Below, piece by piece: positions 1 through 64,000 of a stretch of DNA of 64,000 bases. The notes beneath the pieces were generated by a model. The model saw nothing but the letters and a program-made list of their open reading frames with translations, was not told where the DNA came from and ran no database searches. Numbering within the stretch: the first letter of the stretch is position 1; every line of letters begins with the position of its first letter. The position numbers and the translations under genes were made by a program. Origin of the DNA: Antedon mediterranea (Eukaryota > Echinodermata > Crinoidea > Comatulida > Antedonidae); NCBI RefSeq assembly GCF_964355755.1, contig NC_092670.1:17359201-17423200 (forward strand), in the 5' to 3' direction.

Positions 1-164
1 AGATGGTAAAGATAGAAAATGGGTTGATTATTAGGAAACGATGTTCTACAAAGAGCTGTAATCCTCGTATCGACAAGATGCTCATTAACAATCCAATGCT
101 AATTATCAATTCTCTTCAAATGTAGATTAACTTTTATTTAATGATCATTGCAATGTAAATCTAG

Positions 165-250
165 ATGACATTATGGTGAATGATAACTAGGTATTTGTCA
201 CTTATAAAGTGACATTATGGTGAATGATACCTATGTATTTGTCACTTATC
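165..250. repeat. tandem duplication, about 43-bp unit
   Basis: Two adjacent copies of a unit that begins 'attatggtgaatgata' and ends 'tatttgtcacttat' are visible, differing at a few positions. No function is suggested. Confidence 0.7.
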
Positions 251-1879
251 AAAGTTAATTTTGCCGTTTTGACTTTAAGTATTCCTTCAAGAACTGACTT
301 TCATTTGGAATAGCTGTGTAATCACTCTCCATACGCTTTTATGAGCCACTAACTTCTGCGGAAATTGAAGGACCGCAAATAAATAGGACACACGATTATA
401 CGCCTTTACAGTGAGACAATCAGTTAATAGTGTGAAAATTAAAAGTTGTACAATACTTGTTTTTAATAATAAAGTTACAATAAAATTTGAATGATGAACT
501 CTGAAATTTTGAAACTCTACTAGCAACATATGAATAAAAATAATACAATAAAAACTACTTAAACCAAACTCATTGTTAATATTATAATAAAAATACATAA
601 CAAAAAATATTAAAATTGGATACGCTTGCATTCAATAATAATAAAAATAAAATAATATTTTTTGACTGATGTACTCTGAAATTTTGAAACTCTATCAAAG
701 TAGAAAAAAAGATACAATAAAAACTACTTTAACCAAATTGATCGTTACAATAAAAATTTGAATAGATAACAAAAATAGATTTTCATCACTTAACATTTAA
801 TGATACTAAAACGCCATTTACGAGTTTACAATTCAATGAAGGTCAAAGTTTAGGGTTATAACAGACGTTGATGTAATCAATACAGAATTTCATATGTATA
901 TAAACACGATAAACTCCCAAATGATTTGGCGTAACAAATTGATATGATATAACTAATTCTAGGTATATTCAATATAAAGCTTTTACACATCTTCTAATTA
1001 TAAATTCTATTTAATTAGGTTACCGGTAACGCACTATTACAATTCTACTGTATATTAAAACTATAATGATCAACGTGCAATGGCACTACTGTATCTTGCA
1101 CACAAAAAAATGTTCTTTCCATCGCACTATAAGCTATCTTTTCTCTTTTATCCATTGATTTTGGTCATAAAAAAATAGTAGGCCGCAAATGCACAACTCT
1201 TAACTGTAAATAATCTTACGCAGGGGACTTTTTTTTTATTCTTGGGCGATTTTTATATAGCCTTATTTAAATTTCCTGAAACTCCTTTTAAAAAAGTATA
1301 TAATAACACAAAAAATAAAACAATCAATAAAGTCAAGCATGTTGTGTCAAAATATACATTTTCCTACGTTTGTTAATATATCAGAAATAGAACAGTTAAT
1401 TCGTCATCAACTATCGCTTGAACACGAAGGCTGAACTAAGATTATTTATCAATCTGTTTGCTGCAGCTAAAAATAGTTAAAGCAAAGCGATGATGTAAAT
1501 GAAGTATTAGTCGATATGACCCAAAGAAACATTATAAATTCACAGCCATATAAAATAATTTGTATTTATTACTTAGTGATTGATTAATACACCTTCACAA
1601 CTCCGGTTTCTACCTTTTACCTCGATTCAGAGAAAATCCAAGTAGATACATACACTGAGAGTTATTATTAATAAGAAGTTATTAAATGAAAGATTTGAAT
1701 ATTAGATAATCAAGTGGATAGATGAGCCTGGATATTTTCAATCAATTCTGTACCAATTACTGGTTAGAAGTATAGAATGAGCCACTTAACACATACTCTG
1801 TGTTTGGCCATTAGTAAAACCCTCGCTACTATGTGCAATTCATCGTAAGATTTATAGGGCATTTAAGCTTCTTTATATA

Positions 1880-2020
1880 AAGCTCTGTCTACACTATCAA
1901 ACTAGTAAGGTGTGATGTGCCCAAATATGGTAGTGACATGCCCAAATATGGTAGTGATATGACATCAGTCAGCATGTCCATAATTATATGGGCACATCAC
2001 ATTATTTTGGTTTGAGCTTA
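1880..2020. mobile_element. MITE family A, copy 1
   Basis: The left terminal repeat 'agctctgtctacactatc' is intact, followed by the family core 'gatgtgcccaaatatggtag', here partly duplicated, and its reverse complement 'gggcacatcac'. The right terminus is degraded ('tttgagctta'). The family recurs at least seven more times in the window. Confidence 0.75.
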
Positions 2021-3472
2021 CAGATATAAATAATCTCTCAAAAGTGACTTTCTGTGAGACAATCAACCCATTTATTTCATTTTCATTTCATTTCATTTAT
2101 TTCGTCTCACATACTTATAACAAAAAATAACAAACAAAAGAGAGAGACAGGATTCCCAAAAGCGAACTAAATCAAACTATCAAGTGGGTCTCCAAAAATT
2201 TTTTGTGTACGGTATTGCAGCATGGATGTCCGCAAACAATCTCAGAAACATTTAGTAATGAAAAGAAATGTGTTAAGTACTCAAAATAGGAAGAAGGTTA
2301 AATCTGAAAGGCAGACAAAAGTTGTTTTGCATTAAAAAGTAGAACACACGCAATAGGAAATAATAACGGCAGCACATTTCCTAACATAAATATATTAGTG
2401 TTTATCTACCACTTCTCTTTAAATTCCACACATGTCATTGTTAACTTGTGGTTCACTGAGCATAGATACTATCAAAATGAAGCTCGTTATCAGTTTGGTA
2501 CTTGTCCGTGTCTACTCCTCTAACGGTTTCATTAAATGTAACGATGATTGCCTCGTTCAATCAATTTCTTTTCACCTTCAAATAAAGTGTGGACAGAATC
2601 CATCTACAGTTTTGTAATGAAGACACTGTACAATGCCAATAGCAAGTCATTTCTGAATTCAATGGCAAAGCTTAATTGTAATCCATCTAATGAATATGTT
2701 TGTTGGTTAATAAAAAGAGTAAAGATTAAGAATTTGGATTTCCACCAGGGCAGATTTACAGGGCTGACATTGTTTAAAAAAAAATTAGTGTATTAATAAA
2801 GTGTATTTGTATGTTTTGTCAGTCCTGGATGCCAGTCCTGATTTTCTCTACAAGATTTTCATGAGTAAATAAATATTAAAATAGGTTAATTTCAGCTAAT
2901 TATTCACTATTTTTTAAGCCCATCTCCAAGACTGATGATATCCAAACATGTATGTGGAACATACTATAGATGCACTGATCACGATTAAGTGACAAGAGAA
3001 ACCTAAATCCAAATTATGAGAGGAAAATGACAATTGAATTTGATTTGTAAACTAAAAGTTAGCATACCACAAGTTATTGATATAATATTAACAAACCAGG
3101 TCTACAAATCTTACATTCAACTCGGCATCATTAATAAGAAGAATGACGAGATTATAATGTAATCAAAAGACTTATGAGATTCTATAGCAATTATTACTGT
3201 CATGGATAAATTCATGTCTTGGTAAGAAAACACTAAGAAGGATTATTCTTTGTTGTTAATAGAAGATATACATTGCTGAGTATCATAATTGAAACAAACA
3301 AGATTTACTTAACAACAGCACAATGTACTAGACAGCAACATGTTACTCGCCAACATGTTATTTAGCTGGCATAACTGTGTCTAGTGTATAGTGTTTGTGT
3401 GTTTGTAAAGCAGATTCGCAATGTCTCAATAACACTAAAGGCTTGATTGATTGATTTAGTTAGTTCGTACTA

Positions 3473-3800
3473 TCAAAACTTACAATAGTTGTCTCTTAGA
3501 CACGGCAGACTGGGGCTAATACTAAATGAAGTCAAAACTTACAGTAGTTGTCTCTTAGACACGGCAGACTGGGGCTATTACTAAATGAAGTCAAAACTTA
3601 CAGTAGTTGTCTCTTAGACACAGCAGGCTGGGGCTATTACTATTAAAATAAAGTCTTTTGTCACGGCAGACTGGGGCTAATACTAAATGAAATCAAAACG
3701 TACAGTAGTTGTCCTGGCAGATTAGGCCTATTACTAAATGAAGTCAAAACATAAAGTAGTTGTCTTTAGACATGCCAAACTGAGACTAGATTACTAAAAA
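3473..3800. repeat. 59-bp tandem satellite, about 5.5 copies
   Basis: The unit contains 'acagtagttgtctcttagac' followed by 'cggcagactggggct' and 'actaaatgaagtcaaaac'. The first three copies are nearly identical with a 59-bp period; later copies are shortened and diverged. No open frame runs through it. Confidence 0.85.
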
Positions 3801-5019
3801 TAAGTTGGGACTAATTTTCAGTAGATATGGTATTCTGCGGCTATCTGGGGAGTTATCAACAACTCTCTATTACTAAATTGAGTCGGAAGTCCAATAAGCC
3901 TGAAATAAAATATCTGTAAAAATACAGTTGCACTAGCGTAACATGAATGATGAATTTAAATAGTAGTTGCACAATAGATATACTAGGCCCTACCCTGAAA
4001 ACAAATATCTGTAATACAATGTATTACATAACCCTGACAGCAAAAATAGCTGTACAACATTCATAAACTATCAGAACAAACAGATTGAACCCAATTATTA
4101 TTATGTAAACATGCATGAAGCAAAATTGCAAGCATGGTCAGCAAAGCGATGATTTGAGCATGCTCAGTGCAAACCCCACAGGCCTACATCTAATTTATGA
4201 AATGTATGCATCATACACAATTATTATATACAGTATAGAAACATGTATAAATCTTGTTTAAATGAGCCATTTTAATATTGTTGGTGAAATATTTATTTCG
4301 CTTTAAAATATCTATAGTAGAGTTTAGAAATTTACTTTTTAATCAATTGGAAAACATTTGATAGCTGCAAAATCAGCAACCAGCAAGCAAGTAAGCATTA
4401 TGGGCAATTAATTTTATTAAAAAATAAGTAAAATATAAAAATTGGTAGATTAAGATAGACCAAAAAAGTGTTTACAACAAGTATTACAGCCAGCAAACAT
4501 TTTAAACTACTGTAGCAACCGTTATGAAAATTTACTATCTAGTGAATTTTGAGCCCTGTGATGTAACAATTGTACTGTCAAATCTGTCACCAATACTGCT
4601 CCTGTAAGAACACTAAACATTTTTTTCTGTGTATTGATCATGAAGCAGATGTATTTTAATACATTGATACATTTCAGGAAACTAAACGAAAACATAAGTA
4701 GATGACAGACTGATAATAATAATTATATTTCATAAAAATAATTACGGTATTATTCATTATTATAAAAAAAAATTATTTAAAATATTACAATATTCATGTA
4801 TAAGTTTTAAAAAAATTCAGAGTGTGATGATGTGTTAACTGGGTTAGGTTTGCATCAAACAAACAATAAAGTCGCAATTATTACCCAATTAATAATCGAA
4901 TAAAAAATGACATGTTGTTTGTTTTTCGGAGCTAAGATTAAAATATCAAATATATATATATATACTGTAGTATTAATATAAAACACAACACATGAATTAA
5001 CTAAAAATTAATGAATTCA

Positions 5020-5073
5020 TGGGCACATCACATGTTTTTGTCACATAGAGTTTGATAGTGTAGACAGAGCTTA
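5020..5073. mobile_element. MITE family A, right-end fragment
   Basis: This piece has the core 'gggcacatcaca' and the right terminal repeat 'gatagtgtagacagagct'. The left half is missing, or displaced to 5155-5217. Confidence 0.7.
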
Positions 5074-5154
5074 ACATTACAAAATTATGTAATGCTAAAC
5101 TAAAAATAAAAGTTTATAAAAATCCATGTTTGTACTTGTGAGGACCAAAAACCA

Positions 5155-5217
5155 GTGCGATGTGCCCAAAAATGGTAGTGATATGACATCATTGTGTCCA
5201 TATATGGGCACATCACA
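5155..5217. mobile_element. MITE family A, core fragment
   Basis: Only the inner core is present: 'gcgatgtgcccaaaaatggt' through 'tatatgggcacatcac'. No terminal repeats remain. It lies about 80 bp from the right-end fragment, so one older copy may have been broken and rearranged. Confidence 0.65.
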
Positions 5218-5784
5218 AAAACCAACCAATTAGGAAAATAAATTGGACAAAATGTAATTATTTTGTTGCCATAAAAAAAGTTGATTAATGAAATTGTCTA
5301 AATTTCATAAACTTATCTACGAGCAAACACATACAAGATGAAATAAGACAGTTGCTATTTGCGTAAAAAACAAGAATCCAACAAAGATATTGTGTTGCGA
5401 CTGTTTGCAGAAAACACTTAATTTACAAGAAACTTAACATTGTGTACACACACATACCGCGATAGGTTAATTAGCATATAAGTTTTATTTTTAACTTGTT
5501 TGTTTGCCGACTTGTTTGCTGCCAAATGCTAGCACTCTTTAAACATGATATTGGTTATATTTGCCGCACTAAATAAATTATGAAAGCTTGCTATAATTAA
5601 TGACATGAGTTAATTTTCAAGGTGATCAGGTTGAAGCTAATATTTGTACATGAATGCTGATGAGACATATTTATAAGGTAAACATTAATTTCAGTGAGAT
5701 TAATGTTCTTTAATGTTACAGAAGCAAGATTATGTGTTTTGACTTTTAATCTTTTCTTAGTCACAAACAATGTTCTGACATCTT

Positions 5785-6171
5785 AAGCCTGGCGCACACT
5801 AGAGCTTTCGGCTGAGCCAACTGGCACGACGAGTAGCACTTTGCTCACAGTGTGCGCAGGGGAATTCGTGAGGAATCGGCCATGCTTGCCGCTGAGGAAA
5901 ATATCTATTGTGTTTAATAGTTTTTGGCACGCATGACATTTTCCTCAAGTTTGCGCCGAACGTGAGCAAATAGCTCACTAAAAAATTTGCATGACATGTT
6001 CTGATTTATTATGTCAGTGCGTCCCGTATAGCGCAGTAAGTAATTATCCAATCAGAAAAATTTAGTGTGCGTCCGATAGAACACAATCACAGGTTGCGGC
6101 AAATTGTTTTGTGAGCCAAGTGTTACTCGTGCCAGTTGGCTTAGACGAAGGCTCTAGGGTGCGCCGGGTTT
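5785..6171. mobile_element. 388-bp inverted-repeat element (MITE)
   Basis: The ends are imperfect inverted repeats of about 60 bp. The left end reads 'aagcctggcgcacactagag' then 'ccaactggcacga'; the right end reads 'tcgtgccagttggc' then 'gctctagggtgcgccgggtt'. There is no transposase-like open frame, so it is non-autonomous. The target-site duplication is not clear. Confidence 0.75.
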
Positions 6172-6377
6172 CAGGAATATTTAGGTTACCCATGGAGATA
6201 CAGTATTTATACCGTCATGGTTACCTATGAAAAAAGAAACTAATAAACTAAAGTGTAAATTTGAAAAACTATGTTAAATTTATACTGTTTATATGGTTCA
6301 TAAATATGATGAAATACTATCAAACAATAAGGAAAAGTGTTCATTAATAAGTCTAAGTTTTCAGAACAAGCTAGCCT

Positions 6378-6465
6378 GAAGGAATGATGATCTATGGAAA
6401 AGAAATGATATATGGAAAAAGAATGATGATCTATGGAAAAGGAATGATGATTTATGGAAAGGACT
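6378..6465. repeat. about 21-bp tandem repeat, 4 copies
   Basis: Units of the type 'ggaatgatgatctatggaaa' follow one another with small variations. It is the source of the repetitive short frames on both strands here; these are not taken as genes. Confidence 0.75.
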
Positions 6466-6509
6466 GAACTGTATGAGATTGAGATGTGTAGTTGATGGCC
6501 TAAGACATA

Positions 6510-6715
6510 AAGCTTGGTTCCCACTAGGATGTAAGAACAAGTATTTGAAATAATCACCGTGGCATGTATCTATCCCATGGTAAATTGCTTGTGTTGATGA
6601 AATGTTGGTAAGTTTCACCTATTTCTGATCTGGTTCAACACCAAAGAACAATTCTCAAAAATATTGTGTTGTGATTGCAAGCCTGCATTTAGTCCTACTA
6701 GTGAGAACCAAGCTT
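6510..6715. mobile_element. 206-bp inverted-repeat element (MITE)
   Basis: The left end 'aagcttggttcccactagga' is matched in reverse by the right end 'tcctactagtgagaaccaag' with a few mismatches. No coding capacity is seen. Confidence 0.7.
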
Positions 6716-6839
6716 AAATAATCCCTTCACATCGCCTAGCTTAACTCTGAGGTGTAAACACTTTTTATATTGTGTTATCCTGTACAACTTTAACTCTTTT
6801 CTGTGTTGTTATCTGTACAATGATTTCTTAGACTAAGCT

Positions 6840-6852
6840 TCTTTATTTGCTA
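6840..6852 (-). terminator. probable SNRNP48 polyadenylation signal
   Basis: The minus strand has AATAAA here (plus strand 'tttatt'), about 65 nt beyond the SNRNP48 stop codon. A short 3' UTR would follow. More AATAAA words lie close by near 6885 on the plus strand, but those are in the wrong orientation. Confidence 0.45.
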
Positions 6853-6911
6853 TGGATATATTATGTGATCATGGTATTCCAAAATAAATAAATGAATGAA
6901 TGATACCTTAA

Positions 6912-9900
6912 TCATCTTCTTTCTTTGTGTTTATGTTTCTTGTGTTTTCTATCTAGGTCATGTCTGTCTCTGGATCGTGATCTACTTCTGTGTCTGCGAC
7001 GATCCTTCTGTGGTTTAGTTCGATGCGGTGAAGCATTACGTTGTGGACTAGATTCGTTTGAAATTCTGCTGCTGCTTTGGCTCCCTTCACGTGAGGAATG
7101 TTTGGAAGAAATTCTAAATAAAAATATTAGAAAAAAAAAATGAAAAAGGTAAATTTATTTGCACGATTTGGTTAAATGCCCAACCAGCAAGAGTTTAGAA
7201 TGTTCAATTCGCCTAGTGGAAAACAGGCTTTAGACATTTTTTCCAGACTTGATACTGAATGAAGAAATTCTATATTAAAAATATTTCAAATAAATTAATT
7301 ACAACACAGATAATACAGATATATTAATATCTCATCTATTTTTTTTCAATCTATTTTTTGCAATGCAAAAATGCAACCTATCAGAGGTCAGGAATGTTTG
7401 ATTCGCCTCGTGGAAAACATGATTTAGAAACTTTATCCAACACAACACCGTTCGGCGCATTCCTAAACCTTTCCATTATGATTTTTCTGCATTGTACACA
7501 ACAAATATTATTTATCACCATACTTAAGTTACATGTAAACTCAATAGTGATTATATGTAAGGTAATTAAAATGACAAATTTAGAGCAATTCATGATCAAT
7601 CAATGTATCATTAAATCTTCCGACACATTATTCCAAAACTCAAAGTTAAGTAAACACCTAATAAAAACATAAAAATCAATGTTATTAACATAAGTATGAA
7701 ATGTCAACACATGATTCCTTTCTAACGGATGACATCAATTCAATAACTCTGCAATGACCCACTTTCACATAGTTAGAAAGTAGTGCAATTATTGTTGCCT
7801 AACATCATCAGAAAAGCATTTATTACGTACAGTACAGTTGTCCAATAACTGTATAGTGCTCCACATTAAACTATCATTTCATTTATTCCACATTTATTTA
7901 GTCATCATAATTGCAATACAACTGATAACAATGATCCTGCATAAAAAAGCTGTAGCTTCGTTTTTTTTGTAGAACCCTTTTACATAAGAAAAATATAAGT
8001 AAATAGAACTTGGATAAAACAGTCATTTCCCATAAACAAAGGTGTTGTTAATCGGCATATAGTGATAAAAAGTATTTTTTGACCTGTTTTTTTATACATA
8101 TTTTGTTTCTTTAAAATAACCCGTTTATTATCACCATAACAGTTTAAGAAAGCTTACAGATAAGCAAACCAGCCCATAAAATCATTCTTTTTGTATTGAA
8201 ATCATTGTACACTATGAATATTAATTCAATGGAACGTTACAACAGACGTATGAACATGAAGATAATACACACAAACTAAGCAAAAATATCATTTGATTAT
8301 CTCATTTTGAAATACATTACTTTCGTGTCACCACTACTGTATTCCATGCAGCAACATTTTCTTTACACAACACACTATTGGACTACACGGCTGTTGTGTC
8401 AACAAGTCATTCTGCAAATGCTCATGAGTCATCATATGTTTCTGAGCATGTGCAGAATAACTGAAATCTTTTATAAGAAATTAGATTAAATGAGCATACC
8501 TTTCCGTACTGGCCTTTCTCCTATCTTGTTCTCCATCATTATTCTCCTCTATTTTATTTCTAGTATTCAGTTCAAACAAATCCTCCATTTGTGAGTCTAT
8601 AACCTCTCTTAAAATCTATACAAATAAATAAAGTAGCTCTTTAGTATCTGATGAGGAATTGTTTATGTGTACAATATAAATACAGAACTTTGTTACTCTA
8701 TTCATAGAGATATTATAGTTCACTATAATATCTCTATGCTCTATTTTATAATGTCTAGCTAGAAACTTTTTAATTAAATTTAAATTGCTCTCAACATTTT
8801 GAGACTATATTAGTTTTGTTTCCATCAATTCACTTAAAATTGTTTTTAACTAGACAAATCTGTCATATTTTATTGTCTAAAATTTCAATTCCTAAAATCA
8901 CTAATCTTGATCAATTTAAGGAGATCATTTCAAATTAATAAGCCACTGCTCTTTGTCAGACAGGCGTATTTAAGAAGAAAATCAGTACCAAGTAAGTAAG
9001 TATTATCTTGCATTGGTAGATAATTTATGTCAATTATGATGAGTTTAAATCCTTGAAAAGCAGTTTGGTCACACTCATACCAACCTCTGTCTGTGATTTC
9101 TTGTTTGACGTCACTCCTTTGGACTTGCCTTTGTAGGTCTGCCGACGCCTCTTGTAATCCCGCTGAGCTGCGAGGAGTTCTAAATACGTTGTCGGCTCTT
9201 TCTTTTCTTCTGTAGAAAGCAATAAATTTATATAAGTTTAGCTAATTGAGTCACAGGTACTATAAATAAATGCAATTCACCAGTAATACCGAGACCTAAT
9301 TGTTAATGTCAAAGGTCATCTACTTAGTGTTTGTTTACAAATCTGAATGGTTCTATAAAAATATCAATGATTTACCTTTCAACTGCAGTAGTGGGTCAGA
9401 GGTCAAATCAACACTTATTACATTGTCACTTCGCACTTTCTTAGCAACCTTCACAACATGGTCGTGGATGAGTGCTCTTTCATGCGGTGTCAGGTTGGTG
9501 ACCTCTCGTTCTGCTGTCAAAGCAACTGGCTTTTGGGAATAAACACCTAAAAGAGGATAAAAACATTGATGTTTATTGCAAGAGTCTTAAGCTCTATGTG
9601 ATAAACAAATGTGATGTGCCCATATATGGACACATTGACATCATATCACTACCATATTTGTGCACATCACACTTTTTTTGTCAAACTAGTTTAATAGTGC
9701 AGATAGAGCTTTAGCAATATTGTGTTTCTTTCCATGTCTTTTTAATAAAAGTCAAATTTTCCAAATTTTCAATGACTCATTGTAAAGTGTCTTAAGCTCT
9801 GACTACACTATCAAACAAATGTGACAAACAAATGTGGTGTGCGCCCATATGGACATGTTGACATCATATCACTACTATATTTGAGCTAATCACACTTTTT

Positions 9901-12398
9901 TGTCAAACTAGTTTGATAGTGTAGATAGATCTTTAGTAATATTATGTTTCTTTCCATTTCTTTTAAATGAAAGTCAAATTTTCCATGATTTTCCCAATGT
10001 TCAATGACCTGTGTTTAAACACAACATGTTTCTATTTCAGGACAGAAAGGACAGAGAGAGTAATATAGCAAAGTACAGACTGGAAACCAATAACTTTTTA
10101 ACACTACCATCACTTGATTCTTAGGTACTTGACATGAAACAAAGAAGTTCAACCCACAATCCCGGAGAGAACAAAGCATAATATGATACAACACACTCTT
10201 TATTGTCAAACAGATTACTACAGTACTATTAAGTTTGAGATACATTTTGTATTGTTCACTCAAGTGCACAAATAATATATTTTTAAAAAGTACAATCAAA
10301 AGAACGAGGAAATCAAAGAAGGTAAAGATATATAACGTAATATCTTTATTGTTTTTTTTTATAAGAAATAAATTTCATCACAAATGTTTCATCTTATCAA
10401 AATAATCCAATTACATTTAAACATATTTCAACTGTGTTGATAGAAACGGTGTTTAAGAAAAGCAATTTTATCGAGTGGGAATCATTTTATAGACACACTT
10501 TGTCCATATGATGTTTGAAGACTTTACGTTATTTTTCATGGAAAATTTAAGGATACTTTATTATTTTTTCTTTAATAAAATAGAATAAAAACCCAAGACA
10601 AGCAGCTACACTTGATGGTTTACTGAAGTAAGTTCTATTTAGGATGCTCTACACAAACAAAGTTGTTCTGTTATAAAAACCCTAGAATCTTAAGATTTGA
10701 ACCCAGGACCCAAGGATCGGTAGTCAAGCACCAAGGAGATAAATGTTGCTCTTTCAAAAATAAAAAAGATGTCTAAAAAATCAATTATCAGTCAAGGATA
10801 CCATTAAGGATATTAGATGGTGTATGATATAATCAGAATGTGAAGAAAACAAGACGAGAGTCAACACTGTAAAGAAAAAATACAATGAATATATTATTAA
10901 ATTAACATTTCAAAGAATGTAACGAACATTCACATTATTATTAGTAATGGCCGAAAAAATTACATTAAAAAAAATAATGTGTTGTTTCATTGCTGTGAGA
11001 CAAATTGGTAACATTCTGTTGACTGTTAAAACAGTAGGAGTGCTAAAATAAATTAAATTTAAATGTATAATTCTGTATACACGTTTACCTGTTCCCTGTA
11101 ACAGGATATCCGATTGTAGCTTTTCATCTGAAAAATAAACAGTAGTTAAAATTAAAGTCATATTGATGATGGTTGGGTAACACAGAGACAAGAGCAAAAA
11201 CACGTGTCGAGTTGTGAAGAATTCAAACACAGGTAGCAATTATTTATGAGAAATTCCATATAAGAGGCCTTTTATATATAAATAGTATTAAGCCTGGTCT
11301 ACACTAACAAACTTTATGTGACAAAAAATGTGATGTGCCCATATATGGACATGATGATGTCATATCACTACCATATTTGGGAATATAACTACCATATTTG
11401 GGCACATCACATTTGTTTTGATAGTGTAGACAGAGCTTAAACATGTTTAGGAGTAAAGCAGGATAACTAAATGATTTGTAACCAAGACCTAGAAATTGGT
11501 AGGCAAGACATATAATCAACAACCTACAGGTCCACTCACCTAATTTAACAGACACTACATTCTTCATTTTTGAATACAACCAATCTAAAGATGACATTTG
11601 TTCCTGAAAAAAGAAAATTAGTAGTATGTGATATTTGTTTTAATTACTATTATTTAATTACAGTATCACGGGATAAACTGTATCCTATAAAGAGTAATAT
11701 CACAATGTGGTATACAGCACAAGAACTGTAACTCAGCTACTGATTGTTAAGTTGTGATACCATTTCTATACTCAATACAACCATAGACATCTTTACCATT
11801 TCCCTTTTATTGTGACAACTTTCCACCCTGGAACACTGAATGCTTTTAGACCAGTGACTTGTTCTATTAAGGACTTTCTTGTAAAAGTCATAATAATTTC
11901 TGGAATAGATGTTTAGACATACCTGTTCTTCCAAAGTGTAGCCGTGTTGACTTAACTGACACTGCTTAGAATGACTTTCAAGAGTCTCCTCCGATACAAA
12001 ATGATCATTATTTACTGGACACTGCACCAATGGCTTGCAGTCCTATTATAAGGAATAAAAACATTTAATTACATCGGTCTTTTAAAATTAGGGGAGGATG
12101 AGGAGAACAACAAGACAGCGTTTTCCTGCCGGCCATTGTGCACTGTCCTTCCCATTTTTAGCTTGTTCCTGAATTTGTTATCGGAATAAAATGAAAATGA
12201 AATACTGGTACTGGTATTTTAATAATTTATTTATTTATTCATTATTATATTATGATGCTGACAAACCATGGTCTTGTCGTGTGTCCAGTTTAACTTGACC
12301 ATCAGATTATCAAGTTTCGCTTCATGTTCACCAATGAATTCACTCAAATCTGAAATTATGGTTTGTCTTTCATTATCGTCTGTTTGTTGAAATTCCAT
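6912..12398 (-). CDS. SNRNP48: U11/U12 snRNP 48 kDa protein (U11-48K), complete
   Basis: Protein of the U11 snRNP that helps recognise U12-type 5' splice sites in the nucleus. Coding exons in transcript order: 12398-12267, 12042-11923, 11603-11540, 11127-11089, 9546-9376, 9209-9085, 8615-8500, 7113-6912. All introns are GT-AG with matching phases, giving 322 aa (human protein 339 aa). The CHHC zinc finger of U11-48K is in exon 2: C52, H58, H68, C72. The family hallmark TYLELLAAQRDYKRRR lies at residues 183-198, followed by a TE-ILREVID segment. The C-terminus (about 277-322) is rich in R, S, K and H and ends KHKKHKHKERR. The start is the only ATG in the exon giving this frame; the same exon continues upstream as 5' UTR to about 12409. 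The donor of exon 6 is weak (GAG then gttggt). Intron 4 carries a USSE-like element, described separately, suggesting autoregulated splicing. Identification is strong. Confidence 0.95.
7160..7450. repeat. diverged duplication in SNRNP48 intron 7
   Basis: Two segments about 190 bp apart share 'attcgcct.gtggaaaaca' and neighbouring words. They look like an old duplication within the intron, possibly of a dispersed repeat. No protein is recognised in either. Confidence 0.4.
8703..8738. repeat. perfect 16-bp hairpin in SNRNP48 intron 6
   Basis: The arms 'catagagatattatag' and 'ctataatatctctatg' are exact inverse complements around a 4-nt loop. It lies about 90 nt upstream of the exon 7 acceptor in the transcript. 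A role in RNA folding is possible but unproven. Confidence 0.6.
9590..9711. mobile_element. MITE family A, copy in SNRNP48 intron 4 (a)
   Basis: Core 'gatgtgcccatatatggac' with 'catatcactaccatatttg' and right terminus 'gtgcagatagagct'. The left terminus is shortened to 'agctctatgtgat'. Confidence 0.75.
9795..9932. mobile_element. MITE family A, copy in SNRNP48 intron 4 (b)
   Basis: The left end 'agctctgactacactatc' and the right end 'gatagtgtagatagatct' are both present, with the family core between. It is the second unit of the segmental duplication. Confidence 0.8.
10690..10750 (-). mobile_element. tRNA-derived SINE-like fragment
   Basis: Read on the minus strand the sequence ends in a B-box-like 'gggttcaaatctt' preceded by a tRNA-like arm ('gactaccgatccttgg'). 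The acceptor ends do not pair, so this is not a working tRNA gene. A tRNA-derived SINE remnant is the simplest reading. Confidence 0.4.
10785..10866 (-). other. predicted poison exon region of SNRNP48
   Basis: The sense strand has a long pyrimidine tract ending 'ttttttctttacag' immediately before 10866. Joined to exon 4 (phase 1), the following sequence stays open for 26 codons through the tandem U12-type sites and then reaches an in-frame TGA near 10785. Use of this acceptor would therefore truncate the protein before most of its conserved parts and expose the mRNA to decay or nuclear retention. A matching U2-type donor was not pinned down. Confidence 0.6.
10794..10813 (-). promoter_or_regulatory. 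USSE-like tandem U12-type 5' splice sites (U11 binding element)
   Basis: On the SNRNP48 sense strand there are two U12-type 5' splice-site words, ATATCCTT (10813-10806) and GTATCCTT (10801-10794), separated by 4 nt. A third GTATCCTT lies at 10556-10549. They sit in intron 4, about 275 nt past exon 4. The family knowledge is that U11-48K and U11/U12-65K genes carry such tandem sites (USSE), which bind U11 without being spliced and activate an upstream 3' splice site, lowering productive mRNA. Here a strong 3' splice site lies 53 nt upstream at 10867. Motif and gene are seen; regulation is inferred. Confidence 0.85.
11290..11438. mobile_element. MITE family A, copy in SNRNP48 intron 3
   Basis: Left end 'agcctggtctacactaac', core 'gatgtgcccatatatggaca', duplicated 'ctaccatatttggg', right end 'gatagtgtagacagagct'. 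It is flanked by TTA on the left and TAA on the right, compatible with a TWA target duplication as used by PIF/Harbinger elements. Confidence 0.8.
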
Positions 12399-13361
12399 AT
12401 TGTCTTGTCTGTAAAATACTGCAGAAAATAAACAACTTAAAAGTTATATTAACAAATATTGATGACTAGGCTAGGCCTACTACTCTAGGCGCTAGATATT
12501 ATTATTTATAAATAACAAGGCAAAGAAAATAATTAATTGAAAGAAGATTATACAGTAGGCGCCTTTTACAACATATATACAGTTAGTACGCGCTAACCTC
12601 TAGGCTAGGCCCTAGGCCTATACCTGCGACCAGCTCACACAGCAGTGACAGCAGTCGAGCGGGGTTAATGATCGGGTAGGCTATCCCGGCTAGGCCTACT
12701 GCCTGCCTGTGACACAAAACAGGCTGTGTACAGTGGTTAGCTAGCCGACTAGAGAACGAACGAAAGACCTACATTAATTCCTATGTCAGTCGATATTTTG
12801 ATTTGTATAACATTTCTTTATATCTCATCAACTTTACACTTTGATTTTATATACGTACCTTGAAATCAAATTGTTTTTATGGTAGCGCATGTTTTTTAAA
12901 TGTCGCCCTCACTTTTATCAAAGAAAAGTTCTTTGCTTTTATCAATAATGTCGCCCTCTCCAGTGTTGCAGAGATGTGGGGGTTTCCAGTACGCGATACG
13001 GGTCTGGGATTTTCCAGATCATCTGGATAATATAATATACGTATCTATCGACTATTAAGTTGAATCGCCATCTAGAACAAAAACTACCTTGTAGTTATCA
13101 TCTTACTCTTTCTCCTTCATCTTATAATTATGATGCGACGCATAAACGATGATACACTATACAATACCCAGATCACCCTGTTTCAAATTTTAATTTATAA
13201 GTACTGTATACAAGATTTTGTGATCACATGAAAAATACATTTTTCTCAATACATTAAATTATTTATATTTGACAATAATATGACATGCTCTCTGATTTTT
13301 CAACAGAAATGTCTATTTCAGATAGTATTGAAAATTCAGTCAATTACAATACTCTGGTGTT
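12399..13361. other. SNRNP48 5' region and PYCR 3' flank
   Basis: No coding exon is seen. The SNRNP48 5' UTR exon seems to start at an acceptor near 12410 (minus-strand 'tattttacag'). A possible non-coding first exon ends at a minus-strand donor 'gtatag' near 12624, in a stretch rich in 'ctaggcctag' words and relatively GC-rich, so the promoter probably lies at about 12650-12800. The remainder up to 13361 is PYCR 3' UTR or spacer with no clear signal. Confidence 0.45.
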
Positions 13362-16159
13362 TTAATCCTTTGACATGCTCTCAGCCCTTTTAACACCAGC
13401 CTCTATTCCCGATATCAAACAGTCCCGGAATCCTCCCTTTTCCAAGGCATGGATTCCACGTATCGTTGCACCGTTAGGAGAGCAAATGTTATCTTTCAGT
13501 TGACCAGGATGTAGGCCCGTTTCCAAGATCATTTTCCCGGCACCCTGGAAGTGAATCAAATTGATATTTAATGTTGACTTTTTGAACATTAATTGTGTTT
13601 ACAGTAAAACCATGGAGGTATCTATTTTGATACCTCCATGGTAAAACAATACAACAATGAGAAATAATGTACACAAACTAAAAAATATAAATGATATGAT
13701 ACAATATTATTCATTGTCATTTTAACAACCACGGGTACAAATGAAATTTTGTGAAAATCTTACAATCAAATTATGGGCAGCAATCTTGATAGCAATGTCT
13801 CTCTGCATTCCGACCATAACAGAGCCATCAGCTAAAGCATCTACAGCTGAGAATAACTAATAAACATCAACATAATTAAGTAATCTGTCCAAAATCAATT
13901 AACGTAATACAGTAGACCTTCAGGGCCCCAAAAAAGTATCCCCTGAATAGAGGTTGACTGTAGTTCATATTTTGGAGGGATTTGATAATAAAATACATTA
14001 CAGTTGTTAGGAATCTCTTGTTTTTCTTTTTAATATGGATATATTGATATAAATATACTTCTGAAGTAAAAGAAATTAAATTTAAAATAAAGATAAAAAC
14101 TCACAAATGCAGGTACAGCTCCGCAGCATATCGCGGCAGCATTCATGAGTCGTTCTTGGATTTCAAAGCACATGCCGACCTTTGACAAAAAGAGCTCAAC
14201 AAGTTGTTTGTCTAAATCAGTGACCAGACTGTTGCCACAGTAACTACTGACACCAGCCAATACTAAGCAAGGCGTTGAGGGCATCACTCGTATAACTCTA
14301 CATTGTTTACCAATATTCTAAAAAAAATGAAAGAAAATTAAATGAATTTCCGAAAGAACAGGCACTACGGCCAACCCCTATTCAATAGGGGACACTTTTT
14401 TTGGTGCTGAAGGTGTCCCCTTAAATAGCGGCTTGTGTTACTGTAGTCATTTTTTAACAAATTGCATTATGTTGAGCATGGTCTAAATTGTTAAGCATGG
14501 TCAAAACCTTTGAGCAAGGTCTAAACTTTTGAGCATGGTCTAAACTTTTGAGCATGGTCTAAACACTTGAGCAAGGTCTAAACCTTTGAGCAAGGTCTAA
14601 ACCTTTGAGCATGGTCTAAACTTTTGAGCATGGTCTAAACTTTTGCGCATGGTCTAAACCTTTGAGCATGGTCTAAACCTTTGAGCAAGGTCTAAACCTT
14701 TGAGCATGGTCTAAACCTTTGAGCAAGGTCTAAACTTTTGATCATGGTCTAAACTTTTGAGCATGGTCTAAACTTTTGAGCATGGCCTAAACCTTTGAGC
14801 ATGGTCTAAACCTTTGGGCAAGGTCTAAACTTTTGAGCATGGTCTAAACCTTTGAGCAAGGTCTAAACTTTTGAGCATGATCTAAACTTTTGAGCAAGGT
14901 CTAAGCTTTTGAGCATGGTCTAAACTTTTGCGCATGGTCTAAACCTTTAAGCAAGGTCTAAACCTTTGAGCAAGGTCTAAACCTTTGAGCATGGTCTAAA
15001 CCTTTGAGCATGGTCTAAACTAATGTAGGTGTTTACATCTTCAATAAATTTGATGTCCATTCCTGCGATGACAGAAACTAGTAGCTTGTCCTTTGTGACC
15101 TCAGATTTGACCTCTGCTAATACATCACCAAGTTGGTAAGGTTTACAGGCTAAAAATACCATGTTACAATCTTTCATTACTTCACTATTCACATTTGTTG
15201 TCTTTATGCCTTTTTCCTAAAAAAATTCAATGACACATAAAAATTGGAATTATCTGGTAAAACTCCTAGAAAGTAGGAAACCTTTTGCTATTTTCTCCCC
15301 GACTGCTGTAACAAAATGAAACATATATATTCTATGACGGTGCTACCATGCTATCACAGCTTTATTTAGCGATTTTTAGAGATTTATTATCTTTAGGGTT
15401 AGGTTCAGATCCCAGGCGATGATAAAGATAATCTGAGTAATGCAAAATTAGTGCCAAAATGACTCTGAGCTATCCTATTTATAATTTAGTTTTTAGCTTA
15501 ATTTTGAAACTTACTTGCCACTTTACAAGATTTTTATCACTTGGTGCACTTGCCATAACACGGTCAGCTGTTACAAGACCTGTAGCAGTATAAACAATAA
15601 CTGTACATTAGAACGTCTTTTTTAACCATAATGTAGTCTAGGTTCTAGATGGTAATTCAATTTCCTTTTTTTTTTAATATATAAATATTATGGCACACAT
15701 GGCGTTTCATACCTATAATATAAAAGACGATTGGTGGCATGGCATGAATCCAGTTGGTCCAGACTTAATCTGGACTAACCATGTTGTTGTGATAATTATG
15801 GATTGCAAATTATGGTGTCTAGCATATTATATCTTGCTTAAAAGCACATACTTAACATCAAACAAGTCTATTAACTCTAGGCCTAATGAATGAGGCATCC
15901 TGCTTCCTCTCACTGCATTATTTGGCCAAATAAATAGCCCACAGCAGCAAACACCTACTCAACAAAAGTGTGTTCCCGCATAAAAGAGCCGGGACCATGG
16001 CCTAGCCTATCGTCTAGCCTACTGAGCAGCATGGCTTAGCTCTCTATCTGCCGATCATCGATTGGTACACGCACCTGTTTTTACAAATCCAAACGCCATG
16101 GCTTGGGCCATATTACCAGCACCAATAAACCCAAGCTGGACCTTTTCTAATTCAGACAT
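13362..16159 (-). CDS. PYCR3: pyrroline-5-carboxylate reductase, PYCR3-like, complete
   Basis: NAD(P)H-dependent reduction of pyrroline-5-carboxylate to proline is the family reaction. Coding exons in transcript order: 16159-16075, 15579-15515, 15216-15037, 14317-14105, 13856-13764, 13544-13362; phases agree and the product is 272 aa, near human PYCR3 (274) and without the long tail of PYCR1/2. The Rossmann motif [11 protein letters not shown] is at residues 10-20, MASAPSD at 37-43, and FLACKP at 71-76. The C-terminal signature is [19 protein letters not shown] (from H224). Oddity: the almost invariant TGLSGSGPA substrate loop is replaced by AICCGAVPA (residues 172-180), and the Thr that follows in PYCR1 (FTALDAL) is Ser184. 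Splice sites and flanks of this exon are sound, so this is not an obvious frameshift. Activity may be altered. Assignment to the family is firm; to the PYCR3 branch, likely. Confidence 0.93.
13610..13641. repeat. perfect 13-bp hairpin in last PYCR intron
   Basis: Arms 'ccatggaggtatc' and 'gatacctccatgg' are exact inverse complements around a 6-nt loop. It sits about 65 nt upstream of the last exon's acceptor in the transcript. Confidence 0.6.
14470..15021. repeat. 19-bp minisatellite in PYCR intron 3, about 29 copies
   Basis: The unit is 'gagcatggtctaaaccttt' with recurring variants 'gagcaaggtctaaac' and 'aacttttga'. The array begins with two shorter diverged units and stops only 15 bp from the exon 3 donor (exon boundary 15037). 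It makes up most of the intron between exons 3 and 4. High variability in copy number between individuals would be expected. Confidence 0.95.
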
Positions 16160-16809
16160 ATTTAATTAATTATTATTAATTGTTACACAATCAACAGAGT
16201 TTTTAGATAGATTTAGTCACGGATTCAGTGAATCTACTATCTAGTATCTTCCACCACAGCTAGTCCACCAGGACGAGTAATAACAAAGTGCGAGCCAGCG
16301 AGGCATGTGAGGCATCGTAGACGAAACAGATTAGGATGTAGGCCTACCTAAAACGAGGCATCGACTTACCAGGTACTATTAAAACGTAGCAATGATAATT
16401 CAACACTCTTTGTTACGGAAGCCCGTTCGGGTCACTAGTTAATTTTATTTTAAGAGCTGTTATCTGGCGGCCGCCACTTAGTTATCTGGCGGCCTCCACT
16501 CTAGGCCTATTAATATTCAATTTCTTATTTTGAATGTTACTATTATGCTTAATGTTATTATTTTGCAGTAAAAATACACACAAGCTTGGGTTGATGAAGG
16601 TGTGAAAATGTATTTATCAGAAGCTTCTTATCTAGATCTAGTCCTCTGTACAAAAAATGGCAGATGAGAAAACGATTGGACGTATTGTAATATAATTTAA
16701 TTGTGCCGTATTTTCTTTGGCCTTTATGTTAACAGTATATTTACAATACAGTAGTCCTACTACAAAAATATGCGAAATTTTCGATTTTCCAATCGCCGTG
16801 AATTTGGTG

Positions 16810-16817
16810 TGACGTCA
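16810..16817. promoter_or_regulatory. CRE-like palindrome TGACGTCA
   Basis: A perfect 8-bp cAMP-response-element consensus about 650 bp upstream of the PYCR start codon. One such site can occur by chance; the functional assignment is inference. Confidence 0.3.
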
Positions 16818-17553
16818 TGTGTGCATCGGAAACATTCAGCAAGTAGGCCTAAATATATCTCAAATTGCTAAATTTACCGGTAGAAGTACTAGATAATCTA
16901 GTTTTGCGGTGATCTGCGATGATTTCACATCCGCAATTAGTCGGATAAAGAATGTAACCGATAATTAGTAGCTCTGTGGAACGGGTATTACAGTACAGTT
17001 TTATGCCGGCTGTCGCGCATTTATAAAAAATTGTTCCATCTTTATACTTTTTTAAATATCTTTGACCAATATAATTTAGATATACTCTAAATCCGTGTCC
17101 GTCCGTGTTTGTGAGTATTACATTTCATCTAAATAATCATTATACAATTTTTTTGTATTGATACAACATAAAAGATTAGAATAAAATAAACAAACAATTA
17201 CTGGTCATTAATTTTATTTGTCATTAATAAAAAAAGTAGAAAATTACATTTAACTTTTAGCACATTATAATAAGTAGAAGTTACTAAGCATCTCAATAAT
17301 TCTATATTACTCTAACAATTCAAACAAACTGTCTGAATTATACAATAAGCCTTGTTTGAGTTAAGTTAAGGCGGATCCAGGGAGAGAATGGCACCCGACC
17401 TCCCCCCACTGGGGAAACTAGATTTTGATAAATAGTATGGTGCCAAAGATAAACAATCTCCCTCTCTCTTTTATTCCCTGCTCCCTTCCCCTAATTTAAA
17501 AATCACGAATCGATCTGCCATTCTTAATTAATATATAAAAAACATTCTGCTGC

Positions 17554-18289
17554 GGGTATTGCTAAACACCGCAAACCCCGCAAACCCCCGCAAACCTCCA
17601 AAAAAACATAGCAAACCCCACCGAACCAACATAAAAGTGATTGAATCATGTAGTGTACAACCCACTGGGTATATCAATGTAAAAAAAATTAAATTTCTAC
17701 TGTTAACAACTTATTTTTGGGGTAAAACATCATTTTTTGGTCAAAAATGATTGTTAAACCCCGCAAACCTCCAAAAAACCATAGCAAACCCCACCGAACC
17801 AACATTAAAGTGATTGAATAATGTAGTGTACGACCCACTGGGTATATAATATTAAATTTCTACTGTTAACTACTTTTTTGCGGATAAAACATCATTTTTT
17901 GGTTAAAAATTAGCAATCATTTTTGACCAAAAAATGATGTTTACCCCAAAAATAAATAGTTAACAGTAGAAATTTAATATTTTTTTTACATGGATATACC
18001 CAGTGGGTTGTACGCTACATGATTCAATCACTTTTATGTTGGTTCGGTGGGGTTTGCTATATTTTTTTGGAGGTTTGCGGGGTTTAGCAATCATTTTTGA
18101 CCAAAAAATGATGTTTTACCCCAAAAATAAGTTGTTAACAGTAGAAATTTAATTTTTTTTTTACATGGATATACCCAGTAGGTTGTACACTACATGATTC
18201 AATCACTTTTATGTTGGTTCGATGGGGTTTGCTATGTTTTTTTGGAGGTTTGCGGAGGTTTGCGGGGTTTGCGGTGTTTAGCAATACCC
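17554..18289. mobile_element. 736-bp foldback element with 8-bp target duplication
   Basis: The element starts 'gggtattgctaaacaccgca' and ends with the exact inverse 'tgcggtgtttagcaataccc'. Its two halves are inverted copies for nearly their full length, and each half is itself two tandem subunits (about 17554-17755 and 17756-17915, mirrored at 17918-18088 and 18089-18289). Subterminal 'ccgcaaacc' words repeat. The flanks carry an 8-bp direct repeat, tctgctgc, at 17546-17553 and 18290-18297. An 8-bp duplication suits hAT-like mobilisation. No transposase is encoded. Confidence 0.9.
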
Positions 18290-18440
18290 TCTGCTGCTAC
18301 TGTACATTAAATCATCAGTTACAATTGACTGTCTTAGATATGGTTCATTATCTCGATCTACATTGAAACCAGATGAAAATGTTTTTACATCAATGTTTAG
18401 TTATCATTTTAATTACAAAACGATTTAATTACAAAACAAT

Positions 18441-18475
18441 TATATATATATATATATATATATAATCTATATATA
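18441..18475. repeat. (TA)n microsatellite
   Basis: An alternating 'ta' run of roughly 30 bp followed by further 'tatata' words. Nothing else is seen. Confidence 0.8.
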
Positions 18476-19591
18476 TATCTATTATAATCACTTGCACTGA
18501 TGAATTTGGTGCTAAATAAACAGTTCTTTCATTCGGATCACACTGATGGGGAGGATAACATGATGAACTTTTTTTCGTCCCACTAATTATTTCATCGAAA
18601 ATAAAACGTATCATTCTTTAATAAACATGTATTAACACAGTATTTAAAATTAAATTGTATTATCATAGAAACATGTCACCATACGTAAAATATCATATAT
18701 AGGCACAGAACATAGTCTATATATACAAACAAACAAACTAGCATGATCATTAAAAAGGAAAAATGTATAGCAGTTTGGAATGAACATAATGATAAACTTT
18801 TGTAAAATTTGTGTTTTATAGTTCTATATCTACTGTCATTGTTCACGCTGCCATGGGTATATAAAACAAGAAATATTTCTTACAAAAAACGCTGCTCGCT
18901 TATTGAACAAAAACATTTTTTATTTCAAATGTCAAATGTGTCATTTTATTGTCACATAATAGTTGTTTTACTTGAAAAAATGTAATTTAAAACAACAAAT
19001 ACTTAAATTGTCTGTCAGACAATGTTTTTGGGTTTCTTTTCTCTTTTTATATGTGAATAAATATTATTTTTTTGTTACAGAAGTGAATACTCAATTTCTG
19101 TCACTTTAGTTAATTTTATTGCTAAGGTCAAGTCTGGGGGTCACTTCATCACCCTAGATATTTCAAGTGTGAAGTATCCTATTACAAACACAAACTTTAA
19201 TGGACTGTTTCGATAATTCAATGAATATCTGACAGTGAATCGGGCAGTGAATATACCAGAAATGCTTTGGGATTTGTAATTTTAGCATGACATGTTCTAA
19301 TAGACTCTTTTCCCAGAGGTTAGGGTCTTCTGTAGCAGCTGGAATCAATAAATTAGCGGGCTAGAGCAGCAGCGTGATAACTATTTATTAATATTAATCC
19401 TCCAACTTATAATAACACTGTCACTCCTTCACATGACTTCACCATCCAATTAGAATAGATGATTCGTACTTCCGATTAGACTTTCATACAGACGTACTGT
19501 GGTTATGAACCTTGTTTGGCGCGTGTCGAGTCTTGTGTGTGATGACGTACGTGTGTACCAGTGTACAAACTCAGTATTTTGTAACCAAACC

Positions 19592-19599
19592 GCGCGAAA
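19592..19599. promoter_or_regulatory. E2F-type site GCGCGAAA upstream of RIF1
   Basis: The inverse is TTTCGCGC, the classic E2F consensus, found in the only CpG-bearing patch of this AT-rich spacer. It lies about 1 kb upstream of the RIF1 ATG and 970 bp upstream of the 5' UTR acceptor, a plausible position for the first non-coding exon. E2F control would fit a gene needed in S phase, but the transcription start is not identified. Confidence 0.45.
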
Positions 19600-20565
19600 T
19601 CATCATACATACATATAGGTGTATTTGTTGTATTGCTGACACAAGATCAGAGTAAAAGAAAGTAAATTTGCCGTAACAGAGTTGTATTTTTAATCTGTAA
19701 TATTTAGCTTCATTCAATTGTTGTTTTATCTAAGCCCTATTATTATTTTATTTCAGTTTGTATGTTAACCTGATTATCTGAAGTTTGATTCACAACTTTC
19801 TTTTTGTGTGACGCCTCAATTCTCATAAGCCTTCCTAGCTAGGAGGCTAGGAGGCCTAGGCTAGTAGGTCTATTGACTGAGTGAGGTGTAACCGGGGGAA
19901 TATTCTGGCTGGTGCCAAGGCCTAGCTTCATGAATGTCTAACCATTTATTTATGTATGCATGAGGCCAACACCTCAACTACTACTACTAGACTAGCCTAC
20001 TAGGAGCTAGTAGTACCTACTTAATTAGCCTAGGGCCTAGACCTACATATTTTATTTATTGCACACTTATATTTTTTTCCTGTTGAAATAAAATTTTCTT
20101 TTTTTTTCCATTTTGTGTTTTCATGAACCTATCCAACCAAAAAAATAGCAATAATATGTCTGGTGTAGGGTATCCTGCCAGTATAGCGATACATTGCCTA
20201 ACATAGTATCGAGTGAGTAAGTGTCGATACACTCCAACCATTGTTTGTAGCGAAAATTGCATGTCTAAGATACGCTACCGTATCAAAGGTGCAGTAAAAG
20301 TCATGTCGCTACTGTGCCACCATCATGTATTTTAATACACAATTTTTCAATGAATCGACTGATTGCCGTATACTTTATCTTTTTTTTTTTTTCAATGAGG
20401 ACAGCAAGTTAAGCCTTTTCATGCCATTTGTTAATTAAAAGGGAACATTTTTTAGGGGGTATTGTAAGCTGTCTCAATTTACCTTATATTTAGCAGCCAA
20501 AAGCTTTGATACAGTATCTTATCCTGTTTAATTTAATGAGTTATTTAATGTACTTGTTTTCCCAG

Positions 20566-20629
20566 GTTTTAGTAGTCTAGGAAACTTGAAAGACAACAAA
20601 ACATTATTGTTGATGGAAGTTGTGTAACA
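20566..20629 (+). other. RIF1 5' UTR segment of the first coding exon
   Basis: A pyrimidine-rich stretch ending 'cttgttttcccag' precedes 20566, so an upstream non-coding exon is likely. An alternative AG at 20572 would shorten the segment by 7 nt. The leader has no upstream ATG in a long frame. Confidence 0.5.
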
Positions 20630-23600
20630 ATGATGGTAACAGTTACTCACGTCAGCGATGATGGTGAAGGGGTCGCTAAATTTCCTCAAATTCTCAGCAA
20701 ATTGGAAGCAAATGGAGTTTTATCAGAAGAAAAGCTAGAAGTATACAAGAAGCTAACAGAGTAAGTTACCTGGTGCATTATGGAAGTAAGTTACCTGGTG
20801 CATTATGGGAGTAAGTTAACCGGTGCATTATGGGAGTAAGTTACCTGGTGCATTATGAGCGTATGTTTCCATATGTTTTTGATCCAAAAAAAGCGCTGAG
20901 AGTTTTAGAACATTAGGCGCAATATTAATCCAGGATATTATTATTATTATTATCTTCAAGGACTTTAATCATACCATCATTGAGTACAAGGGTCAGTCCA
21001 GCTTTACAACGGCCACCGCGCTTTTATTAAATATTGCCTGGAGGTATATATTTTTTTGGTCTACCAATTTAAAACAAGACCAATTTCAAAACGTGACACT
21101 GATCGTAAACCCCTTTCCCCTTATTTAAATCGTTTTCCCAACTTTAATGTAACTTAAATGCAATAAATATCTGCAATTAACAATTACATGAATTATTAAT
21201 TATTGTACTGTAATTACTATATTTCATTAAATTTATTATTTCGAATGCGAATTTAACATGAGAAAATTGCTTTTCAGAAAGTTATATAAAGACAACTTAG
21301 GGGAATTTGTAGCAGAGTTTACTCAGAGTGGGTCAAAGCTTGTCAACATATTCTGCGTTGATGTAATGAGCACTTCCCCTGATATTTCCCAGGCTGCATT
21401 GCAAGCAGTTGGCTTCTGTATTTATCACGAAGATATAATCAAAATCTTATCTGAACCAGATATTGATATTCTTTTAAAAGGTATCTATTTTATTTTATTA
21501 CATAATGATAATTTGTAATACCGTATATTTCGGTGTATAAGTCGCACTTTTGACACGCAAATTTGACCTCTAAATTTAGAGTGCGTCTTATACACCGAAC
21601 ATAAATGCCTCACCACACAGATTGTACATATCGTCACCTCGTTTGCTAGGCCTGAGTAGGCTAGGCCTAGCTACAGTATACTAACGCAGACCTTGATTGA
21701 AAAGGAGCGCCATGGCGCTGACGCTCCTTGGCGCTCCTGAAAACGATCAAAGGAGCGCCTAAAATAGCGCTCCCCAACCTGTTACAGTGCGTCATAAAAA
21801 TATATATAATAATAAGAATATTAACCCCGAATACAACACACAGTCTATATATAGTCGCGCAAACGATCTTTGTTATGGCTACCCCCGATAGGCTAGGCGC
21901 GCCTACGATCTTTGATGTTGCGAGAAAAAAATCGTAAACAATTCATTCTAAATATAGTATCAGAACATTCAATCGGTCGCTCAAAAAGACTGCCGACAGA
22001 AGACCGAAATTAATACAGACCTAGTTTTTTTGGTCACATGGCATGAAACGCGATACTCTCTGCTTTACCTCAACATCTCACATGTTTTTTTTACTCTGTA
22101 CGACGAGAGGGTGGCTGCCGTCTGACGACGATAAAGCAGTAATTAAGATCGTGTACCTGGATTTTGTGTCACATGACATGAAACATAATACTCTCTCTAA
22201 ACTGCTCACATGTTTTTCCCCTCCAAATTCTGGTCGGGCCTTTTCTTAATACACATGTCGTAATCATTTTAAAAGGCTTAAGCCTTTATGTTAAATTTTA
22301 CAGTAATTAATATGGAATATACAGTATATTTATTTTGTTGGTATCCTAGCCTAGGTGTCGTTGTTTTTATAATTCGCTAACCCAAGGTAGGATTAAATAA
22401 TTTATAGTGTAGGCCGCCGAAACTAGACTAGATAGCCTCGACTCTCTCTCTCTGCGTGAGCTGAGGTCCACTGACCCGATGTCGTCTCGTCGGCGGATTT
22501 CCGTCCAAATTAGGATAACCGATGCGTAGGCCTAGGCTAGCGCGGCTACAAAAATTGACGTCTACTATCTTTAGATTATAATTAGCAAACAATACATTGT
22601 TTGTTTGCATTGTCCATGCTTCTAAAGGCAATGACAATGGTGTTTACTAACCCTCTACTACGAACCACCCTACGATCGACGCGTAGATAATTATGATAAA
22701 AATACATCGTAGGCTAGGAACAATACTTTAGAGAACAATGCGTGCGTACCATTTCCGGCCATCTAGAGGTGTCATTTATCAAAATTCGGCTCGCCACAGA
22801 CCCAACCATGGTGGGCCTGTGCCTCGGATACTTAATCAAAATAATGGCTCTCCTCAACATATTTAGGAGAGCCATTAGGAGCTCTCCTCTTATATTTATA
22901 AATCAAGGTCTGCTAACGTAACGGCAACCTGCTTCTGCCTAGTTTTCAAGGAATTTTAGCATGATGTTATACTAAATATGATGAAAAGATTTGTTCATTA
23001 TGGAGCTGTTTTAGGCGCTCCGATAAAATTTCATTTGTAAACGTTTACGATTGGAATAGTATTTATTTATAGTTATACGCACGATCGCCGACCGCCGTAC
23101 CCCCAGCGCAACCCCTTCTTGGTGGCCACATGGTGTACGGTATTCGACTAGTATATTCGCCAGGTGATTATAGCATGGACCTAGCGTACACACTTCTCGG
23201 ATACATAGATACTAATCGAATACGATTGTCCGTGAAAACGTGCGCCCTCTCGAAATGATCGAGCGATGCTAGCCCACACACGTACGTGTTACACACACGG
23301 TCATGCACTTGATGTTGCGGGTGCGAAACTCATGAATAACAAGTTAGAAAGAACTTGTTGAGGCTGGGCGCGGCCGAGCCTAGGTAAGAAAAAACCTAAA
23401 TAAAGGACGCCGTTGTAGATAGATATAACAAAGTATATTATTACAATAATATTGATTACAATTTAAAAAACCGTTGTTTTGATGAAATATAAGGTGCGTT
23501 TTATACATCGACGATATAAAAAATACTGATATTTCACTCTGTTAGGGGGTGCGTCTTATACACAGGTGCGACTTATACACCGAAATATACGATAATTACA

Positions 23601-26600
23601 TCTTGAAATGTACTCTGATAAAACCCAGGTCAAGCATTTTAATGACCACACTAAAAGACATTCCTAGTCTAATTATCTAAATTTTAAAAATCACAATTAA
23701 TAAGATGACTTTAAATAAATTATTTTTTGATAGCCCTTCAGAATGTCTTGCTAAAAACAACAGATAAAGGAACTTGTACTCGTGCATTGTGGTGTATCGC
23801 TAAGCAGAGCTTTCCCGTCAGTCATGTCAAAGATCATGTATGTACATTTTTTAATTAATAATAAGTGATTGATTGTTTTTATATTGAGGCAAATATGTTT
23901 TTCTAGATTAGTGAAATTCCTCAAACATTGATACAAAATAGAATTTTAAAAATGCGTATGAAAGAAATGATGTGATTTATTTATGATCTGTCTATCACAG
24001 GTGCTCGGAATAGATAGAGCTGCAATTTTGTTGTATTTGGAGTGAAAGTGTGTGTGTAATATTAAGTGAATGGTTATTATTTTATTCGTTGATAATTTGT
24101 TTATGTTGTACAGAATGAAATGTTAACATCAAATTTTGACATCCTATAATTACCATTTAGCGTTCGATTGACCCCATATATCATTTACTATGTATTACAG
24201 CTACATGGGTTATTGTGTTCTCTGGAACATGTCCTTGTAAACGGTGAATTTAAATCTGTTACTGTTGAACATGAGGCCATCAATGCAATTATAAAGTAAG
24301 TACTGTAGTAACCATTCTTCTGTAAAATATTTGAAATCTTAAAATCACTTTTAGGTGCTTTACTTTGGATAAAAAAAATGCTTAATTTATTCAAATTTCT
24401 CCAATTTCAGGCTTCTGGAATCATTACCAAATGAAATGCATGTCAACACTTTACGATGGGCAAAACTGATACTGCCCTCTCTTGTGCACTCGGCTGTGAA
24501 GGTCCGATTGAAGGCTTTGAACGCTTTTGAGTTGGCTCTACCTGCTATGGTGAAGTTTAGTCAGGATCTAGCCTCATCTGTTGTACACATCTTAAAGACA
24601 AGTCTCATAGCAGAGATGAACAAGCTTTTTGCCTGCAAGCATGAACTATATGTCCTCAAGATCTGGGGCTACTTTTTGACCGTACTTGGCAAGGTTAGGA
24701 TTTTCATATTTATATTGTTTTATTAACAACAGCTGAAATTGAATCCCTTAAAAAGACACATTTGGGATTAAAAAAAACTGTCCCCTAAATATTGTTCAAA
24801 CCTATGTTGCCCCTTGTTCGTTTTGAAAGAAACTGTCTCCTTAATAGTGGTGCTCCATGAATAGGAGTGTCCCCAAGAAGGGGTTCAATATATTACGCTT
24901 TTAGGTCAATGAAAAATCTTAAAAAATCTACAAGAAAGAAACAAATGTATGAATCAAATCAAATACTTACTTCCCTTCAGACATTGCATCGAGGTGGCAG
25001 TTTGATCAATTCCATGCTAGGAATAGTTGAGCAAGGGTTTAAGCATCAACTTACAGATGTTAAGATTGCTACTTTTAATGCTTGGAAAATTCTTATTGAG
25101 AACTTTGCACTTGATCCAGGTAAATTCAACTTATTTAATTTTGCATAAGTATCTAACCTGAGTATGTTATATTGATTTTCTATACAAGTTGTCAGCACTA
25201 GTTTGAAAAAATATTATCTCTTTTTTTCAGATGTTATATACAACCAGAAGCGCATCAAACTATTAGTGCAACCTTTTAAAGTGAACAATGCTAAGACGGA
25301 AAAGGTTGCCATGGTGAAATTTGATGTATGGTGGTTTCTGATCAAGAAATTTGGACCAAAGGCTGCAACTAATTTTGACCAGGTAACAATCCAATGTTAC
25401 TAGGCCTAATACATTTGTTTTAGTTTAAGGCTTATGTTTTGTAGTAGATATGCTTTTATATTTACTAATATTCTTTATTGTTCAACTCATTCACCCATTT
25501 TATTTCTTTAGATCTTAATGTAATAAAAATATAAAAATTGTTGTTGAATTGAATCAAATGATGAACATAAAATGTTTTTAAACTATTTTCTCAAATGTTA
25601 TTATTCCTGCAGGTGTGTGCTCCCCTGTTGCAGTTCTCCCTTGGACTGGGACCTTCAAATGGGATGTACTTACCTGTAACTTCTGGTACAGGTAATGGTA
25701 TTAAAAACCTACTAAGCACACCTAAGCACAAAAAAGGTAATGATTTTGAATAGGTTTTCGAAAAACTGGTATGCAAATTGTATACACAATTCTGGACAAA
25801 CAGTGTTGTTAACCCTGCCTGGGTGTAAATCTAATTGTTGTGTTTACCATTGAATTATGCTGTAACTGTTAAGAACAATTGATAATGAGTTATTAAATGT
25901 ACTACACTAACGTTGTCCGAAGCCAAAAATTTAATAACAAGGAATTTGTAACCGTAGGAAGATTCAGTTTTGAGTCCGGTTTAAAGTAAGTTGACCCCTA
26001 GCAATAAATTAATTCAATCAATTTTATGTTTCAGGCTCTGCTACTCCAGCCACACCAACACTAAACCTAAGCCTCACTGGATCACCAGGCCCAATCCATC
26101 CCGTCTTCAAATCAATACAGCTGAAAGGCGTTGAGGCCCTGGCACACATTCTTGGCAAATGGGATCCGTCTATTGGTTTACCCATGCCTAACTTTACTTT
26201 AGGTGAGTTTGGTTAATTTTTATTTAATAATATGTTGCTTCTTTTTATTGTTATTGCTATTAAACTTCTTGTCGTCGGTATTTTTAAAGTTTATGACTGA
26301 ATAAATGTCATTGAATCTGAATGAATCAGTTAAATATTTATTTTAAATTTAATTTTAAAATTCTTTTTTTTTTTCAGAACCACTGAAGCATGACATTGTC
26401 ACAAGTCCGACACTTTTCAATAAATTAGGCCACACTCTTTTGCAAGCTGCTACCGTCGTCTGCTGTTCCCTAGCAACTGATGTAGAACGTACGTTTGTAA
26501 TCATTTAGACTTGACAGTTACACATTTAAACCTTTTTTTTTTCCATTTTTTATTTTTCTGCCTTTGTATTACCACAATTAATTAACTTCTGATTATTTTT

Positions 26601-29600
26601 AGGTGCGCAAATATTCCATATTTGGTATTCAGTAGTTGCCCACCTCAAGAACCTGATTGATAACACGCCACGTAGCGAGAGCTCAGACATGTTGTCGCAT
26701 TTCTTCATGTGCATTCAAGGTATTGTGAAAGCAGAATCTTTACCAAAGTCCACAGTATTGGTATGTTTTAATTATTTTGTTTTTGTTAAAATTGGCTTTA
26801 AATCACAAAAACTACTGATATCCATGTTTTTCACACAAAAATCCAGTATTCCTGTTATGGCCTATGATATAGAAAAATCTTATGACAGCAACTTAAAGAA
26901 ATGTTTTGTTTTTTGTTTTGTTTAGAGGCTATTAGAAGCTGTGAGTGCCTTACCAAAGAAGGCATTGAGTTCCTCTTTTTTCACAACTGGAGCGGTACAA
27001 CTTCTTCATGTAAGATTTACAGTTCTGTAACATCACAAACGTTCAGAATAGCTACATTTTTTAACAAAATTTATTATTTTTTAATTAATTTTGTTTATTT
27101 TCAGGGTACCCCAGCTCTGTTTCTCATTGGTTTACTCTTTAGTGATTGCTTTATACATGATCTCGAGGAAAGGTATGGTGCTATAACTTTCATATTATTT
27201 TATGACAATGTTTATTCATCTCTGCGAATGACAGTATTACTTATCAGCTTGGATGGAATTATTGCACATAGAAAATGCATTTAGGATTGTATGGTATTCT
27301 TTTATTAGCAGCATCAACACAAAACAACGTTGGTGATAACAGCTCTGTCTACATTAACAAACTTTATGTGACAAAAAAATGTGCTGTGCCCGTATATAGA
27401 CATGATAATGTCATATCACTACCATATTTGGACATACAGTATCACTACCATATTTGTCAAATATAGTTTGACAGTATAGAAAGAGCTTTACATTTTACTT
27501 TATTTCGTCTCTGTTTTTCAGGTTTTTCTGTATTTTCGAAGCACTTGTTGATTGTGGTATGACAACACCAGTTGGTGCACTGGGGTTTTCCCAATCTGTC
27601 TTTAGCCTTGTTGACACAGCTGCTAGTAAGATATCAAACAAAGAGCAGATATGGAGACTATGGAGTATTGTGGTCAACCCATTGTTAAATGAAATTGAAA
27701 AGGTATGGATTATGTTTACACTGGTCAGGTTTGTGGTACACTATGTGATTCTAAAAGGGAATAAATAAGGTTGAGAATGTCTTTACATTTATTCTATTGA
27801 TTTTATTTTATCTTGCAGACAAATGAAGTGAATCAGGGAGACTCATTGGAGCATGACTTTAGTACCATGTATGCTGCCCTCACACTGCCGATTAAACATA
27901 TTTTACCAAACACTATTCCTCATGTAAGTACATTTTCAGCTATCAGTTAAAAATACTCTTGCAAATATCTTGGGTTAAATTAGGTTTAATGGAAAACTGC
28001 TCGTTGTTTTTTATATATTTGTTACATTGTGCATTTAGGCCAGTCAGAAGAGTTTACTGAAGACTTGGTCAGAGCTTTACAACGCCTTCTCTCGGTGCTC
28101 TGCCTTAGTGGCTACAGCTGAGGCTAACCATGCTTGCGAGGAACTTGCTGCAAAGATCATCAAACTGATAGACGAAAAGATTCTTTCAGTAAGTACTTTT
28201 GCTTTGTCCATAATCTATAAAACTATATAATTTTTAACATGTCACCTGATTAGATTCTTGTCATTTGATTGGATGATTGTAGGTCACATGAAGTTTAATA
28301 GTGCTATTAAACTTATAATCAGAGTGCACATTCTTACATAAAAGGCTATATAATAAAATATAACATTTCATCTTTTACCTCATGAAATTATTCACCCAAT
28401 TGCATTCATTAGTTGTACATATTTGCATTGCAGAGCACTATTAACTTTTGTTTTTACCAATACAGAACATCTCAACAGTGGATGCACTATCCCAGATCTC
28501 TCTTGTTATGATCCAAAACTATGACTTTTCTGCAATTTCCAATGAAAATCAAAGATTGACGTCACCTCATAAAAGAGCGGGACTTAGCAGACGACCTCTC
28601 GGAAACTTAACATCGTTCATGAAAGTTCTTAATCAGGTTATGTGTTCTTTTAACAAAGAGACGTCCACTGTGTCTGATAAAAAAGCAAATGTGAGTAAAA
28701 GTTTATTTTATTGCCCTCAATTATTGGCGTTTGTGTGTGGAGAAACCAATTGTTAAGAAACATGAGTTACCAAATATTTTATTTGCATTTTGTGTTCTTT
28801 TAACAGGTTCCTCCAATGGGTGCTCACTTTGTGTCGACCATTACTAATTTCTTAGAGGTACTATCCCGGCTTGTGGCTCATTTCACCTTACCTAAACATC
28901 TGATAGCATTGTTGGATAAGACTGTAAAGTCTGTTGCTGAGTTCTATGATCCATCGTCAAGGTAACTAGAATTGTTGTCAATCTGATGCCAATTTATTAG
29001 TGTGAAAATTTGGTTGCCATTCATTTACAAATTTTAGCTAAAAGTTGTTATTTTTTTTTTATAAAACAATTGAACATTCTGATGTCCAAGAGTAACTTGT
29101 GTACTATACTAATTTTCAACCACAATTTTAATTCGCTTGTTTATACATGGCAAAAAACACAATGATTTTTCACCTGAATGTAATGAATTTGCTTTGGTTT
29201 TTCCTTAATTATAGGAAAGTTGTTTGGACAGCATCACAGATATCAGCTGTAGATGATAAACTTAAGAAGTTCTTAGTTGAACTCTTCACCGCTGTGCAGA
29301 ACAGGATCAAGGGTCAATTTGATAACAGATTACTTGCCATCATGTCACCGATTTTAGAGAAGACATTAAATCATCCAAAACGCAATATTAAAAGTCAGGC
29401 TGTACTTTTCTGGAACTCTACCTTTGGAAAAGCCAAACAGCTCGATTATCCAAAAGATATAAAGTAAGAATTTGTTAGTTTTTTATTTTTAAGATTTTGG
29501 GAATCGCGTACAAACTGTCGTGGACAAAAATAGAACTGGAAAAAATAGTGGAAAGTGTAATATGGATGTTGCAGCATGAATGTGTTAAAGATGAAATATT

Positions 29601-32600
29601 TCATTCAAGGTTGGATGTAATTGTATGTTTATATCTTAAGCTTAATGTTGTGAGTAAATCATCTTGTATCTTTCTTATTTATGTTTACTATGAAAGAAAT
29701 GAATATTATTTCTTCCTTTTCTCGATTATAGGCCTGTGTTGAAGAAGGTAAATCAGAAAACACCTCTATTGCTACCGAGCTGGTCAAACGATGGTGATCA
29801 AGTTGTGGAAGAAACCCCAATTAGTCAATTTAATGATGTAAGTTTCGATATTTATAATCAATTTAACATTTGTATCATAATTTACTAATACCCAAAGGCA
29901 AGTTTTTGGCTCCAACTGGTATTCAAAAGTGTAAGAAAATCTAAGAGTGATAGGTCAGTTATAGCTATTGTCAAAGGAAAAGATCAATTAGATCTATAAA
30001 ATACAATACATTGGAATTGTTTGTAGTTGGATAACATACATTGTATATATTATATATAATTTGGTATTTTGCCTAATTGACCAAAATATATTTATTGCTC
30101 TTATAGGTTGATCACAATACACAGAGTTTTGTAGAACCTGATCCCATCATTAGACCTTTTGGATCACCCTCACCGCATAAGATGCATGGAAGCTTCTTGC
30201 GAAAGGAAAGTGAAAAACTTTTAAATATAACATCTCCTAGACGTAAATCTCCAGCACGAGTTGCTACAGCATCACCATTTGCTACATCTGCTACGAAGGG
30301 TATTAGGAGACGTCTTAATATTGAGGATGACCGCAAATTGGTAGGTATAATACTAGACATAGATTGACAACAATTTTTGTTTTTTTGAAAATCAGTTTTA
30401 TCAAGTATTTACTAGACATCGTAATTCTAAAAACATATACAAAAAGTTTTTTACCCAGTATTTACCTGTTTTATGTAGTTCCCAAAGAGTCTCTAACTTT
30501 CGTATCTACTTTTAGAAATATGTAACAATTGCACCATCTCCGAAAAAGAAACTCGTCTTGACAGAACATCAGAAGGAAGTGATGAGAGAACGAGGTGTGG
30601 TACCCACAATGTACAATGACTTGGACCAATCACAGGACACTCAGCTGTTCTCAAATGTGTTTAGCCAAACTCAAGACAATACTAATTCAAGGTATGATAA
30701 TTTTAAGTTGATTCCAGTAGTATTCCTCAGTTTTGTTAGTGTAAAGTTGAATGGGATGATATGCTGGTGTCTTGCTGCCAGTATCATGTTTATTTGTTTG
30801 TTTGTTCATTTTTATACTGGGTGACCTCTTCAGTCAAAGACTGATCTCCCAGAGGACCCAGTTGGTGATCAGTGGCTGTGATGTACTAATACACCGGGGT
30901 AACCCCCTACTCGTCTCGAAAGATGTACTAGGTTCTTTAAAGTGCACACGAGCTAGTTGTGTACACTGGACCTACGGTTTATAGTCCTTATCCGAGAAGA
31001 CTCGTTCTACCACCAGAACCATGCTGTCCTAATGTAGACTATAATGGAAGAAAGTAGGCGCAAGGCAAATAATTTGGTGAATCAGAAGTGACTGCTCAGA
31101 TGAGACAGTGTTTGTAGTTTCACCTAGTATTAAACTTAATTTTTGAATTTTTTTTACAAGTTTTAATAACAAAAATTAATTGTATCATCCAAATATCACG
31201 TTTAAAACCTTACCTTGTTTTTATAGTATGAAGGAAGCAATAACTGGAGCAATCGACTCGTGTATGGACTCGAACCAAGGAACCTCTAGCAAAGTAGATG
31301 ATGACAACATACATCAACATTCTGATTGCCCATTACTAGAAGAAGCAGTTGGACCAGACTTCTTTTGGAAGAATAATGCAATGACAAACACGAACCAGCA
31401 GGAAGAAAGTAGCCAAAAGAAAGTGAATTTTGATAATGCATTCGGTGAAAAGGGGTCTCTATCTAACAGAGAATCCAATACAGATAACAAAATGAATGAA
31501 AAGAACTCAATTGAGAAAGAAAAGAAAATTGAAAAATCAGAAGAAGTTATGACTGCCGTTGACTCTGAAATGATTGATTTAAGCTCTGAAATTGTAAATA
31601 CTCCAGAAAAGAACAAAGCAAACAGTATTGAATTAAATGCAGGGTTGGTTGTGTCTATTGCTGAAACTCAGGACATTCTAATAAACACACAAGGCAACGA
31701 GAAAGTTGTGATTCAGTTGCCGTCGCATTTAACACCAGAGAAAAAAGTTGGTGAAAACATTGATGATTCAGCATTCATTAAAAAACTAAAGTCAACACCA
31801 GTTTTGAAAATTTTACGAATAGCAGAAAAAGATTCGAAAACTTTCCAATCTCTTGACGTTACCAGTAGTCCAAACGTGTTTGGTAGCCAATCAGAACAGG
31901 GTTCAGGAAAAAAGCGATCATTACGAAAAACAAAGTCGATGGATACTGTCTGCCACGGTTCTCCTACCTTGCGGAGGTCAAAAAGTGTTGATGACATCCC
32001 AGATGGCACTTGTGAACGATTAAGTTGTACTCAAGATGATTTGGCAAAACTAGCTGAGAAGTTTGAATTTGATGATATCAAGCCTTTGAATGATGACTCT
32101 GATATTGAACAAAGTGAGATGAAGGATATACAGAATACTAATGGAGAAATTGCCAAGACTAAGAAGTACAAAAAGTCTGCCATTAAAAAAAATGATACAC
32201 CAGTAAAAAGAGTAACACCAGTAAAACAAAGTGCTAGAAAGAGAAATTCTAAATTTAATAAATTGGAGTCTATTGACGAGAATGCTGTGAAATCTTCTGA
32301 CAAATCTGAAAGTAACGATCAAGTGAAACCAGCAGAGATTAGTTTGAATGAACCTTTAAAGGTTAAAGGAAAAAGAGGAAGGAAAAGAAAAATTAGTATT
32401 GATAACATTGAACCTGTTGAGAATATTGAAAAAGAAAAGGTTGATTTGGTTCAACCGGAGACACGGAAAAGAAGAAAAAAGACAGATTCTTATACAAGCG
32501 ACTCAAATATAAAAGAAACTGTTACAATTGATGCCTCAATTGTTGACAAAGCATCTTCAACCACTGATGATGTTGAAGCGGAAAACGTGTCCATCAATTC

Positions 32601-35600
32601 TTGTGAAGACATGTTTGAAGGAATGGGTTGCACACAAGAGACTGCTGATCAGAATGCTGTTACGGCAGAAGAAGCAATTTCTAATCATCTACCTACTACA
32701 ACAAAAGTGATGAAAACGTATGGAAAAGAAAAGTTTCTAGAAATGAAGGCACCAGTTGTTAAAAATTATTTAGATGTCAATGTAGAAAAGCCTTCTGATT
32801 TTGAAAGTGAAGATGATCTAACCCTTGCAGAAATAAAACAATGTTATCTTGATGGTGATAGCCAAGAATCGGCCGATGAGGAAGAATCTGGGAATAAAAT
32901 AAAGGAGCTACATGTCATTTCTGATGCTCATTCTAGTAAAGAAACTGAAAATGAACCTCCCTTTTTTCAAGTGAAAGAAAATAAAAAACAACACACTTTA
33001 AAATCAATAAAGAAAAGGAGTCCAGAATCTATTTTCTCTAAGAAAGCTTTGAAATTAGCAATGAGATCTCCCGGCAAAAGAACACCAAAGAAATCACCTA
33101 TAAAACCAGCTAGGACATCTTCTGGAAGGATTGTGATGTTGCCACGGCGGTTAAGATCACAAACAGCTCCTGTTGCTGCTAGATTACGATCAAAATCCGG
33201 CGAACCAACTCAAAGTCGCAAAATGTCACTGATCAAACGAAGATGTTCCACTCCAAAGAGTCTCACAAAATCAAAATCAGTCTTTGATGGCATCTCAAAT
33301 GAGCCACTTCTCTCTCAGGAATATAAGATATTCAACATTGAGGAACAAAATAGTAAAGAAAATACTTTACCAGTAATCAGTGAGAGTCCTGAAAAACGTA
33401 TAGAGTCTTTAAATGATGTGGAAACCAAAGATAGTCTATCGGCTATTGATCTTCCTAAAACCTTGGACTTGATTGACAGCACAATCCTCGATGACAATAT
33501 TCCTAGTAATTTAGGGGTTAACCCTGTTGATTTGTTAGATCATAAAGAGATTGAATCTTGCCCAGAGAATGCAGAAAATGAGAACAAAGAAAATATTGAG
33601 ATCAAAATGGAGGAAGAGTGTGTAACTGAACCAGTAAAAGAAAAGACAATTGAAACTGTATTAAATGAACTGTTTGAAGAAAAAGAGTCTGTTGAACAGA
33701 TGAAGTCTGATCCTATTGCCAACAAAGAAGAGTCTATTCAGGATAAAGATCTTTCCATCAATAGTGTCCTCATTGAAGACAATGTCACAGATGTTGAACA
33801 AGATGATATCAAAAGAATATTTGAAGAAAAAGATGAAACAGAAGATATCATAAACAGCAGTCAAAGTCCTTCACAATCATCTGAAGCTACATCACGCATT
33901 GATGTCTTGAAACAAGCCCTTTCACAAATAGAATCTCCCAAAACATCAATTAGTACAAATTTCACCAAACTCATTCCAACAGCTCTTTCAACTTCTCCAG
34001 TCATTCCTGTAAAATTCTGCCAACAATATTCATCGCCAGAGTCCTCAATTCAGAAAGCAGATCTTCCAGAACATGCCATTCCTGGAGTTTTCTCACCTAA
34101 TGTGTCACCAAGTAGTGGTATCTTGAAGCGACAACCTGCATTAAGTGACTCACCTTCACCAAGGGTAAGAACTATTACTTTATATTTAATTTGCATTTAA
34201 AATTGCAAAGTGCAAGTGAGAGAAAATACTAAACATAAAAGTTTTGATGATGCAGGACCCTTTTAAAGACACACCTAATGTCTATATTACAATGCTTTTC
34301 ATTGGATAACAAAAGACCTTCCTATGTAGTGTACAATCATCGTCTGCATGTATTTCACCCACAAAGAGAGTAGAAGCTGTAAACTTTGTCTAGGTCAACT
34401 TAGGTCAATGTGTTGTAGCCAAGAAAGGAACTATGATGGGAGGTCAAATTATGCGGAATATGAACAGCTCCTATACAGCAAAAAGAATGTATCAAAGATT
34501 GAAAGACAGTCCAGAGAATAATTTGTTTCTCAATATTTTTTCACCAAATTCAGACAAGACGTGTAAGCTTTGCTGACCCAATAGAGCAGCTTGATTCTGA
34601 TGCCAAAGATGCACTGAGTGAAGGAGGGAAGTCTGTAAACAGGTGTCTTGAGATGAACCGACAACTAGCGACATCACCTCTGGTAACGACAACACCATCA
34701 AAGGTTGTCAATGTTAACTCTAGAGTAAGTTGGTTTGTAGTTTAATTATTTAGAATCTGTAGAAAATTGGATTGGGCTTTTTTTTCGAAGGTTTGTATGG
34801 TGAATAAACACTTGTAAAGTTACGTTTGCGGTACACCTGTGTTCCAAACAAGAAATAGAGTATGTTTGAGAATGTCGTGACATTTTGGTTGTTATGCTAC
34901 AACCATCTTCTGGAGTTTTAAGGGTAGCGTGCACTGTACAGTATACTCATTGATTTAAGAACTCGTTTTTATTTTATTTCTTGTGTAGTTTATAACTACT
35001 CCGTCAAGTTCAAGAAAAAACAGATTGAAAACCGTAAGCTGTGGAGCTAAGAGATTTAGTAAATCACCAAATGAAAGGAGAAGAAAGCTACGAGACTACA
35101 GTCATGCATCTCCAAGGCTCATTAGAAAGGTGAGTAAAGGCTTGACCTTATCTTGACCTTAAAAACAGTTGCAATAAATTTGAGCTACATTCAGACCATC
35201 AAAATGAAGACAGGAGCATAAAGTATTTATATTTTGCTAAATATTTTGTTTTGAACTTTCTTACACAGTAGCCATTTTTATTTTATTAGGGATTTCATGT
35301 AAATGGCTTACAGGTCAGTCAAGACTCTCCTCTAACTCAGGGCTCACCAGGTAGCGGATTTGACAGTGACCATGAGAAGGATGAATTTGACCCACTGAAA
35401 GCTGTCTTCCCTCAATTGGTCAACTGTACAGCTCCTGTGGTCAAGATCTTACCGAAGTTGACATCGTCGATGTGGTAAGTATTGTATTATATGGGGAGAT
35501 CCTCTTTGCGTAGAGCTTATTGGCAGTTGCAGAGAGCTCATGGCAGTTGCGGAGAGCTTATTGGTTGTTGTGGAGAGCCTATTGGTTGTTGTGGAGAGCC

Positions 35601-37793
35601 TATTGGTTGTTGTGGAGAGCCTATTGGTTGTTGTGGAGAGCCTATTGGTTGTTGTGGAGAGCCTATTGGTTGTTGTGGAGAGCCTATTGGTTGTTGTGGA
35701 GAACCTATTGGTTTTTTGTGGAGATCCTATTGGTTTTTTGTGGAGAGCCTATTGGTTGTTGTGGAGAGCCAATTGGTTGTTGTGGAGAGCCTATTGGTTG
35801 TTGTGGAGAGCCTATTGGTTGTTATGGAGAGCCTATTGGTTGTTGTGGAGAGCCTATTGGTTGTTATGGAGAGCCTATTGGTTGTTGTGGAGAGCCTATT
35901 GGTTGTTGCGGAGAGCCTATTGGTTGTTGTGGAGAGCCTATTGGTTGTTATGGAGGGGCTATTATTTGCTGTTGCAGAGAGCTTATTGGTTGTTGCAATG
36001 AGTCCTTGTTATGGTGTATACATTATTATGTTTTTTTTTCTTTAGGTCTCGTGGATTAGGTCAGCTGATCAGAGCACGTAACATAATAACTGTAGGACAC
36101 CTTTCTGCATTAACACCAACAGATGTAAGTTTTATAATTTTTTAAATAATTTCAATAACTATGATTACAACAATTTGTAGAATAATTTTATATGTATTTC
36201 TTGTTTTGATATTTCCTCCTTATTTCAATCTTGAAGGTTTTTAATATTTTACAATTGAAGAATTTTCATTTTTTTTATGTTCTTGATGAAATAAATGACT
36301 ATGAACTGTTCAACTATTGTAATTAGATCAATTTACATAAAGTGGTTCTTTAATAAAACAAAATTGATAGAAAATTACAAGTGATGTTTTAAATTGTTGA
36401 CAACTCATAACTTTAAATGTCAACGTTTTCTGCGAATTCTTATTGTGTTTTGGGACTAGTAAAGTATAATGTTATTAATTTCTCTTCTCAGCTTAAAACA
36501 TTACCAATTCGATCTCCCAAAGTGAAAACCGTAAAAAATGCTCTAGCGACATTTCATCTGCAATTAGTAAGACAACAATTTTTATCACTTTACTTTAAAA
36601 TAATTTTAAATGTGTGGAGATTAATCATTTATTTCTATAAATTGTCTAAATCTGATAAAATGTGTTTCTTAAAGTGTAGGTATTTACTGTAGGAATTTCT
36701 TTATTCAAAATATTAAACTATTAAAATAAATTACCTTTAACACTATATAGCAGTTTATGTGTCAAGCCTCGTAAACACCTCACTTCACTTATTTAAATAA
36801 TGTGTGGGAGTTAATTAAAGAATCAAGATGCGACTCTTTTGGGAATTCCCATTTATATATAACTAAAGAATCAAGATGCTACTCTTTTGGGAATTCCCAT
36901 TTGTATATAAGTGATTTTCCATGTGCTAATTAAACTACAGTAGATGCTTTTCCTTTCTGAATCCTGTAGCATTTAATTATTTTGAACACAGTGAATGTAT
37001 AGATTATCACCTATCAAACTAAATTGCAAATTACAATTACATAATATCATTAAAATATCAATGTAACACACCACATATCAGTTTACAAGAGTTAATGAAT
37101 TTGTGATAATTACCAAACTCATTGGTCTAAAAGCCACAATTTTTTGCAAAAAGTGGTAGCCGAATGGCACACTGAAACACACTCTGAAGTCCTGTTTCAT
37201 GTTCTGCCTTCCACATGGTGGTGGGCTTGCGCATGAATGATGCACTTGGGTATGATTCACATGAGTCATCTTTTGTTATTATTTCTTGTCTGCCTATTAT
37301 ACTAATGATAATTGCTATTTTTTAAAATTATTTTAACATAATTGCACTACAGGTTGCTAAGCAAGAAAGAGATCAGAGTGAGAAGATTCCAACAAATGTT
37401 GAAAACCTACTGAAAAACACTGGAACAGCCATCTCTGAAATGAATCAATTATCGCAAACACTAAAGGAAGCCTCACCAGCTAAGGCTGCAGTCACAGACA
37501 ATGAAAAACCATCTACTTCCAGTAATCATGGCAACCAGAACACTCCAAATTCAACAGACACAAACGCACCCAATAGAGCTTCTTTAAAACGGAAACTAGA
37601 AGATACAGCGCCGAAACAATCTCCAAAGAAATGTAAACTAATTGACAATTTAGAGGAATTAACGAGCGAGTTTGTCAAGGAAGATCTATCGCAACTTTCA
37701 AGTGAACAAATTTTCAGAGCTCATCAACAAGTCAGCTCGTTGATGACGTCAATTGTGCAGGCGCTACAAAACAAATGCCAATCACCAAAGTGA
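20630..37793 (+). CDS. RIF1: RAP1-interacting factor 1 homologue, complete
   Basis: RIF1 directs PP1 to chromatin to time replication origins and acts with 53BP1 in double-strand-break repair. Exons: 20630-20760, 21278-21480, 23734-23837, 24201-24295, 24411-24693, 24981-25119, 25231-25382, 25613-25736, 26035-26202, 26378-26488, 26603-26760, 26926-27009, 27105-27172, 27522-27702, 27819-27923, 28039-28188, 28466-28690, 28807-28961, 29215-29463, 29732-29837, 30107-30340, 30516-30691, 31227-34164, 34554-34724, 34989-35129, 35290-35474, 36046-36124, 36492-36566, 37353-37793. Every junction is GT-AG and in phase: 2476 aa, against 2472 in human. Residues 1 to about 990 are the HEAT-repeat part (TRALWCIAKQSFP, LRWAKLILPSLVHSA, EVNQGDSLEHDFS). 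The segment around 1090-1125 matches the conserved EHQKEV...MYNDLDQSQDT block. PP1 docking is kept: GILK 2098-2101 and RVSF 2116-2119. The C-terminal domain has MWSRGLGQLIRARN and LKTLPIRSPKV (2278-2316). Start: two adjacent ATGs; the first is used. Confidence 0.97.
20761..20860 (+). repeat. 25-bp tandem repeat spanning the RIF1 exon 1 donor, 4 copies
   Basis: Units start at 20761, 20786, 20811 and 20836, and each begins with GTAAGT followed by 'tacctggtgcattatgg' or a near variant. The first GTAAGT is the real donor of exon 1. Use of any later copy would add an in-frame TAA straight after the exon (GAG TAA), so only the first gives full-length protein. Confidence 0.9.
21521..23592. mobile_element. 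2.07-kb inverted-repeat DNA element in RIF1 intron 2
   Basis: Left end 'ccgtatatttcggtgtataa' then 'gtcgcac'; right end 'gtgcgacttatacaccgaaa' then 'tatacga'. These are inverted repeats of about 27 bp with one mismatch at the outermost base. The flanks read TA on both sides (21519-21520 and 23593-23594), as for Tc1/mariner/pogo elements. The subterminal words 'gtgcgtcttatacac' recur inward. There is no transposase frame; the interior is CpG-richer than the host intron and contains a second element. Confidence 0.85.
21687..22912. mobile_element. 1.23-kb element nested in the 2.07-kb element
   Basis: The ends are exact 12-bp inverted repeats, CAGACCTTGATT and AATCAAGGTCTG, flanked by the direct repeat 'ctaacg' (21681-21686 and 22913-22918). 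Near both ends 'gagcgc' or 'gagagc' type words form further short inverted repeats. The CAG start resembles hAT termini, though hAT usually duplicates 8 bp. Frames inside are under 70 aa and not recognised. Confidence 0.8.
26926..27009 (+). other. short RIF1 exon 12
   Basis: This 84-nt exon encodes RLLEAVSALPKKALSSSFFT and a few more residues; human RIF1 has the matching KGLPQKVLGS segment followed by the same NGTPALFL motif seen in exon 13 (GTPALFL). It is listed because longer out-of-frame readings overlap it and could mislead. Confidence 0.85.
27341..27487. mobile_element. MITE family A, copy in RIF1 intron 13
   Basis: Left end 'agctctgtctacattaac', right end 'gacagtatagaaagagct', with the family core between. 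The right end lies only 34 bp upstream of the exon 14 acceptor (exon starts 27522), so the insertion nearly reached the polypyrimidine tract. Confidence 0.8.
30815..31020. mobile_element. dispersed SINE-like repeat in RIF1 intron 22
   Basis: The stretch differs in base composition from the intron around it and contains 'ggggtaaccccctactcgtc', 'ttctttaaagtgcacacgag' and 'tgtacactggacctacggtt'. These words resemble a repeat I associate with many marine invertebrate genomes. That resemblance is from memory and was not searched. A copy count in the genome would settle it. Confidence 0.45.
31227..34164 (+). other. RIF1 exon 23, giant exon for the disordered middle
   Basis: This single 2938-nt exon encodes residues 1134-2113. 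It is rich in S, K, E, D and N, with no predicted fold, many SP/TP and several SQ/TQ sites, and basic patches such as KRSLRKTKS and KGKRGRKRK. It ends with the first PP1-docking motif (GILKRQ). Human RIF1 likewise codes its low-complexity middle in one very large exon. Antisense frames over it are shadows. Confidence 0.9.
35290..35313 (+). other. alternative in-frame 3' splice sites of RIF1 exon 26
   Basis: Two acceptors are possible: after 'ttttattttattag' (exon starts 35290) and after 'aatggcttacag' (exon starts 35314). They differ by 24 nt, so the longer form adds eight residues, GFHVNGLQ. Both keep the frame into VSQDSPLTQGSPG. The upstream site has the better pyrimidine tract. Confidence 0.5.
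35495..36000. repeat. 21-bp minisatellite filling RIF1 intron 26, about 24 copies
   Basis: The unit is 'gagcctattggttgttgtgg' plus one base. Two variant units of 22 bp ('ttttttgtggagatcc') shift the register. The array starts about 20 bp after the exon 26 donor and ends about 45 bp before the exon 27 acceptor. All three forward frames are open across it (repeating GEPIGCC, ESLLVVV and RAYWLLW), which creates three long overlapping spurious frames. Intron retention would end at a TAA just after W2279. Confidence 0.95.
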
Positions 37794-37797
37794 TCTG

Positions 37798-38345
37798 AAA
37801 TAAATGTTCATTAATAAAGTAGTTCCTGTTGGACTCCAAAATTAATCCTTACCAGAACATAGCACATCAACAAAATTGTAAGCTAAAACAAAAAAGACAA
37901 AGACCTAGAAAAAAAATTGAATTTTATAAAGTTAGTGAATTCCATTTTCTTGTAGCCTAAATTTATTTTACTGTTTTTTCTTCTGCATCAGATTCTCAGT
38001 TTTCAATATTTACATTGATTTTGATAAACTTATTTGATTTATAGTATAGTGTTTCTTATTAATAATTTTGCAGGTAAATTATTGTGAATGTGCTATTTTA
38101 TTTTTGTATGTTTTTGTAATATTTCTATAAGTTTCTATGCAACCGTTAAAATGATTATAGTAATGATCAATGTAATTACATTACTTTGTTTTTTACATAT
38201 TTTAAATCGGATCAGGTTTATATAATGTATAATTACAGTACAGACATGATTTGTAAATATTTTGTAAGTCAATGGTTTAAAAAGTATTTTTTAATGTTCC
38301 ATTTTAAGAATTGATTAATAAAATTGGTTACAATAAAAATAATAT
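37798..38345 (+). terminator. RIF1 3' UTR and polyadenylation signals
   Basis: AATAAA occurs at 37798 and 37813, only 5-20 nt past the stop codon, and again at 38317 and 38332 followed by an AT-rich tail. The later pair gives a more typical 3' UTR of about 550 nt. Confidence 0.5.
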
Positions 38346-40140
38346 GGTTATTGTTTATATATTTCATTTAAATATTTAACGTATATTTGAGTGTTTGGTA
38401 GACCATCATTATAGAAGAATTGCATTTAACATGCATTTCCGTGACACATACTTGGCCGTATCAACTATTATGGATGTTTGTGTACTATTTCTTTATAATA
38501 TTGTAGCAACCTGTCTTTATCACCTGTCTTTATAAATAAATAAAATAAAATCTGCAAGCACACTTTATTTCAGAAATGTACCGTGTACATGAAATAGAAC
38601 TTGATGTTTAATTATGATTTTTTTTCTATTTTTCCCTGCTATATGTGCTGTGATCTTTGTATGTTGTTTATGTCTTTAAACCCTTTCACCAAAAAACGTG
38701 ATTTTTGACAAACAAGTTATATTACAACAATAAAAACTGCTACTTAACATATAGTTTAATGGATAATCACCAATATAACAATTTATAAACAAAATTATAG
38801 GACAAATATTTCAAAATCAATTAGTTAACAATTTAACATTATTTTCCATAAATTATTATTGCACTCTTAAACAAAATAGAAAACATACATTGTTAAAATT
38901 CTATTATAATAGTAGATTTTTATTTTATATCTACATGTATAAAAACTTAAATTATCAATTACATGATTGATAAGTACAATATGATATATATTGCTTTTTC
39001 ATATCATATATAAATGATTTATTTCGCCATTTTAAAAACAAAATGGACATAAAAACAAGACAAATGTAAAACAATGAGGCTGGATTACCTAAATGTTATA
39101 ACAAAAATAATAGAGAATTTAACCATTTTTATTTTTTGAATGAGAAATGAATAAAAGAACAAAAATTTGATTTTAAATTTTGGAAAGATAGCAAAGCTAC
39201 AGCATTTACTCCATTGAACATATCCAAACAGATAAAAATAGAAAAACAAAAAAGAAATTAAACATGTATTTGCAGATTAAACTTTATGAAAAAACAAATA
39301 TTAAATAGTTTTAATAAAGGACTACCTACTGTATCTAATCAAGCAAGCAAAGATTATTTAGGAGGGGTATATGATACTATAAATATTAAAATAGCGTATT
39401 TGCACACCTACGCATTTATACTTTTTATTGCACCCATAATTGCTTCAATAGTTTTTATTGATATAATAATAAATTACTTGAATACTAAGCGATGCGACGC
39501 AGACCTTGGGGATGGGTAATTGCCATCATATGCAAGGGGGATTGATAGCCAACGGTTTGCAAAATAATAATAAAATTAATTCTCAATCTTTTTGCTTAAA
39601 GTCAAAATAGATAAGAAATAAGGCCTTATTCTTCAATAAGTTCTTTTTAAAGTTATGCTTTAAGGTTACAGAAACAGAAACATGTACAGATATTTCCTTG
39701 GGTTGAAAATTGACTTATAAGCAAAATCATTGTCATGAATTTTCTAAGATGATTTTTTTGCTAACCGTGTTTTATACGTCTGACACAAGCAATCTCTTTC
39801 AAACAAAATCAAATTTTTTTTCATTAAATTAAACAGTTTTTTTCATAACTTTGCAACACAATTGTGGTGTAGCATGCTATTACATTTTTTAATATTATAC
39901 TTCAACAGTATCACTGATAAAACAAATCTAATAAAAAATATAATATATATTTATGTTTAAATATTGTATAAACCATGTCATGTATGTATTTGGTCAAACT
40001 AGATACCTTAGTTGCATACACTTAAAAAGTAAATCTATCGTTTTCACAGTAGAGAAAAGGTTGAACAACTTGAAGGTTGAACTTGTGCAGTAAATAGAGC
40101 TTTCAATTTGAACACCTATTAAGAAACTAGGAACTTGTTA

Positions 40141-40362
40141 TCAAGGCAATCTAACAACAGGATACTGAGCTCCGGAGATCAAAGGGTTTATCTGTGGCTG
40201 CGTCACGATCAGTTCCACATCCCTTAACAGACACTGCAGCGGGGAATATGTACATATTACAGTACTGTTAGTATTTTGTCGCAGCCAGACATAAGATCAA
40301 AGGACTGTTTACAAGTTCCTATCTTGAAAAGGCAAGCTCTGTGTCCTGTTAGATTGCCTTGG
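40141..40362. mobile_element. MITE family B, copy 1 (222 bp)
   Basis: The left end 'tcaaggcaatctaacaacag' pairs with the right end 'cctgttagattgccttgg'. The interior contains 'gatcaaagggtttatctgtg' and 'gctgcgtcacgatcagttcc'. TTA is found at both flanks (40138-40140 and 40363-40365). A second copy is at 61825. Confidence 0.8.
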
Positions 40363-40758
40363 TTACATCATGTTAATTTATTGTGTGCATGCCATGTGCT
40401 TCCTAGACACAGGATTTGTGGATTGTGTGTGTCAAGACGGAGTCTGATCTGACAACAAAATGTGTGGATTCTAGGTTATAGCAAATCGAAAACTCCCTTT
40501 TACAGTAACTACAGAGTGACCATAGAACACATGCATTGATTATATACAGTACAATTGAATGTAGTAGATCAAGGCTTAAAACAATTTATAAAATATGAGG
40601 AAGTAATTTTCTAATTTTATGACATTCGTTATTGATATATAAAATGCATTAACTTAATTTAGTTTTAATCAATATCAGTTATAAATGTATATTTAATACA
40701 CTAAGTTTTAAATTATCAGTTATAAATTGATATTAGTTAATTAATAATTAATGAGATG

Positions 40759-40764
40759 GGTTTA
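40759..40764 (-). terminator. possible SLC38A11 polyadenylation signal
   Basis: Plus-strand 'tttatt' gives AATAAA on the minus strand about 235 nt beyond the stop codon at 40999. Several other AATAAA-like words lie further out in this AT-rich tract. Confidence 0.3.
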
Positions 40765-40998
40765 TTGCATACTTATACAGTATTGATCAAACTTACCAAA
40801 TTCATTTGGGTTTTATAATTTAAAAGTGCTATGTTATTATTAATTTTAAACGACTTTTAAATATTGAGAATTGGGGCTTTTTATATTAGGATATATTTAA
40901 CTATATTCTATCTTACTAGGAGCTACTTATCACCAATATCCACACACTGTCATACACTGTATTTTAATATATTATATATTGATAATTTATATGTTATC

Positions 40999-43900
40999 TT
41001 ATGAAGGAGAAATTGCTGTAACGACCGTGCTACCAAGTGAAGTTAATTGTTCAGATATTGTAGTAGTCATGTCGCTCGTAGTGTTACAATACGACAAATC
41101 AACGACCGTCTCGCAGCGTCCATCGTTCCGGCTTAGTATTATCATGACAACTCCGGAAATAAACACAAAACATCCGAATACTGCAATTAATAAGGCTGGA
41201 ATCTTCTGTAGAGAACAGAGTGGTCCCGATTCTAGCTTGATGTACGATAAAGTTGGTAAGATAAAAACCAATGGAACTGCACATACAATGCCCTAGTTAC
41301 AAAAAAGAAATGTAATTCAAAGACCTTTGTTTCGTTCATTTCAGTTGAATAACATCAAAAAGAAAGAACAAAAAAAATGATAAATGATGAAGACGTACTT
41401 TAAGATTTAAGGACACAAAGAACATTATTGAATACAAAAAAGAGGATGCAGAGAGATTTTGAGATTGAAAGAGACAGAGTGACATGCATATGAGGAAATC
41501 ACAAACAAAAAGGTATGTTATTTTATATTTCTACCACTTGAACTTAAGTTGACCAATCATAAGCGGAAATTTGGATGATCCATCCCAACGTGATTGGTTA
41601 AATTACTTGATCCTTGTCTACATTATCAAACTTTATGTGACAACAAAATTTGATGTGCCCATATATGCACATGATGATTTCATATCAATTCCATAATTTT
41701 TGCATATATCTACCATATTTGGGCACACTTTTTGTCAAACTAATTTGATAGTGTAGACAGAGCTTTACAATGGGCTTATGCCCTTGTGTGACATTTGAAG
41801 TGGGAACCAAAGTTTATAATTCTGTTTCATATTTTCAGTCAGTAAAGAATGAAGATTGAGTAGTAACACATAAACATGATCTGGAGAGAATGAAGGAAAT
41901 AAAGCATACAAGAAGAAGAATTACTTACATTTAAGGATAGCACTATACCAAGACAGGCTGTACTCATAGAGAAGGCCAGCACAAGGCCAGTGACAACCAA
42001 GGTAAATATAAGATGTCTGGTGTATGGTTGTGGTTCATCAATCCAACCTTGATGAACGCAAAAGTTTTCTAAAACCTAAGAAAAAAATGAATTCATTTTG
42101 CCTTTATTCTCCACCACTCCACTCTAGTAATTTAAAACTCAGTACAAATTCTGGTCATGTTGATATCAATCTCATACTACCAAAACCCACAACCCCACTG
42201 TATGTAGGTTTAAACCTTTCCAGTACAATTCTGGTCATGTTGATACTCCACAATAATTACCTAATTCAAGACAAATTTTAAACAATGATTATGCCTAATT
42301 AACATAAATTTTTGTTTGTTTATTTCTTTACAAAACTGCAAGAGAAATCATGACAAACAGTCACACAGGACCCTCAGCATAAGCATTGAACTAGACTTTG
42401 GAAGCTGACTTGTCATCAAGAGAAATGTGGCCAGAAAGACGTTCAGTGGCATAGGAACTTTTTGTTTGAGGTAGGCTTAACTTTAATTACACATTTTAAT
42501 CCGTGTATTATATCCATGCCAGATAAATAAGATGCATCTAGCCAATCAACAAGCTTGACCTTTAATGACCTTTTATATAGCCGTTATATTCGTCTCGTGT
42601 AGCCTAGAGATTGAAAGTAATTAATTATTAAGAATCGTACAAACCTCCCGGCACACAAAACATTCCAGCGGGAACGTGCACATGATTGTAACGGCAAATA
42701 CTAGTCTAGCTGCATTCGCTAAATCATCGCTGTAACAATAGTTTTCCAAAATGTCACCTACAAAGAAGTAAAAATGATAGATAATAAGAATAATAATAAA
42801 ATAACAAATATGAAGACAATAATTAAATAAATAAAATATGCTCTATGGAAAATAAAATATTCATTAATTTAATAAACATCAAACATATATTTGAACAACA
42901 CTCATTTTACATATTCCAGATAATAATAACTAATGCAGTAATAACACATTGAATTATTAGCTTATTTGTTTAATAAGTAAAAAGAAACGTTTTCTTTTAA
43001 TATATAAAATATTAATTTAAATAAAAGTATGAAAACACACATTTATTCAGAATGAAATTTAAATAAAAAAGTACAATGCATCAGGTCTAGAAGTGCAAAA
43101 GCATGAATATAAATTATTAAAAGTAAAATGCAGGCCTAACAAATTAAATAACTAGCTTATTTCTTTAATAGTGGAGTGAGTGCAGAATCTGTTTGGGCTT
43201 TAGCCTATTCTCACTTCTGGTTATATTTCATTGGTGAACGAATAAATGGTATTATTAATTTTTAAATTCTAATATTCAGATTTTATTATTATTGTAGTTA
43301 TTAAATTGGAAAATTAAATATTAATATATTTAAAAGTATGAATTATGTTTTATTAACATTATTCATAAATCTTCCATTATAAAGTAAACAACTATGCAGT
43401 TCTAACAAATTAAATTGTTAGCTTCTTTTAATATTTAAATTATATTCAGATTACTTAATACTATTAGTCTTTAGATAGAAGCATAAAATACTATGATGAT
43501 GATGATGTTGGCCAGTATGTGCTATAAAACAAAGATTTTGAAACGATTTGCAATATGACTGTCGATAATAAATCATGACACTTCAACGTGCTTTGCCTCA
43601 TCGCAATGCATTTTGATTTTGCAAATTGTGCTTGTCGTCATCAGACCCTCGGGGCACAGCAGGAGAATGGCTGCTATGGTATTTGACGAGATCGTCGTGC
43701 TTAAATACCATGTCTCAAGCTGTATGCTATGTAGATAGTAGATTCCATCTTGGAAAAAGGTTTTCAAAAATTAAATAATTTGCAAATTTATAACTATATA
43801 AATAATTTATCTAATTTAATATTTCTAATAATATATAAATTAATCAATTATTTAAATATTATTTAGATTAGGTACTATACAATCCAGGCCTGAATTAATC

Positions 43901-46900
43901 ACTGTACTTAAACATATTTATGGCTTATATCAGATAATATCACTATATATGGGCATAGCATCAATATATGGGCAAACTATCCCTATATATTGGCACATTA
44001 TCACAAAATAAGGCATATTATCACTATTGGCAGATCATTACTATATATGGGCAGATCATTAGTACTGTATATACAGTATGGGGAGATCATTACTATATAA
44101 TGGGCAGATCATTACTATATATGGGCACATCATCACTATATATGGGCCATTACTATATGAGCATCTATGTATACATCATGATTATTTAGGCAAATCATGA
44201 CTACAGTATATAGGGAAATCATAATAGTATGTCAGTATATTATTAGCTATGAAAGAGAAAACGTGCAAACATGATTATAATGTGATAATATATAGGACGC
44301 AGTTTTCATACATCCATTAAATTCTAGTGTGAAAACGGAACAAACGCATCAACAGTATCAAGCACATCAGTAGTGATTACTTAGATACAATGTATACGAA
44401 AGCCTTGAAAACACAAATACTCTCTGTTTTTTATTGATTGTCCACATTATCATCATAAAATAGGGAATAAAATAGTGGCAGCTTGCAGCGTTATTGATTC
44501 GATTCGGCGTAGAAGTATTAATTCAGATTAAATTATTTTAATGTACAGTAATACTTTTGTTATGCAATTTAATTACCACTCTCGGGAGACTCATGACAAT
44601 TCTAAACTATTAATTTTATACTATATAATGTTATGCTAAAGTACATACATCAACTATTTGTACAATGCTGCTATTAAATGCAAAATGTGTTTCTCATACT
44701 CTTATATCACTTTCAAATTTATGTAGAAAACTCTTTAACGCATACAGCAGGGACGCACACAGAACAATTTTCTTTTGAAACCTCCGTTAGGTTGCTGGGA
44801 GATGTAATAGCGGTGACTAGTGACAACAGAAATAAAATTTGTTGCATGTTCTAAAATGTATTTACAATCAAGTCCCCGAAATGTTAAATAGGGCTCGACT
44901 ATTTGAGATGACCTTTGACTTTGTAGGAACTAGTTAATACATATTATTCCATATTATTTCATTGCGCACATTCAGAGACATGCTTTTTTGATATAGTTTG
45001 GCGGATTCTAGGTAAAACAACGACACAATGTGCGTATGTCGTAGGTCCTAGATCTTGCTTTTCTAAATGCGTTTCAAGTATTGGATAGAATGATTAAGGA
45101 TGTCTTGGTTTAGAAAAAAATATTCTTAACAATACTGTAATGCTATTATTTTGACAAAACCTACCCTGTGTGTTGCCTGTAAAAGTTGCATAGCCAAAAA
45201 TGCCAAATATTGCACAAGGTATAAATGATATGAAGACAGCAACGTGCGTGACCTTTGACCACTTGTCGACGGTAGGATCCTCCAATGATGTGTATAACAG
45301 GAAAGAATTATGATGACAAATAAAGGCTGAAAAATAAATTAATAACGAATAAAAACTTTAATTGATAAATCCTGATTGTGGTATTATAACCCAAATGATA
45401 CACCTAGAAGTGCAAACACTACATGTCTTAAGTAAATACTTATCTCAAACTCCCGATTTTACTTTATGGTCAATGGGGGAGGGGTCTCTTGAATTGGTAC
45501 ATATGACTTTATTCCTATAATCATTATTATCTAGCCATTTATTAACATTTTTAAACACATTTTGTGTCTTTATTTTTATTTATTTGTATTTTGAGTTTAC
45601 CACGACCAAAGGATTTTTTAATCTTGAATACAGTATAGCATGCATTTCTCTTGTATAATTATTAGTCATTCCGTTTTTATATAATATTATTGGGGATGCC
45701 CTTTACAAATAAAAAAAATTCACAACAAGTAAAATGTTATGGTGGTCCCTGTGTCTTAAAACGTCTTGGATGTACACAAGTAATTTGGTGAGCGATATAG
45801 CTCTAAGTCTATCAAGAAAACATTACCGTTCAAAACATAAGTAATTAGAGCAAGAACAGTTAAAAGATGAAGGCAGGCTACAATAAATGTCAATACATTC
45901 ATTGTTTGTGAATACAGTTTAAAAAAAAAATCTTTTGTGCTTCTTTGTGCATTTTTTATTGCAAAATATATTTCATTTAACTGCGCTTTATTAGAATTAT
46001 TATTGTTATTTAAATAAATAAATAAATAAATAAATAAAAATACTAACCAGACATTATAGATAATGTAACAATTTCACATTTTGGTATTTTGGTATTTTTC
46101 ACATTTTTGTGAGTGAGGTTTGTAGGTATTAAAATTTTAAAATGAAAATGTATATAAACAATCGCTATATAATGAATAATATTTAAAAATTACAGAACAT
46201 GTACACCTTCAATTTATAATAAATTAAATGATCAAAATTGTAATATATTAAGATAGTACAATTTCAGATTATATATGTGAGCACAATCCCCCATATTACA
46301 TCAACAACATAAAATGCTAATTACAAGATGTATTTTATATTCAGTACCAAAAAAATATAAATACTATTCACATTTAATATTTTAATCTCTGTCTACACTT
46401 TTAAACTTTAGGTGAAAAAAAAAATGTGATGTGCCCAAATATGGAAATGATGATGTCATATCACTACCATATTTAAGCATATCATTACCATATTTGGGCA
46501 CATCACACCTTTTTTTGTCAAACTAGTTTAATAGTGTAGACAGAGTTTTTTAGATATGTAAATATGTGTGTGTATTCATTTCAATGTTGTGCTTTTTAAA
46601 ATTTGTAACAATTTTAAACATGAGTTGTAAATCATATAGTATGAGACATCAGGTAGCGGCAATGTTTTTTGATAACAACTGGTACTTTTACTAATTCCAG
46701 GATTTGAACCTCAAACCTTGTGATTTGTAAGCAAGCATGTTAACAACCAAGCTAGAATGCCACTATGTCTGGTGCTTCTATATATAAATTTACGTAAGGG
46801 CAAAATTCGGTAAATCGCGCCTTACATTTAGAATTTGTACTCGATGGTATATAAAGTTGGTTCGTACTTTCGGTACTGATTTTAACCACCTGATGTAACC

Positions 46901-49900
46901 CTGTTTACTAATTAAATTGAGTTAGAGAATTAGTTATTGACGATTAAAACGAATTTAGGTTCAACGATTTGCCCCAAATAGGGGTGTTTTCCGATCGTGG
47001 TATACACTGTCTATGGATGTCCATCTTGAAAAATACCCGCCACAAAAATGCGAGGAGGCTTCGCATTTTCCTATCTCCTCCTACGATAATTGTTTTTAAT
47101 AGCTGAAAACCGGTTGAACAGCTAGAGTACACCATCATAATGTTGAAGACAGGCCGATTTTCTTTAAAAAATACTATTTTGATAGATTTAATATACGATT
47201 ATACAAATCTATTGATTTGCGATGAATGGAACATCCCAATCTCTCAGTCTGCCAGAGTTTGGTTTAACACAAGTACTGTAGGTAAATTTATGAGCCCTTG
47301 GTTTAACACATATGGTAGGTAAATATATGGGCCCTTTGAAAATAAACTTGCGAGATTGTGGATAGGCTCTACTGTTAGATATATAAACACATTATTATAT
47401 ACAAATAAACTTTATACTGACAGTTCTTTATCAACGTTTGTATTAATTAATAATTACCAAATATAAACGTCGTAGTTGTGTATTGTGACATGGTACTTTA
47501 ATATTTCAATCGATTATGACAGTGACAGTTTTAACTAAACTAAATAAAGAATGTTCTCTAATATAATTAGGAATCTCTTGCCATACAAGGGGAAAATTAG
47601 TGTACAATGAATATTTAAAAGAAATAAATAAATAAATAAATAAAATAAAAGAAGTATTAAATCGCAAATGTTTTACTGTATTTAGAGGTATATTATTTAT
47701 AGGCCTATAAAACATGAAAAAAATATTTTGTTACTGAGTGGATAAAGAATATATTTAAAAATTGTTCCTCTTTGTACCTATCCGCTTTCCCATCCCTCAA
47801 CCCTAATGTTACATACAAAACACAAATTGGGTTTCTTTAAACAATGTAATGTCCAAATCAATTTTGTGATAAGTTTCTCCTTCGGAAGTAATTCCCAGGG
47901 TGCTAATTTTAGTTGACTACATAAATCATCGTGTCTATTTATTCGTTTCTGTAAACGACAATGTATATAGTCCTGCGGTACGTACATTTGAAATCGCCAG
48001 TTTTGTTACGCTGAAATTACTGTGTATTCGAGAACCATCTGTGGGCACGACCTAGATGGTACGCGAGCGAAGCGAGCGTACCATCTAGTAATAATAATTA
48101 CACAATAATAGTAAATTACTTTTATATGTAATGCATGACTAAAAATAGATTTATAGTTTAATCTATTTTAATATCATTGCAGTATTCATAAAATAATTTC
48201 AAACTCATTAACATAATTAGAAATATTCATTGGAAAATGATTTATCTTAAAACTTATGAATCTTAATCACTTTAAAGTTAAAAACATGAATGCTGTTACT
48301 TTACGATATTCATGTATTTATTTTGATATGTGAATAGCAGCGACCATAAGTGGCGTTCATACTGTGGTTTGAAGGCCACTCATAATGGATTTTTTACAAT
48401 ACAATACAAATCTTTCCTTATTCTGGAAAAGCTCTTTCAATACATTAATTTATACTGTGGCGCTGCCATATTCACCAAAATCATCACAAAATTATTTACA
48501 ATCAATTCCATGACATATTTTTCCATGTTTGAATAATAATGTTGGAGTAGTTGATTGACTTCTAGTTAGTATTTTTAGAGTGAAAAGTCCAGTCCATAAA
48601 ATTGAATAAATTTGTTAAATAAAATGGTACATGACCATTAGAAATATCATAAAATATGTAAAATGGATTAAAATCTAATAAATACATCAGAGAACAGGAC
48701 GACATTAAACTATATTAAATGAGTGATGACATTAAATGATTGATGTAATCAATTTATCCTGGTCAGATTAGACATGTCAGTTTTGATATAAATCAACATA
48801 ATTAGTTAAATTTTGAGACTTTCATCTCTATCTTGTGAAATTATAATATTTTAAATATTTAAAAATAATTAGTTGATGGTGTTTATTCATGAAGAATCTG
48901 ATTGGTTTATTTGGAGCTTCACAATTTACATCAATAGCCACCTGTTAATCTGTTCCTGTCTCAATAGGTGTGACAGCTTCCATGACATATTTTTCCATGT
49001 TTGAATAATAATATTTGAGTAGTTGATTGATCTAGTTAGTATTTTTAGAGTGAAAAGTCCAGTCCATAAAATTGAATAAATTTGTTAAATAAAATGGTAC
49101 ATGACCATTAGAAATATCATAAAATATGTAAAATGGATTAAAATCTAATAAATACATCAGAGAACAGGACGACATTAAACTATATTAAATGAGTGATGAC
49201 AAATGATTGATGTAATCAATTTATGCTGGTCAGATTAGACATGACAGTTTCGATATAAATCAACATAATTAGTTAAATTTTGAGACTTTCATCTCTCTAT
49301 CTGGTGAAATTATAATATTTTAAATATTTAAAAATAATTAGTTAATGGTGTTTATTCATGAAGAATCTGATTGGTTTATTTGGAACTTCACAATTTACAT
49401 CAATAGCCACCTGTTAATCTGTTCCTGTCTCAATAGGTGTGACAGCTATTAAGATGAACTTTGCTTTGAAATACCTTTCTACTACTGTACTAGGCCTGTT
49501 GAGTTTAAGATGTACAGGTAGTTAATTCACAAAGCAACTACATTTACATACAAGAATACTGTGTGTTTCCAGGGAGATATCTCCCTGATGTTTCTTACCG
49601 AATGCCATGATTCCAATAGATTCAGGAAAAGTGATTTTACCAAAGACCCACGGATTTGGTGTTTCTGGTCTGTTTAAAAAAAAAACATGGTTTTCAAATC
49701 AATTAAAAATATAAAATTCTTTTTATTTTTGTAATGTATGCAGAATCATGATCTCCTAAGGTGAAATTACTTTTGATAAGGTCAGCACAATAGGATGCCA
49801 TCTTGTTTATTCTCCTTAAATTGCCTCTCATAGAATCAGCATTAATCTATCCACTCAAGATGGCTTTATCATCGGCAAGTAGCTAGTCTTCTTTGTCCTG

Positions 49901-52900
49901 AACTAATTTATGTTCTGCTACTAGTACAGGTAATATTAAAGGCTATAACTAATTTAAATTTCAAATTAATTAAAGTGGATACCTGGGCTTGCTGAGGACA
50001 ATGTTAATTTGTGACTTTGTTTTGGTCTCTAACTAGAATCAATTAATTACCGTAGGTCTATATTGTGTTGCATTAAATGTTATAGAATACAGCTCTCATT
50101 GTACTAGGCTTATTGGAGGTATTTTATTAAAGAGGTTTCTAATTGGAGGTCTTTTATTGAGAATGGGTGTCTAATTAGAGGTATTGTTGATGATAGCTCA
50201 TTCAGAGGTCATTCATGCAAGTTATAATTTGGGTTCTTTAAGTTGAAGACATTATTTGAGACAGTGTGTAGTTAGAGGTTTATGTTTGTAATTGGAGGAC
50301 TTGCTGGAGAAAAAATGTCAATTACTAGGACATTTATGGATACATTAAAAAATAATTTTGGTCACAGAAAAGAGACCAACTTACAAATTTAATGTTCCAT
50401 ATCGCACTATGACAACTAACATGATGAATAGAACAAGAACCAATGAAGCAATTGATATCTGAGAAGAGAAAAACATCAATAAAATCAATTCCTAGACAAA
50501 TGAAGTATTGATGGACTTTAAATTGATGCCTGATTGTTCCTTTATTGACTGCTACGTAACAAAAAAGCTTGTGAATACATATATAATGCATTTTTTAAAG
50601 ATGCTTTAAAATGTAATGAATTTTAATTCACAAAAATGATTAAATTGTATTATTAAAACTGATAGTTGTTGAGGAACTTGAAAAAAAAAAAAATCATAAT
50701 TCTGCACAACATACATAATAGAGGTTTTACTGATAATTCACAGACATGTAAAAGTGGTTGGTAATAAACAGTACTGTAAATAATCTATGTTTTTTTAATA
50801 GGTTAAGATGGGAAAATCTGTAGGAATTAGAAAAAGCTGCCCAACCAAGATTCGACTCGGAACCTTCTACTTGGTGTGTAGGTTTACTGTACAAATGCCA
50901 CATTGACGGGCCTACTTCATGTAAGATAATGTACGTTTAATTGTATGATGACCATCAACATTCCGTGACTAGCTATAAAAATATTACATAGTTAATGTGT
51001 CCATTAGTTACACTAGTTTCCACATCGTTTAACCCATTAATGTCTCATGGTCCGTTGCCTTTGTCTGCCTAACTTACTGTAAACATAACTGAATGTGCTA
51101 CATACATAATGCTTATGAAATTAGCCAGTACTATTTAATATAACATAAGCAAACAACATTACTAAATGATACTGGGTTGACAAGTATACACAAATGATAA
51201 TTAAAATTTTAAAAAAAAATACATATTAACAATGAACCAGTTAATTTTGTATTTTTTTTAAACTTAAAAACATAACATTTGATAATGTTAAAATAATGTG
51301 CTTACCTTGACTAACTTGGCAACATTTTGGTATAATGATATAGGTAATGTTATAAACACTGTTACTAATGATATGACAAAGTAACGATTTGCCAACACAT
51401 GTTGTTCTGAAAAAAAATACAACAAATGATAAATTCAATTGAATTTGTTGTTGTTCTCATTTGTTTGTGGTTTTAGGATCCAAGCAATCACCCTCATAAA
51501 ACGAAAAGGCTTTTTATTTATATACAAAACCAATAAATTGATATTGTTATCAAAGTATTTAGATTCATCACCAATTTATAATCAATCCCATTAGACATAC
51601 ATATTGCATATTAGTAGCTTTATACACACACACCTACAGCCTAATGCATGGCAATGCTACACAGGCTATAATGTTATATATAAAACATAGGTTTGAATAA
51701 CAATTAGTGTAGTAACGTCTCGTAAAACTCATCTTCTGTGCTTGTCATTACCTGTCCCAATCAATAATCCTCCGCTTACGTGATATTACTTTAAGCCCAC
51801 GCTTTATGATATCAAAATAATATACGAGAGGAAAGAGTTTGCATTTGCTAATGTAGTGTCTGGCAAATGATTGTTGTTGTAAAAAATTGCTTTATTTTTT
51901 GTTTGTTTTGTCGAAAGCATCCACAATTTTTAGGTTATCAACCTGAGTTTTGGGAGATTAATAGGTACATACTTTAATACAGACCATGTTTATTGATTTT
52001 CAGAAAAATGTATATATTTGTGACATCACAAATGCTTTATATTAAAATCTTGAGTTATCTTTATCTTCAATATGGGGCCGAAATAATAAATAGCATGCCC
52101 TCTGTTGCTCTATTTAATTTACACATTTACACATTTCGCTCAGTTTCTGAGTGCATAATTTTTTAATGCACCCAATTTCTATACTGTATCCTAATTTGTT
52201 CAGTATCTAGTTCCATGATACAAGTAACATGTTAGGAAAATACTCACCATCAAAGACTCTTATAAACACTGCAGTGATTGTGTCTCCTATAATCACATTA
52301 TAACTGATCATTGCTGAAGGAGATAAATTTTGTAAAAATCATTATTAGTTGAAACAGAATGTTTTACATAAATTTGAACAGAAAAAAATTCCAAAAATGA
52401 AGTTTAATCCTTAAAAATGTAAAAGCAAGAAAACATTAGTAAATTTGAAAAGAAGACTGAAACAGTAAAAACTAAACAATTTTAGGAATGAAAAAAATTA
52501 ATTTTAACTTAAGTCTTGGAAGGCAGATGACCAACCATTAGACCACTGAGGCATATCTCAGATCTAATGGTTACATAATTTACATAATTACAGTATGCTA
52601 GCTATAAACATAATAATTATAATGACGTTAATAAATGCATTAATAAAGATTTGTTACTCTCATTACTGCAAATTAAGATGTCAATTTGTCTGTTTTGCGT
52701 TAATGGTATAGACTCCTCAATATGTTTTTATATATCTATCATTCTTTAATGGGAATAAATATAGCTCAGGCATTTAAGGAATTTATTTTCTTTCCGTTCT
52801 AGAGCAAGTAACTTTACAAAAAATTCTCTTTAAACTTCATTACTTAAAAGGAACAGGAACATCTTTTAAATCCTGTTGTCGGTTTGTCTGTTGTCCAATA

Positions 52901-55900
52901 TTTAAATAATTGTCCCAGATGCAGTGCATGGTGGATTTTTAACAAATCAATAACAGGGAAAAAGTCATTTTCTTTCATTTTTTAAGTCCTTCCTAACCAG
53001 TTTTTATTTTTGAACACAAGTGTCTTGACCCAGATTATACTTACCTATGAATGGATACAGAAACTGTACAATGGTCAGAAAGTAATAGCCCACTCTCCCG
53101 AATGCTACTTCAACTAGCCCTTGGTATGTGTTGGTACCAGATAAATGCCCGCTTTTGATAAGTAGAACCAATGAATAATCTGAAAAACAATAATAATATA
53201 AAATGATAGGAGATTTTTAAGTACAGGTTTTTGTTTATATAAGGGGACTTATTCTACAACTGGAGTTTTTACAGTGCACTTTATGCCTACCACTAGAATC
53301 GTAGAGTTTTTTTAAAGTGTAGTTAAGTGACTGCGTACACTTTGTAGTACCTTATTTGACAATGTTTATTGCAATGTTTCATAATTTGTTGCATAGGCTT
53401 CAAATCAAAATAGAGTATCATTTACAAAATTTCAAGTAACAGAATCAATACTGTAAAGATCTGTAAAGATCTGTAAAGATCTGTAAATATCAGTACAATC
53501 AACATGTAACATACTGTATTAGCAATCTGTATCTATGTTGCTCATAGCCTTTTGTGTACACTATTCACAATGTCAAATAAATACTTTTTTTTTAGTGTTT
53601 TCTAAAAAAACAGTTGTTTAATTTGCTATCGTTTTATTTTATTCATCAAACCATAATTTAATTTTGCAAATTTGAATAAAAACCAACTGTTTTTTTCCTA
53701 TTGTAAAAATGCTGTAAAACGGTTCAGTAGGTTTTTTAGAGAGATTAATTTAAAAAAAATAAATCAATCAGTCCACTTTGTAATAAGAGATAGATATTAC
53801 TGTGTATTAAATGCACCTGCCTATCAGCTATTATACACAATTTATTTAATTTATTTATTTATCTTATAAACCAAGGTGCCACAACAGTAGAAATCTTACA
53901 TTTTTCCTTAATTGTCATTACCATATCCCTTATAAGGTAAATTTACCAAAACATTCCTTCATACAACAGCTATTTTAAATCATCAAGTTAATGTATTTCT
54001 TATTTAAAATATCAAATCATTTGGTTTCAGCATACATTATGTATTTTACTGTACATGCTTGAGGAAGTGTTACCATAGAAACAACAAGCATTATTTTAAT
54101 GACTATATTATGATAATTATAATTAAAATGATAATCTTCAACAATTAAGATTATTTGCCCGTAGAATTCTTTTATATTGTTTACTGTATTGTGTACTGCT
54201 TGACATATTATAATTGTGAATCGTTAACTTTTTTGTGAATATATTATATGTATTTGATTTTATAAACATTTTGTATGGAGAGTAGAGTAACCAATAAATA
54301 TTATTATTATCTTTAGTTTATTTAATATGTATTCTATTTGTATGTATTTGATTTTTAAAATGTAAATTGAATTCTACTGATAAATGAATAATTTAGAACG
54401 TTAGAATGTCAATGTAAGTATAAATCAACTGGAAGGTATCAAATATTATATTCAATTTGTAGCATTTCACATTTCAAAGGAATGTCATTTTTTATTTAGA
54501 GGCTTAAAGGAAAGATTTCTTAAATATTCTGTCAATGTGTTGAGAATAAATTATAATATAATTTAGAGCTTGTTGTATATATGTACTGTATGTTGTCATA
54601 TAATTTGTATTTTATTATATCCATTCTGTATCTCACTACCTGCAGTATGTATTACAATCCCAATATCAGACTCTCTGAAAACTGCAAACTCTTCCAAAAC
54701 CAGACTTGTCTAGAGATCCAAAATGTACCAAATTCATTTTTTTTTTTTTCAATATAAAATTTAATTTAATATCGGTAGTATATTACGAACAATATTAGAT
54801 AGTTGCTATAGAGATAACTCAATAAATTTTTTAGGTATGACTATCTCAAAAAACGATGTATCTCTTGAAACCAAAGTATATAAGAAATCCACTAATAAAG
54901 GCTTATTATTACATTATGATAGCCATGTGGATATCAAACATAAACGTAATCTAATTCACACAATGCTTAATAGGGCCTACAAATTGTCATCTACGCATGA
55001 CATTTTCCTATCAGAGGTTGATAATGTAACTAAGATTTTTCAAAAGTTGAATTATCCTTTAGATCTTATTAGTAATATTGTTAAGGCTTTCAACCAATCC
55101 ATTAATACTTGTGTGACTCCTAGTAATACTAATGAAGATATGCTAACTGATGAATCTCCCCAGCCTATTAGGATTGTACTACCGTACAAGGATCAAACTT
55201 GTTGTAACACGGTTACTAAACAACTTAAACAACTTAGTGCGAAGATTGAAAATGATATTTTACCAGTATTTACTAGTCGTAAGATAGGTGACACCTTAAA
55301 ACCTAAAGAAATGAAACCCAGAATCATTAATTCACAATGCGTTGTGTACAAATTTCAATGTGGTTTGTGTGATACAAACTATGTCGGTTACACTTGCCGA
55401 CACCTTTACAAACGCATTAATGAACATAACAAAAGTATTATAGGCGATCACCTAAAACAACATGGCATAACTGGTGATATCTCAGGCCCCGTTTCTGCTG
55501 CCAAAAATATACCGTATATATACGGTATATTTTATATACGGTATATTTTTTGGCAGCAGAAATGGGTCTCATAAAAAATATACCGTATATATATGCGGTA
55601 TATATACCGCATAAATATCCCCATCGTTTGTGGATATTATACGGTATATTCCAAAATATACCGTATATTTCGTACCCCGTTTCTGCTGCACTCAAAATAT
55701 ACCGTATATGTGACCCGGCCCATGACACGAGGTCAAAAACTAACAGAGCGTGACGCGTTTGTTTTGTTTTTCTGCTGCATTGACACACGTACGTGTGTAA
55801 TAAGCAAGCAACAGATCAAAATATCACTGTGGACTGAAGAAATAACTATTTTTGCAATTCAATTGTGGGGAGAAGCGAAGGTTGGGGGGAGACTACATGG

Positions 55901-58900
55901 CAACAGAAGAGATACCGAGATTTACAAAAGTATCTCAAACAAAATAAAAGCAGAATTTGTGGTAGAATTAATAACGCCAAAGTTATCGGCAAACGCCGTC
56001 GTCTTCTTTGCATAAATGTAGTCAATGCCCATTCTACATTTCTAGATTGTTTGTGCGATGTAAATTCGTTGCCACTTCTGATCATTATATTTAAAATAGA
56101 AAGCAATGCTAAGACGTTTTGATAAACCATAATTGTTTTGTTTTTGTCATGTAACCTCACTACACGAGACTCTAGGTCAATCCATACTTCCGTCTCACAA
56201 AATGCATTTTGGGTATATGAAAGCCAACTTTTTTTACAGCCCACCCACGAAGTACGTGCAGCGGAAACGGTGCACGAATTTCATATACGGTATATATACG
56301 GTATATTTATACGGTATATTTATACGGTATATTTGGGATTGGCAGCAGAAACAGGGCCTCAGAATACTTTAGAGTCTTATCTAAATGCAATAATAAGTTT
56401 GATTGCCTAATTAAGGAGATGTTGTGGATCAAAGAGATAAAACCTACACTCAATAAACAATCGGATTCCATCAAAGCTAAATTGTTTATCTAACTCAGTA
56501 GGAGGAGCTAATTACTTAATTAGCCCCAAATTAGCATTTCCTGTCACCAACTTTGGTGCTTAGTGCACATAATTATTATTGTTTTGTATTCACTTGATCT
56601 TGAAAATGGTTCTATGATGGTACCGAAACGTCGATCTCTCTTTTTGTCATTAAATTCATTTTTACCATTAAAAACACATTCCCAATACCAGACTTTCTGG
56701 AAAACCAAACATAATAGGCCAGCCCAAAGGTGTCCGGTATTGGGAGTTTGACTGTAAACATCACCATACATTTCTACCATACATTATAAAGTAAACAGCC
56801 TCATTATGGCAAATTCCAGTAGCTAATTGTCAGTACTGTATCAATAATTTGTCCAGTATCAATAAATCTCAAAATACACACGTTGATCCTTTATCTAAGT
56901 ACACTCAAACATTGCTTCTATAGTTGTTTATTATCCATACAATTTATATTTATATTTTGTTGAGTCATTTTGTGCTTCAAAACTCTAGTGATTGCTGTGT
57001 GTTAATATAAGATTTTTCAACACATTTTATCTTTTTCTACTTAATTTGTATACATTTCTCATAAAAATACTTTATTTATTAAATCATTGCAAATATAGTA
57101 GTTGTAAATAACTTTCACTAGAAAAATATAAAACAGAAAAAGCTAATGATTTATTTCAATGCAAAAAGATCTTTTTAACCAGTTGAGGGGAAGAAACTAT
57201 TGTCAACAACTATCACTGTTACTTTTATGTATTATATATTATTATTTTTGTTTGTGTACTATTGAGACAAGGGCCCCAATGGAGACCTTTTTTTTACCGA
57301 TTGGGTCACCTTGATGAGTTATTGTACTATTATACTAAGGGCCCCAAAGAAGACCTTTTTTTACCGATTAGGTCACCTTGAAAAGTTATACAATTTAATC
57401 AATTCAATTGATCTTTTAATTATTCAATTCATTTTCATATACCATAATTAGGTAATCCTCAGATCTTCATTTCAATTTCAATTTTAGTTAATAATTTAAT
57501 CAATGAATAGATAAAAAGCTACTTGAAATATATCACACCTTTTTGTTTCCATTTTTAAATTGCAATACATAATAATATAATAAGCAGTTTATTAAAATAT
57601 TTCACCAAATATTGAAGTATATGACAGTATATTCAAGATGTTAACAAATTATGACATCACCAAAAAGAAATTGAATTTAGTTCTGTTCTGTTGGTATATA
57701 GCTATTTCCACAAAAAAAAAAAACAATAATATTTAAATTAATTAATGCCTGCAAAGCATAGCTAAAGTAAGTAGTCCATTCATTTCCTTTATAATCGGAT
57801 ATTGTACATCCATACACAACAAAATTTCAACCAGGAAATTGACAATAACATCTTCCACAAAAACAACCTAAAATATTAATTTGCACCAATGCTGATGAGG
57901 TTGGATTGTGGAAGTCGTACATTGACTAATGACTATGGTAATAATTTAGTAATGACAAACCTGTAATTCCAGCCACCAATATAAGAAGTATAATACCAAG
58001 TGGTAGACCAGATTTCATCATGGCATATGGAATACCTGAAAATAATAAAAACACCAATTAAAATAATGTTTACTGAAAACAAATTTGAGCTTCTCTTCCC
58101 AAACAAGAACAAGGATAAATGTTCCACCTTTTGTAAATCACCTTTAACATCATTTCTTGTCATTCATTTGTTTTAATTGATTGGAATTTTCAGTTTAAAA
58201 AATAAAGTGATTATTGAAATCTTTTGTATTTTATCATTATTTTTAAACATTGTATTGATACATGTAACATCTTGAACTTTGTCTGTTTTATTTTTAACAT
58301 CTTGTATGACTGTCAGAATGAATGTGAATAACCACACAATAGAAAACAAAATTACTGACTCCAGAAATAGGCCTACAAAGAAGGCGTGTTAAACTTAAGC
58401 TTATTTACTTCAACATTCCATGGATGATTTTCTATTTTTATATTTTATTTACAGTATATATATCATTCAAAAACATTAAATAAAGAGCCTCAATACAGTA
58501 ATGTTGTAAATTTCCATGCCATTTAATTCTAATAGATTTTCCTGTAGCTATTTCAAACTGAGAGTAGGGATGATGTGCACATTTTTAAATCAAAGATCTT
58601 CTCCAAAACATTCTCTTTGAATGTAAAATCATCAATTGTACGTATTTGGTTAATATTCCAAAAACAACAATATTAATTTGATCCTGAACTTTATTAATTA
58701 TTAAATGTTTAATGTTTTAATGTTATGTAATCCAATAATTGACTGCCTCACTCACTGTACGAGCAACAGTTACATCAACATACATTATAAAATCAATAAT
58801 TGTCTATTACTATGTACATACACATCATTGCTAATGTCAATGCTTTTTTTTTCTCGTTTGTAACTCAAGTCATGAATGCAAAGCATGTACTCTTGGCCTG

Positions 58901-59506
58901 ATTATTCACATTTTTTAATGCATACTAATAAAGTTATTGTGCACTGTAAACTCATATATAAATGTAGATCATTTATTTTGTACATTATATATTTTTGTGA
59001 ATCTTCTATATTTGTGCATCCTATATTTTGAAAATTCTTGTGCAACATATATTTTGCGAACACTCTATTTTTATGCATCTTTTATTTTGTGAATCCTCTA
59101 CCTAGTTTTGTGCGTCTATTTTTGTGAATCTTATATTTTTGTACACTTTTTAAGCATCCTTTTAATATTCCTATGCTTCCTATAAATAGGCCTATTGGTG
59201 TTTTTAAAATAGAGAATTTGCGAAATATATATGATGCTTAAAAGCTTTGTGCATCATATATATTAGGCAAATTCTCTATTTTTATGCATCTTATATGTTT
59301 GTGCACTATTTATTTTTGTGCATCCTATATTTGTGAATCTGTGTGCATCATATATTTTCACTGACGTATAACTTACCAATGATACCAGATCCTAGGATAC
59401 TGTTGGCAGTATTAAAGCTCGCTCCAGTAACTGAACTTTGTTTCTCCACCTCTCCATCCTCAATGAGTTCAATTCTATCGCTTGTGTTGATAGCTCCATT
59501 GATTGG
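40999..59506 (-). CDS. SLC38A11: sodium-coupled neutral amino acid transporter, SLC38A11-like, first exon missing
   Basis: A membrane amino acid transporter of the SLC38 (SNAT) family. Exons in transcript order: 59506-59377, 58035-57961, 53179-53045, 52313-52248, 51406-51306, 50458-50385, 49669-49599, 45326-45165, 42757-42645, 42075-41929, 41292-40999. All introns are GT-AG and the phases agree, giving 455 aa. Landmarks in order: SFNTANSILGSGIIGIPYAMMKSG (first helix), YPFIAMISYNVI, RYFVISLVTVFITLPISLY, AFICHHNSFLLYTSLEDPTV, GYATFTGNTQGDILENYC, PLECFVCRE, CLGIVLSLNG, VFILPTLSYIKL. The last five agree closely with human SLC38A11, including the cysteines after the last helix. The first exon seen starts in phase 0 without a Met, so an upstream exon with the start codon exists; I could not find it between 59507 and 64000. 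Paralogue assignment is probable; ion coupling is family inference. Confidence 0.92.
41611..41765. mobile_element. MITE family A, copy in SLC38A11 last intron
   Basis: Left end 'tccttgtctacattatc', core 'gatgtgcccatatatgcac', right end 'gatagtgtagacagagct'. It is moderately diverged from the other copies. Confidence 0.8.
43930..44225. repeat. degenerate tandem repeat, about 22-bp unit
   Basis: Units of the type 'atcattactatatatgggca' repeat irregularly about a dozen times, in the intron between exons 8 and 9 of the transporter. The short frame inside it (MGRSLLYMGTSSLYMGHYY) is a by-product of the repeat. Confidence 0.75.
46384..46546. mobile_element. MITE family A, copy in SLC38A11 intron 7
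   Basis: Left end 'atctctgtctacactttt', core 'gatgtgcccaaatatggaaa', right end 'aatagtgtagacagagtt'. Both ends carry a few substitutions. Confidence 0.8.
46697..46762 (-). mobile_element. tRNA-derived SINE-like fragment
   Basis: On the minus strand an A-box-like 'tagcttggttgttaa' is followed about 30 nt later by a B-box 'ggttcaaatcc' within a T-arm-like stretch. The acceptor arms do not pair, so this is a pseudo-tRNA or SINE head rather than a tRNA gene. Confidence 0.5.
47045..47069. repeat. short hairpin, 9-bp arms
   Basis: Perfect arms 'aaaatgcga' and 'tcgcatttt' enclose a 7-nt GC-rich loop. Similar in style to the hairpin at 48052. Confidence 0.5.
48052..48088. repeat. hairpin, 13-bp perfect arms
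   Basis: Arms 'ctagatggtacgc' and 'gcgtaccatctag' enclose the loop 'gagcgaagcga', which is itself near-palindromic. It stands out as CpG-rich in very AT-rich intron sequence. Confidence 0.65.
48507..49447. repeat. 472-bp tandem duplication in SLC38A11 intron 7
   Basis: Unit 1 (48507-48978) and unit 2 (48979-49447) start 'tccatgacatatttttccat' and end 'ctcaataggtgtgacagct'. They differ by a few substitutions and short indels, so the duplication is recent. No exon is included. Confidence 0.95.
50840..50913 (-). mobile_element. tRNA-derived SINE-like fragment
   Basis: The minus strand shows a T-arm-like 'ccgagtcgaatcttgg' with a preceding anticodon-like region. The rest does not fold as a tRNA. 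It lies in SLC38A11 intron 5. Confidence 0.4.
52515..52560 (-). mobile_element. tRNA-like A-box fragment
   Basis: The minus strand reads 'cctcagtggtctaatggttg' followed by 'gtcatctgccttcc', close to a tRNA D-arm and A box. No B box follows, so a truncated SINE is likely. Confidence 0.4.
53453..53490. repeat. 11-bp tandem repeat, 4 copies
   Basis: The word 'ctgtaaagatctgtaaagat' continues as four units of 'ctgtaaagat' plus one base. Nothing functional is inferred. Confidence 0.8.
54765..56493 (+). pseudogene. 5'-truncated Penelope-like element: RT tail plus GIY-YIG endonuclease, split by an insertion
   Basis: The frame is open from 54765 (in-frame stop just before) and runs into a retroelement C-terminus. 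It begins with a reverse-transcriptase tail (FLGMTISKNDVSLETKVY) without the catalytic palm motifs, so the 5' part is gone. The region 167-200 from the internal Met at 54837 is the GIY-YIG nuclease found in Penelope-like elements: VVYKFQCGLC, then NYVGYTCRHLYKRINEH. At 55485 it is interrupted by an 872-bp DNA element. The remaining C-terminus resumes at 56363 and ends at TAA 56491-56493. Leaving out the insert and one target duplication, the frame continues without a break. It lies antisense in SLC38A11 intron 2. It is a non-functional fragment. Confidence 0.88.
55486..56357. mobile_element. 872-bp inverted-repeat element inserted in the Penelope-like frame
   Basis: Left end GCCCCGTTTCTGCTGCC and right end GGCAGCAGAAACAGGGC are inverse complements with one mismatch. 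The direct repeat 'ctcag' flanks it (55481-55485 and 56358-56362). Both subterminal regions are packed with the palindromic word 'ataccgtatat'. The left end also contains a complete mini hairpin (55486-55566) closed by the same terminal repeat, and a further inner copy of the terminus near 55675. The middle (about 55700-56270) is less AT-rich and holds short frames of up to 140 codons on both strands; none is recognised. Confidence 0.88.
56612..56632 (+). other. possible degenerate hammerhead-like motif of the Penelope-like element
   Basis: About 120 nt past the stop, 'ctatgatggtaccgaaacg' resembles the CUGAUGA and GAAAC core boxes separated by a tiny stem. Penelope-like elements are known to carry hammerhead ribozyme motifs. 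The first box has substitutions, so activity is doubtful. Confidence 0.3.
57253..57385. repeat. tandem duplication, about 75-bp unit
   Basis: Two copies carry 'agggcccca', 'agacctttttttaccgatt' and 'ggtcaccttga'. It may be part of a dispersed repeat. It lies in SLC38A11 intron 2. Confidence 0.65.
58970..59350. repeat. degenerate 'tttttgtgcatcctata' tandem repeat
   Basis: Words such as 'tttgtgaatcctatattt' and 'tttgtgcatcatatattt' recur about every 20-30 bp for nearly 400 bp, stopping about 30 bp before the donor of the first transporter exon seen. An inverted pair 'aatttgcgaaatatatatga' / 'catatatattaggcaaattc' sits inside. Confidence 0.65.
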
Positions 59507-61824
59507 CTAGAAAATATAAATAAATAACAATTATTATTAATAAATATCGAGTTGAGGGGCAAACTACAGCCATAACATCGGCTGTCCCAGGACTCTCTTT
59601 TTGTTGTAGAACAAGTCTTCTTGATAAAGATGTTCAACATATCTGGCTTGTGTGCTTAAAAGAACCCAGTTCATCTTTTAGAAGCGTTACCCTGGTGTTT
59701 TGGTCACTTTTAGCCTCTATTACAACAACCATCCTACCAGTTGAATATCTTTATTACACTAGAGTGGCCATGTCTTAAAAATGAAAATGAACCTTTCTAC
59801 TACATATTGTATTCTCTACCTTTGATCTAATATTTTTTTAATTTAATTAGTTAACATAAATAAATTATATAATTCAGCTTTTTTCTTTTGAAGTGCATGA
59901 AGAAAGAATCTTACTGTATTTTATGATGTGGATTCTCATTCAAGATTTAATAAATGTTGAATGTAAGTCTTTTGTTAAAATAAATAGATAATGTACAGAT
60001 TTTATTTTCTACTATAAAGCAAATGATTCAATAACTAAAGCGCCTAAATTAGGCACCAAGTGAAGCATACGCTCTACCAATACACCTTTTATTATCCGCG
60101 AAGAAACAGCAATCAAATATTACTCCTGAGCCAGCGACATTCTACCGACGAAATCAATAAGCCATTGATTTTTACGAGTCACTCACCCGTGGGTTAAGAT
60201 AATACAAGCCAAGTTATGTTGGTTGAATTGAACGTGATTCCCTTAGGGGTACACGACTTGTTTAATTGCTTCATTTAGAAGTCAAGGAGTGAATAAGGAC
60301 GAGGTAATTGTTCTCTTCGTTGTGGTTGCCAGTAACAAGTATTGATTTCTACGCCTTTTGCCTAGGAAACGTATTTGCGTAATTTTAAATCACATAAGTA
60401 GCTGTAAATGGCCAATGAAGACCACTCTATATGCCTAACTAGGTTATGTAAATTTCTTATTGGTTTTAATAGATTCCTTCTATTCCTAAAACTCTGATTA
60501 AAAACACATATAGTATTTCCTATACTTCTGATTCTGTGACCTGTAATTAAATTTAAAAAAAACTGTAGTGTACAGTAGTATTAATTAATCTTTAATTACT
60601 TTGTTGGGATAATTTCGTTTAATTAGCTGTTTGTTTTTTTTTCAAGGCTTTTGCATGGTCACAATCAATGAAAGGAAATATTGAAACTATGATTCTTTTA
60701 ATACTAGAAAATGACCAACCATACAGATACAGATACAGATCTTTTATTTTCATACAAACAAAAATAGTACAGTATGAAATTTGTCTTCTTGTTGCGAAAA
60801 AGAATACACTCAATTAGTAGAAAAGAATTTACAACACTTGCAAAATTCCAACAATTTTTCAAACAATGAATGAAGTTTGTTTTTATTAAATACACTGACT
60901 GAACTACCAGTAAATAAATTAATTTACTGTATCTCTGTGGTACTTCATTGCACTTAATCAAGTCTGAGTATAATTTATTTAAAGTAAATCAAACTTCCAA
61001 TGGTACTTATACTAGCCTACATAATTTTATACCTCCATGATAATTGTATGCTTTCTTTTATACACCATTGACTGGTCTCGGGAACCAGGAATCTGTCCCT
61101 TGGGGAACTTTTGATTAGCATAGACCTATATTGTGTTGTTGGTCATCGTTTGGCCCTTAAATCCGTCAACACTTTTTAAAGGAATTGGTGAGAAAGCTTG
61201 TAGTTCCAATGTCCTTGTATATGCACAATGAATTAACATGATGCTGGTGAAAATGCTTGTGAGTTGGCTAAAGTGTTGTTAGCTCAGGTGTAAAATCTAT
61301 TATAAGTTTGAGAAAGTGCTTGTAAGTTAGGTAAATTATTGTGAGCTTGGGAAATTATTGTGAGCTGGTGAATGTGCTTGTTTTCTAGAGAAAGTATTTG
61401 TGAGCTGAGAAAATACTGTACTCTACCTGTGAACATAGTAAGTGTGGGCAAATAATGTACTTGTATGTTTCGGACTTGAACAAAGTACAATTTTACCTTT
61501 CTGTACAAATATTTACTCCAATTTCTAGAGAATGATTGCATAGGTTTAGATGTGTAATGATCCTTGATAATGTACATTAAATTGATCAATTTCCCCGGTG
61601 TACTGCTACCCACCTGCCGCTAAACTCATTTAATAACCAAATGTAATTGAGAACTGAAAGTGCATAAAGATAGCAGAGGTGTATTTAAGAGATAGGGGCA
61701 CTATCCTTTACCAACGCATTGATGAGTAATAACAAAAATAATTTTCTACACTGCAAACCATTGATTTGGTATTGGTTAGTTGACATGATGTTTTATGCAA
61801 TAAGGGTTAAATCTTCATTTCCAC

Positions 61825-62054
61825 CAAGGCAATCTAACAACAGGATACTGAGCTCCTGAGATCAAAGGGTTTATCTGTGGCTGCGTCACGATCAGTTCCA
61901 CGCCCTTTAACAGACACCGTACACCATGAAGAATAGTACATAGTACAGTACTACTGTACTACTACTACTGTAGTTGGTATTTGTAGCAGCCTGCCATAAG
62001 ATCAAAGGACTGTTACGAGTTCCTAGCTCAGTGCCCTGTTGTTAGATTACCTTG
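61825..62054. mobile_element. MITE family B, copy 2 (230 bp)
   Basis: Left end 'caaggcaatctaacaacagg', right end 'cctgttgttagattaccttg'. The inner segment 'gagatcaaagggtttatctg' and 'ggctgcgtcacgatcagttc' is almost identical to copy 1, while the middle (a 'gtactactactact' run) differs. Confidence 0.8.
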
Positions 62055-63011
62055 TTCCCACTAGCAGACGTGTTACAGCTCTTGAGCTCATTTAGTTTCT
62101 CCAGACACAACGCCTAAACTGATAACTATATTTTATATTTATCATACTTTCGAATTCTGTTTTTCGTGAATAAAATGAACTTGAACTTGAACAATTCAGT
62201 ATAAAATAACATTTATCTCTTTTTCAAAGTAACAAAATGAAGATGGTATTAGTATAAATAATAATGAGGTTAATTCCCTGAAAGTAATAAATTTGAAGTT
62301 CACCAATTAAACTTGTGCTGGTCAAACCAGTTAAGAACAAATTATTGTAATCAAATTGATTAATTTAACATGCAACAAATTAATGTACTTGTACATTTAA
62401 TTAACACATGTTACTGTAGACTTGCCCCAAGTCTGTATTATCTTTTTTTAAAATTTATTTGTTTTTATTTCGACCGCGATTTTTGTCTGATCCAAAATCA
62501 AGTAGTATACGTATGAAACGCCATATGTGCCAAAATATTTATCTTTTTACTAATATTAAGACAAAACTCCGTCTGGAACCCAGACTAATGTTACTGGACA
62601 ATCAATAGTAATTAATCATACTATGACAATGGAGTCATGTAACAACAACAACTAAGAGAGCATGTCAAAATTATGTTTACTGCAGTAACATACTTTTCTA
62701 CTGCATGTATGATTCTAGATTGCAGGTATATCTCAATGGTCTGTATCAATGTAAAAGTTTATGAGTCAGTTAAACTGTAATCAAGAAAGGTTGCTAAATA
62801 ATTGCACAAGAACAGGGAGTAAACAAAATGTAGTAGATATTGCAGTAACTGCAGTAGAATAATTTTGGCATGGTCTCTAACTTTTGCTTTCTAAATTCCA
62901 GGCATGTCAATTTAGTCAAAACATTTATTTAATTATTTTTAACAGTTATATTAATAAAACCTGATTCAGAAAAATGTTGAATATTTGAATCGGGTCAAAT
63001 TCAACATTTTA

Positions 63012-63908
63012 TTGTAATATAACGATATACTTTTATATTTAAGAAATTGACCTTTGTATCAGATAATCCTTTACCAAAGCGAACAAAACGTAATTCTCCA
63101 TATTACCAAAACGATGCCATTTACTTTAGATTCCTTGAAAAGAGTTTTATTATTCCTTTGCGACATCCGTCCAGCAGACCAACTGACAAACCTCAAATTA
63201 AATACCCTTTTACACATTGGCAGTTATTTATGTTGTTTCGACAAAATGTCCTCCCCCATTATAGACTACATTTGGAAGCATAAGAGTGAACCAGCCCTAC
63301 TTGACTTTTCCACAATCGACCTTTCCATTAATCTAGACGGCATCGCCACTTGTATACCAAACACACATGAATTTCACAGACAACATATTTATTCTATGAC
63401 CCTCCTGCTCTTAGCAACATTTTTTTCAATTTTTTTTCTATTTCAAATAATTAACGAGAGTCGACTTCTTGACCGATGTTTTTTTAGGGAAACCCAACCG
63501 TTGTGATGTTTATATTTCGGTAATCCGAGTGTAGCATGCCTCCAAAGCAACGGACCCACAATTAAGTCGATCTTGAAGAACACTTTTGTTTTTTTATACA
63601 TTTTTTTATTTCAAATTTTATATAAATTCCGGAATTTTTATACCAAATTCATTTTTAATTTCATTTTTTTAAAGAGAGAGAAGAGAGAGAGTGAAAGTGA
63701 TAAGGTTACACGTCAGAGTCAATGGTTTTGGCTAACTCAATTTTTGCTTATATGTATAATAATGTTTTTTTCTTTTATATAACTTTAATTTTGCATGCCA
63801 CTATTATAACCATTTTATATGTTAAATAGATTAGAAAAAAAAAAGGGAAACAGAGGGATGTAATATAACGATATACTTTTATATTTAAGAAATTGACCTT
63901 TGTATCAG
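63012..63908. repeat. 51-bp direct repeats flanking an 0.8-kb segment
   Basis: The 51-bp sequence beginning 'tgtaatataacgatatactt' and ending 'gacctttgtatcaga' occurs identically at 63012-63062 and 63858-63908. The segment between contains the open frame below. This could be the trace of an insertion, a small element with terminal direct repeats, or a duplication followed by loss. Confidence 0.8.
63112..63506 (+). CDS. unrecognised open frame with one membrane segment
   Basis: From the first ATG the frame has 131 codons (the open frame extends upstream to about 63054 without ATG). It starts MPFTLDSLKRVLLFLCDIRP, has charged and mixed composition in the middle with several cysteines, and a hydrophobic run LLLLATFFSIFFLFQII near the C-terminus. 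I do not recognise the family. It lies between identical 51-bp repeats, which favours a mobile or recently inserted segment. It may also be chance in AT-rich DNA. Expression is unknown. Confidence 0.3.
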
Positions 63909-64000
63909 AATTTAAATAGGTTCCCAACTTGACCCAGAAAGTCCAGAGGAGAGTTTGTCCAGATGTTTTAATGACCATTTAGTTTATAATAGAATCCCTA

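Follow-up and report, generated by a model that had tools for sequence, protein, structure and literature searches.

Intron 4 of the SNRNP48 (U11-48K) gene of the crinoid Antedon mediterranea contains, in the sense of the gene, the tandem U12-type 5' splice-site motif ATATCCTT-AATG-GTATCCTT, with a cryptic U2-type 3' splice site ahead of it. U11-48K is one of the proteins by which a rare class of introns is recognised, and the repeated motif is the signal in whose recognition it takes part. We consider it very probable that this arrangement is a real and well-formed USSE, acting as a self-limiting switch of SNRNP48. The published USSE, as presented in the matched passages of PMC5473595, PMC8329584 and PMC3584512, is composed of tandem U12-type 5' splice sites which bind U11 snRNP without being spliced, and activates an upstream U2-type acceptor by exon definition, yielding an unproductive SNRNP48 mRNA. 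Only two genes, one of them SNRNP48, are reported to use an element of this type in the matched part of PMC6865273. According to the excerpted review text both animals and plants have the USSE, with the strongest conservation in vertebrates, and Diptera lack it (PMC3584512), and the hosts named among the matches listed are plants, animals in general and vertebrates, with Diptera devoid of it (PMC5473595, PMC8329584, PMC3584512, PMC6865273, PMC11039992, PMC7244321, PMC7367187, all seen as excerpts). The label "CT+67" in the excerpts of PMC5473595 refers to the 5' splice-site positions +6/+7 and not to a distance.

The SNRNP48 gene

Within the window, i.e. the whole stretch of 64,000 nt of DNA analysed here, the gene lies on the minus strand. 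Its assignment to SNRNP48 in the preliminary description was right, since the translated exons match the zf-U11-48K zinc finger (PF05253, 28.5 bits against a cut-off of 21.1 in the Pfam profile search) and the human U11-48K structure (8R7N chain F, E 6.7e-23, query residues 8-217). The exon map is as follows.

12267 to 12398, minus strand: coding exon 1, ATG at 12398, weak donor ATG/GTTTGT
11923 to 12042, minus strand: coding exon 2 with the CHHC zinc finger (zf-U11-48K), from reading frame and Pfam
11540 to 11603, minus strand: coding exon 3
11089 to 11127, minus strand: coding exon 4, 39 nt, with CAG/GTAAAC as its normal donor
9547 to 11088, minus strand: intron 4, 1542 nt, in which the element lies
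9376 to 9546, minus strand: coding exon 5, with a predicted 5' extension in the retained form
about 9085 to 9209, minus strand: coding exon 6, its end placed at a donor-like site
about 8500 to 8615, minus strand: probable coding exon 7, with boundaries set by eye
6912 to 7113, minus strand: last coding exon with an arginine/serine-rich tail, start inferred

The end of exon 1 is less certain because of its weak donor. The stop-to-stop frame 6912-7154, which encodes the arginine/serine-rich tail, gave no Pfam match at E 0.01, and no known RNA family was found in the window at Rfam gathering scores. Coding exon 4 holds the word ATATCCTG (11109-11102), which differs from a U12-type 5' splice site at one position. 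In the introns, at 11304-11440 and 9547-9950, there are repeated segments in which words like CAAATATGGTAGTGATATGA and ATATGGGCACATCACA occur; similar words are found elsewhere in the genome at the loci L014 and L020, and the segments resemble a dispersed short mobile repeat.

Two other open frames of the window deserve mention. The frame at 54765-55574, which we take to be perhaps part of a Penelope-like retroelement, has a weak GIY-YIG match under the Pfam cut-off (21.2 versus 22.6 bits), and the 1006 amino acid frame at 31180-34200, without a Pfam match at E 0.01, is RIF1-like by eye only.

The tandem motif and the cryptic 3' splice site

The components of the element in intron 4 are listed in the order of transcription.

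10867 to 10992, minus strand: AG-free zone of 124 nt that includes a poly-T tract, ending in the AG 10868/10867 of the cryptic U2-type 3' splice site
10814 to 10866, minus strand: spacer of 53 nt from the cryptic 3' splice site to the tandem, first part of the predicted poison exon
10806 to 10813, minus strand: first U12-type 5' splice-site copy, ATATCCTT, then AAT
10794 to 10801, minus strand: second U12-type 5' splice-site copy, GTATCCTT, then GAC
10781 to 10783, minus strand: in-frame TGA of the form continuing through the tandem
10549 to 10556, minus strand: third, single copy, GTATCCTT, not significant alone

Two sense words separated by 4 nt had been described in this intron, and they are found as such at 10813-10794. 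The third motif (10556-10549) is present as well, but its weight as evidence has to be withdrawn: in a Markov simulation 1238 of 20,000 introns contained at least one RTATCCTT, so that some 6% of such introns are expected to hold one and the third copy says little. Nor are single motifs enriched in the window, where four were found on both strands against a shuffle mean of 5.68.

Joining at the cryptic AG would make 10866 the first exon base, and the first repeat follows 53 nt downstream. The preceding AG is 126 nt away, with 124 nt free of AG between the two. Among the 6597 AGs of the window (both strands) this is the only one to combine such a distance with pyrimidines at 14 of 18 positions and at -3, a figure which is descriptive because these limits were derived from the cryptic site itself. 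The constitutive acceptor of exon 4 has a similar AG distance (141 nt) and a lower pyrimidine fraction (0.72). By a crude weight matrix the cryptic site is 12th in the gene, slightly below the AG at 10992 of the same intron, and outranks two constitutive acceptors, that of exon 4 (17th) and that of exon 2 (outside the top 25). The site had been called strong, which is right in part: its AG-free zone and pyrimidine content speak for it, and its matrix rank gives a mixed picture.

Predicted products and proposed mechanism

If exon 4 is joined to 10866 the frame is interrupted in neither repeat and runs to the TGA 10783-10781, in agreement with the in-frame stop foreseen for the product of this site. 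Early stops are also predicted for cassette forms with their ends at 10802, 10814 or 10499. All four modelled products stop after 145 to 149 codons, well beyond the zinc finger and ahead of most of the conserved region of exons 5-6. The alternative mRNAs would thus lose the protein encoded from exon 5 onward, and since exon junctions follow the stop downstream they would be expected to meet nonsense-mediated decay.

The candidate U1 donors near the cryptic acceptor are weak by the crude weight matrix (2.4 at 10802 and 5.2 at 10499) compared with the constitutive donors at 11540, 11923, 11089 and 9376 (7.2-11.0); the exon 1 donor at 12267 is outside the top 25, with a score under 4.2. No strong U1 donor closely downstream of the cryptic acceptor was found in the gene-wide weight-matrix scan. 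A mini-exon form is mentioned for mammals in the excerpted text of PMC5473595, and the S8 legend of the same paper names an extended exon 5 ("E5E") as the long form driven by the USSE in CHO cells. Because a close and strong U1 donor is missing, a mini-exon of the mammalian type is not evident here, the likelier product is an exon 5 with a 5' extension or a larger cassette, and the E5E type of form would fit SNRNP48 in this species better than the mini-exon.

The mechanism which we propose is modelled on the known members of the USSE family. When plentiful, U11 snRNP or the U11/U12 di-snRNP, which contains U11-48K, would bind both unused sites at 10813-10794. The bound U11 would then, via exon definition, help the major spliceosome to splice at the cryptic 3' site after 10867, and the resulting junction of exon 4 to 10866 would lead either to a cassette exon or to an extended exon 5. 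The forms with an early stop would be degraded or kept in the nucleus and, in this proposal, U11-48K would therefore limit its own amount.

U11 and U12 snRNAs and the reading of the repeats

A profile search of the genome identified two U11 snRNA loci (88.6 and 82.9 bits) and one U12 snRNA locus (125.7 bits). The two U11 loci (L001 and L002) are diverged and lie on different contigs, both score above the Rfam cut-off and their first 13 nucleotides are identical. U11 begins AAAAAGGGCTT, and its 5' end AAAAAGGGC is predicted by RNAduplex to form 5-pair duplexes with both tandem repeats. The U12 gene contains GTAAGGAA.

The core consensus of the U12 branch point is TCCTTRAY. The tandem repeats continue as TCCTTAAT and TCCTTGAC, and both match this consensus. 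RAY after TCCTT was found in 17 of 261 cases in the non-overlapping DNA examined, including the two repeats, in 15 of 259 without them and in 17 of 267 when one overlapping locus was counted. In RNAduplex the three copies pair better with the branch-point stretch of U12 (-6.2 to -6.5 kcal/mol) than with the U11 5' end (-4.3 to -4.7 kcal/mol), and the reverse is true at the U12-type 5' splice site of RNPC3, where U11 is slightly better (-5.2 versus -4.9 kcal/mol). These values, together with the presence of GTAAGGAA in the U12 gene, could indicate that the repeats are, or also are, U12-type branch points read by U12, alone or within the di-snRNP. Even a hidden U12-type intron is conceivable, which might run from ATATCCTG in exon 4 (11109-11102) to an AG at about 10774, some 19 nt past the branch-like A of the second repeat. 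We regard such a reading as very unlikely. The match of both repeats to the consensus is post hoc and may be due to chance, and so may the one-mismatch word ATATCCTG in a coding exon, while the RNAduplex energies leave out the contact made by U11-48K and RNA modifications. In addition, compensatory U11 mutants rescue the mutated USSE of mammalian 65K according to the excerpts of PMC5473595, which identifies U11 as the reader of that element.

Occurrence of the tandem motif in the genome

The pattern RTATCCTT-N1-12-RTATCCTT was searched on both strands of the genome (354 Mb, 18 contigs). It yielded 82 rows and the reversed-pattern control 70, the raw counts barely exceeding the control because repeat arrays dominate. 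By eye 17 of the 82 rows were retained as isolated pairs (SNRNP48 and 16 others) and 65 were discarded as arrays, a sorting to be read with the caveats that the discarded row C7:21608829 is a triple 8-mer like the retained L008, and that the retained L008, L014, L016 and L018 appear locally repetitive. The tandems expected per 1542 nt of one strand are about 3.7e-5 from the 17 isolated pairs and 1.8e-4 from all 82 rows, and in a first-order Markov simulation one in 20,000 sequences of intron length contained a tandem. With one mismatch per copy allowed, the SNRNP48 tandem is still the sole pair on the sense strand of 6900-12450, and five pairs are found on both strands of the whole window. The statement of the preliminary description that such a tandem in this gene is very unlikely by chance agrees with these figures.

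A dispersed repeat was also considered as the source of the tandem. It was rejected, as the 136-nt tandem region has a single match in its own genome (by a search which passes over very common words).

The 16 other isolated pairs, belonging to 15 loci, were viewed in 1 kb of sequence, five of the loci in 10 kb and ten in 1 kb only. An acceptor-like AG 25-90 nt upstream with an AG distance over 100 was present in one of the 17 isolated pairs, that of SNRNP48, and in two at the looser limit of a distance of at least 40. The second pair passing the looser limit (C2:35093862) has the best-looking layout elsewhere in the genome, and lies among open frames which are transposon-like by eye. Another pair, C10:21615506, is near exons which we take to resemble USP34/USP24. 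Among the printed open frames of at least 60 amino acids, no minor-spliceosome gene was recognised by eye near the five loci viewed in 10 kb.

Should the motif in intron 4 be just two adjacent U12-type words without any role, in an intron that is long and AT-rich, the lack of enrichment of single motifs in the window and the other isolated pairs, 15 of 16 without an acceptor-like AG upstream by the limits used, would be in keeping with this. We hold this to be very unlikely, as 4e-5 to 2e-4 tandems are expected in intron 4 and the one observed is in one of the two genes reported to use the USSE in the excerpts of PMC6865273, in the sense orientation, and preceded at 53 nt by an AG that ends a 124-nt AG-free zone. 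Least probable of all is a cassette exon or alternative 3' splice site of the ordinary kind, free of U11 control, the tandem being incidental or bound by another factor: the 3' splice site is credible alone by its AG-free zone, but the tandem would be left unexplained, as a coincidence in exactly SNRNP48.

Comparison with vertebrate USSE elements

The USSE of vertebrate SNRNP48 (U11-48K) was reportedly the subject of Verbeeren et al. 2010 and Turunen et al. 2013. The element described here shares with it the gene, the intron before exon 5, the sense tandem of U12-type 5' splice sites, the upstream U2-type 3' splice site and a non-productive product, the latter being predicted in our case. It differs in having no good U1 donor nearby. 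Both repeats here continue as RAY. As to the position, the earlier suggestion of the same intron as in vertebrates agrees with the extension of exon 5 in CHO cells (excerpts of PMC5473595), on which the comparison is based. The preliminary description had further proposed that the USSE loop operates in this species, and this is supported by the identity of the gene, the sense orientation and spacing of the motifs, the upstream site, the predicted stops and the U11 and U12 genes of the genome.

A related case is the autoregulation of SRSF10 under minor-intron control, in which, as in the loop proposed for SNRNP48, the level of the minor spliceosome sets the choice between productive and non-productive forms (matched passages of PMC7244321). 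In SRSF10 the U12-type site is truly spliced, whereas the U12-type sites of SNRNP48 should only bind. With respect to these systems, SNRNP48 of this species very probably represents a well-resolved further animal case of the known USSE kind, and the exact junctions predicted for its alternative forms can be checked by RNA-seq.

RNPC3 and SNRNP35

Two further minor-spliceosome genes were located.

C4:15240337-15232600, minus strand: RNPC3 (U11/U12-65K), locus L005
C4:12894717-12897388: SNRNP35

None of the 82 genome-wide tandem rows is near SNRNP35. RNPC3 is the other USSE host in vertebrates, and the SNRNP48 element described here shares with the vertebrate RNPC3 USSE the signal and the exon-definition logic (both after excerpts of PMC5473595). 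In contrast to vertebrate RNPC3, the 10 kb spanning the matched RNPC3 exons of this genome contain no tandem, even with one mismatch allowed per copy, and the last intron itself is U12-type. The 10 kb contain two single sense RTATCCTT, one being the 5' splice site of the last intron and the other lying 220 nt past the stop codon. The intron (1861 nt) starts with GTATCCTTTA and ends with TTTTCCTTCATAATGAAATCAG, which makes it U12-type by motifs, and the spliced product gives a gapless alignment to human RBM40/65K (3EGN, 5OBN) with E about 7e-20. It also contains a long minisatellite-like repeat. RNPC3 is already termed a minor-intron gene in the matched text of PMC6865273, so that a U12-type intron in this gene is not new as such. 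The lack of a tandem in this part of RNPC3 does not bear on the definition of the element in SNRNP48.

It is conceivable, if unlikely, that in this lineage SNRNP48 and RNPC3, which are linked, are oppositely wired, SNRNP48 being repressed by the minor spliceosome via a USSE read twice, as 5' splice site by U11 and as branch point by U12, and RNPC3, devoid of a USSE, needing the minor spliceosome for its last intron. Retention of that intron is computed to end the protein 11 codons beyond the exon, and in the case of opposite wiring would cut short the C-terminal RRM; a negative loop on SNRNP48 would then be paired with a positive loop on RNPC3. Independently of such wiring, the contrast between SNRNP48 and RNPC3 within one genome suggests that separate gain or loss of the two USSE hosts is possible, a point relevant to the way in which the minor spliceosome adjusts its own abundance.
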